This document shows positions 1 through 64,000 of a stretch of 64,000 nucleotides of DNA, in pieces. The stretch covers positions 62,001 to 126,000 of the forward strand of contig DAIDKV010000097.1 of assembly GCA_027449865.1 (NCBI GenBank). The letters are read 5' to 3'. Both the position numbers and the translations under genes were made by a program. How positions within the stretch are numbered: position 1 is the stretch's first letter; each line of letters opens with the position of its first letter. Below the pieces are notes generated by a model. It was not told the DNA's origin. It saw nothing but the letters and a program-made list of their open reading frames with translations, and did not search any database. This DNA comes from Planctomycetales bacterium. Lineage in GTDB: Bacteria > Planctomycetota > Planctomycetia > Isosphaerales > Isosphaeraceae.

Positions 1-1
1 T

Positions 2-244
2 CTGGTTCAAATCCTGATGTACGTCTCTCCCGTGTTCTACCCGGCGCGGCTGGTGAAGGACTGGTGGCCGATCCTGGCCTTGAACCCGATGTTCGGGATC
101 ATCGACGGATATCGATACGCCATTCTCGGACTGCCGTGCAACCCCGGCGCGCTGGCCATCTCATCGGCGACCGCGGTGGGGATGTTTCTCTTTTCGCTGT
201 TCTACTTCCGCAAGACCGAACGACAGTTTGCCGACTTCGCCTGA
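2..244 (+). CDS. ABC-2 type polysaccharide export permease, 3' end (Wzm-like)
   Basis: Partial gene cut by the left window edge; about 80 C-terminal residues remain and the frame is open to base 2. The visible part has a Tyr/Pro-rich stretch (MYVSPVFYP), the sequence LNPMFGIIDGYR and a final hydrophobic helix ending in FYFRKTERQFADFA. That ending is typical of the last membrane helix and cytoplasmic tail of ABC-2 permeases for O-antigen or capsule export. The next gene, 115 bp downstream, encodes the matching Wzt-type ATPase, so the two probably form the inner-membrane exporter. The identification rests on the C-terminal pattern plus this neighbour. Confidence 0.8.
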   Translation: MVQILMYVSPVFYPARLVKDWWPILALNPMFGIIDGYRYAILGLPCNPGALAISSATAVGMFLFSLFYFRKTERQFADFA

Positions 245-359
245 AAACGGGCGAGAGTCTCATCAGGATCGATTGGATCTTCAACACGCGAATTTCGATT
301 CGATTTCCTGCCAACCTTTGGATCACAGCTCGGAGCAGGACCTGGAGCCGACCGATTTC

Positions 360-1628
360 ATGAGTGAAGCCATCATCACCGCCGATCGTCTGGGCAAACG
401 TTACATCCTGGGAGAGCACCTGGGATCCTCGCCGCCGATGCTCCGCGAGGTCGTCGCCCACCGGCTCCGCGAGATGCGCGGACTCCTGACCGGAGTTCGC
501 CGCGAAAAGCCGAGAGGCGAGGAATTCTGGGCGCTGAAGGACGTCTCGTTTGAGGTAAGGCCCGGCGAGGTCGTCGGCCTGGTCGGTCGCAACGGAGCCG
601 GCAAATCGACGCTGTTGAAGGTCCTCTCGCGGATCGTCGATCCGACCACCGGCATGGCGAGACTCCGAGGGCGCGTCGCCTCGCTCCTGGAAGTCGGGAC
701 CGGGTTTCACCAGGAGTTGACCGGGCGCGAGAACATCTACATGAACGGAACGATTCTCGGCATGCGCAAGGCCGAGATCGACCGGAAATTCGACGCGATC
801 GTGGCGTTCTCGGAGATCGAGGAGTTCCTCGACACGCCGGTGAAACGCTACTCGTCGGGGATGTACGTCCGGCTGGCATTCGCCGTGGCGGCACACCTGG
901 AACCCGAGATCCTGATCGTGGACGAGGTGCTGGCCGTTGGGGACGCCACTTTTCAGAAGAAGTGCCTGGGAAAGATGCAGGACGTCGCCTCGGGCGACGG
1001 TCGGACCATCCTTTTCGTCAGCCACAACATGGGGGCGATGGCCCAGCTCTGCGACCGCGGCATCCTGCTGGAGCACGGCCGGATCACGGCTGACGGGCCC
1101 GTCCGCAATGCCATCGAGAAGTATCTCCAGGCAAACGCCGACCATCGCTCGGCGCGTGCGACCTTCCCGATCGATCCGTCGAAGGCCAGTCAGGTGATCT
1201 CGATGGAGATCCGGCCGGTCGGCGGCGACAAGCCAACAGTCCAATACAGTTGCGACGAGTCGTTCGTGGTGCGGGTGGAATACGAGATCCGGTCGCAGGT
1301 CGGAGGCACCCGATTCTGGTTCACCGTGCTCAACCTCGAAGGAATCCGGGTCTTTTTCTCGGAATTCCGCGACGCCGACTCCGAGATCTCCACGCGGCTG
1401 AAACCCGGCCGACACACCTTCGAGATCACGTTCCCGCCTCGACTGCTGGCGGAAGGAACCTACGTGATCGATGTCGCCGTCGACAGGGAATTCGTCGGAC
1501 TGATCGACCATCACGCGAACTGCTGCGAGTTCACGCTTCGCGACATGATCCCCCAGCGCACGGACAGGCCGGGCTTCTTCAGCACACTCCTGCCGTGGAA
1601 GCTGGTCGACACGACCGCCGCGCTTTGA
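360..1628 (+). CDS. ABC transporter ATP-binding protein for polysaccharide export (Wzt-like)
   Basis: 422-residue ATPase that should power export of a lipid-linked glycan with the upstream permease. The start at 360 (MSEAII) is chosen because the in-frame residues before it are not family-like. Walker A GRNGAGKST lies at 76-84, the ABC signature YSSGM at 164-168, Walker B ILIVDE at 184-189 and the switch His at 222. After residue ~255 follows a ~165-residue beta-rich C-terminal domain, the position and size of the carbohydrate-binding domain that lets Wzt proteins recognise a terminal modification of their polymer. A methyl, sulfate or other cap made by nearby transferases is a plausible ligand, but that is inference. 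Confidence 0.93.
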   Translation: MSEAIITADRLGKRYILGEHLGSSPPMLREVVAHRLREMRGLLTGVRREKPRGEEFWALKDVSFEVRPGEVVGLVGRNGAGKSTLLKVLSRIVDPTTGMARLRGRVASLLEVGTGFHQELTGRENIYMNGTILGMRKAEIDRKFDAIVAFSEIEEFLDTPVKRYSSGMYVRLAFAVAAHLEPEILIVDEVLAVGDATFQKKCLGKMQDVASGDGRTILFVSHNMGAMAQLCDRGILLEHGRITADGPVRNAIEKYLQANADHRSARATFPIDPSKASQVISMEIRPVGGDKPTVQYSCDESFVVRVEYEIRSQVGGTRFWFTVLNLEGIRVFFSEFRDADSEISTRLKPGRHTFEITFPPRLLAEGTYVIDVAVDREFVGLIDHHANCCEFTLRDMIPQRTDRPGFFSTLLPWKLVDTTAAL

Positions 1629-1681
1629 ACCGCATCGAGAGCAAGGGCGAGACGATCAAGGAACGCGCATCTGGAGGGCCG

Positions 1682-3097
1682 ATGTTCGACATCCCGGTGA
1701 TGGTTGTGGGCGACGTGATGCTCGACCGTCACGTGCACGGACACGTCCGGCGGATCTCGCCGGAAGCGCCCGTGCCAGTGGTGAGCCTCGCGGGCGAGGT
1801 GGACACACCGGGCGGTGCCGGGAACGTCGCGGCCACCCTCGCGGCGATGGGAGCCCGGGTCACACTCGCCGGACTGATCGGCCCCGACGCCGAGGGAGAA
1901 CGGCTCCGCCAGGCCCTCCGGACCAAGGGAGTCACCCGGCTCGCCCTGCACGAGGGCCCAGGACTGGAGACAATCAGCAAGACCCGGATCCTCTCCGAAG
2001 GACGCCAGCAACTTCTCCGACTCGACCGGGACGGCGACCGCGCCGCGTTCGCCGAGGCGTCCGGAGCGATGCTCGAAAGCCTCCTCCCGGCTCTCGGCGA
2101 GGTATCGGCCGTGGTCCTGGCCGACTACGAGAAAGGGGCGCTCACGCCTGCCGTCATCCGGTCGATCGTCGAAGAATGCCGGCGGCGGAACCTCCCCTGC
2201 GTGATCGACCCGAAGAAGGCCGAATTCGCCGTTTACTCCGGAGCCACGGTCGTCACGCCGAACCTGCTGGAAGCCGAGCGAGCCGCCGGCCGCCCCCTGT
2301 CCGGTGACGACGCGGTCGCCTCGGCCGCGTCGTCCATGCGCCAGGCCCTCCGCCTCGACGCGATGCTGATCACCCGGGGCCCCGAGGGGATGTCGCTGTC
2401 GACCCCCGGCGGCGTCATCCACATTCCTGCGCAGGTGCGCGACGTGGCCGACGTGACCGGAGCCGGCGACACGGTGGTCTCGGTCCTGGCCGCCTGCCTC
2501 GGCTCGGGGTGGGAGATCGCCGAGGCCTGCCGGCTGGCGAACGTCGCCGCCGGGATCGCGGTGAGCCACCCGGGGACCTACGTCGTCCACGCCGACGAGC
2601 TGGCGACCGCCTGGCGCGGACTCTCGCCCAAGGTCCTCACCCGAGAGGCGGCCCGCCGTCGGCTGGAACAGGCGAGGCGCCACGGCCGGAAGGTCGTTTT
2701 CACCAACGGATGCTTCGACATCCTCCACGCCGGACACCTGGCCTCGCTGGAGGGCTCGCGACGGCTCGGCGACCTGCTCGTCGTCGGGCTGAACTCCGAC
2801 ATCTCAGTCCGCGGCCTCAAGGGCGACTCGCGACCCGTGATCGGCCAGGAGGACCGGGCCCGGATGCTCGCCGGACTCGCCTGCGTCGACGCCGTCGTGA
2901 TCTTCGACGAACCCACCCCTTACGAGCTGATCCGCGAACTCGAGCCCGACGTCCTGGCCAAGGGAGGCGACTACACCGTTGACCAGATCGCCGGGGCCGA
3001 CCTGGTCCTGGCCCGGGGCGGACGCGTGGTGACCGTCCCGCTGGTCCCCGGATTGAGCACCACGTCCATCCTCGAACGGAGCGCCCGCTTCCCTTAA
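1682..3097 (+). CDS. hldE: Bifunctional heptose 7-phosphate kinase / heptose 1-phosphate adenylyltransferase
   Basis: 471-residue two-domain enzyme of ADP-glycero-manno-heptose synthesis: it phosphorylates heptose 7-phosphate at C1, then adenylylates heptose 1-phosphate. The ribokinase-type half (about 1-320) has GGAGNVA at 44-50 and the catalytic DVTGAGD at 257-263. The nucleotidyltransferase half carries TNGCFDILHAGHL at 341-353. The start ATG 1682 follows a GGAGGG Shine-Dalgarno sequence at the usual spacing; open frame upstream of it is not family sequence. The isomerase (GmhA), phosphatase (GmhB) and epimerase (HldD) genes are not in this window. A heptose in the exported glycan or its core is implied. 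Confidence 0.95.
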   Translation: MFDIPVMVVGDVMLDRHVHGHVRRISPEAPVPVVSLAGEVDTPGGAGNVAATLAAMGARVTLAGLIGPDAEGERLRQALRTKGVTRLALHEGPGLETISKTRILSEGRQQLLRLDRDGDRAAFAEASGAMLESLLPALGEVSAVVLADYEKGALTPAVIRSIVEECRRRNLPCVIDPKKAEFAVYSGATVVTPNLLEAERAAGRPLSGDDAVASAASSMRQALRLDAMLITRGPEGMSLSTPGGVIHIPAQVRDVADVTGAGDTVVSVLAACLGSGWEIAEACRLANVAAGIAVSHPGTYVVHADELATAWRGLSPKVLTREAARRRLEQARRHGRKVVFTNGCFDILHAGHLASLEGSRRLGDLLVVGLNSDISVRGLKGDSRPVIGQEDRARMLAGLACVDAVVIFDEPTPYELIRELEPDVLAKGGDYTVDQIAGADLVLARGGRVVTVPLVPGLSTTSILERSARFP

Positions 3098-3142
3098 GCC
3101 CTGAAAGCGTTGATTACGTCGGCAAAGAAGAAGCTCAAGCAA

Positions 3143-3195
3143 GTCAGGTTTTCCAGCCTGACCTTTTCGAGCGGGTCAGGCTGGAAAAGCCTGAC
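3143..3195. repeat. REP-like inverted repeat
   Basis: An almost perfect palindrome: left arm 3143-3163 (begins GTCAGGTTTTCCAGCC) and right arm 3174-3195 (begins GGTCAGGCTGGAAAA) pair across a 10-base spacer, with one extra base in the right arm. It sits between hldE and the next methyltransferase gene. It could act as a terminator or mRNA stabiliser, but no U-tract follows and the form resembles a dispersed REP element. Confidence 0.7.
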
Positions 3196-3297
3196 CTCCT
3201 TTCTTGCCGCCGTAATAAGAGAGCGAAACGTGATCTCCTACCGGTTGAGCACACATCCTGCCAACCTTCCTCATGCTCGCCCTGGGGATTTTCAACG

Positions 3298-4011
3298 ATG
3301 AAGCGCAGCCTGTTCCAGCGGATCGAGGGAAGACTTCGCCGAATCCAGAAGCGATTCCAGGGATTGGGCCGCAAATACGCGTGGGTCAAGGCCGAGGAGA
3401 CCTATTTCGCCTCCGGCCTCGGCGACTCCGCCTGGCTCCTCTACGGGATTGTTCGCTCGATGAAGCCCGAGACCTGCGTCGAGATCGGGTCGGCTCGGGG
3501 AAAATCGGCCTGCTACGTGGGCCTGGCTCTACGCGACAACGGCCGGGGCCGGCTCTACGCGATCGACCCCCACTCCCCAACCGATTGGAACGACTCGGAC
3601 TCGGTCGACTCTTTCGAGATTTTCCGGCAGAATGTGGCCTGGATCGGTGTCGGAGATCAGATCGAGATGATCCGGACGACCTCCGAGGAGGCGGCGCGCG
3701 GATGGAACCGTCCGATCGACCTGCTCTTCATCGACGGCGACCATAGCTACGAGGGCGTCAAGCGCGACTGGGAGATGTTCTCGCCCTTCCTCTCGCCGTT
3801 CGGCGTCGCCATGTTCCACGACACGGGATGGGACCTGGAAGTGAATGTGGCACATTCCCATGAGAAGATGGGTGTACCCAGGTTCGTCGACGAACTTCGG
3901 GCCAAGGGTTACCCCGTCCTCACGATCGACAAGGACTACGGGGTCAGTGTCGTTCAGGGAGTTCGCGGCGGTGTCCCTCTGAGGAGTCAGGCGAGCGTCA
4001 CGGCGAGCTGA
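3298..4011 (+). CDS. Class I SAM-dependent methyltransferase (Methyltransf_24-like)
   Basis: 237 residues. The SAM-binding glycine-rich loop is VEIGSARGKS at about 60-69. A second conserved block, LLFIDGDHSYEGVKRDWEMF, followed by GVAMFHDTGW, is the hallmark of the Methyltransf_24 / cephalosporin-hydroxylase-like group, where the Asp/His residues may hold a metal. The N terminus is basic (KRSLFQRIEGRLRRIQKRFQ) and may form an amphipathic membrane-surface helix. In this locus it probably methylates a sugar or modifies a glycan end; the substrate cannot be read from the sequence. Confidence 0.8.
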   Translation: MKRSLFQRIEGRLRRIQKRFQGLGRKYAWVKAEETYFASGLGDSAWLLYGIVRSMKPETCVEIGSARGKSACYVGLALRDNGRGRLYAIDPHSPTDWNDSDSVDSFEIFRQNVAWIGVGDQIEMIRTTSEEAARGWNRPIDLLFIDGDHSYEGVKRDWEMFSPFLSPFGVAMFHDTGWDLEVNVAHSHEKMGVPRFVDELRAKGYPVLTIDKDYGVSVVQGVRGGVPLRSQASVTAS

Positions 4012-4042
4012 GCCGCCGGGACGCAGAGACCAGGATGGTCGC

Positions 4043-5860
4043 ATGCAAGTATTTGCTGGATACTCGACGCTAGTGATCCCCGATTTCTCCATGGTCGCGA
4101 CGCTTGGCGTCCTGGCCCTGCTGCTCTACGGGCTGGTGCGCGACCACCCGCCCGACGTGATGTTCGTCGGCGCCGTGGTCTTGCTGGCGGCCTTCGGCGT
4201 GATCGATCCGGCCGAGGCTTTCTCGGGGTTCGCCAACCCGGGGATGCTGACCGTCGCCGCGATGTTCGTGGTGGCCGCCGGACTCCGCGAGACCGGCGTG
4301 ATGGAGGTCATCGGCGAGAAATTCCTCGGCCGGGTTGAGACCGAGGGCCAGGCCCTCCTGCTGATGGCCGCCGTCCTCATCCCCTCGGCCATGGTCCTGA
4401 ACAACACGCCGAAAGTGGCGCTGCTGGTCCCGGTCCTCATCTCCTGGTGCCGGAAGCGGCGGATCTCGCCGTCGAGACTGCTGATGCCATTGTCGTTCCT
4501 CTCGATCCTGGGAGGAACCTGCTCGCTGATCGGAACCAGCACCAACCTCGTCGTGAAGGGGCTGGTCGACGACGCGAAGCTGCCGCCACTGGGCTACCTG
4601 GAGATCAGCAAGGTCGGCATTCCCTGCGCTCTGCTGGGGACGGGCTACCTGCTGACCATTGGCCGCCAGCTCCTCCCCGATCGCAAGGAGCTGATCGAAC
4701 AGCTTGAGGCGACCCGTCGCGAATACCTGGTGGAGATGCTCGTGCAGCCGGGCTGCCGGCTCGCGGGGAAGACCGTGGCGGCGGCCGGTCTCCGGCAGTT
4801 GCCGGGGCTCTTCCTGATCGAGATCGACCGGGACGGCGATGTGATCGGTCCGGTCGGGCCCGATGAGCCGATCCTGACCGGCGATCGACTGGTTTTCACC
4901 GGCGCGGTCGAAACGATCGTGGACCTGGAGAAGATTCCCGGGCTGGTCCCGGCCGCCGATGCCCGTTACGAGGTCTCGCCGCTGATGAAGCGAGGCCGGC
5001 AACTCTGCGAGGCGGTCATCAGTCCGAGTTCGCCACTGGTCAACCGGGCGGTCCGCGACGCCGACTTCCGCGGCCTCTACGACGCGGCGATCGTCGCCGT
5101 TCACCGGAACGGAGCCCGGGTGACAAACAAGGTGGGAGACATCCGGCTCCACGCCGGCGACACACTTTTGCTTCAGGTCGGGCCGAACTTCGCCCGGTCG
5201 TTCCGCAATAATCCCGACTTCTACCTGGTGAGCGAGGTGGAAGACTCCAGCCCGGTCCGACACGACCGGTCGCGGGCCTCGGTCGTGATTTTCGGGGCGA
5301 TGATCGTCGCGTTCGTCTCGAACCGGGTGGACATCATGCTCACGGCGATGGTCGCCGCCGGAGCGATGGTGGCCGCGCGTTGCGTCTCGTCGGCGCAGGC
5401 GCGAAAGGCGCTCGACCTGCCGGTACTGGTCGCCATCGCCGCCTCACTCGGCGTCGGCCTGGCCCTGGAACGATCGGGCGTGGCCCGACTCCTCGCCGAA
5501 GGACTCGTCGCCCTAACCCGACCCTACGGACCCAGAGCGACTCTCGCGGCGCTGTATCTCGGGACGATGGTCCTCAACGAGCTGATCAGCAACAACGCGG
5601 CGGCCGCGCTGGCGTTCCCGTTCTGCATCGAGTCGGCCCGGCTGCTCGGCGTGAACGACCGGCCGTTCATCATGGCGATCACGCTGGCCGCCTCGTACGC
5701 GTTTGCCTCGCCGATCGGCTATCAAACGCACATGATGGTCTTCGGACCCGGCGGTTATCGCTTCGCCGATTTCCTTCGGGTCGGTATCCCACTGAACCTG
5801 CTGATGGGCGCCGCGGCCGTCGTTCTGGTTCCCTGGATCTGGCCGTTCACCGGCCCCTGA
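4043..5860 (+). CDS. SLC13 family permease with two TrkA-C (RCK_C) domains
   Basis: 605-residue membrane protein of the DASS/SLC13 superfamily. Hydrophobic helices flank two soluble TrkA-C-like domains at about 231-295 and 321-380, each with the pattern of a hydrophobic strand, xGDxL and V-x-G. The N-terminal half has NNTPKVALLVPV and GTSTNLVVKG, and the C-terminal half LNELISNNAAAALAF; these two related substrate/Na+-site motifs are characteristic of the fold. Bacterial and algal proteins of this architecture include sulfate transporters (SAC1/SLT type). Together with the sulfotransferase and PAPS-making enzyme nearby, sulfate uptake is the favoured but unproven role. Confidence 0.87.
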   Translation: MQVFAGYSTLVIPDFSMVATLGVLALLLYGLVRDHPPDVMFVGAVVLLAAFGVIDPAEAFSGFANPGMLTVAAMFVVAAGLRETGVMEVIGEKFLGRVETEGQALLLMAAVLIPSAMVLNNTPKVALLVPVLISWCRKRRISPSRLLMPLSFLSILGGTCSLIGTSTNLVVKGLVDDAKLPPLGYLEISKVGIPCALLGTGYLLTIGRQLLPDRKELIEQLEATRREYLVEMLVQPGCRLAGKTVAAAGLRQLPGLFLIEIDRDGDVIGPVGPDEPILTGDRLVFTGAVETIVDLEKIPGLVPAADARYEVSPLMKRGRQLCEAVISPSSPLVNRAVRDADFRGLYDAAIVAVHRNGARVTNKVGDIRLHAGDTLLLQVGPNFARSFRNNPDFYLVSEVEDSSPVRHDRSRASVVIFGAMIVAFVSNRVDIMLTAMVAAGAMVAARCVSSAQARKALDLPVLVAIAASLGVGLALERSGVARLLAEGLVALTRPYGPRATLAALYLGTMVLNELISNNAAAALAFPFCIESARLLGVNDRPFIMAITLAASYAFASPIGYQTHMMVFGPGGYRFADFLRVGIPLNLLMGAAAVVLVPWIWPFTGP

Positions 5861-5901
5861 TTCAGGCGCCTGCTGATGGTCACCGATCGGTTCCCTTGTC
5901 G

Positions 5902-6175
5902 GAGCCGGCTCCAGCCGGCGACCTTCGCATCACCTTTGGCTTCGTCCGGGACGATGACCCTTGTAGCCGGCGATCTTCGCGTGACCTTTGGCTTCGTCCG
6001 GGTCGCCAGCTGGAGCTGGCTCCTACATGGGCGATTGGAACGGTCCTTCGCGATGGACCCATCGTCTGACTTCCGAGGGCTTTCGCCAGCGATCGGCGCG
6101 TGACCTTTGACTTCGTCCGGGTCGCCAGCTGGAGCTGGCTCCTACATGGGCGATTGGAACGGTCCTTCGCGATGG
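5902..6175. repeat. REP-like repeat cluster with two 78-bp direct repeats
   Basis: The 406-bp gap between the permease and the next gene is mostly repeat. Two 78-bp direct copies, 5979-6056 and 6098-6175, differ at one base. Each contains the palindrome GCCAGCTGGAGCTGGC followed by TCCTACATGGGCGATTGG. Two partial relatives precede them: a palindromic unit near 5902-5951 and a fragment near 5961-5990. The same palindrome type with the TCCTACATGG tail recurs at 22726-22757, so this is a dispersed family. No credible gene lies here. Confidence 0.85.
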
Positions 6176-6266
6176 CCCTATCACAAACCGGACAGGATCC
6201 TTGGGATCGTGAGTGGGACCACACCCGAGCTGATTCCTGAGATTCCCCTCGCCGGAGGGTCCGCTG

Positions 6267-6974
6267 ATGGGCCTTATCGAGGTCCTCAAGACATTCCCGC
6301 TGATCCGCCTACCCGCGCGGTTTCGTCGGTCGCCCTACGACGCCGACGGTCGGATTCCCCACGGGGTCGTCGGTATCCGGCGCTTCGGCCACCGCGACTA
6401 TGTCGGCGGCCTCTGGGACGAGATTGGCCGGCTTCAGTTCGACTTTCTCGTTTCGCAAGGACTCCAGCCGCGCCACTATCTGCTGGATATCGCGTGTGGG
6501 TCGCTACGGGCGGGGGTCCATTTCATCCCCTACCTGGAGCCTGGCCACTACCTGGGGATCGACAAGGAAGCCGAACTGATCCAGGCCGGTCTCCAAAAAG
6601 AACTGGCGCCGGAGGTTCGCCGAGAGCGCCAGCCGATCCTGCTGGTCAACGGGGAGTTCGCGTTCGATCGGTTCGGCGTTCGGCCCGATTACGCACTGGC
6701 GCAGTCGCTGTTCACCCACCTGACTCCCCCACTGATCGAGAAATGCCTGGGGAACCTTCGACCCGTGATCGCCGAGGGAGGCGCCTTCTACGCGACCTTC
6801 TTCGAGTCGAGCGAACCACGGGAAAATCCGGAGAAGCCGCACGACTGGGCAGCCTTCCGCTACACCCGCGAGGAGATGGAACGGTTCGGACGGTTGACCG
6901 GCTGGGACCTCGACTACATCGGCGACTGGAACCACCCGCGGTCGCAGAAGATGGTCCGGTATCGACCCGCGTGA
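6267..6974 (+). CDS. Class I SAM-dependent methyltransferase
   Basis: 235 residues with motif I LLDIACGSLRAG at about 72-83, followed by the acidic post-I residue in YLGIDKEAELI. The remaining Rossmann-type core (YALAQSLFTHLTPP, then GGAFYATFFES) matches small-molecule or sugar O-methyltransferases. Its stop codon overlaps the GTG start of the sulfotransferase gene (GTGA at 6971-6974), so the two are translationally coupled and may modify the same sugar. The substrate is unknown. Confidence 0.82.
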   Translation: MGLIEVLKTFPLIRLPARFRRSPYDADGRIPHGVVGIRRFGHRDYVGGLWDEIGRLQFDFLVSQGLQPRHYLLDIACGSLRAGVHFIPYLEPGHYLGIDKEAELIQAGLQKELAPEVRRERQPILLVNGEFAFDRFGVRPDYALAQSLFTHLTPPLIEKCLGNLRPVIAEGGAFYATFFESSEPRENPEKPHDWAAFRYTREEMERFGRLTGWDLDYIGDWNHPRSQKMVRYRPA

Positions 6975-8302
6975 TCGTCGGGACGTTGCCGCCGGTCGGG
7001 ATTGGAGGAACGGTTTTGGATGCGAGAAGCCGCCCGCCCATCTTTGTGGTTGGGGTGCCGCGATCCGGGACCACACTGCTGGCGGCGATGCTGGGGGCTC
7101 ATCCCCGGCTGGTCTGCGGCCCCGAGACGCATTTCTATCGCGAGTTGCCGGAAAATATCGGCCCGCTCCGCCAGCAGGCGGATTGGCCCGGTTCGGCGAT
7201 CGATTACCTGTACTCCATCCGACACGTCGGTGAGTCGATCCCGGCGAACTACGGACTCACCCGCGATGACCTGACCGAGGCACTGGCCGATCTCCGGCCG
7301 TCGGTCGCCTCGATCCTCTCGGGGATGATCGGCCTGTATGCGAAGCGGCTGGAAAAGCCGCGATGGGTCGAAAAGACGCCGGACCACCTGCCCCACGTCG
7401 CCCGGATTCGGCGCGACTTCCCGGAATCACCCATCGTCCGGATCGTCCGGGACCCGCGCGCGGTGGCCGCCTCGCTGATGGCCGTTCCGTGGGGCCCGAC
7501 CACTGTCTTCGAGGCGCTGGAACTCTGGCGACACCACGACGCCCGAAGCGCCCGGTTCTTCCAGAACGATCGGAAGGCCCAGACCATCCGATACGAGGAC
7601 CTGGTGGCCGAGCCTGAGAGAATTTTGCGAGAAGTTTGCCGGGCGATCGGTGAGGAATTCGAGCCGGCGATGCTGGAGACGAGCGGATCAGCCGCGCGGG
7701 TCAACGCGGCTCGGGAGCCGTGGAAAGAGAGGGTCGCCGAGAGGGTCGACGCGAGTCGGGCCGGGGCCTGGCGAGAATCGCTCGACGAGGACGACCTCCG
7801 GCTGGCCGAAGCCTGGCTGGGCGACCGGATTCAGGCGTACGGCTATCCGCTCTCGGGGTTTGCGTTTCCCCACTACATCGAGGCATTCCCCCGATCGCTG
7901 GACGACGTTGGTCCAGAAGGCTACGGACACCTGGGAGGTCCCTCGCGCGACGAGGAACTGCTGGGACGAAGCATCGTGGCCGTTCGGGGGCTCGTGTCAT
8001 TGGGCGGGCGATTCTGGGGAGAGCCCGGAGAACGGCCCGTTATGAGCCTGTTTCTGGGCTCACCCAACGGCTGGCTCGGGCGTCGAAGATACGCCCGGAC
8101 AGTGCGGCTGTCGGCCTGGATACTCCGCCGGCGGATGGAAGGCATTCCGCTGGCCTGGGCCGGAGCGCCGGTCCCATGGAGTCTCCAGGGCCGATGCGTC
8201 CGGGTGGTCGCCGGGCTTCTTCCGCCCGTCTCGGAGGAGCCGGGCCTGCCGGTCCTCGCCGCTGGTCCGGACTCGCCCGCCGGAGAATACGCGAACCGTT
8301 AA
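6971..8302 (+). CDS. PAPS-dependent sulfotransferase
   Basis: 443 residues from a GTG start that overlaps the upstream stop. The 5'-phosphosulfate-binding loop GVPRSGTTLL lies at about 28-37 and the 3'-phosphate-binding segment RIVRDPRAVAASL at about 156-168, both diagnostic for the Sulfotransfer_1/3 superfamily. After the ~300-residue core there is an extra C-terminal region of about 140 residues that I do not recognise. Its donor PAPS can be made by the bifunctional enzyme at 22829-24757. Sulfation of the exported polysaccharide is the simplest reading. Longer open frame exists upstream but it crosses the methyltransferase and is not family-like. Confidence 0.9.
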   Translation: MIVGTLPPVGIGGTVLDARSRPPIFVVGVPRSGTTLLAAMLGAHPRLVCGPETHFYRELPENIGPLRQQADWPGSAIDYLYSIRHVGESIPANYGLTRDDLTEALADLRPSVASILSGMIGLYAKRLEKPRWVEKTPDHLPHVARIRRDFPESPIVRIVRDPRAVAASLMAVPWGPTTVFEALELWRHHDARSARFFQNDRKAQTIRYEDLVAEPERILREVCRAIGEEFEPAMLETSGSAARVNAAREPWKERVAERVDASRAGAWRESLDEDDLRLAEAWLGDRIQAYGYPLSGFAFPHYIEAFPRSLDDVGPEGYGHLGGPSRDEELLGRSIVAVRGLVSLGGRFWGEPGERPVMSLFLGSPNGWLGRRRYARTVRLSAWILRRRMEGIPLAWAGAPVPWSLQGRCVRVVAGLLPPVSEEPGLPVLAAGPDSPAGEYANR

Positions 8303-8326
8303 GTCTGGTCGCCCGCCATTCCCTTC

Positions 8327-8362
8327 GTCAACGACCGCCCCCATCAGGGAGCGGTCGTTGAC
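8327..8362 (+). terminator. Hairpin after the sulfotransferase gene
   Basis: A perfect 12-bp stem, GTCAACGACCGC (8327-8338) with its complement at 8351-8362, closes a 12-base loop 24 bp after the sulfotransferase stop. Only a weak T-run (CCCTATTTA) follows, so it may be a Rho-independent terminator or a processing hairpin. Confidence 0.55.
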
Positions 8363-8407
8363 CCTATTTAGCCGTCGATCTCGGCACGCCACGGATTTCC
8401 CACCACC

Positions 8408-9349
8408 ATGCCATCCTCCGAAAATTCTCCCCTCGACCTGAAATCCCTCCGCTACGAGCCGCTGGAGACCCGGCCGAGCAAGGTCCGGCTGGCCGATCTG
8501 GGCCGTCCGGTCGGCGGGTCGTCGACCATCGACGAGTGGCTGGAATCCCTGCCGGAGATCCTGGCGGGCCAGTGGATTCGCCGGCTCCGCGACGCGATCG
8601 TCGGGTCGAGGTCCCGGGGCCGTCCGGTCGTCGCGGCGATCGGCGGCCACGTGATCAAGACGGGCTGTGCTCCGTATCTCAACGACTGGCTGGCGCGCGG
8701 GGTGCTGACCGGCGTGGCGATGAACGGATCAGCGGCCATTCACGACCTGGAACTGGCGATCAGCGGTCACACCAGCGAGGACGTCGGGGCCCGGCTCCTG
8801 GCCGGAACCTTTGGATTCGCCCGCGAGACCTCGGAGCTGTTCGCCGAGGCGTGCGAGGCGGCGGCGTCCGGCGGGATCGGGCTCGGAGCCGCGCTCGCCG
8901 ATCGGATCGAAAAGGAAGGCGGCCCCGGCCTCGACGCCAGCCTGCTGGTCGCCTCGCGCCGGGCCGGGACACCGGCGACGGTCCACGTCGCGATCGGGAC
9001 CGACATCGTTCACATGACGCCCAGGCTCGACCCGGCCGCGCTGGGAACCGCGTCGATGGCCGACTTCCGTCTCCTCTGCCAGCGGGTCGCCGGGCTGGCC
9101 GGCGGCGTCTGGATGAACATCGGCAGCGCCGTGGTCATGCCCGAGGTCTTCCTCAAGGCCGTGGCGATCGCCGGGAATCTGGGCGTTTCGCTCGACGGAA
9201 TGACAACCGCCAACCTGGACTTCCAGCAGCAGTACCGCGGCCGGCTCAACGTGCTGGATCGCCCCGGCGGCGAGGGGATCGCCCTGACCGGCCACCACGA
9301 ATTGCTCATACCCCTGCTCCACGCATCCGTCGGGGCGAAAATGGGATAG
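8408..9349 (+). CDS. Deoxyhypusine-synthase-like protein
   Basis: 313 residues resembling the deoxyhypusine synthase fold: AIGGHVIKTG at about 77-86, VAMNGSAAIHDLELAISG at about 103-120 followed by HTSEDV, then VHVAIGTDIVHMTP and NIGSAVVMPEVFLKA. The NGS/IHD and TSEDV blocks match those lining the NAD and spermidine sites of true DHS. Bacteria lack eIF5A, and homologues of this bacterial branch may act as homospermidine-synthase-like or unknown enzymes. A conserved catalytic Lys in the family's usual C-terminal position is not obvious here. Its place inside a glycan locus suggests a role in a modification or NAD-dependent step, but this is open. Confidence 0.65.
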   Translation: MPSSENSPLDLKSLRYEPLETRPSKVRLADLGRPVGGSSTIDEWLESLPEILAGQWIRRLRDAIVGSRSRGRPVVAAIGGHVIKTGCAPYLNDWLARGVLTGVAMNGSAAIHDLELAISGHTSEDVGARLLAGTFGFARETSELFAEACEAAASGGIGLGAALADRIEKEGGPGLDASLLVASRRAGTPATVHVAIGTDIVHMTPRLDPAALGTASMADFRLLCQRVAGLAGGVWMNIGSAVVMPEVFLKAVAIAGNLGVSLDGMTTANLDFQQQYRGRLNVLDRPGGEGIALTGHHELLIPLLHASVGAKMG

Positions 9350-9579
9350 GCGGGAGAGCTCTCGAAATCGCGCGGTATCACAAGGGCAATCCATTTCATT
9401 TGAAGTGTTCTGGATTTCTTGTCGGGCTTGTCGGACACCATTCGAATGAATCGATGGATGATCAGAAAGTGAGAGACAGGAGGTCGTCGAGTTGTTCTCA
9501 TGATAAAATTGTGTCTGTTTCCTGAACAGACCTCACAAACACCGAGGTGTTGGGGCGGCTACCCAACAGACGGACGTCG

Positions 9580-10557
9580 ATGTCCTGCGTGCCTCCTCTC
9601 ATCTCGGTTCTGCTCCCGGTTTACAACGCCGAGCGCTTCATCTCCGAGGCAGTGGAGAGTATTCTTGGCCAGACGCTCGAGGACTTTGAGTTTCTCATCA
9701 TCGATGACGGTTCGACGGACGGAACGCTTGAGATTCTGCGTCGGTACGAGAGGCGGGATTCTCGGATTCGGCTCTGGAGTCGTCCGAACGAGGGACTGGC
9801 GGCGACGCTCAACGAGCTGATCGACGCGTCGAGCGGAGAGTTTCTGGCACGGATGGACGCGGACGACATTTCGCGATCCGAGCGGTTCGCGCGTCAGGTC
9901 GCGTATCTCCGAGGGCATCCGGAATCGGTACTGGTGGGATCGCGGATTCGTCTGATCGACCCGGACGGCGACCCGCTCTGCGACTGGTGCACCGAGGAGG
10001 AACACGAGGCGCTTGAGGGGGTTTTCCTGCGTGGGGATCGTCGCACGACGATCGCCCATCCGTCGATCATGATGCGGCGTGCGGCGGTTCTGGCGGTGGG
10101 GAAGTACCGGGAACTCCGGCTGCTGGAAGAGGTGGATCTGTATCTCCGGCTGGGAGAGATTGGCCGGCTGGCGAATTTGCCCGATGTGCTGCTGGAGTAT
10201 CGGATCCACGACGGGAACATGTCGAGGGCGGCGCTCCAGGATAAAAGGATCGACCGTGACTTCCGGAGGTTGCTCCAGGAGGTGAGGCGGCGTCGGGGTC
10301 TGCCCGAGCCGAACGTGGAGCCGGACCAGGACCAGGGGCGGTCTCTGGATTCGTCCGATCCGAACGGCGAGGCCGCGCCCCCGTCGTGTCCACCATCAGG
10401 GCCAGACCCGTTCGAGCAGAGAATGGGATGGGCCTGGTGGGCGCTGGGGGCAGGCCACAAGGCGACGGCCCGAAAGCACGCTCGCTGGGTCTTTGCACAT
10501 GCGCCGATGGCGCTCCGATCGTGGAAACTGATGTACTGTGTCCTCCGGGGCCATTGA
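9580..10557 (+). CDS. Glycosyltransferase family 2
   Basis: 325 residues from ATG 9580; a GTG 33 bp upstream is an alternative start. This is a GT-A fold transferase: the N-terminal ISVLLPVYNAERF strand-loop, DDGSTDGT at about 43-50 for nucleotide binding, and MDADD at 91-95 as the metal-binding DXD. After the catalytic core (about 1-215) there is a Pro/Asp-rich linker and a short Trp-rich C terminus. It should transfer one sugar to a growing lipid-linked chain on the cytoplasmic side. Its 3' end overlaps the next ORF by 20 bp. Confidence 0.9.
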   Translation: MSCVPPLISVLLPVYNAERFISEAVESILGQTLEDFEFLIIDDGSTDGTLEILRRYERRDSRIRLWSRPNEGLAATLNELIDASSGEFLARMDADDISRSERFARQVAYLRGHPESVLVGSRIRLIDPDGDPLCDWCTEEEHEALEGVFLRGDRRTTIAHPSIMMRRAAVLAVGKYRELRLLEEVDLYLRLGEIGRLANLPDVLLEYRIHDGNMSRAALQDKRIDRDFRRLLQEVRRRRGLPEPNVEPDQDQGRSLDSSDPNGEAAPPSCPPSGPDPFEQRMGWAWWALGAGHKATARKHARWVFAHAPMALRSWKLMYCVLRGH

Positions 10558-12574
10558 TGGGTCGGACGCGTTGCGACCGGTCGATCGGGCCCCGATTTTG
10601 AAGAGACGCCACGTGTCGACGTTCGCCCTGATCGCCCTGCTGGGCTGGCCATTTCTGGTGGCGATTTTGTTCCTGATGGCGCCGGACCGTCGGACGGTGG
10701 CGTTCGCGATCGTCGGGGGCTGGCTGCTCCTTCCACCGTATGCGCTTGTATTCACAGGATTTCCCGACTACACGAAGGTCACGGCGTCGGTCATCGGAAT
10801 TCTCGGGGCGACGATTCTTCTGGCCCCCAATCGCCTTCTCCAGCTCCGGCCGGGTTGGATCGATCTGCCGATGGTTGTCTGGTGCTTGCTTCCCTACGCG
10901 ACGTATCCGTCGAACGGGCTGACGCTCTACAGCGCGATGTCCGACTCCCTGGAGCAGACGGTTTTTTGGGGGGCACCGTACCTGATTGGCCGGATTTATT
11001 TCCAGACGCTGGAAGACCTGGGCTCCTTCGCCCGGACGATCGTGATCGGCGGTCTGGCTTATGTCCCGCCGTGTCTGATTGAAATCCGGCTAAGCCCGCA
11101 GTTGCAGGCGATGCTCTACGGTTACGGGAGCTGGCAAGGGACGCGCATGGGGGGCTATCGGCCGTATGTCTTTTTCTCGACCGGGCTGGAGCTGGGACTC
11201 TGGATGACGGCAGCATCCATGACCGGATGGTGGATGTGGCGAACGGGAGCGATTCGACGGATCGGGGCCTGGCCGTTTGGGATGCTGTTATCGGGACTGG
11301 TGGTAACGACCGTGCTCTGTCGATCGACCGGGGCGCTGATTCTGCTATTCCTGGGGATGGCGGCGATCTGGCTGACGACACGCCTGCAAACCCGGATGGT
11401 GCTGGTCGGATTGCTGCTGGTTGGCCCGATATTCGTGACCGCGCGAACGACCGGTGCGTGGTCGGGGGCACAGGCGGTGGAACTGGCGAAAGCGACCTTC
11501 GGCCCCGAGCGGGCGGAGTCGCTGGAATTCCGGTACAAGTGCGAGAAGAAGCAGATGGCGCACGCCATGACACGGCCCTTGCTAGGGTGGGGGGGATTTG
11601 GCCGGAACTTTGTCACCTTTGATGACAATCCGAACAAATTGATGCCGCCGGATGGCCTCTGGATCGCCGTCCTGGGAACGAAGGGATTTCTTGGTCTGAT
11701 CGCCCTGTATCTGGCGATCATCCTGCCGGCGGCGCGTGCGGTCCGGCTGGTTCCGCCCCGGTCGTGGTCGGACCCGCGGCTGGCTGGAGCAATGATTGGG
11801 GTGGGCCTGCTGGGGATCTACATCATCGACAGCCTGCTCAACGGGTTCATTAACGTCATCTACCTGGCGATGTGCGGCGGGTTGGCGACGGTCTCGGCGC
11901 GGGAGTTTCTCGCCGGGGGAAAGACCGGAGAGCTGTCGAAACCGCGAGAGGCGTCGCCGACGAGTGCCCGACCGAGACGCCCGAAGGACCTGGCCGCGGA
12001 GTCGGCCAGCGGCCCGGCGCGACTGGCCGAGCAGTGCCGGTCGCTGGGCCGGTCGTACCGCCGCGAGGGGAGGGCCGACGAGGCCGACGCGGCCTGGTCG
12101 CAGGCGCTGGACTGGCTGGCCGCCGCCGTGACGGCCAACCCATCGGCCGACGCCCCACGGCGGGCCTGGTGCGACTGCGCCAACGACCTGGCCTGGCTCC
12201 GGGCCAACCGGCCCGAGGAGTCGCGGCGCGACCCGAAATCGGCCGTCACCCTCGCGAGCCGGACCGTCGAGGAATACCCCGAGGTCGCCGCCTACTGGAA
12301 CACCCTGGCCGCCGCCCGCTATCGCGCCGACGACCCGGATGGCGCGCTGGCGGCGCTGGGGCGGTCGCGGTCGCTGGCCGGCGGGACGGCCTTCGACGAG
12401 GTCCTCCAGGCAATGGCCCTGGGTCGCTCGGGCGAGGTCGAGGCCGGGCGCGAGGCGCTGGCGCGTGCCCTGCTGCTGGCCGAGCGAGACCACCCCGGAC
12501 ACGCCGAACTGGCGGCGCTCTGCGACGAGGCCCAGGCCCTGCTCGCCGTCGCCGCACCGACCAGCGCTGTCTAG
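10538..12574 (+). CDS. O-antigen ligase/polymerase-like membrane protein with C-terminal TPR region
   Basis: 678 residues. About the first 460 residues form many hydrophobic helices. A periplasmic-loop motif near 340-352 (MAHAMTRPLLGWGGFG) is the conserved Wzy_C/WaaL signature, in which a polymer or ligase reaction uses an undecaprenyl-linked glycan. The last ~200 residues are soluble, Ala/Arg-rich and fit tetratricopeptide helices (AEQCRSLGRSYRREGRADEA, AAYWNTLAAARYRADDPDGAL). The start is uncertain: GTG 10538 overlaps the GT2 gene, and in-frame TTG/GTG codons near 10600 also precede the first helix. TPR-fused ligases exist in planctomycetes; partner binding is the likely TPR role. Confidence 0.82.
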   Translation: MSSGAIDGSDALRPVDRAPILKRRHVSTFALIALLGWPFLVAILFLMAPDRRTVAFAIVGGWLLLPPYALVFTGFPDYTKVTASVIGILGATILLAPNRLLQLRPGWIDLPMVVWCLLPYATYPSNGLTLYSAMSDSLEQTVFWGAPYLIGRIYFQTLEDLGSFARTIVIGGLAYVPPCLIEIRLSPQLQAMLYGYGSWQGTRMGGYRPYVFFSTGLELGLWMTAASMTGWWMWRTGAIRRIGAWPFGMLLSGLVVTTVLCRSTGALILLFLGMAAIWLTTRLQTRMVLVGLLLVGPIFVTARTTGAWSGAQAVELAKATFGPERAESLEFRYKCEKKQMAHAMTRPLLGWGGFGRNFVTFDDNPNKLMPPDGLWIAVLGTKGFLGLIALYLAIILPAARAVRLVPPRSWSDPRLAGAMIGVGLLGIYIIDSLLNGFINVIYLAMCGGLATVSAREFLAGGKTGELSKPREASPTSARPRRPKDLAAESASGPARLAEQCRSLGRSYRREGRADEADAAWSQALDWLAAAVTANPSADAPRRAWCDCANDLAWLRANRPEESRRDPKSAVTLASRTVEEYPEVAAYWNTLAAARYRADDPDGALAALGRSRSLAGGTAFDEVLQAMALGRSGEVEAGREALARALLLAERDHPGHAELAALCDEAQALLAVAAPTSAV

Positions 12575-12767
12575 GTTCCCAAACGCTTGTCATCAGGGCC
12601 CGGTCACGCGATCCCCGCCCGCGACTTGCGCTCACACAATAAATCAATTCACATAATAAGATCTCATTAAACCAAATTTCACCTAACCCATAAAAACGGC
12701 GTGGAATGTTTCTGTTTCACGGCCCGGGCCCCTGGGGTGGGCGAAGTTCGACTCACCAGGAGACGAG

Positions 12768-13775
12768 ATGCACAAGATGAGCACCGCTGTACTGAGCCCG
12801 CGGATACGCCTCCAGGCATTCGTGATGCGACAGATGCCCCGGGGCATCCGGAAGTTTTCCTGGTGGTGGGATCGCATGTATGCGGCCCTCGGCGGCGGCG
12901 GGTTCGATGACGACCCGGAAGTCGACTCCCGATGGCCGGAGGGAGAGATTGGGCCGATCCGGAGCCGTTGGTTCGGCTATCGGGTCTTCCTCAATCTCCA
13001 AAGCTGGTCCGAGCGTCGGACGTATTTCAGCGGAGAGTACTACCAGCGCGAACTGCAGTATCTGTACCAGGCAATTCTGCGGCGAGGCGACCAGTATCTC
13101 GACATCGGCGCCAACATCGGCATGACGGCATTGATGGGAAGCTCTCGGATCGGGCCCGAGGGGAGGGGATTCGCCTTTGAGCCGAATCCCGCGGTCTTCG
13201 CGCGGCTCCGCCGCCATTTTGATGACAACCAGATCACCAACATCGAGGCCGTCCCCTTTGCCCTGGGGGATTGCGAGGCCGAGGGAAGCATCACCACGAC
13301 GCGGGGCACCAAGAATAACTCCCTGCTGGGGACGCTCTCCGACGTTGGCGGCACAGGTTCGGAGCCGCGCCACCCGGTCCGGATCGTGACGGGGCGCCCT
13401 TACCTCGATAAACTCGACCCGGCGAGGCCGACATTCGCCAAGATCGACGTCGAGGGCTATGAGATCAAGGCTCTGAGGGGGATGAATGACCTGCTCGAAT
13501 GGCCCGAGGTCGCCATCCTCGCCGAGGTCAATAGCCCCATGCTCCAACTGGCGGGCGACTCGTCCGAGGCGCTTCTCGAACTCCTGGCGTCGCACGGTTT
13601 CCAGCCCTTCCGTCACGATCTCCAGGTCGGCCGCTACGGGTCGAGATTCTCCGTCAAGCCGGCCCCATCCGGCCGCGATCTCATCCCAGAGGATTGGGAG
13701 GACTATCTCTTCGTGAAGCCGGACTCGCGATTCTATCACGAGCGCATGGTCCCGTACCTCGGGGCAAACCACTGA
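12768..13775 (+). CDS. FkbM family methyltransferase
   Basis: 335 residues from ATG 12768, which has AGGAG five bases upstream. SAM motif I YLDIGANIGMTA lies at about 110-121, followed by FAFEPNPAVFARLRRHF. The FkbM-specific block FAKIDVEGYEIKALRG lies near 221, and a C-terminal LAEVNSPM strand follows. FkbM enzymes methylate hydroxyls of sugars or polyketides. The 193-bp gap before the gene contains an AT-rich stretch (12640-12700), which stands out in this GC-rich DNA and probably holds its promoter. It converges with a second FkbM gene, with stops only 2 bp apart. Confidence 0.9.
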   Translation: MHKMSTAVLSPRIRLQAFVMRQMPRGIRKFSWWWDRMYAALGGGGFDDDPEVDSRWPEGEIGPIRSRWFGYRVFLNLQSWSERRTYFSGEYYQRELQYLYQAILRRGDQYLDIGANIGMTALMGSSRIGPEGRGFAFEPNPAVFARLRRHFDDNQITNIEAVPFALGDCEAEGSITTTRGTKNNSLLGTLSDVGGTGSEPRHPVRIVTGRPYLDKLDPARPTFAKIDVEGYEIKALRGMNDLLEWPEVAILAEVNSPMLQLAGDSSEALLELLASHGFQPFRHDLQVGRYGSRFSVKPAPSGRDLIPEDWEDYLFVKPDSRFYHERMVPYLGANH

Positions 13776-13777
13776 GT

Positions 13778-14791
13778 TTACCCCACGTGGTAGCCGATCG
13801 ATCGGACGACCTCGTTGAAACGATCCACCTTTTCGACCGGGCAAAGGAATTGATCGTTGTGGTTGTGGGCATATGCGACCCTGTCCCGCCACAAGATGCC
13901 GTCAGGTTGAAGAAGGCCGCTGGCATATTGGAATTCCGCGCGGAGAGACTCCAACTCACGGCAGTCGGCCTTGCTGAGGATTTCGAGGAAGATCACAGGA
14001 CGATCTTCGCGGAGAATCGACCCCATCCCGAGCAGGACACGGTGTTCCTGCGACTCGACGTCGATCTTCATCAAACCAACAGGCCGGCACTTACTCTGAA
14101 CGGAGAACTCGTCGAGAGTGAGTAAGGGAACCTTGATGGTACAGAGATGCTCCGCATGAAAATACGGATTGAGCGACGAGGAGGATTCTATGAGCCCGGT
14201 CTTCGTCGTCGGCACGTAGAAGTCAGCCACCCCTGTCCGGTCGGCAACAGCGGAGGCCACCACATCGATCCGTCCGTCCAGACGGTTGAGCGCTACATTC
14301 TGCTCCAACCGAGCGCGCGCCTCGGGGAGCGGCTCGAAGGCATAGCACTTCTCAACCTCGGGGCAAGATACCGCGATCATCGAGTAAAACCCGGAATACG
14401 CCCCGACATCGAGGACGAATCGGCATTCGCGGCTGAAGGCGAGAAAGAGATCCGGCAACGGTCGCTCAAAGGCGGCCCAGCCACCCCACCAAAGGGTCCT
14501 TGCCACCGAGTCGCGACCTCCATCGCTCTCCATCCGGAAACACGGAGGCCTCGTTCGGTCGTTTTGAATGTAGACTTCCACGACACGAGGGACATACCCG
14601 CAGAGTGGCGAGATCTTCCGGCTGATCTCCTCCGCCCCCACCCTGCGGAAAAACTCGGCCGCCGGCACGCCGAGAGGTCGGAACTTCAGCAGGTCGATCA
14701 TCCACGACCGAATCCTACGAAGTGGACTGACGTCCCGGTTTTGCTGGGTCGAATTCATTATGTTAGTCATCTGGATGAATTTCGCTCGCAC
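13778..14791 (-). CDS. FkbM family methyltransferase (second, convergent)
   Basis: Up to 337 residues on the minus strand. Alternative starts are GTG 14791, ATG 14770 and ATG 14758; the latter two are more likely because the GTG lies one base from its AGGAGG. Motif I is FVLDVGAYSGFYSMIAV, with CYAFEPLPEARARLEQNV after it. The FkbM block GLMKIDVESQEHRVLLGMG and the strand VIFLEILSK follow. It is only distantly similar to its convergent neighbour, so it is not a recent duplicate. It is the only glycan-locus gene on the minus strand between 1 and 24757, which suggests separate control. Confidence 0.9.
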   Translation of the reverse strand: MRAKFIQMTNIMNSTQQNRDVSPLRRIRSWMIDLLKFRPLGVPAAEFFRRVGAEEISRKISPLCGYVPRVVEVYIQNDRTRPPCFRMESDGGRDSVARTLWWGGWAAFERPLPDLFLAFSRECRFVLDVGAYSGFYSMIAVSCPEVEKCYAFEPLPEARARLEQNVALNRLDGRIDVVASAVADRTGVADFYVPTTKTGLIESSSSLNPYFHAEHLCTIKVPLLTLDEFSVQSKCRPVGLMKIDVESQEHRVLLGMGSILREDRPVIFLEILSKADCRELESLRAEFQYASGLLQPDGILWRDRVAYAHNHNDQFLCPVEKVDRFNEVVRSIGYHVG

Positions 14792-15040
14792 GCCTCCTGA
14801 AATCCCTTACCTGATCAACGACTCGACGTTCACTCAGTACGCATCGTTCATCCGAACCGATATTCGAACGAATGCGTCACACGTGGCCGCACACGACATC
14901 ATGCAGTCTCTTCACGCCGGGAAGAGCCGACGCTGGTCAGAAGCCTTCTGATTGGGGAAACCCGGCCAATAAAGCGCAGCCTACCACGCCGAGCTCCAGA
15001 AATCAGCCCGAGAGTGTCTACCGTAGCGAGATAGCGGATT

Positions 15041-15130
15041 CTTTATCATGACATAAATAGTATAGTTCCAATTTAAATATAACTTTAATCATATATTAAA
15101 CATATGTATATAGTCGCTTAAATCTCAAGG
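15041..15130. other. AT-rich island upstream of the GT4 gene
   Basis: The 400-bp gap between the second FkbM gene and the duplicated leader contains ~90 bp that are overwhelmingly A/T (runs such as ATTTAAATATAACTTTAATC and ATATATTAAACATATG). The surroundings are well above 60% GC. No ORF is present. It may hold promoter or UP-type sequence for the downstream GT4 gene, or be a recombination scar. Confidence 0.7.
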
Positions 15131-15190
15131 GTCATTTTATCCGACCAAGTAAGTTCGTAATTCCAGCCATTGTTAGACCAGCTAATTGAT

Positions 15191-15343
15191 GATTCGAGTC
15201 GGCGTAATGACCTGGTCCGGGACGAGTGGACCGCCCGGACACGAGGGTCCGTAGTGACGTTGAGGTCCACATTGGCCGTTCGCCTCGACGATCCCCCCTG
15301 AAGGAGGCGTGGCAGTCACCCGCCGCGACCAAATGCCGATGAA
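15191..15343 (+). repeat. Duplicated ~150-bp leader, copy 1
   Basis: This segment and 19223-19376 are about 80-85% identical by eye and both run into the first codons of the following gene (ATGCCGATGAA). Shared elements are a hairpin (GTCCGGG 15215-15221 with CCCGGAC 15234-15240), a 15-codon frame from ATG 15207 to TAG 15254 (MTWSGTSGPPGHEGP), and an AAGGAGG at 15301-15307. The 15-codon frame is colinear in the other copy without indels. It may be a regulatory leader, a small RNA or a dispersed element that seeded upstream of both genes. Confidence 0.85.
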
Positions 15344-16616
15344 CGAGCGAGAGTTCGGGAACAACCAACCCCTCTCAATCGGTCTATTCAGCCCCGCATG
15401 GCCGCCGGCCGGGCGAGCCAACGGGGTGCTCTCTTATGTGGATACCCTGTCCAGGAGTCTGGAGTCGCTCGGTCATCGCGTGACGATTCTCTGCTCGAAT
15501 GTCTCGGACGGCGACCGCGACCCGAGAGTTTTCCGTCTGGCGAGTGTGTCGCGACGCGGCCCGGCGCGGCGGCTCTCGGACTGGGCCTGGTATCGCTGGG
15601 CGCCCCAGATCTGGAAGGAGTGCCGATTCGACCCAGAAATCGGCAGGGCCGTCGCACGAAGCGTCCAGGAACGCGGTATCCAGGTCATCGAGATGGAGGA
15701 GTCATTCGGCTGGGCCGAGATGGTCCGCCAGTGGAGTCGGATCCCGGTCTCGGTCCGGCTGCATGGTCCCTGGTTCATGAACGGGACTGCGCTGGGGGTC
15801 CCGAACAACCGCGTGTACCGCAAGCGCGTCGCCCTTGAGGGCGAGGCGATCCGGCGCGCCGTTGGAGTGACCGCCCCCTCGTACGATGTGCTGGAGCGGA
15901 CCCGGACGTATTACGGCCTGGGTCTGGATCAAGCCAGGGTCATTCCCAATCCGACCCCCCACGTTCCACCTCGGAACCGATGGAGATCCGAGGACCGCGA
16001 TCCGGGACGGATTGTGTTCATCGGCCGGTTCGACCGCCACAAGGGAGGCGACCTGATCGTCGAGGCATTTGCCCGGATCCTTCGGACCTTCCCCGAGGCC
16101 CGGCTCGACTTCGCCGGCCCCGACCACAATGTGATCGATGACGAAGGGAAGCGATGGGACCTGACCTCGTTCGTCGACGCCCGGATTCCCGGGGCTCGCG
16201 AGGACGGCCGGGTCCGGCTTCTGGGACGAGTTCCGTACGAGGATCTGCCAGCGCTTCGACGTCAGGCATCGGTCACGGTGGTTTGCTCGCGGTACGAGAC
16301 CTTCGGTCTGACCGTGTCCGAGGCCGCGGTGATGGGCTGCCCGATCGTCGCGGCCCGCGTCGGCGGCATCTCCGAGATCCTCCGCGATGGGGTCGATGGC
16401 CTGCTCCACCAACCCGGCAACGCCGTCGACCTTGCCGACCGGATCCTCGAATTACTCTCCGACCCTGGCCGAGCCGCCGAGCTTGGCGCCTCCGCGGCGG
16501 CCCATTGCGAGCGGGAGTTCGACCCGATCGCCATTGCCACCCGGCTGGCCGAGCACTACCAACAGCTTCTCAACCCCATGGTTCGGACTGGATCCGTCGT
16601 TCGATCGGCGACCTGA
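15339..16616 (+). CDS. Glycosyltransferase family 4
   Basis: 425 residues from ATG 15339; ATG 15333 and GTG 15309 are in-frame alternatives lying within the duplicated leader. It is a GT-B fold retaining transferase. The N-terminal acceptor domain begins SIGLFSPAWPPAGRANGV with the glycine-rich acceptor loop. The donor domain starts IVFIGRFDRHKGGDLIVEAF near residue 225. ETFGLTVSEA near 320 supplies the EX7E-type nucleotide-sugar contact, and IVAARVGGISEIL follows. It should add a hexose to the lipid-linked glycan in the cytoplasm. It lies 58 bp upstream of an SDR gene, so it leads a four-gene run 15339-19208. Confidence 0.92.
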   Translation: MNEREFGNNQPLSIGLFSPAWPPAGRANGVLSYVDTLSRSLESLGHRVTILCSNVSDGDRDPRVFRLASVSRRGPARRLSDWAWYRWAPQIWKECRFDPEIGRAVARSVQERGIQVIEMEESFGWAEMVRQWSRIPVSVRLHGPWFMNGTALGVPNNRVYRKRVALEGEAIRRAVGVTAPSYDVLERTRTYYGLGLDQARVIPNPTPHVPPRNRWRSEDRDPGRIVFIGRFDRHKGGDLIVEAFARILRTFPEARLDFAGPDHNVIDDEGKRWDLTSFVDARIPGAREDGRVRLLGRVPYEDLPALRRQASVTVVCSRYETFGLTVSEAAVMGCPIVAARVGGISEILRDGVDGLLHQPGNAVDLADRILELLSDPGRAAELGASAAAHCEREFDPIAIATRLAEHYQQLLNPMVRTGSVVRSAT

Positions 16617-16674
16617 CCGCGGGCCCCAAACGTTCTGTTCCCTTTTCTCCGACCTCAGCAAGTGAATCCACCCC

Positions 16675-17676
16675 ATGAGAATGTTCGTCACCGGACATCG
16701 CGGCTACATCGGATCCCACCTGGTCGACGTTTTGAAGCGGGAGGGACACACCGTCGTCGGCTGTGACCTCGGCCTGTTCCGCGGGTGCAACTGGGAACCG
16801 ATTGTCGAGCCGGATGTCGACCTGGAGAAGGACGTACGGACGGTCGAGGCGTCCGACCTCGACGGCTCCGACTGCGTGATGCATCTGGCCGCGATCTCCA
16901 ATGACCCGATGGGCGACCTCGACCCGCAGATCACCTTCGACATCAACCGAGATGCCTCGATCCGCCTTGCCCGGATCGCCAAGCAGGCGGGCGTACCCCG
17001 GTTCCTCTTCGCCGGAAGCTGCTCGATCTACGGCCAGGGAGAAAAGCTCGACCTCGACGAGGGCGACCCGCTCAACCCGCTGACCGCCTACGCCCGGTCG
17101 AAGATCGAGACCGAGCAGGCCGTCTCTGAACTGGCCGACGCGAACTTCTCGCCCGCCTATCTTCGAAACGCCACCGCCTACGGCCACTCGCCGGTTCTTC
17201 GAATCGACCTGGTCGTCAACAACCTGCTGGCCTCGGCCCTGTCGTACGGCGAGATCCGAATCATGTCCGACGGCTCGCCCTGGCGACCATTGATCCACTG
17301 CCGCGACATCGCCCGGGCCTTCGCCGCCTTCGCCGCGGCACCGAAGGAAGCGATTCACAATCAGGCGATCAACGTCGGCGGGAATGCCGAGAACTACCAG
17401 GTCCGCGACGTCGGCGACCAGGTGCAGCGGCTGATCCCCTCGGCGAAGGTCGTCTACACCGGCGAGGTCGGCGCCGACCCGAGGAACTACCGGGTCAACT
17501 TCGACAAGCTGGCGCGTCACCTGCCCGACTTCAAGCTCCAGTACAACCTGGTCACCGGGATGGAAGAACTGCACCGCAAGATGGTCGAGCACGGCTTCAG
17601 CAAGAAGGACTTCGAAGGCGACCAGTTCGTCCGGCTCCGGACCCTCAAGGGACGATTCCACCTCCTCAACACCTGA
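16675..17676 (+). CDS. NAD-dependent epimerase/dehydratase (extended SDR)
   Basis: 333 residues. The Rossmann loop TGHRGYIG lies at 6-13 and the catalytic Tyr/Lys in the YARSK motif at about 139-143, with the Ser partner in AGSCSIYG. Nucleotide-sugar 4-epimerases, 4,6-dehydratases and reductases share this layout, and substrate specificity cannot be read here. It is followed after 13 bp by the RfbC-like epimerase and then another SDR and an rfbF gene. A role in converting a CDP- or dTDP-activated 4-keto-6-deoxy sugar is therefore likely. Confidence 0.85.
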   Translation: MRMFVTGHRGYIGSHLVDVLKREGHTVVGCDLGLFRGCNWEPIVEPDVDLEKDVRTVEASDLDGSDCVMHLAAISNDPMGDLDPQITFDINRDASIRLARIAKQAGVPRFLFAGSCSIYGQGEKLDLDEGDPLNPLTAYARSKIETEQAVSELADANFSPAYLRNATAYGHSPVLRIDLVVNNLLASALSYGEIRIMSDGSPWRPLIHCRDIARAFAAFAAAPKEAIHNQAINVGGNAENYQVRDVGDQVQRLIPSAKVVYTGEVGADPRNYRVNFDKLARHLPDFKLQYNLVTGMEELHRKMVEHGFSKKDFEGDQFVRLRTLKGRFHLLNT

Positions 17677-17689
17677 TCGGACCCACACG

Positions 17690-18238
17690 ATGATCTTCGA
17701 AGAAACGCCCCTGAAAGGGGCCTATGTGATTGATCTGGAGAAGCGGGGCGACGATCGCGGGTTCTTCGCCCGCGCCTTCTGCGAGCGCGAGTTCTCGCAG
17801 CACGGACTGGTCGACCGCTTCGTCCAGGCCAATAACTCGCTCTCCGCCAAAAAGGGAACCCTTCGCGGAATGCACTATCAGCTCGCGCCGAAAGCCGAGA
17901 CCAAGATGGTGCGTTGCATCCGAGGGTCGCTCTACGACGTCATCCTCGACCTCCGGAAGGACTCGCCGACATTCGGCCAGAGCTTCGGGGCCGAGCTCTC
18001 GGCCGAGAACCGGCGGATGATGTACGTCCCGAAAGGCTTCGCCCACGGGTTCTACACCCTGAGCGACGACGCCGAGGCGCTGTATTTCGTCGACGAATTC
18101 TACGCGCCCGAACAGGAGCGAGGTGTCCGCTGGGACGACCCCCGGTTCGCGATCGCCTGGCCCGGCGAGCCGGTCGTCCTCTCCGACAAGGACCGGACCT
18201 GGCGCGACTTCGACCCAGCCTGGCACCTCGGCGTCTAG
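17690..18238 (+). CDS. rfbC: dTDP-4-dehydrorhamnose 3,5-epimerase-like cupin
   Basis: 182 residues, the usual RmlC length. RGFFARAFCEREF, the catalytic-His segment GTLRGMHYQ at about 57-65, MYVPKGFAHGF and the C-terminal EFYAPEQERGVRWDDP follow family order. RmlC epimerises C3 and C5 of dTDP-4-keto-6-deoxyglucose; relatives act on CDP-linked sugars or catalyse single epimerisations. No rmlB or rmlD is recognised in the window, although rfbA is present at 26720. With rfbF 1.1 kb downstream, a CDP-sugar substrate is equally possible. The symbol denotes the family rather than a proven substrate. Confidence 0.85.
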   Translation: MIFEETPLKGAYVIDLEKRGDDRGFFARAFCEREFSQHGLVDRFVQANNSLSAKKGTLRGMHYQLAPKAETKMVRCIRGSLYDVILDLRKDSPTFGQSFGAELSAENRRMMYVPKGFAHGFYTLSDDAEALYFVDEFYAPEQERGVRWDDPRFAIAWPGEPVVLSDKDRTWRDFDPAWHLGV

Positions 18239-18263
18239 GACCGCATCCACAAAAGGTGAACTG

Positions 18264-19208
18264 ATGAAGATTCTTTTCACAGGCGGCAGTTCGTTTACCG
18301 GGATGTGGTTCATCCGAGAGCTGACCGGGGCCGGCCACGAGGTAGTGGCCGTCTTCCGGCGGCCGGCCGCGGCGTACGACGACCCGGTTCGTCGCCGTCG
18401 GGTCGAGCTTGCGACCGAGGCGTGCCGGGCGGTCCACGGGCCCTCGTTTGGCGACGAGGCATTTTTGAAGCTTGTCGCGGAAGGAGGCTTCGAGCTGATC
18501 GCGCACCACGCCGCCGACGTGACCAACTACAAGAGCCCCGACTTCGACGCCGTTGGAGCCCTGGGGAATAACACCCGAAACCTACCGGCGGTGCTCAGGG
18601 CGCTGAAGGCCGGCGGCGGGCGGGGCGTTTTGCTCTCAGGCAGCGCGTTTGAAGGGGGCGAGGGCGCCGGCTCGCAGGGCCTGCCCCACTTCTCGCCGTA
18701 CGGGCTCTCCAAGGCGCTGACCGCCGAGGTCTTCCGCTACGAGTGCGACCGGGCCGGCGTCGGGCTGGGAAAGTTCGTGATCCCCAACCCGTTTGGACCG
18801 TACGAGGAGCCGAGATTCACCGCCTATCTGTTGAAGAACTGGCTGGCCGGGAACACGCCGAACTGCTCGAGTCCGTCCTACGTTCGCGACAACATCCACG
18901 TCTCCCTCCTGGCCGGAGCCTACGCGCGGTTCGCGGGTCGAGTGCCCTCGGAAGGGTTCGTTCGGTACAATCCCAGCGGATACGCCGAGAGCCAGGGGGC
19001 GTTCACGCTCCGCCTGGCCGAGGCGATGCGTCCCCGGCTGAGCCTTCCTTGCCCCGTTGAGTTGAAAAAGCAGGTCGACTTCCCCGAGCCAAGGGTCCGG
19101 ATCAACACCGAGCCGGCCGAGGTCGATGTCCCCGGCTGGGACGAGTCGGCAGCCTGGGACGCGATGGCCAGGTACTATCGAGAGACGCTCATAGCAATTA
19201 ACCGTTGA
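18264..19208 (+). CDS. NAD(P)-dependent epimerase/reductase (SDR)
   Basis: 314 residues from ATG 18264, 25 bp after rfbC; the open frame continues upstream through rfbC but is not coding there. The nucleotide loop GGSSFTGMW starts at residue 7, a variant of GxxGxxG, and the active-site YGLSK is at about 146-150. The C-terminal domain includes NPFGPYEEPRF and YVRDNIHVSLLAGAY, typical of sugar-nucleotide SDRs that close over the substrate. It probably performs a late reduction or epimerisation in the pathway begun by RfbF. Confidence 0.82.
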   Translation: MKILFTGGSSFTGMWFIRELTGAGHEVVAVFRRPAAAYDDPVRRRRVELATEACRAVHGPSFGDEAFLKLVAEGGFELIAHHAADVTNYKSPDFDAVGALGNNTRNLPAVLRALKAGGGRGVLLSGSAFEGGEGAGSQGLPHFSPYGLSKALTAEVFRYECDRAGVGLGKFVIPNPFGPYEEPRFTAYLLKNWLAGNTPNCSSPSYVRDNIHVSLLAGAYARFAGRVPSEGFVRYNPSGYAESQGAFTLRLAEAMRPRLSLPCPVELKKQVDFPEPRVRINTEPAEVDVPGWDESAAWDAMARYYRETLIAINR

Positions 19209-19222
19209 AACCGTTCACAAGG

Positions 19223-19376
19223 TTCGAGGCGGCGGAATGACCCGGACCGGGACGAGTGGGCTGCCCGGAGACGAGGGCCCGTAGCGACCTTGAGGTCCAC
19301 GGCGGCCGTACGCCTCGACGAATTCCCCCCCTGAAGGAGGCGTGGCGGTCACCCGCCGCGACCGAATGCCGATGAA
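19223..19376 (+). repeat. Duplicated ~150-bp leader, copy 2
   Basis: Second copy of the leader found at 15191-15343. The small frame reads MTRTGTSGLPGDEGP from ATG 19237 to TAG 19284, the same length as in copy 1. A second shared frame ends in TGA directly before AAGGAGG in both copies and differs by one 3-base insertion (GAATTCCCC against GATCCCC), which keeps it in frame. The copy ends within the first codons of rfbF (ATG 19372). Confidence 0.85.
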
Positions 19377-20148
19377 GGTCGTGATCCTGGCCGGTGGCCT
19401 CGGCACCCGATTGACCGAGGAGACCGAGACTCGCCCCAAGCCGATGGTGGAGATCGGCGGGCGGCCGATCCTCTGGCACATCATGAAGATCTACGCAAGC
19501 CACGGCTTCCGCGAGTTCGTCGTGGCGCTCGGCTACAAGGGGGACGTGATCAAGCGATACTTCCTCGACTACGCGAAGCTTCAATGCCAGAACCTGACGG
19601 TCAATCTCGGCTCCGGCGACGTGATGCGACGCGGAGGTCAACCGGAGGACTGGACCGTCCATCTGGTGGAAACCGGTCACGCGACCAACACCGGCGGCCG
19701 GCTGAAGCGGCTGGCGCCGATCCTCGGACGCGAGACGTTCATGGCGACCTACGGCGACGGCGTGGCCGACGTCGACGTCCGCTCGCTCGTGAAATTTCAC
19801 AAGGAACACGGCAAGCTGGCAACGGCGACCGCCGTCCGTCCGCCGGCCCGGTTCGGCGGTCTGGTCTTCGAGGGAGACCGCATCGCCCAGTTCACCGAAA
19901 AGCCACAGGTCGGCGAGGGATGGATCAACGGCGGCTTCTTCGTCCTGGAGCCGCAGGTGCTTGACTACATCGAGGGAGACGAAACAAGCTGGGAACGTGA
20001 GCCCATGGAACGAATTGCCTCGGAAGGCCAGCTCATGGCATTCCGCCACGGCGAGTTCTGGCAGTGCATGGACACCCTTCGCGACCTCCGACTGCTGGAA
20101 GGGCTCTGGGCCTCGGGCAAGGCGCCCTGGAAAGTCTGGGAATCCTGA
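19372..20148 (+). CDS. rfbF: Glucose-1-phosphate cytidylyltransferase
   Basis: 258 residues, the normal length. The start ATG 19372 gives the canonical MKVVILAGGLGTRL; the ATG and GTG just upstream belong to the duplicated leader. The activation loop GGLGTRLTEETETRPKPM and the following EIGGRPILWHIMKIY identify RfbF/DdhA rather than thymidylyl- or uridylyltransferases. Later blocks FMATYGDGVADVD (metal-binding Asp) and EGWINGGFFVLEP agree. The product CDP-glucose normally enters the CDP-3,6-dideoxyhexose or related pathways through a CDP-glucose 4,6-dehydratase, a role one of the upstream SDRs could fill. Confidence 0.94.
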   Translation: MKVVILAGGLGTRLTEETETRPKPMVEIGGRPILWHIMKIYASHGFREFVVALGYKGDVIKRYFLDYAKLQCQNLTVNLGSGDVMRRGGQPEDWTVHLVETGHATNTGGRLKRLAPILGRETFMATYGDGVADVDVRSLVKFHKEHGKLATATAVRPPARFGGLVFEGDRIAQFTEKPQVGEGWINGGFFVLEPQVLDYIEGDETSWEREPMERIASEGQLMAFRHGEFWQCMDTLRDLRLLEGLWASGKAPWKVWES

Positions 20149-20711
20149 GGATCGGCCCCAACTTCGGCCCTGGATTTGCTGGCTCTCCAGCGCATTTCCA
20201 CGATGGTCGCCATCAGGAGCAGGTCGGACCGGCTCCCACCATCAGGGACCTGTTCCCGCGGAAGACGATTGAATTCGGGCATGGGCCTCTTGGCACAGCC
20301 GTGAGGCCCAATCACCCCCCCTTGACGCCAATTCGCGGCACGAGACCGGCGACTGTTGCCAAAAAGCAACACAGACCACCGCGGCCGGACGGTTGATTGA
20401 CGCCCCGTTCCTGTGATGCTAAGCTGAGTCCGCGTGGAAGGGCCCGCCCGGAAGATATCGCGGAAAGGCTTTTTTCCCGCTGGAAATTCCAATCCATCGC
20501 AGGGCTCGCACACGATCTCGGGGTCGAAGCCCCACACGAATCTCAGAAAAAGACCCGACCTGGCCTGCCGAATTTTGTTGCTTTTTGAAGTGCCCTGAAA
20601 CATTACGAGCGTATTGAGCCGACCGACTCCTTGCGAACGTATCGAATCGGCGCGAGTGACTCCGAGATCAAGAGCCAGCAGCGAGAGCGTCCCACGGAGA
20701 AATTGCACCCG
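20149..20711. other. 563-bp non-coding gap between rfbF and the sugar transferase gene
   Basis: I see no convincing gene in this stretch. It includes a possible sigma-70-type promoter (TTGATT 20393-20398, 18-base spacer, TGCTAA 20417-20422) and a T-rich segment near 20465-20475. A long leader may precede the sugar-transferase gene. Confidence 0.6.
20393..20422 (+). promoter_or_regulatory. Possible sigma-70-like promoter
   Basis: TTGATT and TGCTAA separated by 18 bp, ~290 bp upstream of the sugar-phosphate transferase start. Chosen by eye only; planctomycete promoters are not well defined. Confidence 0.25.
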
Positions 20712-21428
20712 ATGAGTACGCTGTCATCCGCCCCCCTACCCCCGTTGAATCCCGATGAAGCGACCCTTCAGCAGGCGCTGCCGCGTCCTGTTGTAGGAGT
20801 GTCGATCGAGGGTCTCAGCCGATCGGCCAAGAGGGTCGTGGACGTGGTCGGGGCCGCGGCTGGGCTATTTCTACTCTGGCCGGTGATGGTCGCCATTGCC
20901 CTGGCGATCAAGTATACTTCCCGCGGCCCGATCCTGTTCCGCCAGGCCCGGCGTGGCTATCGGAACGAGATCTTCAACGTGCTCAAGTTCCGAACGATGA
21001 CGGTCGACGCCGAGCAGCGGCTGGTCGATCTGGAGAGCAGCAACGAGTCGGCTGGCGGGGTTCTCTTCAAGCTGAAGAACGACCCGAGGGTCACGCCGCT
21101 GGGCTCGTTTCTCCGCCGCTACAGCCTCGACGAGCTCCCGCAGCTCATCAACGTCCTTTTCGGGGAAATGAGCCTGGTCGGTCCTCGCCCGCTTCAGCTT
21201 CGCGATTGCGAGAAGCTCCTGGCTACCGACCCCGACGCCTACCACCGGCGGCTCCAGGTTCTCCCAGGCGTGACCGGCCCCTGGCAGGTCGGCGGCCGGA
21301 GTGAACTGGATTATTCCCGGATGGTGGACCTCGACCTCGACTACGTCGAGAACTGGTCCCTCGGCCGCGATCTGCTGATCATCCTCAAAACATTCTCCGT
21401 TGTCGTCTCCCGGACGGGCGCTTACTGA
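20712..21428 (+). CDS. Initiating sugar-phosphate transferase (bacterial sugar transferase family, PglC/WcaJ-like)
   Basis: 238 residues from ATG 20712. One hydrophobic re-entrant segment (about 40-65, VVGAAAGLFLLWPVMVAIA) is followed by the catalytic domain: KFRTMTVDAE, DPRVTPLGSFLRRYSLDELPQ with the Asp-Glu catalytic pair, and GEMSLVGPRPL. This monotopic enzyme moves a sugar 1-phosphate onto undecaprenyl phosphate, starting the glycan repeat. WcaJ/CpsE proteins have four extra N-terminal helices; this is the short form. It has its own upstream gap and ends in a strong terminator, so it is probably monocistronic. Confidence 0.93.
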   Translation: MSTLSSAPLPPLNPDEATLQQALPRPVVGVSIEGLSRSAKRVVDVVGAAAGLFLLWPVMVAIALAIKYTSRGPILFRQARRGYRNEIFNVLKFRTMTVDAEQRLVDLESSNESAGGVLFKLKNDPRVTPLGSFLRRYSLDELPQLINVLFGEMSLVGPRPLQLRDCEKLLATDPDAYHRRLQVLPGVTGPWQVGGRSELDYSRMVDLDLDYVENWSLGRDLLIILKTFSVVVSRTGAY

Positions 21429-21464
21429 TATCCAGTCTCTCCTTCGATCGAACCATCCCGAAAT

Positions 21465-21500
21465 GCAAGAAGCCGGGCCCGTGGGTCCGGCTTTTTTCTT
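21465..21500 (+). terminator. Rho-independent terminator
   Basis: AAGCCGGGCCC pairs with GGGTCCGGCTT across a 2-base loop and is followed by TTTTTT CTT, about 40 bp after the sugar-transferase stop. The outer bases AAGAA/TTCTT extend the stem. Confidence 0.9.
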
Positions 21501-21674
21501 GCGCGGAATCCCCGTCTCGAAGACCACTCCGTCGGTATCTGGGCGTGAGCAAGCGTCCTCCTGATGACAGGCACTCGGGCTCTCCGGTATGGTAGAAAGG
21601 CCCCGCGACGGGTCGCCCCGCGCGATCGATCGGATCGGGCCCCCTCAGACGGATCGAACCAAGGAGGATGAATC

Positions 21675-22613
21675 ATGACGGAGCGTGTGCTGCTGACGGG
21701 AGGAAGCGGATTCTTCGGACGCAGGATCGCCGAGGCTCTCCGGCGGCATGATTACGAGGTCGCCACCCCGGGACGCCCGGATTTCGACCTGATGGACGCC
21801 GAATCCACCCGCCAAGTCGTCAAACGGATGGCCCCCGACATCATCGTCCACTCAGCAGCCTATTACGGCGGCCTGGGAATCTGCATCGCCGAGCCGGTGC
21901 AAATCTTCTCGCGCAACGTGATCATGGGCGTGAACGTCCTGGACGCCGCCGCCGCCGCCGGCGTCAAGAAGGTTATGGCGATCGGCTCCGCCTGCTCGTA
22001 CCCGGGCGGGGTCGTCGGCGACATGAAGGAAGCCGACTTCTGGGCCGGTCCGCTGCACCCGTCGGTCGAGTCGTACGGATTCACCAAGAAGGTGCTGGAA
22101 GTCGGCCTGCGCGCCTACGGAAAGGGGTGCGGGATCGTCGGTCAGATGCCGATCGTCACCAACCTCTACGGCGAACACGACGTCTTCGGCGAATACCGCT
22201 CGCACGTGGCCGCGGCGCTCATCAAGAAGTTTGCCGACGCCGTGCAGGCGAAGGCCGAGAAGGTCGTCTGCTGGGGAACCGGAGCACCCGTCCGGGAGTT
22301 CATCTACTCAGGCGACGCCGCCGAGGCCGTTGTCCGTCTGCTCAAGAGCGGGTACACCGAACCCCTAAACGTCGGGACGGGCATCGGGACGACCATCAAG
22401 GAACTCGCCGAACTGACCGCGAAGCTGACCGGGTTCCGCGGCGAGATCGTCTGGGACACGACCAAGGCCGACGGCGTGATGCGGAAGGTGCTGGACGTCT
22501 CGAAGATGGAGAGCGTTCTCAACTGGCGCCCGCCGACAAGCCTGGAAGCCGGCCTGAAGCGAACCATCGGCTGGTACCTGGAGAACAAGGCCGAGGCCGA
22601 CGCCCGTCCGTGA
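21675..22613 (+). CDS. GDP-L-fucose synthase-like SDR epimerase/reductase
   Basis: 312 residues preceded by AAGGAGG. The nucleotide loop TGGSGFFG is at 8-15. SAAYYGGLG, GSACSYPGG (catalytic Ser region) and YGFTKK (Tyr/Lys) follow the arrangement of GDP-4-keto-6-deoxymannose epimerase-reductases, where a Cys and a His near the Ser assist epimerisation. MPIVTNLYGEHDVF is also family-like. No GDP-mannose 4,6-dehydratase is in the window, so the activated substrate remains uncertain. It is flanked by a terminator and a REP cluster and appears to be transcribed alone. Confidence 0.82.
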   Translation: MTERVLLTGGSGFFGRRIAEALRRHDYEVATPGRPDFDLMDAESTRQVVKRMAPDIIVHSAAYYGGLGICIAEPVQIFSRNVIMGVNVLDAAAAAGVKKVMAIGSACSYPGGVVGDMKEADFWAGPLHPSVESYGFTKKVLEVGLRAYGKGCGIVGQMPIVTNLYGEHDVFGEYRSHVAAALIKKFADAVQAKAEKVVCWGTGAPVREFIYSGDAAEAVVRLLKSGYTEPLNVGTGIGTTIKELAELTAKLTGFRGEIVWDTTKADGVMRKVLDVSKMESVLNWRPPTSLEAGLKRTIGWYLENKAEADARP

Positions 22614-22672
22614 GTGGGCCGCTGGACCCAATCCCGATTCGCAAAATGATCACATGTAGACATGTGGCGTCC

Positions 22673-22804
22673 CTTGTAGGAGGGAGCTCCTGCTCCCGAC
22701 CCGGACGCAGCCAGACCTGAGGCGCGGATCGCCGGCTGGAGCCGGCTCCTACATGGGGTGTCCTCGGCACAACCCTACATTCCGGATCGCCGGCTGGAGC
22801 CGGC
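22673..22804. repeat. REP-like palindrome cluster
   Basis: Three related palindromic units lie between the SDR and the sulfate-activation gene: TGTAGGAGGGAGCTCCTGCTCC near 22673 (an imperfect relative), 22726-22757 (GGATCGCCGGCTGGAGCCGG then CTCCTACATGG), and 22784-22804 (the same 21-bp core). They match the family at 5902-6175. Confidence 0.8.
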
Positions 22805-22828
22805 GTGGTGTCAGCGTGACGTTGATCG

Positions 22829-24757
22829 ATGAGGAGTCATCACGATAAACTATTAGGCCCGCGCCGGCGCGTGGCTCGCGAGTTCACGAGGCGCCCGGGA
22901 CGGACCGGTGGCCCGGCCCCGTCGGCAAACGCGCCCGCCTGCCCCGGACGATCCGATTCGACACGAGACACGAGGACGACGACGATTAGCACTTCCACCC
23001 CCCCAACATCCTCCAAAACCGGCACCGGCTCCCTGAACACCCCGTATGGCGGCAAGCTGGTCGACCTGATCGTCGGCGACGCGCGGGCCGCCGAGATGAA
23101 GGCGACCGCCAAGGACTTCGCCAGCCTCACCCTCGATGAGCGCGGGCTCTGCGACCTGGAGCTACTGGCCGTCGGCGGCTTCTCGCCCCTGAAAACGTTC
23201 CTCGGCAAGGCCGATTACAATCGGGTCGTCGCCGAGATGCGACTGGCCGACGGCACCCTCTGGCCGCTCCCCGTCACGCTCCCGGTGAAGCCGGGCGACG
23301 GCGTCGCCGAGGGGAAGCCGCTGGCCCTCCGCGACGTCTACGGCAACCTGCTCGCCTTCCTCCACGTCGAGGAGATCTATCCCTACGACAAGGAAGCCGA
23401 GGCCAGGGGCGCCTACGGCTCGGCCGACACGAAACACCCGGCGGTGGCCCACCTCCACCGACAGGCCGACCACTACGCCTCGGGCCGGCTGGAGGTCATC
23501 CGCGTCCCGCCGCATTATGACTTCGTCGAACTACGCAGAACCCCGGCCGAACTGCGCGAGCACTTCCAGGGCCTCGGCTGGAGCAAGATCGTCGCGTTCC
23601 AGACCCGGAACCCCCTGCACCGCGCCCACGAAGAGCTGACCAAGCGAGCCGCCGAGCAGATCGGCGGCGGCCTGCTGATTCACCCGGTCGTCGGCGTCAC
23701 CAAGCCGGGCGACGTCGATCATTACACCCGGGTCCGGTGCTATCGGGCCCTCGTCGATAATTACTACGAGTCGGGAAGCGTCGTTTTGAGCCTGCTCCCG
23801 CTGGCGATGCGGATGGCCGGACCGCGCGAGGTTCTGCTGCACGCGATCATCCGGCGGAACTACGGCTGCACCCACTTCATCGTCGGCCGCGACCACGCCG
23901 GACCCGGAAACGACTCGACCGGCAAGCCGTTTTACTCGCCCTATGCCGCCCAGGAATCCATGGCGACACACAAGGACGAGATCGGCATGGAGATGGTCGA
24001 CTTCAAGCAGATGGTCTACCTGCCCGACGAGGAGCGTTACTGCCCCGTCGACGCGGTCCCGCCGGGCGTGAAGACGGCCGACATCTCAGGGACGCAGGTC
24101 CGCGACAACTACCTGGCGAAGGGCTTGCAGCTTCCCGAGTGGTTCAGCCGGCCGGCGGTCGCCGAGATCCTGAACGAGACCAACCCGCCGAAGTTCCGCC
24201 AGGGACTCACGATCTGGTTCACGGGCCTCTCGGGCTCGGGCAAGAGCACAGTGGCGCACGCCCTGATCGAGCGGCTGGCCGAGTACGGGCGGAACTGCTC
24301 GCTGCTCGACGGCGACGAGATCCGGACCCACCTCTCAAAGGGGCTGGGCTTCAGCAAGGAAGACCGAGACACCAACATCCGGCGCGTCGGGTACGTGGCC
24401 GGCCTGGTCGCTCAGCACGGCGGAACGACCCTCTGCTCGGTCATCAGCCCATACCGGGCGATCCGGGACGAGGCCCGCAAGATGTCGAAGGGGAACTTCG
24501 TCGAGGTTTATTGCAGCACCCCGGTCGAGGTCTGCGAGCAGCGCGACGTGAAGGGGATGTACGCCAAGGCCCGCGCCGCGGTCGCCGAGGGGAAGCCGAT
24601 GGGCTTCACCGGTGTGGATGACCCCTACGAGCCGCCGACCAACCCGGAGGTCGCCATCGACACCGGCGCACTGGCCGTGGATCAGTGCGTCGACGCGATC
24701 GTGGCGAAGCTGCTGGAGCTGGGCTACATCCTGCCCCACGGCCACATCGTCGCCTGA
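22829..24757 (+). CDS. Bifunctional sulfate adenylyltransferase / adenylylsulfate kinase
   Basis: 642 residues from ATG 22829; the true start may be later because the first ~60 residues are low-complexity and not family-like. The ATP sulfurylase part (about 70-455) has QTRNPLHRAHEE (the HxxH nucleotide-binding motif) and VGRDHAGPG. The APS kinase part (about 465-642) has the P-loop GLSGSGKST, DGDEIRTHLSKGLGFSKEDR and SPYRAIRDEAR. It converts sulfate and ATP to APS and then PAPS. Without assimilation genes nearby and with a sulfotransferase in the same locus, supplying PAPS for glycan sulfation is the likely job. It is preceded by REP elements rather than an operon partner. Confidence 0.93.
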   Translation: MRSHHDKLLGPRRRVAREFTRRPGRTGGPAPSANAPACPGRSDSTRDTRTTTISTSTPPTSSKTGTGSLNTPYGGKLVDLIVGDARAAEMKATAKDFASLTLDERGLCDLELLAVGGFSPLKTFLGKADYNRVVAEMRLADGTLWPLPVTLPVKPGDGVAEGKPLALRDVYGNLLAFLHVEEIYPYDKEAEARGAYGSADTKHPAVAHLHRQADHYASGRLEVIRVPPHYDFVELRRTPAELREHFQGLGWSKIVAFQTRNPLHRAHEELTKRAAEQIGGGLLIHPVVGVTKPGDVDHYTRVRCYRALVDNYYESGSVVLSLLPLAMRMAGPREVLLHAIIRRNYGCTHFIVGRDHAGPGNDSTGKPFYSPYAAQESMATHKDEIGMEMVDFKQMVYLPDEERYCPVDAVPPGVKTADISGTQVRDNYLAKGLQLPEWFSRPAVAEILNETNPPKFRQGLTIWFTGLSGSGKSTVAHALIERLAEYGRNCSLLDGDEIRTHLSKGLGFSKEDRDTNIRRVGYVAGLVAQHGGTTLCSVISPYRAIRDEARKMSKGNFVEVYCSTPVEVCEQRDVKGMYAKARAAVAEGKPMGFTGVDDPYEPPTNPEVAIDTGALAVDQCVDAIVAKLLELGYILPHGHIVA

Positions 24758-24830
24758 TCGTTCGAAGCGAACGATCCTGGAATCGCACCGCGGCCCGACT
24801 GCTCCGATTTCGATCGGGGCGGCCGGGCCG
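24758..24830 (+). terminator. Terminator hairpins between convergent genes
   Basis: Right after the stop, TCGTTCG/CGAACGA form a 7-bp stem (24758-24774). A larger GC-rich stem follows, GCGGCCCG near 24788 pairing with CGGGCCGC near 24823, with an inner CTCCGA/TCGGGG stem. It lies between two convergent genes and could serve both. Confidence 0.55.
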
Positions 24831-24942
24831 CTTGCCTTTCGGGGGCTCTACTTCCCCCAAATTGTATCGTTGAGGACGCGCTCGCGGAAATCCCTCAAAA
24901 AGAGTTCGCGGGTTTGCCTGTGTCTTCCCCAGGGCCGCCGGG

Positions 24943-26367
24943 TCACGACATTCCCGGCAGAAGCTTGACGATCTTCTGCCATCGGGTCTCGCGTTCCTGC
25001 TGGATCGCGGCGATCCGCTGGTGAATCCAGGCGACGGCGTCCTGCGGGCTGGCGACGCCCGGAGCGGCCTGGTCGGGGCGAGGGTCGGTCGGCGGGGGGA
25101 CAACCGGGCGCGTCGGACCTGGCCGCGCGGACGGCGATGGCGAGGGGGCGGAGGCGGGCGCGACGGATGCCGAGGGGGTCTCGGCCGGTTTCGGCGGGGA
25201 CGCCGGTTGCGATCTTGGCGGAAGGGTCGGGATCGGTCTGGCCGGCGCGGCCGCGGGGGCTGGCCTGGCCGACGATTGGGCAAGCTCCTCCCTCAACTCC
25301 TGAAGCTCGCGCGTGAGGTCGTGCAGGCGGTCCAGTTCCTCGCGGATGACGTCCATCTGCTCGCGGTGCATCGAGCTGAACATCTGAACGAGCATGCCCA
25401 TGGCTTGCTGGAACTGGTCGAACATCTGCTGCTGCATCATGCTGAATTGATGGACCAGCGGGACCAGCGCCGATTCGGTGATCTCGGGGTGTGTTCGGCC
25501 GGAGTCGTGAACCAGCTCGACGCCGGCGGCCGAGGCGACCATCGGCGGCATCGGCATCGCTGTTGAGAAGCCGGAGAACGCGGCGATCGAGGGGACGGCC
25601 GGGGTGGGACGACGGGCCAGAGCACCCTGGACCGAGGGAGCCGACCAGCCGACCGAAGAGCCGGCCTCGGGATCCAGGCTGTCGTCGGTTGCGTGGACCC
25701 GAACGCGAATGCGGTATCGTCCGATCCCCAGGACGTCGCCCTCGACGAGCGGGCCGAAGCGGATCGGCTCGGCGTTGATGGAGAGACTTCGGCCGCCACG
25801 GAGGTCGACGACCCAGAGGCCCGTCGGGGTCCGGAGCAGGCTGGCGTGGAAGGCCGAGACGCTGGGGTCGGTCAGGCGGAACTTGCAGCCTCGGGCCGAT
25901 CCGATCAGCGAGATCACTCGATTCATCGGCCAGACCGTGCGCTCGGAGGGCCCGTTGAGGAACTCGAGGGAGACGCCGGGCAAGGTTTCGTGGGCGATCG
26001 ACCGGACGATCAGCGGAGATTCGCGGCACGGGGGCGCGGGGTCGCCGCCTTCACGACGGATCACGAACGGGCCGACCTGGAGCAACTCGCCGCCGTTGAG
26101 CCATCCCCACTTGCGCGAACCGGTCGCGTCGCAGGTGCCGGTCCGGCTTTCGAGGTCCATCCAGAAGACCCCGCCGGCGATGGCCTGCAAGTAGAGGTGA
26201 CGCCGGCTAACCTTCAGGTCGTCGAGGATCAGGTCAGCGCGGGGGTCGCGACCGAGGACGGCGAACGGCTGTGGAAGCGGCCAGGGCCGGGCCTCGCCGG
26301 GCCGGGGGCCCTCGATGGTCAGCCGGATCGGCTCGGTCAACCCACAGGCGTTGAGGAAAGATCTCAT
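24943..26367 (-). CDS. Protein with two FHA domains and a Pro-rich coiled-coil C terminus
   Basis: 474 residues. The first forkhead-associated domain (about 20-110) has FAVLGRDPRADLILDD and KVSRRHLYLQ, with the conserved Gly-Arg and Ser-Arg-x-His phosphothreonine-binding residues. A second, more divergent FHA-like domain (about 145-235) has SLIGSARGCKFRL, SVSAFHASLL and WVVDLRGGRSLSINAEPI. A coiled coil (FSMMQQQMFDQFQQAMGMLV through about 350) and a Pro/Ala/Ser-rich tail follow. It likely docks on phosphorylated Ser/Thr-kinase targets, a signalling style abundant in planctomycetes. It is divergent from rfbA and may link phospho-signalling to glycan production. Confidence 0.85.
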   Translation of the reverse strand: MRSFLNACGLTEPIRLTIEGPRPGEARPWPLPQPFAVLGRDPRADLILDDLKVSRRHLYLQAIAGGVFWMDLESRTGTCDATGSRKWGWLNGGELLQVGPFVIRREGGDPAPPCRESPLIVRSIAHETLPGVSLEFLNGPSERTVWPMNRVISLIGSARGCKFRLTDPSVSAFHASLLRTPTGLWVVDLRGGRSLSINAEPIRFGPLVEGDVLGIGRYRIRVRVHATDDSLDPEAGSSVGWSAPSVQGALARRPTPAVPSIAAFSGFSTAMPMPPMVASAAGVELVHDSGRTHPEITESALVPLVHQFSMMQQQMFDQFQQAMGMLVQMFSSMHREQMDVIREELDRLHDLTRELQELREELAQSSARPAPAAAPARPIPTLPPRSQPASPPKPAETPSASVAPASAPSPSPSARPGPTRPVVPPPTDPRPDQAAPGVASPQDAVAWIHQRIAAIQQERETRWQKIVKLLPGMS

Positions 26368-26719
26368 AAGCGCTTCGGGGAGATGATCGAGAAGCCGACC
26401 GGCCGTGGTCGGGTCCCGGCAGCGGGCAGACGTCGCGGCCGGATGTTCCCTTGCCTACGGGACGATACTGGGACCTTCCATTATCCTAGGCGATTGCCGG
26501 ACCGTCCACCGCGACCGGCACGGATTCCCGCCCAGATCGCCGTTATGTTGCTTCGGTGCGACATTCCTCGGGTCGGCGGGCTGAGGGGAGGGGTTCGCCT
26601 GGTTGTGGCGAGGCGCCCGGCGGAGTTACAATCGGTTTGGCCCCAGGCCGATCGGTCGGCCTGCGCGCCTGGCCCGGCCCGGACGGCGGGCCTCGCCCAA
26701 ACCAGAGGCAATCCCCCCG
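26368..26719. other. 352-bp divergent intergenic region
   Basis: Lies between the FHA gene (minus) and rfbA (plus). It must hold both promoters, but I cannot assign boxes with confidence. No gene-like sequence is seen. Confidence 0.5.
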
Positions 26720-27604
26720 ATGTTTCGCAAGGGAATCATCCTGGCCGGAGGCTCCGGCACGCGGCTCTATCCGATCACCCGGGCTGTCAGCAAGCAGCTT
26801 CTGCCGGTCTACGACAAGCCGATGATCTATTATCCGCTGTCGACCCTGATGCTTGCCGGCATCCGCGAGGTTCTCCTGATCTCCACTCCCGACGACATCG
26901 GCGGGTTTGAGCGCTTGCTTGGGGACGGGAGTCAACTCGGGCTCGAGATCCGATACGCCGTCCAGCCCCATCCGGGCGGGCTGGCGCAGGCGTTCCTCAT
27001 CGGGGCGGAGTTCGTCGGGACGGATCCCGTGGCGCTGATCCTAGGCGACAACATCTTCTACGGCCAGGGCTTCCAGGGGATGCTCCAGCGAGCCCGGTCG
27101 AGGGCCGAGGGCGCCACGGTCTTCGCCTATCCGGTGAAGGACCCGCAGCGGTACGGCGTCGTCGAGTTTGGGCCGGACGGCCGCGCGCTTTCGATCGAGG
27201 AGAAGCCCGATCAGCCGAAGTCGAATCACGCCGTCACCGGGCTGTACTTCTACGACAGCCAGGTGGTCGAGATCGCCCGGGCGCTGAAGCCTTCGCCCCG
27301 CGGCGAGCTGGAGATCACCGACGTCAACCGGATCTACCTCGACCGCGGCCAGCTCCACGTCGAGCTTTTCAGCCGGGGATTTGCCTGGCTCGACACCGGG
27401 ACCACCGAATCCCTGATCCAGGCGGCCAACTACGTCGAGGCGATTGAGTCGCGTCAGGGTCTCAAAATCGCCTGCGTCGAGGAAATTGCGTTTCGGATGG
27501 GGTTCATCGACGCCGATCAGGTTCGCCGTCTCGCCGATCGCATTCCCAACGATTACGGGGCGTATCTTCGGCAGGTTGCCTCGGAACGGGTGGTTCTGCC
27601 GTAG
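26720..27604 (+). CDS. rfbA: Glucose-1-phosphate thymidylyltransferase
   Basis: 294 residues from ATG 26720, the normal RmlA length; open frame upstream is not family sequence. [20 protein letters not shown] and [19 protein letters not shown] form the nucleotide loop and phosphate site. [13 protein letters not shown] supplies the metal-binding Asp, [17 protein letters not shown] is the typical middle block, and TGLYFYD and FAWLDTGT complete the pattern. It makes dTDP-glucose, the entry point to dTDP-6-deoxy sugars. A clear rmlB is missing, so the 4,6-dehydratase step must come from elsewhere or from one of the SDR genes. Confidence 0.95.
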
Positions 27605-27667
27605 GTCGAGAGGCTCGCCGGGAGGCTCGACCTCCCAGCGAACCGGACCGGAGCCGCCGTTGGTTGC

Positions 27668-30600
27668 TCAGGGTGCCCCAAGCTGTCCGGCGATTTTGCG
27701 ATAGTCGGCGATTTCGAGGAGGTGAAGACCGGCGGGGAGTCCTCGACTCTTGCCGGCTTCGAGGGCCTTGCGGGCCTTTTCGGTCTCGTCGAGGCTGAGG
27801 TAAGCCTCGGCGAGGTGGAAGAACTTGGAGGCGGAGGCCGAGGCGCGGGCGGTGGCTTCGAGGTCGGAGAGGGCGCGTCGCTTTTCGCCCATTTTGAGGT
27901 AGATGACCCCTCGGGTATCGAGGAATTCGGGAAGGGCACCACGGACGCGGATGGCCTTGTTGACGAGGTCGAGGGCTTCGAGACCGCGTCCGCCACGGAG
28001 GGCGAGGAGCCAGGCGAGGTTGTTCGAGGCGATGCCATCGGCGTCGTTACTCTGGACGACGCGGCGATAGGCTTCCTCGGCGCGGGTGTAGTCGCCCATT
28101 CGCTCGTAGAGGTTGCCGAGGCAGATGACCGGATTCACCGAGCGGAACTCGCCGCCGGGAGTGGCTCCCTGATACCAGGCGAGGACGCGGCGGACCTGGT
28201 CGAGGTTGAGGGGATGTGCGGGGTCGCAGACGACCTGAACGGCGATGGCGCCGGCGATTTCGCGCTGGGCGGGATCGGAACGAAGGGCCTCGCAGATGTT
28301 GACGGCGTCCGTGACTCGGCCGCGACGGGCGAGGAAGAGGGCGAGCGGGAGCTGGGGCGAGGTGGCCTTGGGATCTGGGCTGGGTAGAGTGGCGACGTGC
28401 CGATAGACGGCCTCGGCGGCCTCGAACAGTCCGAGCCGTTCGGCTTCGAGGGCCAGGCGAAGGCGGCCGTTGGGGGTGAGGTCGGGTCGGGCGTCGAACT
28501 CGCGAATGCGACGGCTCGCGGAATCGATTTGACCGGCGGCCCGGTCGATCTCGACTTCGAGCAGGAGGGGAACGAGCGGCTCGCTCTGGATCGGCCGGAG
28601 TTTGTCGACGAGCTTTCGGGCCTGGTCGAGGTCGGAGTCGTCGCCCGGGCGATGGTGACGGACGAGGGCCTCGACAGCCAGGGTGTAATAGAGGGGTCGG
28701 CGAGCGACGGCCTCGGGATCCCTGGCGGCCTCGGCACGGAGAGTGAGTTCCTGGAACTGCTCGCGGGCGCGGGGCCAATCGCCGATGGCCTCGAGGAGCT
28801 GGGCGAATCGGCGGCGGTCGTCGAGGGTGGCGGCCCCCTCCTGGGCGATGAGGGTTTCCAGCTCGGCGGCGGCCTGTTTGCGAGACTCGGGAGTTCCCTG
28901 GATTTCGTGGATCTGGGAGAGGATGCGGAGGTCGTCGGGGTTAGCGCCTGGGCCGTTGGCCGAGGGGTAGAGGGCGACGGCATCGGCGATCCGGGGCGGG
29001 CTGGCGTTGACGTAGAGCTGGGCCAGGGCGCGTCGGGCCCACGAGGCGGTGGTTGGCGACTTGGAGAGCGATCGGTCGAGGATGTCCTTGAGGACGGGCT
29101 CGGCCTCGGCGGTCTGGTTGGTCTCGACGAGGAACTGGGCGAGGAGTCGCTTGACGGAGAGGTCGGCGGGGTCTTTCAGCTCGCGCTGGGCGCGGTCGTA
29201 CCAGGAGCGGGCCCGGCCATACCAGGTACGCGAGCGATCGGGGTCGACCACTTCGTAGGCCTTGCCGACGATCGCACAGCACTGAGCGACGGCGGTGGGT
29301 TTGGCGGCGAGTCGGACCTCGGTCTCGCGGGCCGCCTGCTCGGCCTGCTCGGTCCGGCGGGCGAGGATCAGGAACCGGACCAGGACGATGTGTCGGTTGG
29401 GGTCGTCGGGAGCGTCGGCCAGTCCACGACGGAGCACGGTGAGGGCCTCGTCGGCGGCGTTGTGATCGAGGAGAAGCTGGGCGAGCCAGACGCGGGACTG
29501 GAAGTCGTTGGGGTCGGTTTCGACGGCCTTGCGGGCGATTTCCTCGGCTTTCTGGACGTCGCGATTGGCGAGGGCGAGGCGGCTGGCGACGCGGCCGAGG
29601 TCGCCGGTGTAGGCGCCGGTTTGGGGCAACTCGGAGTAGAACCGGAGGGCCTCGCCGCCCTGTCCGGAGCGGAAGAGGAGCTGGATGTAACCGCGGAGGG
29701 CGATTGGGTCGCGCAGGCCGAGGTCGACGGCGAGGCGGTAGGCGGCGAGGGCGGCCTCGGTTTTTTCGCGGCGGGCGTCGTCGGAGGGAGCGTCGGCGGC
29801 TTGCTCCTCGTCGAGGCGGGCGAGAGCGAGTGGGACGCGGGCCATGTCGGGGCGTCGGATGCGGAGTTCGTCGAGGAGGGCGTGGGCCTGATCGCGGAGT
29901 TTTCGGCGAGCGTCGAGGTCGGCTTCGTTCCGGGCGCGCCAGGCGAGGAATTGGGAACGAGCGAAGGCGGCGGATTCGGCGTCGATCGATTCGATGTCGT
30001 GGAGGCGTGCGGCGGCCTGGTCGGCGTTGTTGGCGGCCATGGCGATCTCGAAGAGGCGGAGCCGCGGCTGCAAGTTCTGGGGGTCTTCGCGGAGGAGCCG
30101 TTCCCAGGCGGGGACGGCGGCGGGGTCGCCGAGGCGGTCGAGTTCGCTAGCGATCGAGGCCAGGATCTGTCGGCGTCCCTCGCGGGGGAAGTGGTCGATT
30201 CCCTGCCCCAGTTTTTCGAGGGCGGAGCGTGCCGCCTCGCCGCCGCGGGCGGCTGCCAGGGGAATGCCGGCCAGGCGGAACTCCGGGCGATCGCCGGCCT
30301 CCTGACGAGCACGGTCGAGGATGGCCTGGGCCTCGTCGAGGCGTTGGCGGCGGACACGGGATTCGACCTGAGCGATCCAGGGCCGGATGTCGCCTGGGGC
30401 GCGGGCGCGGGCAGTTTCGAGGAGGTCGTCGGCGCGGCTTTCCTGGCCCTGCTCGGCCAGGAGTTGAGCGCGGAGGAGAATGACCTCGAGGGCGTCGGGG
30501 GTTGCGGTGGTGGCCTCGTTGAGCAGCCGCTGGACCTCGGTCCAGTTACGGGAGGCGGCGGGCTGGCGGCGGATCTGGGTCATCAGCAAGGCCGCCAGCG

Positions 30601-32020
30601 GGATGCGGGCGGCGGCCGGTTGCTGGGCGTAGACCTCGCGGTACTGGCGGATGGCCTCCTCGACGTCGCCGCGGGCGATCAGCGCCTGGATGTAATTCTG
30701 GCGGGCCATCATGTCGCTGGGATTGATGCTCAGGGCGCGGAGGGCGGCTTCCTGCTGCTGCTCGACCTCGTTGGTTTCGGCGTAGCAGCGGGCGAGCAAG
30801 GCATTGGCGATTCCGCGGAAGTTCCCCATTCGGACGATGGCCGGCTGCATCGCGGTGAGGATGCGGCGTGCTTCTCGGAAATCGCGGTGGTTGTAATGGT
30901 CGAAGGCCTGGAGGTACTGAATCAGGGTCCGAGGAGCATCGAGGCGTTCGAGTTCGGCGATTTGAAGCTGGAGGCCGGCCGACTCGGATTCTCCGCGGTT
31001 GGCCAGGTTGATCGCGAGCTGCCAGCGGAGGTTCAGATCGCTGGGGAGGGCCTTCAGGCCGAGCTCCAGGGCCTCGGCGGCGCGGTCAAGTCGTCCGGAC
31101 CGCTGCTCGACGGAGGCCAGTGCCAGGTAGAGCGAGCTGGCCTTTGGCGCGGCGGCCAGGCCGCGGTCGAGGACCTGCCGGGCGGCGTCGAGCCCGGCCG
31201 CCGTCCCACCGGACTGCCGCTCGACGGCCCGAGCCAGCTCGAGATAAACTTCGGCGTGTTCGGGCGCCAGCTCGATGGCCTTTCGGAAGTCGTCGACACC
31301 GCCGACAACGCCCTTGCTCTGGGCGCGGGCCGCGCTCCCCTCGCGATATCGTCCGCGGCCGAGGTAGGCGCGGTAATCCTCCGGCGATGAGGCGACCATG
31401 GCGTCGATGGCCTTGTCCGCTTCGTCCTTGCGGCCGAGGCTGTCGCGAAGGAGGGTCGCCCGACGGCCGCCCGCCTCCAGTTGCTCGGGCGCCTTGTGGT
31501 CGATCGCGGAGGCGTAGGATTTCTCCGCCGAGGCCGCGTCGCCATCCTGCTCGTAGCATCGCCCCATCAGGTACTCGAGGTGCCCGTCGTCCGGGGCGCG
31601 GCGGAGCAAACTTGCCAGATAGCCCCGCGCCTTCTCCGTACTGACCCCGCCAATCTCCACGGCGACCTCGGCGGCTCGACGCCGGACGTCATCCCTCCCC
31701 GGATATTGCCGGAGGATGTCGTCGAGAATCCCCATTGCCTCGTCGCGCCGTTGCGCCGAGTCAAACTTCAGGAGCACCTCGGCATACTTCCGTCGGATCT
31801 CGGCCCGCGTTTCGTCCTGCTCGTCGAGGACGGCCAGATACTCACGATACAGCCGCTCAGCCTCGACAAGATTTCCCTCGGCGACCGCCTGGTCGGCTTG
31901 CGCCACCACCCCTCGGGCCAGCCGACCGACCTGGTAGGACCACAACAGGTAGCCGGAGCCCCCGAGGATCACCACCGCGCCGATCAGGATCGCCAGCCGC
32001 AAGACAGTCTTGTTACCCAT
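27668..32020 (-). CDS. Large membrane-anchored tetratricopeptide-repeat protein
   Basis: 1450 residues from ATG 32020 (MGNKTVLRL); 20 further in-frame codons upstream look non-coding. A single N-terminal hydrophobic helix (about 5-28, LAILIGAVVILGGSGYLLW) anchors or exports the protein. Almost all the rest is helical repeats of 34-40 residues with the TPR pattern (for example AEGNLVEAERLYREYLAVL and DYTRAEEAYRRVVQSNDADG). Similar giant TPR proteins act as periplasmic scaffolds in exopolysaccharide secretion or as envelope assembly factors. It converges with rfbA and starts beside the iteron array. Its exact role is unknown. Confidence 0.88.
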   Translation of the reverse strand: MGNKTVLRLAILIGAVVILGGSGYLLWSYQVGRLARGVVAQADQAVAEGNLVEAERLYREYLAVLDEQDETRAEIRRKYAEVLLKFDSAQRRDEAMGILDDILRQYPGRDDVRRRAAEVAVEIGGVSTEKARGYLASLLRRAPDDGHLEYLMGRCYEQDGDAASAEKSYASAIDHKAPEQLEAGGRRATLLRDSLGRKDEADKAIDAMVASSPEDYRAYLGRGRYREGSAARAQSKGVVGGVDDFRKAIELAPEHAEVYLELARAVERQSGGTAAGLDAARQVLDRGLAAAPKASSLYLALASVEQRSGRLDRAAEALELGLKALPSDLNLRWQLAINLANRGESESAGLQLQIAELERLDAPRTLIQYLQAFDHYNHRDFREARRILTAMQPAIVRMGNFRGIANALLARCYAETNEVEQQQEAALRALSINPSDMMARQNYIQALIARGDVEEAIRQYREVYAQQPAAARIPLAALLMTQIRRQPAASRNWTEVQRLLNEATTATPDALEVILLRAQLLAEQGQESRADDLLETARARAPGDIRPWIAQVESRVRRQRLDEAQAILDRARQEAGDRPEFRLAGIPLAAARGGEAARSALEKLGQGIDHFPREGRRQILASIASELDRLGDPAAVPAWERLLREDPQNLQPRLRLFEIAMAANNADQAAARLHDIESIDAESAAFARSQFLAWRARNEADLDARRKLRDQAHALLDELRIRRPDMARVPLALARLDEEQAADAPSDDARREKTEAALAAYRLAVDLGLRDPIALRGYIQLLFRSGQGGEALRFYSELPQTGAYTGDLGRVASRLALANRDVQKAEEIARKAVETDPNDFQSRVWLAQLLLDHNAADEALTVLRRGLADAPDDPNRHIVLVRFLILARRTEQAEQAARETEVRLAAKPTAVAQCCAIVGKAYEVVDPDRSRTWYGRARSWYDRAQRELKDPADLSVKRLLAQFLVETNQTAEAEPVLKDILDRSLSKSPTTASWARRALAQLYVNASPPRIADAVALYPSANGPGANPDDLRILSQIHEIQGTPESRKQAAAELETLIAQEGAATLDDRRRFAQLLEAIGDWPRAREQFQELTLRAEAARDPEAVARRPLYYTLAVEALVRHHRPGDDSDLDQARKLVDKLRPIQSEPLVPLLLEVEIDRAAGQIDSASRRIREFDARPDLTPNGRLRLALEAERLGLFEAAEAVYRHVATLPSPDPKATSPQLPLALFLARRGRVTDAVNICEALRSDPAQREIAGAIAVQVVCDPAHPLNLDQVRRVLAWYQGATPGGEFRSVNPVICLGNLYERMGDYTRAEEAYRRVVQSNDADGIASNNLAWLLALRGGRGLEALDLVNKAIRVRGALPEFLDTRGVIYLKMGEKRRALSDLEATARASASASKFFHLAEAYLSLDETEKARKALEAGKSRGLPAGLHLLEIADYRKIAGQLGAP

Positions 32021-32212
32021 GCTCCCGGTGCCTCTCGTGGTGGCTCTCGCCTCGCGTTGGACCTGCCAGTCCCGTCCCAATCATCAACCTATCCAGCTTA
32101 CTACGCATCCCCCCCACCGACAACGCGATCCGCATTCCCTCCCCAATTCCGTCGCCGGGTCCACCGTCCCGCGTCGCTTTTCGACAACATCCGCCTCCTG
32201 GCCGCCCGCACA

Positions 32213-32717
32213 CTACCGATATTCCGAGCATACCCCATCTCGCCGCCCACTACCGATGCACCGGACATACTTCGCCCCCATCGGGCCGACTCCTCTCTCG
32301 TCCTCTACCGATTAACCGAGCATACCTGGACGTCTCCGGCCAGCTCTCCCACTACCGATGCACCGGACATACTTTCGCCACCGGTCTCCACCGACGCCCT
32401 CATCCCTTGCCCGGCCGATTTCCTCGGAACCAGGACCCAAATGGCCAGACGTCCATCACGATATACCGGACATGGTTTTTTGGTGTCTTTCTGTCCATGA
32501 CGATTCACCGAGCATGATTCTGGAACGAACGGTTTTCATACGCCCGTTCAGTACCGATTCTCGGCCCGTAGTGGCCAGATGTTTCTAGCGATGGACCGAG
32601 CATGGAACGAGGCCGATTTCGCGATTAACCGGGCATACTTCTCACGATGTACCGGACATACTTTGGGGCTGCACTCACGATTAACCGGGCATACCACTAC
32701 CGATTAACGGGACATAG
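32213..32717 (+). repeat. Iteron array (putative plasmid replication origin)
   Basis: Eleven recognisable 21-bp direct repeats plus one degenerate copy, all in the same orientation, with core CGATnnACCGRRCAT and full form CTACCGATTAACCGGRCATAC. Copies start at 32213, 32250, 32305, 32352, 32455, 32497, (32551, degenerate), 32585, 32618, 32641, 32674 and 32697. Start-to-start distances such as 23, 33, 42, 54 and 103 are near multiples of a helical turn. The array directly precedes a RepA-type initiator gene, the classical layout of an iteron origin. Confidence 0.9.
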
Positions 32718-32850
32718 TTACGGTCCGTAAGTTATTGTTTTTCAGGCTCTTGCGTCGCCGAGAATTTGTTATAGACTCTTGTTACAAGAAGAAAAAGACA
32801 ACAACACGCGCGAGAGGGGGGGGGTTGTTGTTGTTTTTTTCTTTCTCGGA
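32718..32850. promoter_or_regulatory. AT-rich segment with inverted repeats between iterons and repA
   Basis: Follows the last iteron directly. It contains the palindrome TTACGGtCCGTAA (32718-32730), CTTGTtACAAG (32778-32788), and a larger inverted repeat whose arms are AAGAAAAAGACAACAACA (about 32789-32806) and TGTTGTTGTT-T-rich (32825-32846). The intervening DNA is AT-rich and could be the DNA-unwinding element. The palindromes could be RepA-dimer operators controlling repA. Confidence 0.6.
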
Positions 32851-32934
32851 CCAGGAAGACAGGGGGCCAGGGGAGGCCGTTGACCATGCGATCGTCGTGA
32901 TGCGAACCAGGCGAGCTGCGAGGGGGCCTCAGCG

Positions 32935-34482
32935 ATGGACGAGTGGGAGCTGCCGCTGGAGGAGACCGAAGAGTTCGAGGCTCCGGCCGTCGAGGGGGTC
33001 TCACCGGCCGACGCGGGTTGGAAGGACGAGTTGAACCTCGCGGAGTTCCCGATCGCGGCACTGACGGACCGCGTGCCCGACGGCCAGACGACGATGGTCT
33101 TCGAGGACCGAATGGAGCGCCGGGACAGCGCCCCGATCATCCGTCGGCTGACGATCATGGGAACGCACAAGCACGGCCTGCCGACCGCGACCGACGACGA
33201 GGTTCTGGTGGGCCTGATCCAGTTGACCAAGCGGCGGAGCAACTTCACGGATGCCCGGGTGCAGTTCTCGCGGTACGAGCTGATCGAGCTGCTGGGGTGG
33301 CCGCAGAGCGGCCAGAGCTACCGACGGATCGAGGAAGCCCTGCACCGTTGGGTGGGCGTCGTGCTGATGTACGAGAACGCCTGGTGGGACAACATCGCCA
33401 AGAGCTGGGTGGACGAGCAGTTCCACGTTCTGGACAACGTGACGCTCTACGACCGGGAGCGGTGGCGGAGCACCCGGCGCAACGGGAAGGGAGATCGGGG
33501 CGGGAAGCCGGACAAGCCCCCCCTGCCCCTTTCGAGCTTCCGCTGGAACGAGGTGATCTTCCAGAGCTTCCAGAGCGGGAACCTGAAGCAGCTTGACCTG
33601 GAGTTTTACCTGAAGCTCCGGCTACCGACGACGAAGCGGATGTACCGGTTCCTGGACAAGCGGTTTTATCGGCGGTCCCGGCTGGATTTCGACCTGCGAT
33701 CGCTGGCCTGCGAGCATATCGGGCTGAGCCGGTCGTATGCGCCGACCGAGCTGAAGCGTCGGCTGAAGCCGGCACTTGAGGAGCTGGAGCAACTGGGCTT
33801 TCTCGAACCGCTCGCGCCGGAGGAACGCTACTCGTACGTCAAACGAGGGTGCTGGCGGATTATCTTCATCCGGGGCGGCCGTGCGACAGCGGTGGCGCAG
33901 GACCCCTCGGAGCGCGAGGAGCATGGGCCGGACGAACTCATCGGGGCGTTGAAGGAGCGGGGCGTCACCGCGAGGACGGCCCAGGAACTGGTCGAGGCGC
34001 ACCCGGCGGCCCGGGTTCGGACCAAGATCGAGGTCTTCGACTGGCTGATGAAGAACGAGGACCGAAGGGTCGGCAAGAATCCGGCGGGCTACCTGGTCGC
34101 TTCGATCCGGTCGGACTACAAGCCGCCGGAGGACTTCCGGACCCAGGAGAAGGCCGCGAAGACGGCCGGCAAGGTCAAGGCCGTGGCCGAGGCCAGGGCG
34201 CGGCAAGAGGAGGCCCGCGCTCGGGATGAGGCCGAGCGCGACAAGGCGCGCGAGCAGAGGCTTCGCGCGGCCTGGGAGCAGCTTCCCGAGTCGGAACGCG
34301 ACGCGATCCGAGCCGCGGTCAAGGCCGAGAATCCAGGGATCGGCCGATGGAAGACCATGCTCGAGCCGCTCTGCCTGGCGGCCCTGGAGGCCCGGCTCGG
34401 CCCGGACACCGAGACCCCATCGAAACCAGACGAAGGACAACGCCTTCTTTTCCCCGACGCCCGGCCGGTCAAGACGAAGTAG
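32935..34482 (+). CDS. repA: Replication initiator protein A (RepA-type plasmid initiator)
   Basis: 515 residues. The central region (about 60-310) follows the RPA/replication-initiator-A family: RRLTIMGTHKHGLPTATDDE, VLVGLIQLTKRRSNF, FSRYELIELLGW, then LPLSSFRWNEVIFQSFQSGN, LDLEFYLKLRLPTTKRMYRF and LDFDLRSLACEHIGLS. These read as tandem winged-helix DNA-binding domains like other iteron initiators. The C terminus (about 390-515) is a charged coiled coil (EARARQEEARARDEAERDKA) plus a helical end. It should bind the upstream iterons and melt the origin. Together with parA this marks a replicon; whether it is autonomous or integrated cannot be decided here. Confidence 0.88.
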   Translation: MDEWELPLEETEEFEAPAVEGVSPADAGWKDELNLAEFPIAALTDRVPDGQTTMVFEDRMERRDSAPIIRRLTIMGTHKHGLPTATDDEVLVGLIQLTKRRSNFTDARVQFSRYELIELLGWPQSGQSYRRIEEALHRWVGVVLMYENAWWDNIAKSWVDEQFHVLDNVTLYDRERWRSTRRNGKGDRGGKPDKPPLPLSSFRWNEVIFQSFQSGNLKQLDLEFYLKLRLPTTKRMYRFLDKRFYRRSRLDFDLRSLACEHIGLSRSYAPTELKRRLKPALEELEQLGFLEPLAPEERYSYVKRGCWRIIFIRGGRATAVAQDPSEREEHGPDELIGALKERGVTARTAQELVEAHPAARVRTKIEVFDWLMKNEDRRVGKNPAGYLVASIRSDYKPPEDFRTQEKAAKTAGKVKAVAEARARQEEARARDEAERDKAREQRLRAAWEQLPESERDAIRAAVKAENPGIGRWKTMLEPLCLAALEARLGPDTETPSKPDEGQRLLFPDARPVKTK

Positions 34483-34639
34483 AACTCCTGTTGGCTTTTC
34501 GGCTGCTTTGGATTTATAAAGAAATACATTTAATATTCTGGATTCCAGATTCCAGATTGACGCCATCCCTTGCGATTTCTGGAATCGGGAATCGGAATCC
34601 GAGGTCTACCTGATCCGCTCGTGTTTGTTGCACGAACTC

Positions 34640-35329
34640 TCAGCCGAACAGGCGATCGCGAGCGGCGATGCCGATGTCGAGGAAGTGTGTCCGGATGGCG
34701 ATGCCGATGTCGATCAGGCGCGTTCGCAGAGCCGCTCCGATGTCCGTCAGACGCGTTCGCAGGGTGGTGCCGATGTCGAACGAATTCGGACGAAGGGCGA
34801 TCCCCGAGTTGATGAGACCCGACGGGAGAGCCATTCCTGGGTTGAACAGGCCCGACCGGAGGGTCGTCCCTTGAGACATCGGGTTGATCCCAATGATCGG
34901 CGTGGTTCCACTAACCGTTATGCCCGGATTGGTGAACCCGTTCGAAGGCATGGTCGTCCTTGAGGAAGATGTCGGCATCGTGACCGTGACGTTCTGCATC
35001 GGGGCACTCAGGAAGATCGGATACGACCGCGCGCCGCCGTTCAGCAGGCTCGCCCGCGGGGCCATGACCCGGCCCATCTGGCCGGGGATCTCCGAACGCG
35101 TCGAAATCACGAAAGACGCGGCCCGCAAGTTGTGAGGCGACGACTCGGCGCGGGCTTCCATCACCTGGAGCAGAGCCGGTCGAGGACTGAAGGCCATCGC
35201 GACCGAGAGTAGCGCACGCTCCTCAAGTCGCGCGGCGGACTCCACGATGGTCGGGGTTGATCGATTCCGACGGCGACGCTCGGTCGCGACGCCTCCGGAC
35301 CTCCAACACAGACTGGATGCGAGGTCCAT
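34640..35329 (-). CDS. Small protein with planctomycete LEERALLS motif and C-terminal tandem repeats
   Basis: 229 residues. The start ATG 35329 has AAGAGGTGG seven bases upstream. Residues ~34-43 (ARLEERALLS) match the planctomycete N-terminal export-associated motif also present in the giant protein at 39745. A Ser/Thr/Pro/Gly-rich middle (TVTMPTSSSRTTMPSNGF) is followed by a C-terminal block of ~11-residue repeats, DIGTTLRTRLT-DIGAALRTRLI-DIGIAIRTHFL-DIGIAARDRLF, preceded by looser related units (LFNPGMALPSG, LINSGIALRPN). Likely exported; the function is unknown. The long antisense frames here are shadows. Confidence 0.7.
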   Translation of the reverse strand: MDLASSLCWRSGGVATERRRRNRSTPTIVESAARLEERALLSVAMAFSPRPALLQVMEARAESSPHNLRAASFVISTRSEIPGQMGRVMAPRASLLNGGARSYPIFLSAPMQNVTVTMPTSSSRTTMPSNGFTNPGITVSGTTPIIGINPMSQGTTLRSGLFNPGMALPSGLINSGIALRPNSFDIGTTLRTRLTDIGAALRTRLIDIGIAIRTHFLDIGIAARDRLFG

Positions 35330-35704
35330 GGTGCCACCTCTTCAGGGGCATCCGCAACCATCGATTCCATGACTCGAGCGGACGCCTGCGTGGATGGGCC
35401 CCATCCCAGAGGCACTCGTACAGGATCGACGCCGCAAGGGAGGCCGGACGACTCAGGTCGGGTCCGGGATCAGCTCGACCTCCGCGAGGACAAACTCCGG
35501 CCGATACAGGCCGGGCCCATGGGATCGGGAGCACTCGTCATCCGGCCGCCGATCGCTGGGCTGGTCTTCCCGGCCCGTTTGAGGCTGAATCAAGGCTTCC
35601 TAGATATCATAATCCAGTTCCTCGCAGCCGGTCAATCAGCACGATGCGAGCGACCGGCATGGATCGGCCGGATTCCGTCGTCCTAGAGTTGTGGTCGGCC
35701 GGTC
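35330..35704. other. 375-bp gap without a recognisable gene
   Basis: Open frames crossing this stretch have no family-like sequence and no ribosome-binding site. It contains the promoter side of the minus-strand gene ending at 34640. A short AT-rich patch lies near 35600-35615. Confidence 0.5.
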
Positions 35705-36190
35705 TCAGGCCGATGGGGACGGCTCGGACAGGCGATGGCTTTTCGCCCCATCTTCAAGCCCGTTCCAAGGGCCGGAGCCCCCCGCGGCCGGCTCCCTCGA
35801 ATGGGCCAGGATCGTTCCGAGGTCCCTCGCTGAGTCCGTGCCGGCGAAGTATTCCAGGCTGGACTCGAAGACGTCGAGGGTATTCTCGAGGACCTTGAAC
35901 CCGCTGGCGACGACCAGGGATCGGCGATCGCCCGAGATCAGGCAGAAGGCCTTCGATGAGCCTTCGAGCTTCCTTCCCACGAATTTCTCGGCGCGCTCGA
36001 GATCGGCGCCGACGGCCGGGGCCAGTTCCACGCCGTCGAGCATTGAGGCCAAGTCAAGGTATTCGACGCCCCAGATCACGATGTCGATGTTGGTCGGAAT
36101 TCCCGGCGTCTGGGGGCTACGCAAAAGTAACTGATTATGGCTGACATTGTAGTCCCAGAGGCGGAAGCGGCGATTCGAGCGGAAGGACAT
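35705..36190 (-). CDS. Hypothetical protein, partner of the next gene
   Basis: 161 residues, not recognised. It begins MSFRSNRRFRLWDYNVSHNQ, has an alpha/beta centre (NIDIVIWGVEYLDLASMLDG, FCLISGDRRSLVVASGFKVL) and a Gly/Pro-rich end. It starts 12 bp after the stop of the 36203-36538 gene with GAGGAA lying across that stop, so the two form one transcription unit. The tight pair near a plasmid partition module recalls toxin/antitoxin or toxin/immunity pairs, but no domain supports that. Confidence 0.6.
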   Translation of the reverse strand: MSFRSNRRFRLWDYNVSHNQLLLRSPQTPGIPTNIDIVIWGVEYLDLASMLDGVELAPAVGADLERAEKFVGRKLEGSSKAFCLISGDRRSLVVASGFKVLENTLDVFESSLEYFAGTDSARDLGTILAHSREPAAGGSGPWNGLEDGAKSHRLSEPSPSA

Positions 36191-36202
36191 CGGAGGATTC
36201 CT

Positions 36203-36538
36203 CTAATCGTTCCGGAAGGGATTGGGGACCTCGACGCCTCCTTTGAACCACCGGACTCGGGGCCACCAATCCTCATTCTGCTGGATCTGGAGCAGTTCCC
36301 AATCGGTCGCGCCACCGGCTCCCCGAGAGGCCCGAGTGATGCCCTTCCAGACGTCGACGCCCTCCAGGTTGAAGTGAGCCTCGGTCCTGACGTCTCCCAT
36401 CACCCGAAGGAAATGGGCCTTCCACTCCATCGGATCCGCAGCGAACTGCTTCCAGGATTCCGCCCGGTTCGTGCGGGAGAAATCGTCCAGGTAAGCCTCG
36501 AGCCCTAGCGCGATCTTCCTGCTCGGGACGTCTGACAT
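36203..36538 (-). CDS. Hypothetical protein, first gene of a two-gene unit
   Basis: 111 residues, not recognised. It is charged and Trp-rich, with segments AESWKQFAADPMEWKAHFLR, GVDVWKGITRASRG and DWWPRVRWFKGGVEVPNPF. There is no signal peptide or membrane segment. It is followed at once by the 161-residue gene on the same strand and lies 78 bp downstream of the RHH gene, so it may be part of the parA operon. Confidence 0.6.
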   Translation of the reverse strand: MSDVPSRKIALGLEAYLDDFSRTNRAESWKQFAADPMEWKAHFLRVMGDVRTEAHFNLEGVDVWKGITRASRGAGGATDWELLQIQQNEDWWPRVRWFKGGVEVPNPFRND

Positions 36539-36616
36539 CGGATCACAGGACCCCTGTCATCCTATCGCCTCGGAGTATCTCGGTTCCAGCCCCCCTGCCC
36601 TGCCCGTTCGCGGCGG

Positions 36617-37123
36617 TCAGGCGGCCGACTCGTCGAGGTCGCGGTCGGCGGCGGAGTCGGCGTTGCGGCCTCGGCGGTCGCGCGAGTCGTAGAGAACCAT
36701 CGAGGCGACGATCGGTCGGAGCAGGTCGTTGACGACGTCGGAGCGGTCCTTGCCGACGTGGATCGCGTAGAGCCAGAGCTTCTTGTCGAGCTCTTCCTCA
36801 ATCGCGAACATCCGCTGGACCCGACGGGGCTTCGCCGGCTTCACCCGCGACGCTCGCGACCGCGACGAGGACGACGACCCTGACCCCGACCCCGAGGAAA
36901 TCCTCGGAACGGGTTCCGGCTCGGGCGCCGCCAGTGCCGACGGTGGCTCAGGGGGATCGGGTATCGGCGCTGGCATCGGTGACGGCGCCGGAGACGGCTC
37001 GGCGGCCGGCACCGAGGCGACGATCCGACGCTCAAACTCCGCCTCGGTCATGCTGGGCCGGGTCAATCCGGTCCGGCTCTCGGGGCCCGGGATCCCCCCG
37101 CGCCGCAACGAACCACTGCTCAT
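36617..37123 (-). CDS. Ribbon-helix-helix protein, putative centromere-binding partner of ParA
   Basis: 168 residues from ATG 37123, 25 bp after the parA stop; a longer frame starting inside parA is less likely. The first ~110 residues are disordered, Pro/Ser/Ala-rich (SPAPSPMPAPIPDPPEPP) and end in a basic stretch (RSRASRVKPAKPRRVQ). The C-terminal block RMFAIEEELDKKLWLYAIHV-GKDRSDVVNDLLRPIV fits a ribbon-helix-helix DNA-binding fold: one strand, a helix, the G-x-D-R-S turn and a second helix. RHH proteins such as ParG bind arrays of short repeats and stimulate ParA through a flexible N terminus, which this layout matches. Confidence 0.72.
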   Translation of the reverse strand: MSSGSLRRGGIPGPESRTGLTRPSMTEAEFERRIVASVPAAEPSPAPSPMPAPIPDPPEPPSALAAPEPEPVPRISSGSGSGSSSSSRSRASRVKPAKPRRVQRMFAIEEELDKKLWLYAIHVGKDRSDVVNDLLRPIVASMVLYDSRDRRGRNADSAADRDLDESAA

Positions 37124-37148
37124 CGGATCGCCTCCCGTCCGGGAACCC

Positions 37149-37985
37149 TCAGGCCGCCACATCCCCCGCCGATTCGGCCTCGGCCACGCCCTCACCCTTC
37201 GCCGCGACGCGAGAGTCGCCGAGGTACGCCGAGGCCGCTTCCCGATATGCGTCGGCTCCCGCGCAGTACCGGTCGTAATGGATCAGCGGAACCCCCCGCG
37301 CGTAGGCCTCCCGGAACTTCACCGAGATCGGGACCACCCGGTCGTAGACCAGCGGTCCGAAGTACGCGCGAACCTCCGACTCGATCTGCTTGGAGACCAG
37401 GGTTCGGTCGGCTCGCGTGACCAGGACCCCGGCGATCGAGAGCGGTCCGGCGTCGGTGAACTCCATCCGGAACTCGCTGACCGTCCGGATCAGGTCCTCC
37501 AGCGCCCGGACCCCGGCGAGCGCCGCGACGCAGGGGTCGATCGGGATCAGGATCTCCGAGACCGCGTAGAGGATCGCCACGTTCAGCGGGGTCAGGACCG
37601 GACTGGTGTCGACCACGACCACATCGTAGCCGTCGAGCCCCTTCAACAGCCGGCGGATCCGGAACTCACGCCCCTGGCCGAGCCCCTGCGTGCTCCCCAT
37701 TTGCTCGGAGCAAAGACTGAGGCGGTCGCCAGGCGGGACCACGTCCAGGCCCGGGTACTCGGTCGAGACCGCGACGTCCTCAAGTCTCAGACTGTCGAGG
37801 AGCGCGTCGGCCAGGCCAATCCCTGGGGCACCCCGGGCGAAGAACCCGAGCGCGGCATTCCCCGACGGGTCGGCGTCGATGAGAAGCACGCGACGGCCGA
37901 GCTCCGCCATCGCCGCGCCGAGGTTGATCGCGGATGTGCTCTTGCCGACCCCCCCCTTCGCATTGGTCACCGCGACGCTGCGCAC
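37149..37985 (-). CDS. parA: ParA family partition ATPase
   Basis: 278 residues. The start is set at GTG 37985 (MRSVAVTNAKGG) because AAGGGGGG lies just upstream and the longer frame to 38177 merely translates the repeat region. The deviant Walker A KGGVGKST is at 10-17, with Walker A' LLIDADPSGNAALGF and Walker B DVVVVDTSPVLTP. It segregates replicons by forming ATP-dependent patterns on the nucleoid together with a centromere-binding protein, here probably the RHH protein encoded next. The lack of a long N-terminal HTH extension makes it a small (type Ib-like) ParA, which usually pairs with RHH partners. Confidence 0.93.
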   Translation of the reverse strand: MRSVAVTNAKGGVGKSTSAINLGAAMAELGRRVLLIDADPSGNAALGFFARGAPGIGLADALLDSLRLEDVAVSTEYPGLDVVPPGDRLSLCSEQMGSTQGLGQGREFRIRRLLKGLDGYDVVVVDTSPVLTPLNVAILYAVSEILIPIDPCVAALAGVRALEDLIRTVSEFRMEFTDAGPLSIAGVLVTRADRTLVSKQIESEVRAYFGPLVYDRVVPISVKFREAYARGVPLIHYDRYCAGADAYREAASAYLGDSRVAAKGEGVAEAESAGDVAA

Positions 37986-38059
37986 CAGCCACCCCCCTTC
38001 CCCACCGCACAGGCCCGGCCACTCCCGGCCCCAACCCAAAAGGCCACACACTCTTATCG

Positions 38060-39290
38060 GCCGACCTTGGCCCCTCGATGAATGGTTACCCATGAATCCA
38101 GGTTCCCAGGTTCCAGGAAACCTCGATTCCCAGCGACCCAGGAACCAGGAAACCCTGGCTTCCTGGAACCTTGGCATCAGGGAACCTCGACACCAATGGA
38201 CCCTGGCACCTCGGTTTCCAGGTTCCCCGCGACCTTGATACCGAGAAACCTGTTGACCATGACCCCCGTTTCCCAGGGTTCATTGGAACCTTGGCAACAC
38301 GAGCACATCGGTTTCAGGCTACCCTGGCACTGCATTCACCAGGGTAGCCTGGTCACCACATAACCCCGGTCCCCACGTTCCTTGGTCGCTGGGTACCCAT
38401 TATCCAAGGTCAAGCCAGCACCTTGATCCCAATGAAACCTGTTTTCTGAAGACAAATGGAGACCCTGTTGTCATGGTGACCTGGCCGCCAGGATACCAGG
38501 GCAACATGGCAGTCCATCGACCATGGCAGTCCATCGACCATGGCAGTCCATCGACCATGGGACTCTCACAAACTTGATCCCTTGAATTCATCGACCACCT
38601 TGATCCCTTGACTTGATGGCACCTGCTTCACCCTGGTGCCTTTAGTTCCTTGACCAAATTGGCGAATAGGTCCCTCGGCTCCCAGGTTCATGGAGTAACC
38701 TGGTTCCTGCATCAGAATGGTCGTTCAGGTCGCTGGGTTCCAGGGTTTCAAGGTCATCCATGAGCATCAGGCACCATGGGACCTGGGGTGACAAGCCACC
38801 CTGACATCAAGGTCTTGCTATTGCCTGTACCGCCATGGTCTCCAGCGGCCAGGATCAACTTGGAAACATGGAGAACAGGAAACCAGGGCGCCTTGAAGAC
38901 GAGGCGACTCATTTGCCAGGGTTCACAGAGACCTGGTTTTCATGTTCTCCCAGGTACCATGGTTCCACCGCTGGCTTGATGCCTTGGCCATCGCTTTGCC
39001 AAGATATCAAGGTTCCCAATCCTCCTTGATTCCCGTGCGACCCAGGTAAGACGGCACCAAGGTACCAAGCCGCCGAGGTCCGGCAGGTCATGGCAGTACC
39101 CAGGACCCAGAGGTTCCCTGGACCAGCACTCGCCTTGATCCCTGGGAACCAAGGCGTCCAGGGCAACAAGGTTCCTTTATCACCCAGGAAACTCAGGCAC
39201 CAGGAAACCAGGGCGCCTGGGCATCCAGTCGACGCCATCACCAGGGGATCAGGGTTCCTGTGGAACCTGGAGACCTGGGTCCCTCGACGA
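38060..39290. repeat. Dense array of degenerate CCWGG/CCWWGG-type words, putative centromere (parC)
   Basis: About 1.2 kb upstream of parA without genes. It is built almost wholly of short words such as ACCTTGG, CCAGGTTCC, CCATGG, CCAAGGT and ACCTTGATCCC, in both orientations. I count more than 50 CCWGG/CCWWGG or CCTTG/CAAGG words by eye, often 10-25 bp apart. Base composition is clearly less GC-rich than the flanking genes. RHH partition proteins bind such arrays of short repeats, so this is the best centromere candidate. Dcm-type methylation targets are an alternative reading. Confidence 0.6.
38505..38555. repeat. Three perfect 17-bp tandem repeats
   Basis: CATGGCAGTCCATCGAC is repeated three times head to tail (38505-38521, 38522-38538, 38539-38555) and followed by CATGG. 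It lies inside the degenerate array; perfect copies suggest recent expansion. Confidence 0.95.
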
Positions 39291-39744
39291 TCGAAACCCG
39301 ACGACCACGCCGGGCCAGACGCGGCTCATCGAACCGAGTCCGAGAGAGCAGGGCAGGGGGGCCGACGCCCGGTCGGTCGGATCAAGACCGCCCCCGAACC
39401 GCTTCTCAGAAGGAAATCATTTCCGAATTCCTGGTCTACCCCATTGACATGACTGATTACGAGCCTGCATTATATCCAGCTATTGTGCGTGCGTGTTCTG
39501 CGGGGGTGGATTGTCGGGAATTTGCGGGATGGTCGACGGGGGTGAAGGGCGTTGGGGATTCGGAGCGGGAAAGGTTTCGGGAGTCGGATCGAGAAAATTT
39601 GACTCGGCGGGGTTGGGCCTGCATGTTTTCTCGATTCCTTGAACCTTGCCCGGCCTGGGTGTCCTGTGCAGGCCGCATAACCGGAATCTCTGCCGCACGC
39701 ATCGCGGTGCGAACATCGAGGCGACCTAAGGGGAGCTGGGGGAC
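39291..39744. other. ~450-bp region upstream of the giant gene
   Basis: No gene recognised. It is comparatively AT-rich near 39410-39490 and probably holds the promoter of the giant gene, which has GGGGAG-type ribosome-binding sequence directly before ATG 39745. Confidence 0.4.
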
Positions 39745-42700
39745 ATGGCCATGGGTACGGGAGCGTCGGGCGGCTCGCTTCGGGGGTCTCGTGGTGGCGA
39801 CGGCCGTGGGGCGAGGGCCGCGAAGTCGCGGCGATTCCGCCTTCAGCGGATCGAGCTGGAGGGGCTGGAGGCGCGGACGCTGCTGTCGACCCTACCGGCG
39901 GCGTCGACCAACGGATCGATCCAGAACCTGACGAACTTGGGGCGGGTGACGACCGGCGGCAACGCGGTCAGCCCGACGGTGGCGATCGATCCGAATAACC
40001 CGAACGATATGGTCTCGGTCTGGGCGCTGGACATCTCGACGCTGAGCCCGGTGCCGCACACCACGACCGTCATCCAGGGGAAGTTCTCGACCGACGGCGG
40101 GAATACGTGGACGCCCTTCGATCCGGTGAACCCGATCCTCGACGCCGCGACGATCGATTCCACGCCGCCGACGGCTTACACCCAGGTAACCGATCCGAGC
40201 GTGGCGTTCGACGCGAACGGGAACTTCTACGTCTCAGCGTTGCAGACCAGCGGCGCGACGGACGGCGCGATTACGCTGACCGCGTTTCAGTTGAGCGGTG
40301 GATTCAAGCCGATCATCCAGCCGTACGCGCCGACTGTCGTGTATCAGTGGCTGACGACCTCGGACGCGGCCTACAGTCCGACGCTTGCGGTGGACGCTTC
40401 GACGGCGAACCCGGTGTATACGGGGGCCAACGACCCCTACAGCGGGAATATCTACGTCGCCTGGGCGAGCGGCGATATCCACCCCGCCAATCCCAACGTG
40501 GAAACCAATTACAACCCCAACCGGATCGAGATGGTCGTCTCGTCCGACGGTGGGAACTCGTTCAGCGGCCCCTCGATTCTGAACTCGAATGGAAACTTCG
40601 GGCCGCAGAAGGATTCGCATCCCCAGATTCTGATCAACCAGGTTGGGACTCCGTTCATTGGGACGCTGGCCAGTGGATCGGCGGTTGTGACCGGTGTCAC
40701 GGCCAGCGGATTCAAGGTTGGCGAGGATGTCAGCGGCGTGGGGATACCGGCCGGGACGACGATCGCGTCCCTCGGCGGGACCACCTTGACTCTCTCGCAG
40801 GCGGCGACCGCGAGCACGTCGGGAGCGTCGCAGGCGCTGGTGGCTGGTCTGGGAACGGTCACGGCCGGCTGGGAAGACTTCGGCACCGGTCCGGCAGGGG
40901 GGTCGAACACGACCTACATCACGACGAACAACGTGCAGCCCGGCCAGTCGTTCCAGTTCAGTAATCTTTCGGGCGGGGTGATCAATCCTGGGACCGCGGG
41001 CAGTGGTTCGGCTGATAATCCCGTCTCGACGAGTTTCCCGATTCCTGTGAGTGGATTCAGTGCGGCGACGATCGCGGCCCTCAGCAATCTGACAGTCTCG
41101 CTCTCGATCACGCACCCGACGCTCAGCGACATCTCGGCGGTGCTCCAGGCTCCCAACGGCGGTCCCAGCATTACGCTGTTCCTGAACTCAACCAACGCGG
41201 CCGGGACGAACAGCACGTTTTTCGGTCTCTCGGGTGCCAACCTCGGTATCTTCGGCCAGAGCACCACCAACCCGGGGATTACCTTCTCCCAGGGTGACAA
41301 CAACATCGCGACGATCTTCACCGACACTGCCACCCGCAATATCTTCGATCCGACCACCACCGGCACAAATGGCAATGCCGCGCCCTACGTCGGCTACTTC
41401 CGGCCCGAGGTTGGCTCACTCGATGCGTTCCTCGCAAGTGTGGCCGCGGGTGGGACAAATGCAATCAACGGCACGTGGAACCTGATCGTCACGGATTACC
41501 GGACTGAGACCACGCCGGGCTTCCTCAACGGGGTGAACCTGCATTTCAACACGAACATGTCCGTCGGGACGCCGCACGTCATCAGCGCGGCGCTGGCGGT
41601 TCCTGGTTCCATCACCGACACCTACCCGACGGCCATCCCAGCGGCGCCCGCCACGGGTGCCGGACCTGGGCTGGTGATGGCGATCGACAACACGGTCGGT
41701 CCGAACATCACGACGACGGGAGTCTCTCGCGGTACTCAGTTCCAGGGCCGGATCTACGCGGCCTTCGTGGGGTATCTGCCGCTGGAATACCCACCGAACA
41801 CCAAGAACCCGACGTCGAACACCGACATCTTTTTGATGTACTCGGATAACGGGGGCACGACCTGGCAGCTTGCCAACGGCGGTAACCCAGTCAACAACGA
41901 CAACGCCGTCAACGACGGCTTCTCGCAGGCGAATGAGAATATCGACCCGGCCTCGCCGACCGGCCGGACGCAGTTCATGCCCGCGATCGCCGTGGACCCG
42001 ACCACCGGGACGGTGGTCATGTCGTGGCGTGATGCCCGGTACGACGTCGCGAACACACGGGTCGTCACCGAGATCGCGACCAGCATCGATGGCGGTCAGT
42101 CGTTCAGCCCGCAGACCTACGCCAACCCCTCGCAGACGGCCGTCGACGCGATCACCGGCAACACGGTGGTCATGTCGCCGATGGGAGACAACCAGGGGGG
42201 GGCCAACGGTCAGGCCGATGGGAACTACAACTACGGGACCCAGATGGGCCTGGCCGCCTACGGCGGTCAGATTTATCCGATCTGGGCGGGGAACCTGAAT
42301 CAGTCTCACATCACGAGTGGGGCCGTCAAAGGCAACCCGCTCAATATCTTCTATCAGCCGATGACCATCGGCGCCGGTCCCCGAATCGTGAACAGCACGA
42401 TGGGACCGATTCCGCTCTCCGAGGCCCAGAGTGGGGTTGTCACGTTCTCGGTGACCTTCGACCGGCCCGTTGACCCGACCACGTTCGTGCCTGGCGATGT
42501 TCAGGTCTTCTATCACAGTCCCACCAACGGATCCTCGTTCGTTCCGCTGTTCGTCTCGGGCGTGGCCCCGATGACCAGCAGCGGCGTCGGCCCCACGAAT
42601 ACCCTGGGAAATAGCGCCTACGGGTACACCCAGTTCACGGTCACTTTCAATCCCACCCTCGCGGCCAACGGGACGACGCCCAGCGGGATCACCAACTTCA

Positions 42701-45700
42701 CCGGGACGTACAGCTACCTGATCGCGCCCGACAACGGCGCCGGCCTCGCCATTGCCTCGCCGGTCTGGACAGCGGCCAACGGAATCGTCACCCGCCAGGG
42801 CGACCCGATGGACCAGAACGCCAACGGGACGGTCGACGAGAACGCGGTGACCACGTCGTACACCGGCCTGACCCCCGGCGACGTCTACGCGGACCCCGCG
42901 CCGAATCCGACGACTCCGGTCACTTTCAACGGCGCCACCTCGATCCTGACCCCGCCGTTCAATCAGAACACGCTGCCGCTGATCGTCCCCGGGCCGTACG
43001 TTTCGGGTTCGCAGGCTATCGGCGTCAATTCCTCGGGTCAGACTCAGCGGTCGACCAGCGGCGACAACCTGTTACTCAACGCCACGAGCAGCATGTTCAA
43101 CGTGCTGTTCGACCGGCCGATCCAGGCCAGCACATTCACCGGTGACCAGACCTCGACGATCACGATCATGGGGCCCGCCGGATCGGTGACGGGTCCGCAG
43201 TCGTTCGCCTCGACGTCGTTCGGCCAGACGATCCCGAGCGCGACCGCCGCCGGGCCGGGCGTGCTGACGGTTCCGCTCTCGGTTCCCAGCTCCAACAACA
43301 CGTTCCTCATCGAGCAGCTCTCGGTTGCGTTCAGCCTCGCGATGACCGACAACACGCAGCTCTCGATGTCGCTGATCTCGCCGACCGGACAGATCATCCC
43401 ACTTCTCTCGGGCCTGACCGGGTCGAACTTCACGAACACGGTTCTGCTGGACAACCCTGCGAATGAGCCGCCCTCGATCGCCGGTGGGACGGCGCCGTTC
43501 ACCGGGACCTACATGCCGGCTTACCCGGTGGGGAATACCCAGACGCTCGCCGGGCTGAAGGGGCAGTCGGCCGATGGAACCTGGTATCTCCAGATCTCCA
43601 ACGCCAGCAAGAGCCTCACGGGGACGCTCGATAACTGGTCGCTGAACATCACGCCGGAGATCCAGGTCGTCCCGGTCGCGCCCGTCAACGGGCTGACGAA
43701 CAGCTTCAACATTCTGTTCCCGCAGCAGTCGCTGAGCGGGACGTACACGATCAATTTCGGGCCGAACGCGTTGCAGGCGAACGGCACGCTGGGCCCGATC
43801 CTCGACCAGTTCGGCAACGCGATCGACACGACGCAGGTGGCCGGTCTCGATGTGCTTCGGGGCCAGGGGACGAACGCGCCGGTGACGACGGTTCAGTACG
43901 GCGCCCCCGGGCTTCCGCAGCCGATCCCGGCTCAGACCGGCGCGACGCCGGGCCAGATTGTTTCGACGATCTCGGTGCCGGACAACTTCGTGGTGCAGGG
44001 AGACACGACCAGCTCGGGAGTCGCCGGGCTCCAGGTGCAGTTGAACGCGAGCTTCGCGAACGACCCCAATCTCTCGGCGACGCTCTACTACAACTACGGT
44101 CAGGCCGGCCAGATCGCGGTTCCACTCTTCAGCAACGTCGGGTCGGGAACGCAGACGGCAAATTTCAACAACACGATCTTCAACGACAACGCCGCAACGC
44201 CGGTCCAGGCGGGCTCGGCGCCGTTCTTCTCGACGTTCACGCCGCAGATGCCGCTCTCGGCGTTCGCGGGCCTCAACGCGATGGGGAACTGGACGCTGGT
44301 CCTTCAGAACAGCTCGACCTCGCTGACCGGAACGCTCAACGGCTGGTCGCTGATCTTCCAGAAGCCACTGCCAACCAGTGGGATGGGCGTGCCGGGGCAG
44401 GACGCCGTCGGCGTCGGCTTCCGGCTCTTCACAATGGCGCCCTCCAACGCGCTGTCGTCGCAGTCGTGGACGGCGGTCGGTCCAGCGGCGATTGGGTCCA
44501 GCTCGCAGACCGGGGGTATCAACGGGGGAGCCGAGTCGTCGGGCGCTGGTGGTGCCGGCCGCGTCTCGGGGCTGGCGATCGACCCGTCGGACCCGTCGGG
44601 GAACACGGTCTACGCGGCCGGGGCCAGCGGCGGTGTCTGGAAGACGACCAACTTCCTGGCGCCCGGCGGCCCGACCTGGGTCCCGCTGACCGACTTTGGC
44701 CCGACCACCTCGCTGAACATCGGCAGCATCGCCGTCTTCCCGCGCAACCACAACCCGAACCAGACGGTGATCATCGCCGCGACCGGCGAGGGGAACACCG
44801 GGACGCCCGGTGTTGGCTTCCTGATCTCCACCGACGGCGGCCAGACCTGGACGCTCTCTGATAGCACCGTCAACGTTGATGCCAACGGCAACCCGCTTCC
44901 GTTGAATTCGACGGCCCGCGACCGGGCCTTCGTTGGGACGACCGCCTTCAAGGTCGTGGTCGATCCTCAGCCGACGCCCAGCGGCAACGTGATCATCTAT
45001 GCGGCCCTCAGCGGGAACAACGGCGGGATCTGGCGGAGCGAGGACACCGGCAAGACCTGGACGAAGATGCTCGCCGGCAACGCCACCGACGTCGTCCTCG
45101 ATCCGAATAGCGGGATCACCCTCGACCCGGCCACCAATACCGACGTCCAGGGGAATCTCCAGATTGTCTATGCCGCGCTCGTCGGGTCGAGCGGCGGTGT
45201 CTACATGAGCCCGAACCAGGGCCAGGTCTGGAACCAGATGCTCGGCGGGGTCGGCAATCCGCTGATCTACGATGGGTATAACTTCACCCGAGGGAACGTC
45301 AACCCGAAGAATAGCGGCAACCCGAACGGTTCGGCCGGCCGGATCGCCCTGGCCGTCCCGCCCGCCGACCCGAACAACGCTGCGGCCTCGGCCGTCTACT
45401 CGGGCTGGCTGTACGCCGCTGTCTCCGATAGCAGCGGCAAGTTCACCGGCCTGTACATGACCAAGGACTTCGGCCAGAACTGGGTTGATGTCCACATCGC
45501 GTCGGTGGCTCCCAACGGCGCCGCGACCGTCCAGGCGATCCCCACCAACGATATCAGCCAGCCGAATTACCCGATCACCGGCGGCGCCGGTTTCCTCGGC
45601 GCTCAGGGGACGTACGACCTGACCCTGAACGTCGATCCGGCCAATCCCAACGTCGTCTACCTCGGTGGGACCCAGGACGGCGGCCAGACCGGTCTGATCC

Positions 45701-48700
45701 GGATCGACACCACCACCATCTGGGACGCCCACGCCAACGTCCCATACACCAACGTCGGCCCCGGAGGTAACCTCAACCTCAACTCCACCGGCGCGGCGAC
45801 GGTTGACGACAAGACGAAGGGGTATTTCACCCTCGTCCCCGGCGACACCACCTCGTACCTGAACTTCATTCGCAACCCGAATCAGCCGTTCCTCTCCAGC
45901 CCGACGCTCGAGACCTTCAACGTCAACGCCTTCACGGCCAGCGGGTTCGGCGTGAAGTGGATTCCCTTCGACGTTGGCGGGACCGACTACCACGCCGTCG
46001 CCGGGATGATCGACCCGCTCACCGGCCTGCCTCGCCTGATCTTCGGCAACGATCAGGGAATCTGGAGCGTCCTGGATAACAACGGAACCTTCCAGACCCA
46101 GATCGGAAGCAACGACACGCTGGCGGGGATCAACCGCAACGGCAATATCCAGATCACCCAGTTCTACTACGGTGCGGCGCAGCCAAGTCTCCAGGCGGCG
46201 ATCAAGGCCGACGCGATGTACTACGGCAGCGCCCAGGACAACGGCGGTCCGGTCTCGGCCCCCAATGTCCTCACCACCGGCAACATCACCTGGGGCGGAC
46301 CGGGCGGCGACGCGACCGGCGTGGCGACCAACCAGCAAGGGGACGGCTCGGCCTACCAGTTCTTCTGGCCCTGCTGCGGAGGAAACTCGACCGACTTCTT
46401 CCAGTACATCCCCGCCGGCCTCAGCGGGTCGGGTGCCTACATCGGCCGGACCTACGGCCTGTTCGCCCAGAGCGGATCGTTCCCCAGCCCCGACCCGACT
46501 CAGTGGCCGTACGAGGGCGGCGCCAACTTCGCCGTCAACCCGGTCAACGGTGCTGACGTGATGATCAGCTCGAACACCGGCGCCATCTACACGACGACCA
46601 ATAGCGGCGTGACCTGGTTCAACGTCGGTGCCGCCTCGATCTTCAATAGCCCGGGCGGCTTCAGCGACGCGCTGGCCTACGGGGCCCCCGATCCGTCGGC
46701 ACCCTCGGGGATCGGCAACCTCAATAACTTCCTCTATGTCGGGACGGACAAGGGCCAGATCTACGTCTCGCAGGACGGCGGCGGCGCGAACGGCAATAGC
46801 TGGATCAACATCTCGACCGGCCTCGACGGATCGACGGTCAAGCAGATCATCACCGACCCGGTCCGCGGAAGCCACGACGCCTACGCCGTGACCTCCGGCG
46901 GTGTCTTCTACATGGCCAATTCGATCCCATCGGCGAGTAACACGCCGACCTGGGTCAACATCACGAGCAACCTCAAGAACCTCGCCTACTCGATTAACGG
47001 TCAGCCGTACAACCCGACGACCGATCCCAACTCGGTCACGTACAACCAGGCGATCAATCTGAACGCGATCGCCGCCGAATGGCAGTACGCGATCCCCAAT
47101 AGCCCGACCAATCCCTCGGCCGGCTATCACCCGGTTCTGTTCGTCGGGGCCGATTCGGGCGTCTACGAGTCGCTGGATAACGGCCAGACCTGGTCGCTCT
47201 TCCCGCAATCAACCCTTGGCGCCGCTCAGTCCAACGGCAACCTGCCGCACGTCGCGGTCAACTCGCTGAGCCTCTCGCTGGGCAACGTTGACCCGAGCAC
47301 CGGGATGTCAACGCTGGCCGGGCCGTATCAGGTCGTCTCCTTCAACGGGACGATCACCAACGGATCGGCCACCATCACCAACGCGAGCAACCTGAACGGT
47401 CTGGCCGCGGGTGACATCGTGACCGTCGCCGGTGTGACCGGTGGGTTCACGATCGCCTCGGTCAACACCAGCAACAACAGCCTGACGCTCACGGCCCCGA
47501 TCAACTTCACCGGGACCAGCCCCGAGTCGGTCGCTCTCCAGGCGTCGAACCCGACCGCCGCCGCCGATCCCAACACGCTGATGGCCGCAACCTACGGCCG
47601 GGGCGAGTACGCGATCAACCTGGCGCCGATTGTGCTTCCGTCGTCGGTCGCGTTCCTGTCAACGAACTCGACGACGACGGATTCGGCCGGCTACACGGTC
47701 GTCAACACGTCGAAGCCGACGCTGAACGGCCTCAGCTCGATGACGGCCTACGGCAACACGACCTGGGTCACGATCAAGGACATGACCCCGGGCGACGCGA
47801 CCTACGGTCAGGTCATCGGCGGGTTCGACCCCAGCCAGCCGCTTCAGGCGAACTCGGGCAACTCGACCGACGCGTTGGGTAACTTCACGATCCCGGTCAC
47901 CTCGGCGCTCAACTCGAACACGATCAGCCTGACTGGGTCGCTGACCGCCGGATCGGCCACGATTACCGGGCTGAGCACGGTCATCGGGCTGGTGGCGGGC
48001 ATGCCGATCGCCGGTCCGGGAATCCAGCCTGGGACGACGATCCAGGGGATCTCCGGGACGACGCTGACGCTCTCTCGGAACGCCCTGGTCGGCGGAACGG
48101 GCGTCTCGCTGCTGGCGAACCTCAAGACGATCGAGGTCTACACGACCAACGACGCCGGGGCGCAGAGCAACCCGGTCATGCTGACCTTCGATTTGCAGGC
48201 CACCGACCTCCCGCCGGTGGCACCGACTGCCCCGCCGCCGGCGCCCACCCTCCAGATCGACCTGCCTGGACCGGCGCAGACGGGCACTCCGGTGACCAAC
48301 CTCACCTCGCCGCTCTTCACGGGAACAACCATCCCCGGAACGAGCGTGACGGTCACCGAGGTCTGGACGAACCCGCCGACCGGCGTCACCCCGTCGCCGA
48401 TCGTTTTCCAGCCAACGGTGAACGCCAGCGGTTCCTACAGCTTCAACTTCCAGGATTTCCAGAACCCGACCGGCGTCAACGTGACCCTGGGCACGTTCCA
48501 GGTTTATGCGACAGCCGCGTACACCTACGACCCGAATCACGAGGGGCCCTCGGCGCAGTCGAACACGGTGACGTTCCAGATCAACGACGTCCCGCCGCCA
48601 GCCGTGAGCGACCTGCGGCTCTCACCGGCGACCGACACGGGAATCCTGGGCGACAACGTGACCAGCGACCGGACTCCGGTGTTCGTCGGGACGACCGAGC

Positions 48701-51528
48701 CGGGAAGCACCGTGAACTTCTACCTCGGGACGACGTTCGACGGGGCCGTCGTGAACGGTTCGGCGAACGTGGACGTCACAAGCACGACGGGGCTAAGGGC
48801 CGGCGAGACGGTCGTCGGGACCGGGGTCCCGCCCGGAACGACGATCCTTCAGATCAACCCGGCCTCGGGCGCGACGCCAGCCCAGGTCGTCCTCTCGCAG
48901 GCGGCGACCGCCACCAGCGCCGGTAATGAGGTTCTGGGCGCGGGGAGCCAGGAATCGAGCGTCACGGCGGGGATCTCGTTCAACGGGACGACCACCGTTG
49001 GATCGGCGACAGTCCTGGTCGCCAGCACGACTGGCCTGGCCGTGGGCGAGGGAATCGTCGGTCCTGGAATCGCGGGCGGGTCGAAGATCACGAACATCAC
49101 GCCGCTGGGCTCGGGCGAATCGCTTCTGACGCTCTCGCTGGCCGCGACGGCCGGCCAGGCGCAGGGCCTGACCGCCAGCGGGGCGGCGTTCACCGGCAAC
49201 CTTTCGCTGGGCTCGGCGATCGTCTCGAACGTTTCGAGTGCGGCCGGCCTCTCGGTCGGCGAGGTGGTGATCGGGTCGGGTATCCCGGCCGGAGCGACGA
49301 TCACGGCGATCGACACGACGAACCCGGCCGACATCATCGTGACGCTCTCGGCGGCCTCGACGACCAACACCACCGGGGCGAGCCTGACGCCGACCGTTCC
49401 CGGCATCGCCGGAACGCTGACGCCGGGATCGGCGACGGTCCTGGTCGGCAGCACGGCCTTGCTCTCCGTCGGCCAGACCGTGAGCGGGGTGGGGATTCCG
49501 AGCGGAACGACGATCGCCTCGATCGACACGACCGACTCGGTGATCACGCTCTCGCAGGCCGCGACCGGCGGAAGCACCTCGTCGCTCACGGCGACCGGTC
49601 CGATCTTCACGGGGAGCGTTACCAACGGCTCGCCGATCGTGGCCGTCTCGAGTTCGGCGGGCCTGGCTGTCGGCCAGTTCGTCTTCGGAGTCGGCCTGCC
49701 GGCGGCGGGGGCGATGATCCAGTCGGTCGATTCGGCCACGCAGATCACCCTCAACACCAGCGCGACGACCACCGCGGCGCTGGAGACCCTCTACGCGGCC
49801 TCGGCGGCGAGCGACGGAGCCTCGTACGACTTCTCCACGCAGCTCCCGTTCTCGCTGAGCAACGGCCAGACCTCGGTCTTCGTGGTGGTGCAAAACGCGG
49901 CGGGTAATCTCTCGGCGGCGAGCAATCCGACGACCGTGCAGATTGTCTCGAACCCGGCCGACTACAACGGCGGCCCGGCCTCGGATCCGGCCTCGTTCAC
50001 CCGGAACACGACCACCAATCAGGTGCAGTGGACGGTCCAGACGCCGACGGGGACGCCGGCGCCCTGGTTCGGGCCGAGCGGCGTGGCCTACACACCCTCG
50101 ACGACCGTTCTGGCCAGCCAGGTTGTCCCGTTCCAGGGCGACTTCGACGGGACCGGCCTGACGGGGTTTGCCTACTACAACATCGCCACGGCGACCTGGA
50201 CGGTGCTCAACGCCTCGACGGCGGCCATTTCGGGGCCGAGCACCTTCGTCCAGGGAACGCCCAACCAGAGCCTGCCGGTGGTCGGTCACTTCGATCCCAA
50301 CGGCCCGGCCGAGATGGCGGTCTTCACTCCGAGCACCGGAACCTGGATCATCGCCAGCAACATCACCGGGTCGCGGTCGTTCACCTTCGGGCAGTCGGGC
50401 GATATCCCGATCGCGGGCGACTTCCTCGGGCTGGGTTACGACCAGGCCGCCGTCTACCGGTCGAGCACTAACCAGTTCCTGGTGTACAACCCGCAGTCGC
50501 CGTCGAGCCCGACGATCTTCACGATCCCGGCGAGCACGCCCGACCTCTCCAGCCTGGTCCCGGTTCCTGGTCAGTACGACAATCAGGCGTATTTCAACGC
50601 CGCGACCCACGGGACGAACCAGCCGATCTTCGGCCAGACCGAGGCGGCCGTTTACGACCCGATCACGGGGAACTACACGATCCTCGGCCCTGGCGGGACG
50701 GCGTACACGATCACCGGGTTCCCGGCCAACGGCATTCCGGCACCGGCCGACTACCTCGGTATCGGGTCGGATCAACCGGCGGTCCTCAACCCGACGACCG
50801 GCGTGCTGGTCATCTACAACCCGGGGGCGGGCAACGCCCCGTCGGCGCTGAAGGGTGGGCTCGTCAACTTCGCCACGCTCCCCGCCGGCTCGATCGCGGT
50901 GACATCGCCTCTGCCGTACCGGCTTCCGGGCGCGGGTCTCGCGTTGGGCACCGGTGGAAACGGCGGCTCGGGCGGCCTGACGACCGGTGGTCCGGGCAGC
51001 GGTTCGACCGGTAGCCCTGGCAGCGGCTCGGGCAGCGGCACGACCGGCAGCCCTGGCGGCGGCTCGGGCAGCGGCACGACCGGCCAGACGCCTGGCGGTG
51101 GCTCGGGCGGTAGCCTGACGACCTCGCCTGGTGGCGGCGGTGGCTCGTCGTCGGGCCTCGGCACCACCGGGACGCCTGGCGGCGGCTCGTCGGCCGGGAC
51201 GCCGTCGCAGTCTGGTGGAACCAGCCCAGGGAACGGCGGCGGGCCCGTGGAGATCGGAGTCGTTGGCAAGCATCACCGGCATCACCTGGTGAAGAAGAAG
51301 GCGCACCCGACCCGTCACGCCGTCAAGAAGGGGCCTCACCACATCGCGGCGAGGCCCGCGCATGGACACCACCGACACGTGATCCAGGTCATCCCGGCGG
51401 ATCACCACGCGGCCCCGGCTTTCGCGACCGGCGGTCACCTCGCTCACAAGCAGCACGCGGTTGACCTGGCGATCGAGGCCGTTCACGTGAACCTTCACCA
51501 CAACCGGAAGTCGGGCCACTCGGCCTGA
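39745..51528 (+). CDS. Giant secreted multidomain repeat protein (Asp-box, P-domain-like modules, 65-residue repeats, His-rich tail)
   Basis: 3927 residues. The N terminus is basic and ends in LEGLEARTLLS (about 38-48), a planctomycete export-associated motif. Asp-box/sialidase-like repeats follow (STDGGNTWTPF, SDNGGTTWQL), and a second, longer Asp-box region lies at about 1570-2620 (GASGGVWKTTN, STDGGQTWTL, SEDTGKTWTK). Three proprotein-convertase P-domain-like beta modules lie at about 392-603, 1151-1305 and 1405-1542, each ending in G-T-x-x-x-W-x-L. A ~65-residue module with the pattern GSAxV...GxxVxGxGIPxGTTI occurs eight times: once near 306-367, then 2532-2602, 2729-2792 and five times at 2995-3352. 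FG-GAP-like repeats (about 3435-3718), a Gly/Ser-rich linker and a cationic His-rich tail (3839-3927) complete it. Likely surface-exposed or adhesive; no protease domain is seen. Confidence 0.85.
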   Translation: MAMGTGASGGSLRGSRGGDGRGARAAKSRRFRLQRIELEGLEARTLLSTLPAASTNGSIQNLTNLGRVTTGGNAVSPTVAIDPNNPNDMVSVWALDISTLSPVPHTTTVIQGKFSTDGGNTWTPFDPVNPILDAATIDSTPPTAYTQVTDPSVAFDANGNFYVSALQTSGATDGAITLTAFQLSGGFKPIIQPYAPTVVYQWLTTSDAAYSPTLAVDASTANPVYTGANDPYSGNIYVAWASGDIHPANPNVETNYNPNRIEMVVSSDGGNSFSGPSILNSNGNFGPQKDSHPQILINQVGTPFIGTLASGSAVVTGVTASGFKVGEDVSGVGIPAGTTIASLGGTTLTLSQAATASTSGASQALVAGLGTVTAGWEDFGTGPAGGSNTTYITTNNVQPGQSFQFSNLSGGVINPGTAGSGSADNPVSTSFPIPVSGFSAATIAALSNLTVSLSITHPTLSDISAVLQAPNGGPSITLFLNSTNAAGTNSTFFGLSGANLGIFGQSTTNPGITFSQGDNNIATIFTDTATRNIFDPTTTGTNGNAAPYVGYFRPEVGSLDAFLASVAAGGTNAINGTWNLIVTDYRTETTPGFLNGVNLHFNTNMSVGTPHVISAALAVPGSITDTYPTAIPAAPATGAGPGLVMAIDNTVGPNITTTGVSRGTQFQGRIYAAFVGYLPLEYPPNTKNPTSNTDIFLMYSDNGGTTWQLANGGNPVNNDNAVNDGFSQANENIDPASPTGRTQFMPAIAVDPTTGTVVMSWRDARYDVANTRVVTEIATSIDGGQSFSPQTYANPSQTAVDAITGNTVVMSPMGDNQGGANGQADGNYNYGTQMGLAAYGGQIYPIWAGNLNQSHITSGAVKGNPLNIFYQPMTIGAGPRIVNSTMGPIPLSEAQSGVVTFSVTFDRPVDPTTFVPGDVQVFYHSPTNGSSFVPLFVSGVAPMTSSGVGPTNTLGNSAYGYTQFTVTFNPTLAANGTTPSGITNFTGTYSYLIAPDNGAGLAIASPVWTAANGIVTRQGDPMDQNANGTVDENAVTTSYTGLTPGDVYADPAPNPTTPVTFNGATSILTPPFNQNTLPLIVPGPYVSGSQAIGVNSSGQTQRSTSGDNLLLNATSSMFNVLFDRPIQASTFTGDQTSTITIMGPAGSVTGPQSFASTSFGQTIPSATAAGPGVLTVPLSVPSSNNTFLIEQLSVAFSLAMTDNTQLSMSLISPTGQIIPLLSGLTGSNFTNTVLLDNPANEPPSIAGGTAPFTGTYMPAYPVGNTQTLAGLKGQSADGTWYLQISNASKSLTGTLDNWSLNITPEIQVVPVAPVNGLTNSFNILFPQQSLSGTYTINFGPNALQANGTLGPILDQFGNAIDTTQVAGLDVLRGQGTNAPVTTVQYGAPGLPQPIPAQTGATPGQIVSTISVPDNFVVQGDTTSSGVAGLQVQLNASFANDPNLSATLYYNYGQAGQIAVPLFSNVGSGTQTANFNNTIFNDNAATPVQAGSAPFFSTFTPQMPLSAFAGLNAMGNWTLVLQNSSTSLTGTLNGWSLIFQKPLPTSGMGVPGQDAVGVGFRLFTMAPSNALSSQSWTAVGPAAIGSSSQTGGINGGAESSGAGGAGRVSGLAIDPSDPSGNTVYAAGASGGVWKTTNFLAPGGPTWVPLTDFGPTTSLNIGSIAVFPRNHNPNQTVIIAATGEGNTGTPGVGFLISTDGGQTWTLSDSTVNVDANGNPLPLNSTARDRAFVGTTAFKVVVDPQPTPSGNVIIYAALSGNNGGIWRSEDTGKTWTKMLAGNATDVVLDPNSGITLDPATNTDVQGNLQIVYAALVGSSGGVYMSPNQGQVWNQMLGGVGNPLIYDGYNFTRGNVNPKNSGNPNGSAGRIALAVPPADPNNAAASAVYSGWLYAAVSDSSGKFTGLYMTKDFGQNWVDVHIASVAPNGAATVQAIPTNDISQPNYPITGGAGFLGAQGTYDLTLNVDPANPNVVYLGGTQDGGQTGLIRIDTTTIWDAHANVPYTNVGPGGNLNLNSTGAATVDDKTKGYFTLVPGDTTSYLNFIRNPNQPFLSSPTLETFNVNAFTASGFGVKWIPFDVGGTDYHAVAGMIDPLTGLPRLIFGNDQGIWSVLDNNGTFQTQIGSNDTLAGINRNGNIQITQFYYGAAQPSLQAAIKADAMYYGSAQDNGGPVSAPNVLTTGNITWGGPGGDATGVATNQQGDGSAYQFFWPCCGGNSTDFFQYIPAGLSGSGAYIGRTYGLFAQSGSFPSPDPTQWPYEGGANFAVNPVNGADVMISSNTGAIYTTTNSGVTWFNVGAASIFNSPGGFSDALAYGAPDPSAPSGIGNLNNFLYVGTDKGQIYVSQDGGGANGNSWINISTGLDGSTVKQIITDPVRGSHDAYAVTSGGVFYMANSIPSASNTPTWVNITSNLKNLAYSINGQPYNPTTDPNSVTYNQAINLNAIAAEWQYAIPNSPTNPSAGYHPVLFVGADSGVYESLDNGQTWSLFPQSTLGAAQSNGNLPHVAVNSLSLSLGNVDPSTGMSTLAGPYQVVSFNGTITNGSATITNASNLNGLAAGDIVTVAGVTGGFTIASVNTSNNSLTLTAPINFTGTSPESVALQASNPTAAADPNTLMAATYGRGEYAINLAPIVLPSSVAFLSTNSTTTDSAGYTVVNTSKPTLNGLSSMTAYGNTTWVTIKDMTPGDATYGQVIGGFDPSQPLQANSGNSTDALGNFTIPVTSALNSNTISLTGSLTAGSATITGLSTVIGLVAGMPIAGPGIQPGTTIQGISGTTLTLSRNALVGGTGVSLLANLKTIEVYTTNDAGAQSNPVMLTFDLQATDLPPVAPTAPPPAPTLQIDLPGPAQTGTPVTNLTSPLFTGTTIPGTSVTVTEVWTNPPTGVTPSPIVFQPTVNASGSYSFNFQDFQNPTGVNVTLGTFQVYATAAYTYDPNHEGPSAQSNTVTFQINDVPPPAVSDLRLSPATDTGILGDNVTSDRTPVFVGTTEPGSTVNFYLGTTFDGAVVNGSANVDVTSTTGLRAGETVVGTGVPPGTTILQINPASGATPAQVVLSQAATATSAGNEVLGAGSQESSVTAGISFNGTTTVGSATVLVASTTGLAVGEGIVGPGIAGGSKITNITPLGSGESLLTLSLAATAGQAQGLTASGAAFTGNLSLGSAIVSNVSSAAGLSVGEVVIGSGIPAGATITAIDTTNPADIIVTLSAASTTNTTGASLTPTVPGIAGTLTPGSATVLVGSTALLSVGQTVSGVGIPSGTTIASIDTTDSVITLSQAATGGSTSSLTATGPIFTGSVTNGSPIVAVSSSAGLAVGQFVFGVGLPAAGAMIQSVDSATQITLNTSATTTAALETLYAASAASDGASYDFSTQLPFSLSNGQTSVFVVVQNAAGNLSAASNPTTVQIVSNPADYNGGPASDPASFTRNTTTNQVQWTVQTPTGTPAPWFGPSGVAYTPSTTVLASQVVPFQGDFDGTGLTGFAYYNIATATWTVLNASTAAISGPSTFVQGTPNQSLPVVGHFDPNGPAEMAVFTPSTGTWIIASNITGSRSFTFGQSGDIPIAGDFLGLGYDQAAVYRSSTNQFLVYNPQSPSSPTIFTIPASTPDLSSLVPVPGQYDNQAYFNAATHGTNQPIFGQTEAAVYDPITGNYTILGPGGTAYTITGFPANGIPAPADYLGIGSDQPAVLNPTTGVLVIYNPGAGNAPSALKGGLVNFATLPAGSIAVTSPLPYRLPGAGLALGTGGNGGSGGLTTGGPGSGSTGSPGSGSGSGTTGSPGGGSGSGTTGQTPGGGSGGSLTTSPGGGGGSSSGLGTTGTPGGGSSAGTPSQSGGTSPGNGGGPVEIGVVGKHHRHHLVKKKAHPTRHAVKKGPHHIAARPAHGHHRHVIQVIPADHHAAPAFATGGHLAHKQHAVDLAIEAVHVNLHHNRKSGHSA

Positions 51529-51606
51529 TCGGATCGGATCGCGAACCGCGGGGCAGGGGGGATCTCCCTCGATCCCGCGGTGAGCTGTAGTTCATCGAAA
51601 AACGCG

Positions 51607-51655
51607 AAAGGGCCGGGGCCGCGATCATTCCGACGCAGCCCCGGCCCTTTTTGTC
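51607..51655. terminator. Strong terminator between convergent genes
   Basis: AAAGGGCCGGGGC pairs with GCCCCGGCCCTTT around a loop of about 18 bases, followed by TTGT on the plus strand. It separates the giant gene from the convergent minus-strand gene and could serve both directions. Confidence 0.88.
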
Positions 51656-51713
51656 AACGATGACCGCGAGAGCCGGTGGAAACCCGCGCCGGCAGGACGA
51701 CGTTTTGGGGATT

Positions 51714-54095
51714 TTACGGCATTTTGAGGAGTTTCAGCGAGCCGAGATCGACGGGCCCGCCGTCGCCCTTCGGCACCTGGAAGCGGTGTCCGACGATCAT
51801 GCCCGCGTCGTGCTTCATGAACCAGACCCGTAATGAGTAGTCGCCCGGCGGGACGTCCTCGACCCGGAATCGCCCCTCTCGGTCGACAGTTGCCGTGTGA
51901 TATGGGGCGTCGATGCGCTCCGGCCCGGCGAGGTTGACCCAGACCTCGGCGAAGCTCCAGCGGACCGGTTCGGTCCTTCCCGCGGGCGGTTGCAGCCGCC
52001 CGATAACCGCTCGTCCGCTCCCACCTAGCTCGGGACGCACCGTTTTGCCGGCCGGGAAGGCGGTGGGGACGTGGCACGAAGAGGTGACCTCGGTGGCGCC
52101 ATCGTTCACCATGAACGTGATCGCCCGGCCGATTCGCCCCTGGCCCGGAACGACCCGATCGAAGGCGAACCGGCCGTCGGGGCCGGTGACGGTCCTGTAT
52201 TGCGTCTGGATATTGGGCTCATCCTGACGATAAGAACTCAGGCTCGAGACATCCAGCTCGATCGGGACGTTCGCCGCCGGGGCCTTGCCGATCCGGTATG
52301 TCCCCTCCACCCGCGACCAGGGCTCCAGGTGAATGATCCGGGCCGACCAGTCCGCCTTCGATCGGAGGTGGGCGAATCCGGTCGGATGGACGATCACGAG
52401 CTGGAAGTTGCCGTCCTGCGCCGGGAAGTGAAAGCGGCCATCCTCGCCCGTCTGGGTTCGGGCGCAAAAGGTCATTGAGGGGTCGATCTCACCGTTCTTG
52501 ACCTCGATCTGCGACCCGGGGATCCCGAGCGCGACCTGAGCCCCCGCGGCGGCGGCATTGCGCGGGGTGACCACCTTCGCGACGATGTCGCGGCCCGGCT
52601 CCAGGGCGAAGTCGACGGCGATGGTCCCCTCGTCCGGCTTGATCTCGCGCGAGACGGCGGCCTGGTATCCACTGGCCTCAATCCGGATCAGGGTTACCGG
52701 TTCAGCGCGAGTCAGGCGGATCTCGTATCGGCCGTCGGTGGCGGCGTAGGGCTCCTGGCGATTCCAGGAGATCCGATCGGTCGGGAACCGGCTCCCCACA
52801 ACGACCCGGAAGTTCTTGATGGGTTGCTTCGTGGCGGCGGCGACGACCCCGCCCGAAACGACGAGCGGACCGGAGACGTGAAAGACGTACTCCTGGGTGC
52901 GGGCCACGATCGGTTGCGCCTGGAGCTGCATGCCGTCGGGCGGGCAGATGTCGGCCCGGAATTCGTCCAAAGGCGCCTCGTGCCAGGTCCAGACGCCGTG
53001 ATCGTCGGCGTACTGGCCGACGTGGTCGAACTCGAAATACTCGAACCGGCCGCGCCACCACTGGAAGAAGATCCGGGTTTTGGGAACCGGCTGGCCTTGC
53101 TGATCGACAACCCGGATGCGGACCGTCCCGCCGGGCTTCATCCGGAAATCGACCGGCCCCATCTTCGGGTCGACGGTCACCTCTTTCATGTCGGTAGCGC
53201 GGCCGACGGCGGAGGCGACGACCCGGGTGGCCCGGGGCTCGCAGCCCTCGATCCGGTACTGGCCTTCGAGGTCGGATCGAGCCTCGCGGATGTCGTTGTG
53301 GAACTTGGTCCGGACCCGGGCGCCGGCGATCGGTTTGCCGGCCTCGTCGGTGATCCGGCCGGAGATGGTCAGCCCGCGTTCCAGGACGATCCGGGCTGAC
53401 GCCAGACGGCCCGTCGGGATACCGAATTCCCGTCGCGTCAGAAGATGCTGGTACGGGCGGTGGCCGGAGTGGTTGATACTCACGGTGACGCCGGCCAGCG
53501 AGACCGGGACGGTGTCGATGTGCCATCGGCCATCGTTGTCGGTCCGGGCGTGCTGTCCGCTGAAGAACGGTCGATTGTCGCCAGGTCGCTTCCTGAACTC
53601 GATCCAGGGATGAACCTCGGCGCCGGCGATCGGCTGCCCTGCGGCGTCGACGACGATCCCGCCGACCGACCAGGCGGTCTCCAGCTCGGCGGTGAATCGA
53701 TCGGGGATGGTTTCGCTGTGCGTCTCGGACGCCCAGCCGGCGTAATATGGCCCGTAACCCGGGGTTTCGATGAAGGCCTCCAGGCGGGTCGGCGCGCGGG
53801 GGAACTCGATGACAACCCGGCCCGAGGCGTCGGCCAGTACGGTCGTTCCAAAGGGACCCTGACGGACAAACCGGCCCTTGCGGACGCGATCGCGCGTTGC
53901 CGGCGGGTCGCCCCGGAACTCGATGGCGGCACCCGGGACCGGCTTGCCGCCCGGCCCGACAACGATCAGCTCGAAGGCCCGCGGTTTCGCGGGCCGGTCG
54001 TCGCCGCCGCGAAGAGGAGCCGCCACCGCGGTGACAAGCACGACCGGGATCACGACCGAGCGGAAGGTGGAAACGAAGATGCGATTCCAAATCAT
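51714..54095 (-). CDS. Secreted protein with repeated carboxypeptidase-regulatory-like domains
   Basis: 793 residues. A signal peptide is evident (about 1-28, FRSVVIPVVLVTAVAAPLRG). The mature part is a series of beta-sandwich modules of ~85 residues with the CarboxypepD_reg/SdrD-B-like pattern, e.g. LIVVGPGGKPVPGAAIEFRG, GIVVDAAGQPIAGAEVHPW, GRITDEAGKPIAGARVRTKF and VRIRVVDQQGQPVPKTRIF. The pattern V-x-D-x-x-G-x-P-(I/V)-x-G-A-x-V recurs throughout, and later modules (DGRFHFPAQDG, EGRFRVEDVPPGDYSLRV) keep the GxY/F-x-V end. Proteins like this are abundant in planctomycetes and probably serve envelope or adhesion roles. There is no catalytic domain. Confidence 0.85.
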   Translation of the reverse strand: MIWNRIFVSTFRSVVIPVVLVTAVAAPLRGGDDRPAKPRAFELIVVGPGGKPVPGAAIEFRGDPPATRDRVRKGRFVRQGPFGTTVLADASGRVVIEFPRAPTRLEAFIETPGYGPYYAGWASETHSETIPDRFTAELETAWSVGGIVVDAAGQPIAGAEVHPWIEFRKRPGDNRPFFSGQHARTDNDGRWHIDTVPVSLAGVTVSINHSGHRPYQHLLTRREFGIPTGRLASARIVLERGLTISGRITDEAGKPIAGARVRTKFHNDIREARSDLEGQYRIEGCEPRATRVVASAVGRATDMKEVTVDPKMGPVDFRMKPGGTVRIRVVDQQGQPVPKTRIFFQWWRGRFEYFEFDHVGQYADDHGVWTWHEAPLDEFRADICPPDGMQLQAQPIVARTQEYVFHVSGPLVVSGGVVAAATKQPIKNFRVVVGSRFPTDRISWNRQEPYAATDGRYEIRLTRAEPVTLIRIEASGYQAAVSREIKPDEGTIAVDFALEPGRDIVAKVVTPRNAAAAGAQVALGIPGSQIEVKNGEIDPSMTFCARTQTGEDGRFHFPAQDGNFQLVIVHPTGFAHLRSKADWSARIIHLEPWSRVEGTYRIGKAPAANVPIELDVSSLSSYRQDEPNIQTQYRTVTGPDGRFAFDRVVPGQGRIGRAITFMVNDGATEVTSSCHVPTAFPAGKTVRPELGGSGRAVIGRLQPPAGRTEPVRWSFAEVWVNLAGPERIDAPYHTATVDREGRFRVEDVPPGDYSLRVWFMKHDAGMIVGHRFQVPKGDGGPVDLGSLKLLKMP

Positions 54096-54181
54096 TTCCG
54101 GCTCGCCATTCGGGGTTTGACAACGGGCTCAACCGGAAACCTTAACGGACCCCACCATCACCTGCAACGACCGAGAAAAAC

Positions 54182-54559
54182 TCAGCGATTCCCGACGCTT
54201 GCGCTCTGCGACGGCTCCCACTCAGTCATCGCGATCGCTATCGTGCCCATCGGGAGATGCGGGGTGCCTGAATCGAACTCGACAGGATCGAGTCGAAACC
54301 CCGACGGTAGGATCGCATCGGACGGACGATTCGCGGCACGCCGGTATCCCCGCGCGACGACCGCAATCAAGGCGATGGCCGCCACCCCCGCGCCGGCCAT
54401 CCGGAGACGCTCTCCTGAGAATTCTCCCGCGCTTGCCTCGATATCAATCCGATGAGGCGTTGAAAGCTGGGGCGTCGCCTCGCTCGTGTATTCGAAGCAG
54501 CCCCGGGTCCGTGCCGGTACCAGCAGCAGCACGCAGACGACGATCGTTGAAAGTCGCAT
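54182..54559 (-). CDS. Small exported or membrane protein, hypothetical
   Basis: 125 residues from ATG 54559, chosen because AGAGGAG lies seven bases before it; a longer frame to 54577 exists. A hydrophobic N-terminal signal (LSTIVVCVLLLVPARTRG, then Cys) could be a lipoprotein-like or ordinary signal. A second hydrophobic helix (RMAGAGVAAIALIAVVARGYRR, about 54-75) would span the membrane. The rest is not recognised. It sits 86 bp from the next gene on the same strand. Confidence 0.55.
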   Translation of the reverse strand: MRLSTIVVCVLLLVPARTRGCFEYTSEATPQLSTPHRIDIEASAGEFSGERLRMAGAGVAAIALIAVVARGYRRAANRPSDAILPSGFRLDPVEFDSGTPHLPMGTIAIAMTEWEPSQSASVGNR

Positions 54560-54721
54560 CAGCGGACTCCTCTTCATGGATCGAAATGCGATCGGAAGGG
54601 TGACGCTCTTGCGACAATTGTAAGGAGTGTCTGACAGATGTCAATGGTGTATCGAAGGGGACTGGAGGAGGTTTCGGAGGGGTCGAGGGGTGACGTCCGA
54701 GGCCGCGAGATCGGGAGGGGG

Positions 54722-54726
54722 TCACT
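54722..54726. repeat. Target site duplication, left copy (TCACT)
   Basis: TCACT directly abuts the left end of the transposon at 54727 and recurs at 63703-63707 just outside the right end. A 5-bp duplication is what Tn3-family transposition produces. Confidence 0.9.
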
Positions 54727-54765
54727 GGGGCGTGAGTAGCAATGGAACAGAAAACCGGCGCAAGG
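54727..54765 (+). repeat. Tn3-family terminal inverted repeat, left (IRL)
   Basis: 39 bp reading inward from GGGG, then CGTGAGTAGCAATG, then GAACAG, then AAAACCGGCGCAAGG. It resembles the Tn3 end consensus (GGGG start, central GGAAC-GAAAA). It matches IRR at 63663-63702 with few differences. Confidence 0.93.
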
Positions 54766-54769
54766 GCCG

Positions 54770-57586
54770 TCACGCTGCCAGGTCATCCAGCTCGTCGGGG
54801 TCCCGGAGCGGCCGCAGACACCCCTGCCGGATCGACTCCTTGAAGGCGAACTCATACCGGCCGAGCACGTTGATGTGGTCGAGGAGCAGTGGCGAGAGCC
54901 TTCCGACGTCCTCCGGCTGGACCAGCCCGCCGGAGGTACGGATCTGGGCCAGGGCTGCGTCCAGATACCGGGTGTTCCACAGCACCACCGCGTTGACCAC
55001 CAGGCCCAGCGCCCCGAGCTGGTCCTCCTGCCCTTCGCGGTAGCGCTGCCGCAGCTCGCCGCGCTGGCCGTGGAAGATCGCCCGCGCCACGCTGTGCCGG
55101 CTCTCGCCTCGATTGAGCTGCGTGAGGATGCGGCGGCGATACGCCTCGTCATCCAGATAGTTCAGCAGGTACAGCGTCTTGGCCACACGGCCCAGCTCGC
55201 CGATGGCCCGGCCCAGTGTCGAGGGGCGGCCGCCGCCCTGGAGACCGCGGACCAGCTCCGTGGCGCCCACCGTCCCCATCTTGAGCGAGCCGGCCACCCG
55301 CAGCAGGTCGTCCCAGTTCCACGCGATCCGAGCGATGTTGATCCGCTGGCGGGCCAGGCCGTTGAGCGCGCCGTGGTCGGCTTTGGGGTCGATCCGCCAG
55401 AACCGGGACTCGCCGAAGTCGGCCAGGCGGGGGCTGAACTGGTAACCCAGGAGCCAGAACAGGCCAAAGACCAGGTCGCTGTAGCCGGCGGTATCGCTCA
55501 TGACCTCGTGAGGCCGCAGGCCGGTCTGCTGCTCCAACAGGCACTCCAGGATGAACAGCGAGTCCCGGATCGTGCCCGGCACGACGATGGCATGGAAGCC
55601 GGTGAACTGGTCGCTGGTGAAGTTGTAGTAGGTGACACCGCGGTCGGCGTTGAAGTACTTGCTGTTGGGGTCGGCGTTGAGGGTGCGGACCGGGACGACG
55701 AACCGCAGGCCGTCGGCCGAGGCCACCTCACCACCACCCCACGCCCGGGCCAGGGGGATCTGGGCCTGGTAGTCAACCAGCCTAGCGTTGGCCCGGGTGA
55801 TGGTCTCGGCGCGAATGTAATTCTGCTGGACCCAGGAGAGCCGGCCGCGGGTCAGGGCGGGGACATCGGGTCGGACCAACGGTTCCAGCCCGATGTTGCA
55901 TGCCTCGGCCAGGAGCACGGCGCAGAGGCTCAGGTCGAGATCGGCGACCCGGCCATCACCCTCGCTGATGTGGCGGAACTCGCTGGCGAAGTTGGTCCAG
56001 GCCTGGATCTCCAGGAGGATCTCGGTCAGGTCCACACGGGGCAGCCGCGCCGTCACGCCTCGACGCAGCTCGATCAGGCTGGCGGGCTCGTCCAGCTTGT
56101 CCAGGGGCGTGAGGGTCACGACGTCGCGGCGACCGCTGTGGTCGATCCTCACGGCGGCATTAGTCGGTAGGTTGCGGGCCGTCCGCCGGTAGGCTTCGTC
56201 GAGCTGCTCGCCGAGACGTTTCAGCTCCTCGGTCGGCGTGGGCGAGCGGCCCAGCGTGCGGCAGACGCGCATCCGCACCTTCTCCCAGGCCGGCCCTTGC
56301 AGGAGCTTGGCGTGGGGATCGCCCCAGCGGCGACTGGCGGGCGCGAACAGGTCGCGGCGTCGAAGGCCGTCCTGGAGCCGCTCCAGCGCGCAGAACGTAT
56401 AGAGTCGGCGATCGAGCTCGCCCCCCGCCCCGAGCACCAGCCGTTCCCAGGCCGGCGTCAGCAGCGCCCGGGGTGCCTGGCTCATGTCGGGTCGCTTCCG
56501 GCCCTCGATGGATTTGAGGAAGTGACCGCGTCGCGCACGCGTCGGTCGGCGCAGCCCGGGTCGAGCACGACGAGGCACGCCTGGCGGAGCAGCAGTGCGG
56601 CGCGGTCCAGGTCCTTGAGCGTCCGGAGGCGGCGTTGCTGGCCGGCGTGTTCGACGCGGGCGAGCATCGCGGTGATCAACTGGTCGAGCAGGTCGAGGGC
56701 ATCGTCGAGCGCCGTGGTCTCCTCCACCTGAGCGAAGGCCAGTAAGGTCGCGTGGCGGCGTGGCGGCGGCATGCGGGCGATGGCTTGCGCGCGGGCCGTC
56801 GTAGCAGACCGGGCCAGGGCCTGGACCCGCACCGGCGGCACGCCGGGAAGGTCGATGTGGCTCACCCCGAGGGCCCGGATCTCCTGGAGTCGCTCGATGG
56901 CCCCGACCAGGCTCGCGACGCTGACGCGGGTCGGGGCGCGGCGGAGTCGCTCCAGGGGCGATTGCCGGGTGCGCTTCATCGGCGACCAGCAAGGTCTCGA
57001 GGCGAGCGATTTGTCGCGGTTTGAGGGCTCGTGCCAGGGTGTGCCACAGTCGCGTGGCCGCCCTGTCGCGGACCTGGGCGACCAGCCGGGCCAGGACGGT
57101 GACGCCCGGCAAGAGGACCTTGCGCTCGACCAGTCGGGCCGGGGCCAGGTCGAACAGGACGCTGGGGCGTTCGGTGCTGATCCAGGCCCGGTTGGCGAGC
57201 CAGCGGGTCAGGGCCGCGGCCTCGGAGCCCTGGTGGAAGTCGCGGTAGCCGTAGTGGCGGCGGATCTCGGCGGCGTGGTCCCAGCGCTTCTCCCCCGTGG
57301 CGTAGCGCCTCAAGCCCTCGGTCTCGGAGATGCCCAGTTGCCGGGCGACGTAGGCCACGACGCCCGGTGGCACCTCGGCGGGGTTGGCCAGGAACGTGCC
57401 GAGGAATCGCACCGTGCCGAGTTGCACGGCGAACCCCAGACGGTTGTGGTCTCCTCGATGCCGGTCGATCAGGCCACGGTCCTTGTCACTGAGGTGGAAG
57501 TAGCGTTCGAGCTGGGCGGGCGACGGCTCGCCCGCGTAGCGGCCGTAGCGGCGTTGCTGCTCCTCCGTCAGGAAGTCGACGGGCAT
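54770..57586 (-). pseudogene. tnpA: Tn3-family transposase tnpA with internal frameshift and probable deletion
   Basis: The frame from ATG 57586 (MPVDFLTEEQQRRYGRYAGE) stays open to 54770, giving 938 residues, but its middle is out of frame. Residues ~200-355 are nonsense rich in Pro and Arg, while the real Tn3 sequence (RQSPLERLRRAPTRVS to LRTLKDLDRAALLLRQAC) continues in another minus frame over 56520-56975. The original frame resumes at FLKSIEGRKRPDMSQAP, apparently after loss of several dozen residues that normally separate these blocks in the family. The DDE region is intact (SADGLRFVVPVR, SDTAGYSDLVFG, GQEDQLGALGL). The enzyme is therefore probably inactive, unless the shifts are sequencing errors. 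Confidence 0.85.
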
Positions 57587-57803
57587 GGCAGGTCCCCTTC
57601 CCGGAACCTGTTCCCTCACCCCGGCATCGAGTGCCAAATAGGGTTCCCCGCCCGAGGCATCCATCGAACCCGGCAAAATCATCGGCTTCCCGGAGCCGAT
57701 ACCCGGTGTCAAAATGGGTAGATCCTAATTGGCATGAACCAAGGACGCAAGCCGTGATGGCCTACCGGGGCCGTCGGCCCAGGAACGGATCGAAGGGATA
57801 GAC
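57587..57803. other. Divergent tnpA/tnpR intergenic region, probable res site
   Basis: 217 bp between divergent transposase and resolvase genes, the usual place for res and both promoters. One clear inverted repeat is present, ATCGGCT (57681-57687) with AGCCGAT (57694-57700). Subsites were not resolved by eye. Confidence 0.5.
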
Positions 57804-58391
57804 ATGATCGCCTGCTATTGCCGCGTCTCATCCGTGCGTCAGAAGACCGATAGCCAGAAGCCCGGGGTCCGGCGCTGGCTCGAGGGTAACGGAATCAATC
57901 CCTCCACCGTGGAGTGGTTCGAGGACAAGGAGACTGGGCAGACGTTGAAACGTCCCGAGTTCGATCGGCTGCAGAAGGCCATCTTCGCAGGCAGGGTCAA
58001 GACGGTCGTGGTGTGGAAGCTGGACCGGCTCTCGCGCCGCCAGCGAGACGGCGTGGACCTGCTCGCCGACTGGTGCGAGCGTGGAGTCCGAGTGGTCGCC
58101 GTGACCCAGCAGATCGACCTGAGCGGGGCGGTCGGGCGGATGGTGGCGAGCGTGTTGTTCGGGCTCGCGGAGATCGAGTCGGAATACCGGCGAGAGCGGC
58201 AAGCGGCCGGGATCGCCGTGGCGAAGGAGCGGGGCGTTTATCACGGCCGGCAGCGAGGCACGACCAAGGCCCTACCGCATCGCGCACGTGAACTTCGTGG
58301 CCGCGGTCTCACGGTACCGGAGATCGCCACCGCCTTGGGCGTCAGCCGGCGGACGGCTTTTCGATACCTAACCGCCGAGACGCCGTCGTGA
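57804..58391 (+). CDS. tnpR: Serine recombinase (Tn3 resolvase)
   Basis: 195 residues, the size of Tn3-type resolvases. The N-terminal catalytic motif IACYCRVSS holds the active Ser, and VVVWKLDRLSRRQRD with the LDRLSR motif supplies the conserved Arg residues. VASVLFGLAEIESEYRRERQ forms the long E-helix. The C-terminal HTH reads LTVPEIATALGVSRRTAFRY. It resolves cointegrates at res in the gap to tnpA. It appears intact, so the element could still be resolved if a transposase is supplied in trans. Confidence 0.92.
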   Translation: MIACYCRVSSVRQKTDSQKPGVRRWLEGNGINPSTVEWFEDKETGQTLKRPEFDRLQKAIFAGRVKTVVVWKLDRLSRRQRDGVDLLADWCERGVRVVAVTQQIDLSGAVGRMVASVLFGLAEIESEYRRERQAAGIAVAKERGVYHGRQRGTTKALPHRARELRGRGLTVPEIATALGVSRRTAFRYLTAETPS

Positions 58392-58767
58392 TCGGTTGAG
58401 TTCTTGAGCGGACCCAGGGAGTCACTTCAAGCACCACGGCCAACAATCGCTCCGTAAAGTGCTGCTGCATTTCGTGTTGCGCAGCTCCCTGTGGCCTATC
58501 GGACGAGGGCCTCTGCTGCCTCGCCTCCTTCTCCCTGGGGGGATTCCCGGCCTCGCAGTAACCGGGTGCTCCACTTTTTCTCAACCCCATGCAGCAAAAT
58601 CGCCCGCCAAGCCACTCTTGAGTAGACCGTCCGTGAGGATGGTTGAGACTTCACGATTTGCCCAAGACGCTCGGTTCCGACCTCGTCGCCGTCAATTGAC
58701 AGGTCCCATGCCAGGATCAGTATTTGTGTAGGATTCAAGCCCTGATCCACTTGGAGTGGAACCCCGC
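58392..58767. other. 376-bp gap between resolvase and sigma-factor genes
   Basis: No gene recognised. It must hold the promoter of the cargo operon. The junction between the transposition module and cargo lies here, but no clear ECF-type promoter or repeat was found by eye. Confidence 0.4.
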
Positions 58768-59316
58768 ATGACCGACGAGGAGTACGTAGGGCTCTGTCTC
58801 GGCGGGAGACCGGAGATGTTCCGCCACCTGGTCCTACGTTACGAGTCTGCCCTGTCCAAGCATCTGGCCGGACGGCTCGGCGACGAGGAAGCGGCGGCCG
58901 AGGCCGCCCAGGAGGCGATGGTGCGCGCCTATTTCGCCCTGCCCCGACTCAAGAAGGCTGGCTCCTTCTTCCCATGGTTGCTGGGCATCGCGGAGCGTGT
59001 CGCACGGGAGATGCGACGGGCACGGCGGCGTCATCCCGCCCCGCTGGACTTCGACGTGGCTTCGGCCTGGGCCGAGTCCGAGTTGCCCATGCAGGACCCT
59101 GATCCGGATCAGGAACTCGGGCGGGCGGTGGCCGAACTCCCCGAAGCGTACAAGCAGGTCATCCTGATGCGATTCTACGGGGGTCAATCCTGTGCCGAGA
59201 TCGGTTGCAACCTGGGGGTCTCGCTCGGGACGGTCACGAGCCGTCTCTCGCGGGCCTACGCCATGCTCCGGGAGGCGCTACGCTCGCAGGAGCAAGATGC
59301 GGAGGTCGAGCCATGA
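58768..59316 (+). CDS. ECF-type RNA polymerase sigma factor
   Basis: 182 residues from ATG 58768; GTG 58756 is an alternative. The sigma-2 region (about 15-85) includes MFRHLVLRYESALSKHLAGR, AAAEAAQEAMVRAYFALPRL and FPWLLGIAERVAREMRRARR. The sigma-4 region (about 115-172) has LPEAYKQVILMRFYGGQSCA-EIGCNLGVSLGTVTSRLSRA, a typical promoter -35 HTH. There is no sigma-3, as expected for ECF factors. Its stop overlaps the start of the anti-sigma gene (ATGA at 59313-59316), so the pair is co-translated. It probably drives its own operon. Confidence 0.93.
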   Translation: MTDEEYVGLCLGGRPEMFRHLVLRYESALSKHLAGRLGDEEAAAEAAQEAMVRAYFALPRLKKAGSFFPWLLGIAERVAREMRRARRRHPAPLDFDVASAWAESELPMQDPDPDQELGRAVAELPEAYKQVILMRFYGGQSCAEIGCNLGVSLGTVTSRLSRAYAMLREALRSQEQDAEVEP

Positions 59317-60806
59317 CCTGTGCCCAATGTGAGGACCTGCTCGCCGCCCGTTTCGATGGGCTGCTGGATGAGGCCGCCGAGCGCGAATTCGCGGCGCACC
59401 TGGCCGCCTGTGAAACCTGTCGGATGGCGCTGGACGAGACGCGGCGGCTTGTCCAGCGGCTGGAGGAGGACGGCCGAGGCGTCGTCCCCTCGATTGCTTC
59501 CGCGGTCATGGATCAGATCGTTCACGAACAGGCGATGCGGCTGAGGAGCGTCGGCATGATGAAACACGTGGCGAGGATCTCCATCGCGGCCGCCGTCCTC
59601 GTTGGCCTGGGTATCGCCCTCCTGTACGGGATGTCCCGGCCCATCGGCGGGCGCGTCTATGCCGCCGACCTCTCGGTGGCCCGCGAGCAGGCGGAGCGCG
59701 CGAGGAGCGCGACGTGGAAGGTCTCCTACTTCTCACGGTTCGAGGGCCCCGCAGGTGTAGGCAGCCGGTGGTTCCGGCACACGCCCATGGTTCAGCGACA
59801 CGCTTACAAGGCCCCGGGACGCTATCGTGTCGAGATGCTCAATGCAGACGGAGAGGTCGTGTACGTCCGCATCGAGGACCAGACCAGCCGGGCCGAGCTC
59901 GCCATCAGCCACAAGACCAAGACAGCGACGCTCAGATACCTGGCCGAGTCGTCGCACCCCCCGCACGGCCCGTTCGAACGATACCAGGAGATGATGCGGC
60001 GCGAGGACCTCCGGTCACTCGGGAAGGAGGAGGTCGCGGGCCGGCCGGCGAACGGCTTCCGATTCGAACTCCGCACCGGCCTGCTCGGCGAGTATCGCAG
60101 TTTCGATTTCTGGCTCGATGCCGCGACCAAGCGGCTGATCCGGTGTCAACAGCCCGGGGGCGACCTCTTCAACGCCGCCGAGATCGTTCGCGACCGCGGC
60201 TGGGATGTGTCCGAGGGTGAGACGATCGAGTACGCGGGGAAAGTCTTCAAACGTGCACCCGGGGGCGTGGGCGACCAGGGCAGCATCGCCAGCGAGATCG
60301 CGTTCGACGTCGAGCTGGACGACGCGCTGTTCTCGCTGGTGCCGCCGGCGGGGTATGCCCTCAAGGCCGTGGAGCCGCCCCCGATCGCCGAGAAGGATGT
60401 CCTTGAATTCATGGGCGTTGTCGCCGACTACTACGACAAGACGTTTCCCGATCGCATGCCCCAGTTCGCCCAGAGCTCGAAGGAGGATCTCGAACGGCTG
60501 AGGCGGGCCCAGGAGGCCGTCCGCCAGAAGCGGGGTGCGTCACCCGCCGAGGTCAAGTTGGTGGACCTGATGAACCGATGGTGGCAGACCGGCATCCCCG
60601 GCCCGGGCCCGATGCACGTCTTCATCACTCAGCAGATCACCGAGGGGAGCTGGAAGTACCTCGGGAAGGGCGTGAGGCTCGGCGACAAGGACCGGATCAT
60701 CTGCTGGTATCGGCCGAGGGGCTCGCGGACCTATCGCGTCGTCTACGGCGATCTGAGCGTCAAGGACGTCGGACCCGAAGATTTGCCCTTGCCCGTCGGG
60801 CGGTAG
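59313..60806 (+). CDS. Zinc-finger anti-sigma factor with large periplasmic domain
   Basis: 497 residues. The N-terminal anti-sigma zinc finger has His29-x3-Cys33-x2-Cys36 (HLAACETC) preceded by Cys3 and Cys6. One membrane helix follows at about 88-107 (RISIAAAVLVGLGIALLYGM). The outside ~390 residues start ADLSVAREQAERARSATWKV and contain beta-strand pairs (GRYRVEMLNADGEVVYVRIE, AGRPANGFRFELRT) reminiscent of the LolA/RseB lipoprotein-binding fold. The protein would hold the sigma factor at the membrane until an envelope signal is sensed. The sensing domain is unusually large for this class. The downstream WD40 gene starts 260 bp later. Confidence 0.88.
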   Translation: MTCAQCEDLLAARFDGLLDEAAEREFAAHLAACETCRMALDETRRLVQRLEEDGRGVVPSIASAVMDQIVHEQAMRLRSVGMMKHVARISIAAAVLVGLGIALLYGMSRPIGGRVYAADLSVAREQAERARSATWKVSYFSRFEGPAGVGSRWFRHTPMVQRHAYKAPGRYRVEMLNADGEVVYVRIEDQTSRAELAISHKTKTATLRYLAESSHPPHGPFERYQEMMRREDLRSLGKEEVAGRPANGFRFELRTGLLGEYRSFDFWLDAATKRLIRCQQPGGDLFNAAEIVRDRGWDVSEGETIEYAGKVFKRAPGGVGDQGSIASEIAFDVELDDALFSLVPPAGYALKAVEPPPIAEKDVLEFMGVVADYYDKTFPDRMPQFAQSSKEDLERLRRAQEAVRQKRGASPAEVKLVDLMNRWWQTGIPGPGPMHVFITQQITEGSWKYLGKGVRLGDKDRIICWYRPRGSRTYRVVYGDLSVKDVGPEDLPLPVGR

Positions 60807-61066
60807 CCCCTCGGGCGGGGGAGTCGTTCCCCCGGCCGCTCGTCGGCCGGCGAGGCATCCTCACCGGATCCCGCCGCCGAGGCGTGATATCCGTGATCGA
60901 GATGAGCCCACGCGCCGCCAGCGTCCAGCCGGGGGTGTCGACCGCTCGTGCGCGAGTCGCGGCGATCGGGCAGTGGAGAGCGTGGATTGCGTGCGGGTGT
61001 ACGACGGCACGCCGGGTCGGTCCCGATCGAGATGTCGCCAGCCTTTTAGATCTTTGGAGACTTCAA

Positions 61067-62191
61067 ATGACGACAGGATTGATGTTGACCGCTGCGCTGC
61101 TGGCCGTCCAGACCGGAGGGGGCGAGCCCCAGCCGGTCATCCTGAAGGCTGACCAGGCGGTCTACCGCCTGGCATGGAGGCCCGACGGCAAGGAGATCGC
61201 CGTCGTCGGGGTTGGTTTCGATCGGAAGGCGAAAGCGATGAAATGCACGCTCGCGTACTGGGACGCGGAGAAGCGGAAAGTCCGCCGGTCCCTCGACGTG
61301 GAGAGCACGATCCGGTTCGAATCGATTTCTTACTCCCCCGACGGGAAGATGCTCGCCGCCGCCGCCATGCGACCTGCGGGCAAGTTCGCCTATTCGGTGC
61401 GGTTGATCGACGCGGAAACGGGAGCGACGAGGAGGACAGTCCCGCTCCGGGGGAGCGTGCGGAGTGTGGCCTATTCGCCCGACGGCAAGGCGGTGGCGAT
61501 CGGCGGGCAAGAGATCCCGAAGCAGCTCACAGGAGTCCCGCTCGTCCGCACGGTGCAGCTCTGGGACGTCGAAAAGGAGAAGACGGCTCGAGAAATCCGG
61601 CAGGAACTCCGCATCGATGACCTCGATAAGTCCGGTCATCTCGATGGCCTCCGAGACCTCCGATTCTCACCCGACGGCAAGCTCCTAGCCGCCGCGGACG
61701 TCGATTTCCGCGTGCGATTGATCGACGTCCAGACCGGAGCCGTGCGGCAGGCGCTCGCGGGCCACACCGAGGTCATCCTCGGGCTCGCCTTCTCCCCGGA
61801 TAGCAGGTGGCTGGCGACCGCCGGGTTTGACGGGACAGCGAGGATCTGGGACGTGCAGACGGGCAAGGAGATCCGGACGCTGCAGGGGAATAAGGGCCAG
61901 GTCTGGAGGATCGACTTCTCCCCGGACGGTCGGTTCCTGGCCACGGGCGGCATCGTCGTCGCGGACGGTGCGGGGAGCGGTGAAGTGATTCTCTGGGATG
62001 CCCACTCCGGGCAGCCAAGGCGGACCTTGCCGGTCGAGAAGGGGAGCCTCGGGACACCGGCCTTCTCGCCGGACAACCAGGTCCTCGCCGTCGGTGTGGG
62101 GACAGAGCAAGGCGCCGGAGCGATTCAACTCTGGCCGCTCCGCGACCTCCTGCCGGAGCGTCGAGCGTCGAGCAAAGGAGGTAACCGATGA
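61067..62191 (+). CDS. WD40 repeat protein
   Basis: 374 residues from ATG 61067 with GGAG eight bases upstream; longer open frame to 60578 overlaps the anti-sigma gene and is not coding. A weak hydrophobic N terminus (LMLTAALLAVQTGG) could be a signal peptide. At least five WD40 blades are visible by their SPDGK turns and WD ends, e.g. SYSPDGKMLAAAAM, AYSPDGKAVAIGG, RFSPDGKLLAAADVD, AFSPDSRWLATAGFDGTARIWDVQTGKEI and FSPDGRFLATGG. Such propellers usually serve as protein-binding platforms. Its stop overlaps the next gene (ATGA at 62188). Confidence 0.9.
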   Translation: MTTGLMLTAALLAVQTGGGEPQPVILKADQAVYRLAWRPDGKEIAVVGVGFDRKAKAMKCTLAYWDAEKRKVRRSLDVESTIRFESISYSPDGKMLAAAAMRPAGKFAYSVRLIDAETGATRRTVPLRGSVRSVAYSPDGKAVAIGGQEIPKQLTGVPLVRTVQLWDVEKEKTAREIRQELRIDDLDKSGHLDGLRDLRFSPDGKLLAAADVDFRVRLIDVQTGAVRQALAGHTEVILGLAFSPDSRWLATAGFDGTARIWDVQTGKEIRTLQGNKGQVWRIDFSPDGRFLATGGIVVADGAGSGEVILWDAHSGQPRRTLPVEKGSLGTPAFSPDNQVLAVGVGTEQGAGAIQLWPLRDLLPERRASSKGGNR

Positions 62192-63543
62192 GAATCCGAT
62201 CGGTCTCTGCGCACATCCGGCTGGCCCTGGTGACCGCCCTGGGCATCCTTGGCCTGGGAAGGCCCGGGGTGGCGCAGGTCGCCGAGCCGGCCGCGAGGAT
62301 CACCGTCGGGCCGGCGACGCAGGTGAGCAAGGCTCATGAGAAGCGGCCGCACGCCGAGGTGATCCTCGCCGCCGAACCCGGCGAACGCGGTCGTCTGCTG
62401 GCCGGCTCGATGGTTCTGGACCTGGGAACGGGAAGCTCCGTGGTTGCCTACGCGTCCAGCGACGGCGGAAAGACATGGGGACTGGCTCTCGAGAAGAAGG
62501 CTGAGAAAGGGGGACCCTCTTACTTCGACCCGGCCGTTGCCTTCGATCCGGACGGGGTGGCCTACTTCGCAGCCTATAGACCCGGCCTCGAAACCGACGT
62601 GCGACGCATGCCCCAACCCGCCCTGGAGATCACTTCCTCCCGCGATGGCGGCCGCACATGGGCGGCGCCCTTTGTCGCCGAGAATCGTGCGGACCGTCCC
62701 TTTCTTGTCGTGGACTGCACCAATGGTCGGTTTCGAGGCCGGGTCTATTGCACCGGGACTTCCGGGGGGCTTGTCGTTTGGCGGTCACGCGACGGGGCCA
62801 GGACTTTCAATCCGCCCACCCGCCTGGCCTGCAAGGGCTCCACTCAAGGAAGGACCTTCGGCCAAGGCGTGGTGCTCTCCGACGGCACGCTCGTCGTGCC
62901 GTATCGCGTGCTGACCAAGGCGACCGACCAGCAATGGTCGCTCCGGGTCCAGAGGTCGGACCAGGGCGGGGAGTCTTTTCTCGGGGAGCAGTCCCTGCGC
63001 GACTACCGCGCGGGCGTCGGTGACCTCCCCATCATGGCGGTGGACCAGGGGAGCGGTGCCTTCAGGGACCGCCTGTACCTGGTTTGGTCCGAGCGGACCG
63101 AGGCCGGGCTGCGCGTCATGCTGACGCTTTCCAAGGACAAGGGGGTGAATTGGTCTGAGCCTACGGCCCTCAGCGATGAGGCCGGCGTTGCCGGGGGAGA
63201 GGAAGCAGCCAGGCGCCGCGCCTTCCTGCCGTCGGTCGCGGTGAACCGGGCGGGCGTCGTCGCCGTCTCATGGTACGACGGCACGCTCCGCGGAGGGACG
63301 CTCCGCAGCCACGTCCGCCTCCGGGCCTCACTCGACGGCGGGGACACCTGGCTGCCGAGCGTCCACGTCACCGAGTTCGTCGGCCAAGGCGACCCCGAGG
63401 TGGCATCGACGCCGGGTTCCGAGAGCTGGTTAGGCGACACGGCGGGCCTGGCGGCCGACGCCTCGGGCGGGTTTCACCCGCTGTGGATCGACAACCGAAC
63501 TGGAACGAGACAGGTGTTCACAACCACGGTGATTATCAAATAG
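62188..63543 (+). CDS. Secreted Asp-box (sialidase-like) beta-propeller protein
   Basis: 451 residues. The signal peptide (about 1-30) is IRLALVTALGILGLGRPGVAQ with an A-x-A-like cut near 29. Four Asp-box repeats are seen: SSDGGKTWG, SRDGGRTWA, SKDKGVNWS and SLDGGDTWL, typical of the sialidase/BNR propeller. Conserved sialidase residues such as the RIP motif and catalytic Tyr/Glu pair are not obvious, so enzyme activity is uncertain. It ends 120 bp before the right inverted repeat and is the last cargo gene. It shares the Asp-box theme with the giant protein at 39745 but not its other modules. Confidence 0.85.
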   Translation: MRIRSVSAHIRLALVTALGILGLGRPGVAQVAEPAARITVGPATQVSKAHEKRPHAEVILAAEPGERGRLLAGSMVLDLGTGSSVVAYASSDGGKTWGLALEKKAEKGGPSYFDPAVAFDPDGVAYFAAYRPGLETDVRRMPQPALEITSSRDGGRTWAAPFVAENRADRPFLVVDCTNGRFRGRVYCTGTSGGLVVWRSRDGARTFNPPTRLACKGSTQGRTFGQGVVLSDGTLVVPYRVLTKATDQQWSLRVQRSDQGGESFLGEQSLRDYRAGVGDLPIMAVDQGSGAFRDRLYLVWSERTEAGLRVMLTLSKDKGVNWSEPTALSDEAGVAGGEEAARRRAFLPSVAVNRAGVVAVSWYDGTLRGGTLRSHVRLRASLDGGDTWLPSVHVTEFVGQGDPEVASTPGSESWLGDTAGLAADASGGFHPLWIDNRTGTRQVFTTTVIIK

Positions 63544-63662
63544 ATGAAAATCGGCACTCTCTTTTCGGACCTCGCTCAGGAGGGTGGCTCGCACGTCCAA
63601 GGGGCCGGCGTCCAGCACAACCCGAACCCCGAAGGTCCAGCGACCTGCGGGCACCAGGAGGG
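63544..63662. other. Non-coding strip between cargo and IRR
   Basis: About 120 bp with no gene. A minus-strand frame starting in the inverted repeat (63687) runs through it but has no support. Confidence 0.5.
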
Positions 63663-63702
63663 CCTTGCGCCGGTTTTTGTGGTTCATTGCTACTCACGGG
63701 CC
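63663..63702 (-). repeat. Tn3-family terminal inverted repeat, right (IRR)
   Basis: 40 bp. Read inward from the right end it gives GGCC, then CGTGAGTAGCAATG, a variable middle, and AAAACCGGCGCAAGG, the same conserved blocks as IRL at 54727-54765. Outside it lies TCACT. Confidence 0.92.
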
Positions 63703-63707
63703 TCACT
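63703..63707. repeat. Target site duplication, right copy (TCACT)
   Basis: Identical to the 5 bp at 54722-54726. Read on the minus strand it is AGTGA and contains the TGA stop of the flanking gene. Confidence 0.9.
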
Positions 63708-64000
63708 GGGCGATCGAGAGGTTCACCGATCGGGAGGTGGAGTCGGTCGCGACGAGTTGGCCTCCGCTGTAGTAGCGGACCTGGGTGAGCGTCATCTGCG
63801 TGACGCGGTTGGACTGCCAGCCGACGCCGGAGTTGCCGACCGAGGTCGTGGGGCTGTAGCTGGCCAGCGAGCTGACCTGGGCGGTGAAGGTCAGCGCTGG
63901 GAATCCTTGCGCCTGGCCAAAGGTGCCCCAGGTTGTCGACTGTCCGTTGACCACCTGATAGGTCAAGGTATTCGAGGAGGTCAGGCTGAGCCGCTGCGTC
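63703..64000 (-). CDS. Unknown protein, C-terminal part, cut by the right window edge
   Basis: About 98 C-terminal residues are visible; the frame is open to the window edge. The sequence is Ser/Thr/Gln/Gly-rich and beta-like (LTSSNTLTYQVVNGQSTTWG, LTFTAQVSSLASYSPTTSVG, MTLTQVRYYSGGQLVATDST) and ends NLSIAQ, as in extracellular repeat proteins. No domain is recognised. Its TGA stop lies within the transposon target duplication, so the insertion left the coding sequence intact. Confidence 0.6.
   Translation of the reverse strand, partial: TQRLSLTSSNTLTYQVVNGQSTTWGTFGQAQGFPALTFTAQVSSLASYSPTTSVGNSGVGWQSNRVTQMTLTQVRYYSGGQLVATDSTSRSVNLSIAQ

Follow-up and report, generated by a model that had tools for sequence, protein, structure and literature searches.

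In the established heptose pathway, HldD acts after HldE. HldD is the ADP-L-glycero-D-manno-heptose 6-epimerase, a short-chain dehydrogenase (SDR) that works by transient oxidation of C6 with NADP and, to our knowledge, the sole enzyme making the L-glycero form of ADP-heptose. Many bacteria carry hldE and gmhA without HldD, which implies either that D,D-heptose is used or that another enzyme exists. Deoxyhypusine synthase (DHS) and ornithine cyclodeaminase borrow NAD, taking up a hydride and giving it back; the nucleophile of human DHS is a lysine that we take to be K329, a residue also present in a PDB entry title. The family considered here, NF052581 (“GSU2086 family protein”), is a named family with no function assigned by NCBIfam. 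It includes GSU2086 of Geobacter sulfurreducens, which has been described as a hypothetical cytoplasmic protein of a sugar biosynthesis operon, and which scored −3.2 in Tn-seq during growth on an electrode, alongside −3.1 for hldE (GSU2085) and −3.7 for gmhA (GSU2087) (PMC5585712). Among the papers found, GSU2086 was named in no other, and literature searches covering DHS-like bacterial proteins, HldD replacement, heptose in Geobacter and planctomycetes, and AgrE/ArgZ returned no prior proposal of a heptose role for the family. The evidence for a place in the heptose pathway and for replacement of HldD is the new content of this analysis; it makes the family a specific candidate for HldD-less bacteria, with a mutant phenotype already published in Geobacter.

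The gene studied lies in the window, by which we mean the whole stretch of 64,000 nucleotides analysed, from a Planctomycetales bacterium. According to the ORF list and its translation, the gene occupies an open frame of exactly the span given in Table 1, and its product, P0001, is retained at 40–94% identity across 63 aligned relatives, which marks the frame as a gene rather than a chance occurrence. P0001 is a full-length member of NF052581 (345.8 bits for a cutoff of 250, E = 2.5e-103; profile positions 1–300 of 301) and shares the gmhA/hldE neighbourhood of this family, with no difference noted. Pfam gave just one match, to PF21570, below threshold (13.6 bits, cutoff 27), and a phmmer search with P0001 against the PDB gave none. 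Scanning of genome contigs by a peptide-pattern search, which is incomplete by nature, yielded 70 NF052581 loci in Planctomycetota, Acidobacteria, Nitrospirae, Deltaproteobacteria, Armatimonadetes, Gemmatimonadetes and other phyla, and the alignment of P0001 with 63 of them contained 35 invariant columns. In the family tree (137 rows), the window protein fell inside clade A (123 rows), the main clade associated with lipopolysaccharide (LPS) genes, and the paralogue clades B and C (14 rows) were set off by a well-supported branch. The residues invariant in clade A include H81, K84, H112, D113, E115, D199, E246, K250, D271, Y276, R277, R285 and E298; conservation of E246 does not extend to the paralogue clades, and at most three of their 14 rows were alignable at Y276, R277, R285 and E298.

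The initial annotation called this protein DHS-like, with the NAD and substrate-pocket blocks of DHS retained, and the fold part of this description was borne out. The AlphaFold model of P0001, built on the 63-relative alignment (mean pLDDT 92.4, pTM 0.88), predicts a DHS-like fold over nearly the whole chain. The top Foldseek ranks were ArgZ (6juy, E = 4.1e-7) and the DHS of P. horikoshii (7cmc, E = 5.0e-7), and VIA-align superposed the model on AgrE (6lrf; Z 21.5, 217 residues, 3.0 Å), DHS (7cmc_D; Z 21.0, 263 residues, 3.7 Å, 9% identity), AgrE with ornithine and NAD+ (6lrg; Z 20.9) and human DHS with NAD (1dhs; Z 19.4). By analogy with the last two, which were crystallised with NAD, P0001 probably binds this cofactor. 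By sequence profile and structure taken together, the closest relatives are the C-terminal domain of ArgZ/AgrE and the archaeal LOR/SDH protein (TIGR00300, PF21570; 6juy, 6lrf, 6lrg, 3c2q). The nearest solved structures by profile were ArgZ and AgrE (E = 6.5e-5 and 6.6e-4), followed by 3c2q, and P0001 has the HD.E..G motif in common with this type of domain. It differs from these proteins in scoring below their cutoffs and in having no arginine/ornithine gene context. Identity as an ornithine cyclodeaminase was rejected on the TIGR00300 score (13.0 bits, cutoff 410.8); a separate, true TIGR00300 gene (509 bits) is present elsewhere in the genome. A search for literature on the nickel-pincer label of TIGR00300 found none.

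Similarity to DHS and the bacterial homospermidine-synthase-type proteins (PF01916) extends to the fold, over nearly the whole chain, and to remote homology, a distant but real kinship that the initial annotation had picked up. Comparison by hhalign of the P0001 family with 30 bacterial PF01916 proteins gave a probability of 95 (E = 2.4e-8 for that single comparison), and the PF01916 profile weakly picked up GSU2086-family members in 3 of 59 genomes. P0001 itself gave no PF01916 match at E ≤ 1 (gathering cutoff 27 bits), and it differs from PF01916 proteins in genome context and in having no conserved lysine of the catalytic type: none of columns 258–313 of the 123 clade-A rows contained lysine at more than 30%, a limit of our own choice. 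The DHS lysine motif falls in a gap of the P0001–PF01916 profile alignment, where the alignment, and with it the exact equivalent position, is uncertain. The family scores and the missing C-terminal lysine led us to reject P0001 as a DHS or homospermidine synthase, and they leave the proposed retention of the DHS substrate pocket without support. Nor is the homospermidine-synthase identity supported, given that the same genome has its true PF01916 gene elsewhere (G000:C44:4045-4935, locus L078; 236.7 bits). The annotation had also argued from the absence of eIF5A in bacteria, which carries no weight here: true PF01916 genes are common in the phylum (over the cutoff in 38 of the 59 genomes sampled), and the P0001 gene is not among them.

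The window carries hldE in the same orientation as the gene, 5.3 kb upstream of it; the rfaE_dom_II match of HldE was over the cutoff (189.1 bits) and the rfaE_dom_I match just below its own (332.3 bits, cutoff 345). The nearest relatives (L005, L006 and L008) have the order ABC transporter, hldE, CitMHS transporter, GSU2086-family gene, without the full sulfotransferase and the methyltransferase of the window, which are therefore local features. At 10538-12574 the window encodes a long membrane protein whose C-terminus carries a TPR region; the membrane part has no family match, and the protein looks O-antigen-ligase-like by eye.

Table 1. Position and strand of the GSU2086-family gene and its neighbours in the window.
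Feature	Coordinates	Strand	Remarks
ABC transporter ATPase, Wzt C-terminal domain (polysaccharide export type)	228..1628	+	start is the ORF finder's choice
HldE, bifunctional heptose-7-phosphate kinase / heptose-1-phosphate adenylyltransferase	1655..3097	+	rfaE_dom_II, rfaE_dom_I
CitMHS/TrkA-C transporter	4043..5860	+	directly upstream of the GSU2086-family gene in L005, L006, L008
Methyltransferase	6267-6974		
Sulfotransferase (PF13469)	6932..8302	+	neighbour, not a conserved partner
GSU2086-family protein (NF052581)	8408..9349	+	313 aa, DHS-like fold; predicted NAD-dependent HldD replacement
GT2 glycosyltransferase	9547..10557	+	neighbour

The flanking sulfotransferase and glycosyltransferase, which led the initial annotation to suggest a role in sugar or polyamine decoration of a polymer, are both present. 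The linkage to glycan genes recurred in other genomes, with different partners. Clustering of the ORFs of the 70 loci and the window, followed by confirmation of recurrent partners by family scan, identified LpxK (TIGR00682, 177.9 bits), HldE, GmhA, heptosyltransferase II (TIGR02195, 147.3 bits) and an LpxL-type acyltransferase. In the HMM recount, which covered 69 of the 71 sequences (the gene was lost by the ORF filter in L009 and L011), at least one of hldE, gmhA, lpxK, a GT9 heptosyltransferase gene and lpxL was found in 51 of 69 loci, the window included: LpxK in 24, HldE in 21, GT9 in 18, GmhA in 15 and LpxL in 11, with LpxK (19), HldE (16) and GmhA (14) directly adjacent on the same strand. 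The remaining 18 loci, many of them from Nitrospirae, had no heptose or lipid A marker. A homologue of the window sulfotransferase was found near the gene in only three of the 69 loci, one of them partial, and the sulfotransferase was accordingly rejected as a functional partner. The glycan link of the family is thus to heptose and lipid A genes across phyla rather than to sulfation, and these partners do not favour polyamine decoration; the annotation was right about the fold and half right in its reading of it. An isocitrate-dehydrogenase-like gene was also observed directly upstream of lpxK and the GSU2086-family gene in 10 planctomycete loci (L009, L010, L011, L012, L014, L016, L017, L018, L019 and L020).

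HldD and the GSU2086 family share pathway partners and an operon slot before hldE, and their distributions are almost mutually exclusive; P0001 differs in having no SDR or HldD family match (none to TIGR02197 or SDR profiles at E ≤ 1). NF052581 was over the cutoff in 97 of 195 Planctomycetota genomes and HldD (TIGR02197), for which the best 7–10 candidates per genome were scored, in 40. Family members were split by match length into a short form (88 genomes) and a long paralogue (11 genomes). The short form and HldD occurred together in one genome, the short form without HldD in 87, HldD without the short form in 39 and neither in 68 (p = 3e-11). The same split was 1/80/38/31 (p = 2e-15) among the 150 genomes with a listed hldE match (≥294 bits), and 1/77/38/34 (p = 2e-14) when seven genomes were left out because their genes were clade-B-like, doubtful or fragmentary. 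Across the 195 genomes, clade-A GSU2086 and HldD were each positively associated with hldE (p = 7e-9 and 1e-4, respectively) and with gmhA (p = 0.04 and 8e-4). Of 105 genomes with hldE and strong gmhA matches (≥135 bits for gmhA, our own choice), 50 had GSU2086 only, 31 HldD only, one both and 23 neither; the last group implies that an HldD-type step is not always needed, or that there is a third solution. The short form immediately preceded hldE in 47 of its 88 genomes (57–143 bp between profile ends), as did hldD in 11 of 40, and in Planctomycetota the order was always the short form or hldD first, then hldE. In family f25, six genomes had GSU2086 only and 11 HldD only, with none having both or neither (p = 8e-5), and the exclusion recurred in families f34 and f56.

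The exclusion was also found outside Planctomycetota. The genomes of 50 of the 70 loci were scanned for HldD (the 20 left out lay mostly on short contigs); these GSU2086-bearing genomes belong to many phyla, and HldD was over the cutoff in only one, that of Singulisphaera acidiphila (326.4 bits), the GSU2086 copy of which is close kin of that of the window. The best match in the remaining 49 was 145.3 bits. In a second phylum, that of Thermodesulfatator autotrophicus (296 genomes, scored for HldD as above), GSU2086 was present in 178 genomes and HldD in 70, with both in 12, GSU2086 only in 166, HldD only in 58 and neither in 60 (p = 3e-17). We read 21 loci from the 178 GSU2086-bearing genomes, including nine where the genome also has HldD. 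In all 21, gmhA adjoined the gene, directly upstream in 20 (<400 bp) and directly downstream in one, and hldE followed the gene in three. In L256, the GSU2086-family gene shares 4 bp with gmhA, and hldE begins 7 bp further on. Replacement of GmhA rather than HldD was rejected, given this adjacency and the positive association of gmhA with the gene. The hldD sites read in this phylum (19; 11 from genomes with both genes and eight with hldD only) were near neither gmhA nor hldE in 18 cases, and the shared slot is therefore a planctomycete observation.

Common ancestry was assessed on HldE. The tree of 60 HldE proteins required at least 11 changes of GSU2086/HldD state, six or seven of them forced by well-supported branches. 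An extended tree had 100 rows, 31 of them from genomes with neither gene; rows were sampled by state, and label counts are therefore not frequencies. In 10 supported independent pairs differing in GSU2086, HldD differed in the opposite direction in 4.5 pairs on average and in the same direction in about none, some pairings containing one such pair (median p = 0.125). A relaxed scoring, adding two split GSU2086 genes and six HldD matches below the cutoff and chosen post hoc, when the genomes with neither gene had already been seen, gave 5.6 opposite pairs (p = 0.031). The direction is consistent once phylogeny is controlled for, but the test is low-powered and the result only suggestive.

Pathway linkage, near mutual exclusion and the shared slot together suggest that the family replaces HldD, and the similar Tn-seq scores of hldE, GSU2086 and gmhA in Geobacter and the predicted fold speak for the same reading. 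Against it count the genomes with both genes (1 of 195, 12 of 296 and 1 of 50), the low power of the pair test, the 23 genomes with neither gene and the tight gmhA linkage in the second phylum. We lean, slightly, towards clade A of the GSU2086 family being an NAD-dependent enzyme with a DHS fold that replaces HldD without being its orthologue. It would be an ADP-heptose 6-epimerase, the substrate, epimerisation and product of which would be identical to those of HldD. The protein, predicted to bind NAD(H), would work in the synthesis of ADP-heptose for the LPS inner core, C6 giving up a hydride to a firmly bound NAD+ and receiving it back on the other face, in a redox-neutral use of NAD resembling that of DHS and ornithine cyclodeaminase, minus the covalent lysine step of DHS. 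An epimerase of this kind fits a DHS fold with a predicted NAD site and without the covalent lysine. We would give even odds to the broader proposition that the L,D-heptose of about half the sampled Planctomycetota, most of the second phylum as sampled and members of several other phyla is made by an enzyme that has no relation to HldD and would be the first sugar-nucleotide epimerase with a DHS fold, swapped with HldD in the same slot either back and forth or several times one way. If this is true, the DHS fold, so far associated with the chemistry of polyamines and ornithine, is also used in sugar epimerisation.

The same pathway and final stereochemistry would be obtained if the enzyme acted earlier, epimerising C6 of heptose-7-phosphate, of the bisphosphate or of the 1-phosphate ahead of adenylyl transfer by HldE. 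The linkage to gmhA fits such a step, since no neighbour is tied more closely to the gene in the second phylum (directly upstream in 20 of 21 loci) and gmhA is adjacent in 14 of the 69 loci of the recount, as does a paralogue in the same genome lying between genes for a PfkB kinase and a HAD hydrolase. We nonetheless regard this as rather unlikely, and favour ADP-heptose as the substrate, because HldE proteins from genomes with GSU2086 and from genomes with HldD intermingle on the tree, with at least 11 switches, which suggests that HldE probably keeps one substrate, and because hldD, the product of which acts after HldE, occupies the same slot. Alternatively, D,D-heptose might be used unepimerised, with the enzyme altering the D-glycero form by oxidation, dehydration or amination, hence the exclusion of HldD. 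Mutual exclusion and pathway linkage would fit here too, and 23 of the 105 genomes manage with neither gene, but a new sugar would have to be gained independently many times, each time with loss of HldD and in the same slot, making this explanation distinctly unlikely.

Very unlikely, in our judgement, is a pattern of exclusion reflecting shared ancestry within a few large clades, the gene having another role in LPS synthesis, such as one in lipid A with LpxK. The independent-pair test, being only suggestive, leaves room for this, and lpxK is the commonest neighbour (24 of 69 loci, 19 of them adjacent), but the exclusion recurs in f25, f34, f56, the second phylum and many phyla. The function closest to the initial annotation, that of a DHS- or homospermidine-synthase-type aminobutyl transferase placing a polyamine on a glycan, has in its favour the fold match (Z of about 21) and the remote profile similarity; its probability is nevertheless slight, given the lack of a PF01916 match and of a conserved C-terminal lysine, the true PF01916 member encoded elsewhere in the genome and the heptose and lipid A genes as partners. 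For the preferred reading, replacement of HldD, the paralogues set a boundary. The long paralogues (clade C) displayed no exclusion of HldD in the 195 genomes (1/10/39/145, p = 0.30), and none was next to hldE among the hldE matches listed for these genomes; the claim is therefore limited to clade A.

The long paralogues, of about 370 aa, comprise L100:2014-3120, from the genome of the window itself (G000:C262) and the one flanked by the PfkB kinase and HAD hydrolase genes, and those of L101–L110. Those of L106 and L107 lie beside an ORF that is metK-like by eye, and that of L108 beside a HAD phosphatase gene. A third clade of the family, with proteins of about 310 aa, is represented by L111, L112 and L114, some of the genomes concerned having no strong hldE match. 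Finally, the copies in records named Candidatus Kuenenia stuttgartiensis (L017, L018, L019 and L031) fall among those of Isosphaeraceae and Gemmataceae in the family tree, and these bins may be misnamed.

Follow-up and report, generated by a model that had tools for sequence, protein, structure and literature searches.

A kilobase array of short palindromic units upstream of parA, a candidate centromere of a planctomycete plasmid

Introduction

Upstream of a parA gene in the window, by which we mean the whole 64-kb stretch of DNA that was analyzed, lies a gene-free region of about 1.2 kb built of short, degenerate words. What is so long a run of similar words for, and what reads it? An earlier note on this DNA had placed the region at 38060-39290 and suggested a candidate centromere, perhaps of a new class. 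Literature searches, with subscription journals largely outside their coverage, returned no paper on such arrays.

Results

The array consists of contiguous palindromic units

The features needed for the argument are listed with their window coordinates.

32935..34482, plus strand: repA, replication initiator protein A (Pfam RPA, 2.8e-11)
36617..37123, minus strand: gene for a putative RHH-type protein of 168 aa, the next gene after parA
37149..37985, minus strand: parA, a Walker-type partition ATPase of 278 aa (Pfam AAA_31, 1.1e-30; CbiA, 3.4e-22)
37986..38063, no strand: gap between the parA start and the array, the expected location of the parA ribosome-binding site and perhaps of its promoter
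38064..39292, no strand: array of ~148 degenerate units in tandem, each 8 bp (107 units) or 9 bp (41 units) long, with the palindromic consensus RCCWWGGY(N)
38505..38560, plus strand: 17-bp direct repeat inside the array, 3.3 copies of one 8-bp and one 9-bp unit each

The array boundaries, as given by a hidden Markov model (HMM), agree with those proposed earlier. Autocorrelation, which had been recommended as a check, revealed a strong 8.3-bp periodicity that the earlier note did not contain, with z scores of 8.9 at lag 8, 11.3 at lag 17, 8.6 at lag 25, 8.1 at lag 33, and 7.9 at lag 50. The period equals the mean unit length of 8.3 bp, a quarter of the units in the window being 9 bp long, and it is not matched by codons. 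As claimed before, CCWGG- and CCWWGG-type words were enriched: dinucleotide-preserving shuffles gave 7.6 CCWGG against 38 in the array, 3.3 CCWWGG against 14, and 1.4 GGAACC/GGTTCC against 16.

A cyclic HMM that was given no prior motif returned a palindrome, A/G-C-C-W-W-G-G-T/C, as the unit of the type-1 systems to which the window belongs. A ninth base may follow the unit, and in most type-1 groups it does so in 17-30% of cases. The log-likelihood gain of this model over a first-order Markov model was 0.27 bits per base for the window array; 38 other window segments averaged 0.06 and reached 0.18 at most, and shuffles fell below 0. Moreover, the key C and the key G were both present in 100 of the 149 units (counting a partial end unit), and individual units, beyond the average, are therefore palindromic. 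The earlier note had described its words as occurring in both orientations, and they do; they are not loose words, however, as CCWGG, CCWWGG, GGTTCC, and CCTTGATCC appear in both orientations because they are half-sites of the one palindromic unit RCCWWGGY(N). The 17-bp direct repeat at 38505..38560 is a recent duplication within the array, and 34 bp of that stretch are missing from a same-genus relative.

Within the window, periodicity scores above 0.09 over 200 bp were found in the array only. Over 300 bp, scores in the array had a median of 0.145 and peaked at 0.24, compared with a maximum of 0.061 in a control of ~1.06 Mb that comprised the chromosomal contigs of the same genome (~0.8 Mb sampled), the rest of the contig, and the remainder of two closed plasmids. 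Further plasmid sequence gave isolated scores of up to 0.071, still lower than those of arrays. A DNA similarity search of the array against its own genome returned nothing significant by E value besides the array itself, as expected because the sites are degenerate.

The array adjoins a partition gene pair on what is most likely a plasmid

The parA start was placed at a GTG near 37985 by the onset of homology and an RBS-like GGGGAAGGGGGG; a reading frame starting at 38177, inside the array, was rejected as over-extended on the evidence of homology and the ribosome-binding site. Orthologues of parA on closed plasmids are annotated as ParA family protein. The repA gene lies ~2 kb beyond the RHH gene, and on type-1 contigs RepA is 55-81% identical and adjoins the parA-RHH pair. 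The contig that holds the window is 159,530 bp long, carries repA, and lacks a terminal overlap, i.e., is not closed. The same parA-RHH-repA set is found on the closed circular plasmids pPL62-1 (strain SH-PL62), PALBO1 (Paludisphaera borealis), and pOJF2_1 (Aquisphaera giovannonii), on each of which the RHH gene is labeled "hypothetical protein." The contig as a whole is homologous to these plasmids. Because the set occurs on closed circular plasmids, we conclude that the window most likely derives from a plasmid of an Isosphaeraceae planctomycete.

On the other side of the array, an open reading frame of 3927 aa (39745-51528), whose first third matches P-domain and BNR, is predicted to encode a giant secreted or surface protein of the plasmid.

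The gene after parA likely encodes an RHH protein with an arginine-rich tail

The earlier note had paired a small ParA with an RHH protein carrying an arginine-containing N terminus; the Pfam matches bear out the ParA, and the second protein was found to have a conserved arginine-rich tail and, likely, the predicted fold. In an alignment from 21 type-1 plasmids, the N-terminal tail of the 168-aa protein was invariant (RRGGIPGP..RTGL.RP.M.EAEFER) and was followed by a variable, low-complexity, disordered linker and a C-terminal RHH-like core, RVQRMFAIEEELDKKLWLYAIHVGKDRSDVVNDLL. In all 21, the gene was small and lay beside parA. The type-1 protein matched no Pfam family, ParG included, and no PDB sequence. 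Profile comparison nevertheless joined it to the type-2 RHH proteins described below (hhalign E, 1.9e-6), and the type-2 profile matched the RHH part of MatP (E, 7e-4).

The AlphaFold monomer of the 168-aa protein had low confidence overall, with two confident, rightly placed helices; it had no beta-strand, the beta-ribbon being absent because the model is of a monomer. When the nine candidates returned by Foldseek were realigned, four rows reached a Z of ≥2 (MazE, TacA2, MatP, and CdbA; Z, 2.9-4.5), all of which we take to be RHH proteins. Profile and model comparisons thus point to a likely RHH fold for the type-1 protein. A survey of 392 genomes sampled from the phylum detected type-1 RHH proteins in Isosphaeraceae only, plus one marginal match with stop codons.

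Arrays accompany ParA-RHH pairs across the family

The flanks of parA genes from the planctomycete family were scanned without an assumed period, and for circular records that begin with parA, the array was located at the opposite end of the record. At nearly all loci with an RHH gene next to parA, the strongest period was 8.0-8.45 bp and lay immediately upstream of parA. Comparison of the regions upstream of orthologous parA genes, another check recommended earlier, found arrays at 20 of 20 in other genomes, the window excluded. Overall, an array was present at 32 of 33 ParA-RHH loci and at none of 8 loci with a classical ParB as partner (Fisher p = 9e-8, a value that overstates independence, as the loci are related). 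Arrays thus track the RHH partner. Neither of the refuting conditions of the earlier note that could be computed was borne out, as the words exceed shuffled expectation and orthologous parA genes do have arrays, and the proposal of a candidate centromere is supported. Array lengths in the family ranged from 0.4 to 1.8 kb: type-1 arrays were mostly 1-1.5 kb (range, 0.6-1.7 kb, the shortest being cut by a contig end), and type-2 arrays spanned the full 0.4-1.8 kb.

The sole ParA-RHH locus without an array, G028:C5, carries an IS5-like element ~120 bp upstream of parA (L096, 8232-9164, with the matching terminal repeats CTATCCGGTAA/TTACCGGATAG), and the array is otherwise gone. That plasmid has a second ParA with a ParB, and G028:C8, in the same cell, has a near-identical RHH protein and an intact array. 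The case looks like centromere loss under incompatibility.

On the main chromosome of the same genome (L220, G028:C2), decayed parA-RHH fragments lie with an array resembling that of class t2d (see below), probably a relic of an integrated plasmid. On one contig of another genome (L088, G026:C153), a ParA-RHH locus with its array and, a few kilobases off, a ParB with another ParA are two partition systems side by side. PALBO1 and PALBO2 have been proposed to be held together, their ParA and ParB being on separate plasmids (PMC5352709). PALBO1 (NZ_CP019083.1, L106) itself carries an RHH partner (WP_145952402.1) and an array, and a ParB from PALBO2 is therefore unnecessary for the ParA of PALBO1, which undercuts that suggestion.

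Each RHH class has its own palindrome

The RHH proteins form two groups: type 1, that of the window, with a nearly invariant core, and type 2, which is more varied and was divided into four classes. The unit consensus sequences of the five classes are as follows.

type 1: RCCWWGGY
t2a: CYCRYGRG
t2b: CYKWRGNN
t2c: AGSSCTNN
t2d: GRCGYCNN

In all five classes, the consensus found by the unsupervised cyclic HMM was palindromic, t2b and t2d each being modeled on one array. Single-array fits were made of all arrays besides, and the weakest palindrome was that of L088, of class t2d (r = 0.71); for a single array, the permutation test for palindromicity cannot go much below p = 0.04, as many row orders are equally palindromic.

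By 5-mer profile, the nearest array shared the RHH class in 29 of 30 cases (permutation p < 2e-4). Different-class arrays of one genome correlated at an r of 0.05-0.32, compared with a within-class mean of 0.48. We conclude that the array follows the protein and not the host. A further RHH variant (KQHTAYLPLAVHEQL...) was seen at L215 (G010:C76), next to a fragment of parA; the array there is shorter and contains many words similar to ACGCGTAT, possibly a sixth code.

The sequence of the array drifts while its palindrome core is conserved

Arrays of different species were mostly unalignable, with any match in only 76 of 870 ordered pairs, chiefly at the parA-proximal end. The array of a same-genus plasmid was 76.5% identical to that of the window, compared with 88-93% for parA, the RHH gene, and both flanks and 90.5% for the gap at 37986..38063. 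Identity along the two arrays gave no simple periodogram peak; the signal appeared when unit phases were assigned by an HMM whose training arrays all came from other species. In that analysis, 257 of 286 central C and G positions were conserved (90%), compared with 615 of 857 other positions (72%; p = 5e-11), and phase was unchanged at 87% of aligned bases. The larger length differences between the two arrays, of 56, 34, 9, and 8 bp, come close to whole numbers of units. Conservation of phase and core, together with length differences of this kind, is as expected from selection on many weak, phased sites. We conclude that the palindrome core is under purifying selection.

Discussion

Type Ib partition systems have a centromere upstream of the operon, RHH proteins with a flexible Arg-finger tail, and wrapped protein-DNA complexes (PMC5016525, PMC7308502). 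At the locus studied here, a Walker-type ParA gene lies beside the site, the site itself, upstream of the par operon, is a series of short repeated boxes, and the 168-aa protein has a tail with conserved arginines and a disordered linker. We conclude that the array is very probably the centromere of a type Ib partition system (ParA, RHH protein, and cis site) on a 160-kb planctomycete plasmid. By analogy with the known systems, we infer that the RHH protein binds the array, for which the change of array words with RHH class is indirect support, and we propose each 8- or 9-bp unit as the site of one RHH dimer. The array probably doubles as the parA operator, and it may have a further role, its length being many times the known type Ib need.

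Could the array instead be a very long autoregulatory operator of parA and the RHH gene only, with the real centromere elsewhere? RHH centromere proteins do double as repressors (PMC5016525), and the parA-proximal end is the part that can still be aligned between species. One operator, however, needs few sites rather than ~150, the plasmids scanned in full held no second array, and type Ib operators and centromeres share the same boxes, such that the two roles are not exclusive; we consider an operator without centromere function unlikely. A different function, organization of plasmid DNA by compaction or by a nucleoid-associated RHH filament while ParA serves something else, would accord with the length of the array, which fits a filament, and with the class-2 RHH profile, which is closest in sequence to that of MatP, a macrodomain organizer. 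This is very unlikely, as the arrays are strictly tied to a ParA gene and, at any one locus, an array and a ParB partner exclude each other; compaction may itself belong to partition.

Replication-origin iterons or a RepA binding region might be suspected, given that repA is near the array on type-1 plasmids. On G037:C2, however, a RepA 72.5% identical to that of the window occurs with a ParB partner and no array, which is evidence against iterons, and the words of the array track RHH class; an origin function is extremely unlikely. Finally, the array could be an artifact of composition or repeats, or an intergenic repeat found genome-wide in the planctomycete family. Slippage could yield similar degenerate words, and CCTTGATCCC was found 75 times in the genome, a count for which the reversed control word offers weak contrast because it contains CTAG. 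The other CCTTGATCCC sites examined had no 8.3-bp array, however, nor did more than 1 Mb of control sequence, and conservation is specific to position within the unit, with a palindromic code in every class. Contradicted already by the control scan, the unit-position conservation, and the palindromic codes, an artifact or dispersed repeat retains virtually no probability.

If the array is a type Ib centromere, each unit would be the major-groove site of one RHH dimer, contacted via an antiparallel beta-ribbon. Dimers on contiguous 8-bp sites would touch and wind as a superhelix along ~1.2 kb of DNA, and such a filament, in register, would expose some 300 flexible N-terminal tails. Arginines in the tails would stimulate ATP hydrolysis by nucleoid-bound ParA, and the plasmid would follow the ParA gradient, such that copies separate. 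Binding at the parA-proximal end of the array would probably repress parA and the RHH gene. Turnover of units by duplication and point change would let the array diverge quickly, selection based on avidity would keep the spacing and the palindrome, and a change in RHH specificity would create a new compatible class.

More broadly, and with about as much doubt as confidence, we propose that these arrays represent a lineage of "regional" plasmid centromeres: kilobase arrays that are free to drift in sequence, are set by 8-bp phasing and a degenerate palindrome, and would be recognized as a whole by a filament of about 150 RHH dimers. The at least five recognition codes would have arisen by RHH-array coevolution and would serve as incompatibility groups. 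Such arrays would be the bacterial analogue of centromeres that evolve fast and are defined by their architecture. The RHH centromeres that we found in the literature have tens of sites at most, and the planctomycete arrays have 100 or more. With at least 100 degenerate yet in-register sites, the need for more than a few centromere sites becomes directly testable. Moreover, five RHH classes with five palindromes lend themselves to the study of RHH-DNA recognition and of the rise of plasmid compatibility groups, and the 8-bp periodicity offers annotators a simple means of recognizing a partner gene that is at present labeled "hypothetical protein."

Comparison with known systems

The use of contiguous 8-bp palindromes by RHH dimers is familiar from MetJ and its met boxes. 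MetJ is a chromosomal repressor with 2-5 boxes and does not form a partition system. GRCGYC, the code of class t2d, is similar to the met box, AGACGTCT.

The F plasmid sopC/parS site (type Ia) is also a repeated centromere near parA, with twelve 43-bp repeats and ~0.5 kb in total (PMC9178275), but its repeats are few, long, and near-identical and are served by an HTH ParB with spreading; ParA-ParB plasmids of the planctomycete family are without an 8-bp array. In the delta-omega system of pSM19035, an RHH protein also occupies short sites that adjoin one another upstream of the ParA gene, and ParA activation needs four or more contiguous sites (PMC9499535). It differs in having 7-bp heptads, 7-10 per site and at several sites (PMC5016525), whereas the window has one array of ~150 8/9-bp palindromes; the scan used here picked up the heptads of an omega system in pKL0018 over ~150 bp.

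In TP228 ParFGH, the centromere is upstream of the ParA gene, as in the planctomycete arrays, and the gene for an RHH protein whose flexible tail has Arg-finger motifs follows directly (PMC7308502). In the same scan, an IncX1 parFG locus showed degenerate boxes with an 8-bp period; of the TP228-like controls, L182 was set aside because an IS truncates parF and parH is missing, and L184 was used instead. The array is not TP228 parH proper, which has tetramer (ACTC) boxes in AT-rich spacers, whereas the planctomycete unit is a contiguous palindrome, RCCWWGGY, with 17-30% 9-bp spacings, and the planctomycete RHH protein had no detectable sequence match to ParG. The TP228-type parH with its operator took up ~300 bp in the scan, compared with typically 1-1.5 kb for planctomycete arrays and ~150 units in the window, and the earlier note was right that the size, several-fold that of parH or parS, exceeds the usual. 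Its "new centromere class" was too strong, as type Ib systems, TP228 parFGH among them, share the architecture, 8-bp period included. The type Ib architecture is already known; the novelty lies in the scale of the arrays, in their palindrome codes, and in their diversification across the family.

Follow-up and report, generated by a model that had tools for sequence, protein, structure and literature searches.

A Tn3-family transposon with a disrupted transposase gene carries an ECF sigma/anti-sigma gene pair in a planctomycete genome

Can a transposon carry a whole regulatory switch, namely an extracytoplasmic-function (ECF) sigma factor together with its membrane anti-sigma factor, and does such carriage amount to the spread of regulation between species? 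The question is raised by a locus of a Planctomycetales bacterium (hereafter G000), whose genome of 8.5 Mb is assembled in 278 contigs. We analysed a window of 64,000 nucleotides (G000:C97:62001-126000), to which all coordinates below refer unless a contig is named.

Ends of the element and empty sites

The element is delimited by the following features.

54727-63702, 8,976 bp: Tn3-family element, bounded by 42-bp inverted repeats and TCACT direct repeats
54722..54726, no strand: left copy of the target-site duplication, TCACT, which the uninterrupted alleles of G003 and G001 have only once
54727..54768, plus strand: left inverted repeat (IRL), GGGGCGTGAGTAGCAATGGAACAGAAAACCGGCGCAAGGGCC, with the same core as the cyanobacterial Tn3 elements L039 and L046
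63661..63702, minus strand: right inverted repeat (IRR), a 42-bp arm reading GGCCCGTGAGTAGCAATGAACCACAAAAACCGGCGCAAGGCC on the minus strand
63703..63707, no strand: right copy of the target-site duplication, TCACT, which includes the stop codon of the flanking gene and leaves it intact

The two arms share the unbroken cores CGTGAGTAGCAATG and AAAACCGGCGCAA, and their alignment scored 34 of 42, whereas none of 3,000 random 42-mers of the window scored above 22. They had been called near-identical in the initial annotation, which overstates an actual identity of approximately 80-85%. Their features are those of Tn3-family ends (~38-40 bp, a GG(GG) start and relatedness to other Tn3 ends), and the pattern GGGG...GGAACAGAAAACC...AAG recurs in the ends of Tn3 elements from cyanobacteria and alphaproteobacteria. 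The 5-bp duplication typical of the family is present as TCACT on both sides. In the G000 genome, exact matches to the 13-bp core of the repeats occur only at the two ends of the element, and two further sites match it with one mismatch. A lone Tn3-type end at G000:C31:35388-35409 (L184) matches 23 of 26 core positions, has no tnpA in its vicinity and lies beside another transposase-like ORF; it is a probable relic of an older element.

Empty sites were identified in two congeners, G003 and G001, which align across the joined flanks of the window with a single TCACT. These two alleles confirm a discrete insertion, and the ends first proposed at 54727 and 63702 hold to the base, as judged from the inverted repeats, the TCACT duplication and the empty sites. 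No locus with the four cargo genes but devoid of inverted repeats was seen in the genomes searched. One might argue that a pair of repeats surrounds a resident gene cluster by chance, with no transposon insertion at all, and the imperfect match of the two arms is the single observation in its favour. This reading is refuted by the empty-site alleles, and the target-site duplication, the presence of tnpA and tnpR inside the ends and the match of the repeats to Tn3-family ends elsewhere also contradict it; its likelihood is close to nil. The empty sites prove the outer ends only, and the cargo could in principle have joined a Tn3 element already resident at this place.

The target of the insertion lies at the stop codon of a gene for a 214-residue protein, which extends from 63703 on the minus strand and has orthologues 94% and 93% identical in G003 and G001, respectively. 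This gene remained intact because the TCACT duplication restores its stop codon. On the left side, the unbroken alignment with the congeners covers only 22 bp, and homology returns at ~80% identity beyond an extra segment. The latter, of approximately 710 bp, is found in G003:C42 (L124) and G001:C450 (L125), 22 bp to the left of the insertion point (window 54703-54726), and is missing in G000. It harbours a gene that we take to be DUF4058-like, and it reflects either a separate deletion in G000 or an insertion in G003 and G001.

Transposition genes

The left part of the element comprises the transposition functions.

54770..57586, minus strand: tnpA pseudogene for a Tn3-family DDE transposase, starting MPVDFLTEEQ (Pfam, NCBIfam and frame map)
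57587..57803, no strand: tnpA-tnpR intergenic region, 217 bp, with three putative 28-bp res-like dyads
57804..58391, plus strand: tnpR, serine resolvase with an N-terminal catalytic domain and a C-terminal HTH (Pfam PF00239, 8e-33)

Divergent tnpA and tnpR genes with a res region between them define the Tn3 layout (PMC7157771), and this arrangement is found here, with a res-like region between the two genes and the cargo located behind tnpR. The putative res-like dyads (57632-57659, 57671-57698 and 57707-57734) show weak half-site symmetry (4-6 of 10). The proposal of a Tn3-family transposon with sigma/anti-sigma cargo is supported on the basis of its domains, inverted repeats, target-site duplication, layout and two empty-site alleles.

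TnpA harbours the DDE_Tnp_Tn3 (PF01526, 4e-146) and DUF4158 (PF13700, 3e-57) domains, scores above the cut-off of the NCBIfam transpos_Tn3 profile (NF033527) and is a homologue of the structurally characterised Tn4430 transposase. A frame map nevertheless revealed a disruption of the gene that had escaped the initial annotation: a frameshift near 56980 and the loss of ~65 codons near 56522 leave three segments in two frames. Relative to an intact homologue, the N-terminal ~205 residues are in one frame and residues ~206-354 in another, residues 355-419 (~65) are missing, and the C-terminal catalytic part is back in the first frame. Since the frame is broken, no full TnpA can be produced from this copy, and the element is non-autonomous unless helped in trans.

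TnpA is 57-71% identical to Tn3-family transposases, the best match (71%) being found in Iningainema, and at most 42% identical to those of other genomes of the same family as G000. It belongs to a clade of cyanobacterial, Obscuribacterales and Bryobacterales elements (support 0.84), within which the finer branching is unsupported. The closest relatives of TnpR are serine recombinases of the host's own family (L169 and L170), with 65% identity in G014 and 60-77% in G021, where the copy is split; its identity to the resolvases of TnpA's relatives does not exceed 38%. This suggests that tnpA and tnpR have different histories.

Cargo genes, candidate promoter and relatives

Behind tnpR, a candidate promoter and four genes, all with intact ORFs, fill the rest of the element.

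58591..58615, plus strand: GCAGCAA-N15-CAC, a candidate autoregulated promoter of ECF type, also present ahead of the G063 and G032 sigma orthologues
58768..59316, plus strand: ECF sigma factor (Sigma70_r2 and Sigma70_r4_2; TIGR02937 sigma70-ECF above cut-off)
59313..60806, plus strand: membrane anti-sigma factor (zf-HC2, Pfam PF13490; homologue alignment and hydropathy), with a 4-bp overlap with the sigma gene
61067..62191, plus strand: WD40-repeat protein (Pfam WD40, 2e-37), with a weak, possible short signal sequence
62188..63543, plus strand: BNR/Asp-box protein, a sialidase-like propeller (Pfam BNR_2, 2e-13), with a 4-bp overlap with the WD40 gene

Pfam searches bear out the identities initially assigned to these genes. 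In the sigma factor, regions 2 and 4 are the only ones present, and the features of an ECF sigma factor paired with a class I anti-sigma factor are present, making the two proteins predicted partners. The anti-sigma protein harbours the HLAACETC (Hx3Cx2C) motif in its zf-HC2 domain, one transmembrane segment at about residues 86-108 and a conserved C-terminal extracytoplasmic domain. A LolA/RseB-like fold was considered for this last domain and was not confirmed, with no significant hit in a PDB profile search (best E value 0.14) and a mean pLDDT of 38 for a single-sequence AlphaFold model. Hydropathy analysis indicates a hydrophobic N-terminus for the Asp-box protein. The regulatory operon of the initial annotation stands as an overlapping sigma/anti-sigma pair; a single four-gene operon is not established, as 260 bp separate this pair from the WD40/Asp-box pair. 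No Rfam match was found, and the cargo has a GC3 of 0.80-0.85, compared with 0.84 for a nearby host gene.

Orthologues of the sigma and anti-sigma genes are found in the same order in G063 (57% and 45% identity) and G032 (51% and 44%), and an anti-sigma orthologue (45%) lies at a contig end in G011. In the stretches read beside the orthologues in these three genomes, there is no tnpA, tnpR, WD40 or Asp-box gene. The distribution of the pair is sporadic. For the Asp-box gene, we identified one moderate relative, in G027 (39%), and no match in the sampled genomes of the phylum at E 1e-30. The plasmid collection yielded no relative of the anti-sigma factor and only distant Asp-box proteins (25-30%). 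TnpA is closest to those of cyanobacterial Tn3 elements, whereas the cargo genes seem to be native to the family of the host. Judging from these comparisons, the cargo is of host-family type, and either it was assembled from two or more sources, or its parts stayed together here and were lost separately in other genomes.

The promoter that was to be sought upstream of 58768 has a candidate at 58591-58615, a prediction drawn from a comparison of three orthologues. The motif was found post hoc by comparing the three sigma upstream regions, which are otherwise poorly alike; the element has a single occurrence, as has the upstream region of each orthologous sigma gene (G063 and G032), with identical spacing. 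The motif is rare, the 8.5-Mb genome containing 12 matches, against 33 for the reversed control, and most of the 12 sites are within genes or away from gene starts, such that we infer no wider regulon. The motif is absent from the 260-bp gap before the WD40 gene, and scans for sigma-70 promoters and terminators gave nothing above chance. Its sharing with the orthologues suggests that the switch may have moved with its own autoregulated promoter.

The element is present in one copy in G000, and no other element bearing this cargo was detected in 45 genomes of the family, 392 genomes of the phylum or the plasmid collection. No exact match to the 22-bp core of the inverted repeats was found in viral contigs. 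Ends resembling these repeats are present in four of the 392 phylum genomes: G000, G017 (at contig ends), G189 (at a contig end) and G230, the last with neither a second end nor transposition genes. In G017, which belongs to another genus of the family, they are located at the starts of contigs (C108:311-332 and C202:481-502; L195 and L196). The C202 end matches IRL at 95% identity over 39 bp; the sequence beyond it is unrelated and includes a frame for a small membrane protein. This end hints at sister elements with other cargo, though it is truncated.

Origin of the cargo and comparison with known systems

Very probably, a Tn3-family unit transposon took up the sigma/anti-sigma pair with its own promoter, and the WD40/Asp-box pair, behind tnpR, inserted at TCACT and lost tnpA function. 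The insertion would have occurred in the line of the G000 species, whereas the G003 and G001 lines did not receive it, and the mechanism was presumably replicative transposition and cointegrate resolution, by analogy with other Tn3 elements. The loss of tnpA may have preceded or followed it; in the former case, a related transposase would have acted in trans. From what is known of class I families, the anti-sigma factor is expected to keep the ECF sigma factor at the membrane until an envelope signal frees it. The freed sigma factor would then use the GCAGCAA-N15-CAC promoter to transcribe the operon that encodes it, thereby amplifying its own expression, and the propeller genes would perhaps be transcribed by read-through from the same promoter. 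The cargo may still be working, though the transposon is non-autonomous.

Whether the cargo matters to the transposon is a separate issue. Compatible with this capture scenario, and differing from it on that issue only, is the idea that host-family genes were trapped as chance passengers with no selection for mobility, towards which we lean slightly. With 38 sigma matches in G000 and 133 WD40 candidates at first look, such genomes are rich in ECF sigma and WD40 genes, an abundance that fits a planctomycete host, and therefore a 5-kb cargo would fairly often include one; the decay of tnpA points in the same direction. A random catch is harder to reconcile with a complete gene pair, an upstream motif and intact ORFs, or with the propeller genes not being beside the pair in G063 and G032, which indicates that it was not taken up as one simple block of the chromosome like those seen there. 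The capture of one among tens of ECF genes is not very improbable. Given the broken transposase gene and the lack of a second copy with this cargo, we regard the element as ordinary in kind and its cargo as unusual.

The opposite view is that the cargo forms a regulatory module in active movement, passed from species to species for the selectable response that an ECF switch under its own promoter provides; in our opinion, this is unlikely. It could account for the self-contained pair with its conserved upstream motif, for the sporadic distribution of the pair and for the G017 end, 95% identical over 39 bp in another genus and next to different sequence. However, tnpA is broken, the element is in single copy, the anti-sigma factor appears in no plasmid record, and the orthologous pairs lie outside Tn3 elements and, at just 44-57% identity, give no sign of a recent transfer. 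The horizontal spread of regulation read into this locus at the outset is therefore not borne out by one copy with a dead tnpA, no same-cargo element elsewhere and orthologous pairs outside Tn3 elements. Such spread is possible, and carriage on a transposon is shown once: a single insertion attests to the cargo and the transposon moving together, with no second copy bearing the cargo. Still less do we favour the general proposition that planctomycete Tn3 transposons are vehicles for the spread of self-contained ECF sigma/anti-sigma switches between species, each switch bringing along its promoter and the secreted propellers that it targets.

Our preferred reading, the capture of the two gene pairs by a unit transposon, provides a base-precise case, with empty-site alleles, of a transposon-borne alternative sigma factor with its regulator and probable promoter. 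It offers a test case for how bacteria with tens of ECF sigma factors per genome acquire new ones, and extends the list of Tn3-family cargoes beyond resistance, catabolism and virulence. ECF sigma factors are known on plasmids, for example in the cnr nickel system. In the literature searched, which takes in only a minority of subscription papers, no Tn3 element with a full ECF sigma/anti-sigma pair was found. TnAs1, a Tn3-family element of Aeromonas salmonicida, includes in its cargo a gene related to the anti-sigma factor ChrR; it differs in transposon lineage and cargo, and its description does not mention an ECF sigma/anti-sigma pair accompanied by propellers (PMC5756416).

With Tn3 itself, the type element of the Tn3 subgroup, our element shares the divergent tnpA and tnpR genes, with a putative res region between them here, the GG-starting inverted repeats of ~40 bp and the 5-bp target-site duplication. 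Unlike Tn3, whose cargo is a beta-lactamase gene, it harbours sigma/anti-sigma and propeller genes and a broken tnpA. The cyanobacterial Tn3 elements of Iningainema (L038), Gloeocapsopsis (L039) and Calothrix (L046) have TnpA proteins 64-71% identical to this one and nearly the same core of the inverted repeats, but these three, as well as L042 and L045, have an apparent tyrosine recombinase (read by eye) and are devoid of such cargo. The G063 and G032 pairs, from the same family as the host, are orthologous to the cargo pair and have the same gene order and upstream motif, but without tnpA, tnpR or propeller genes alongside.
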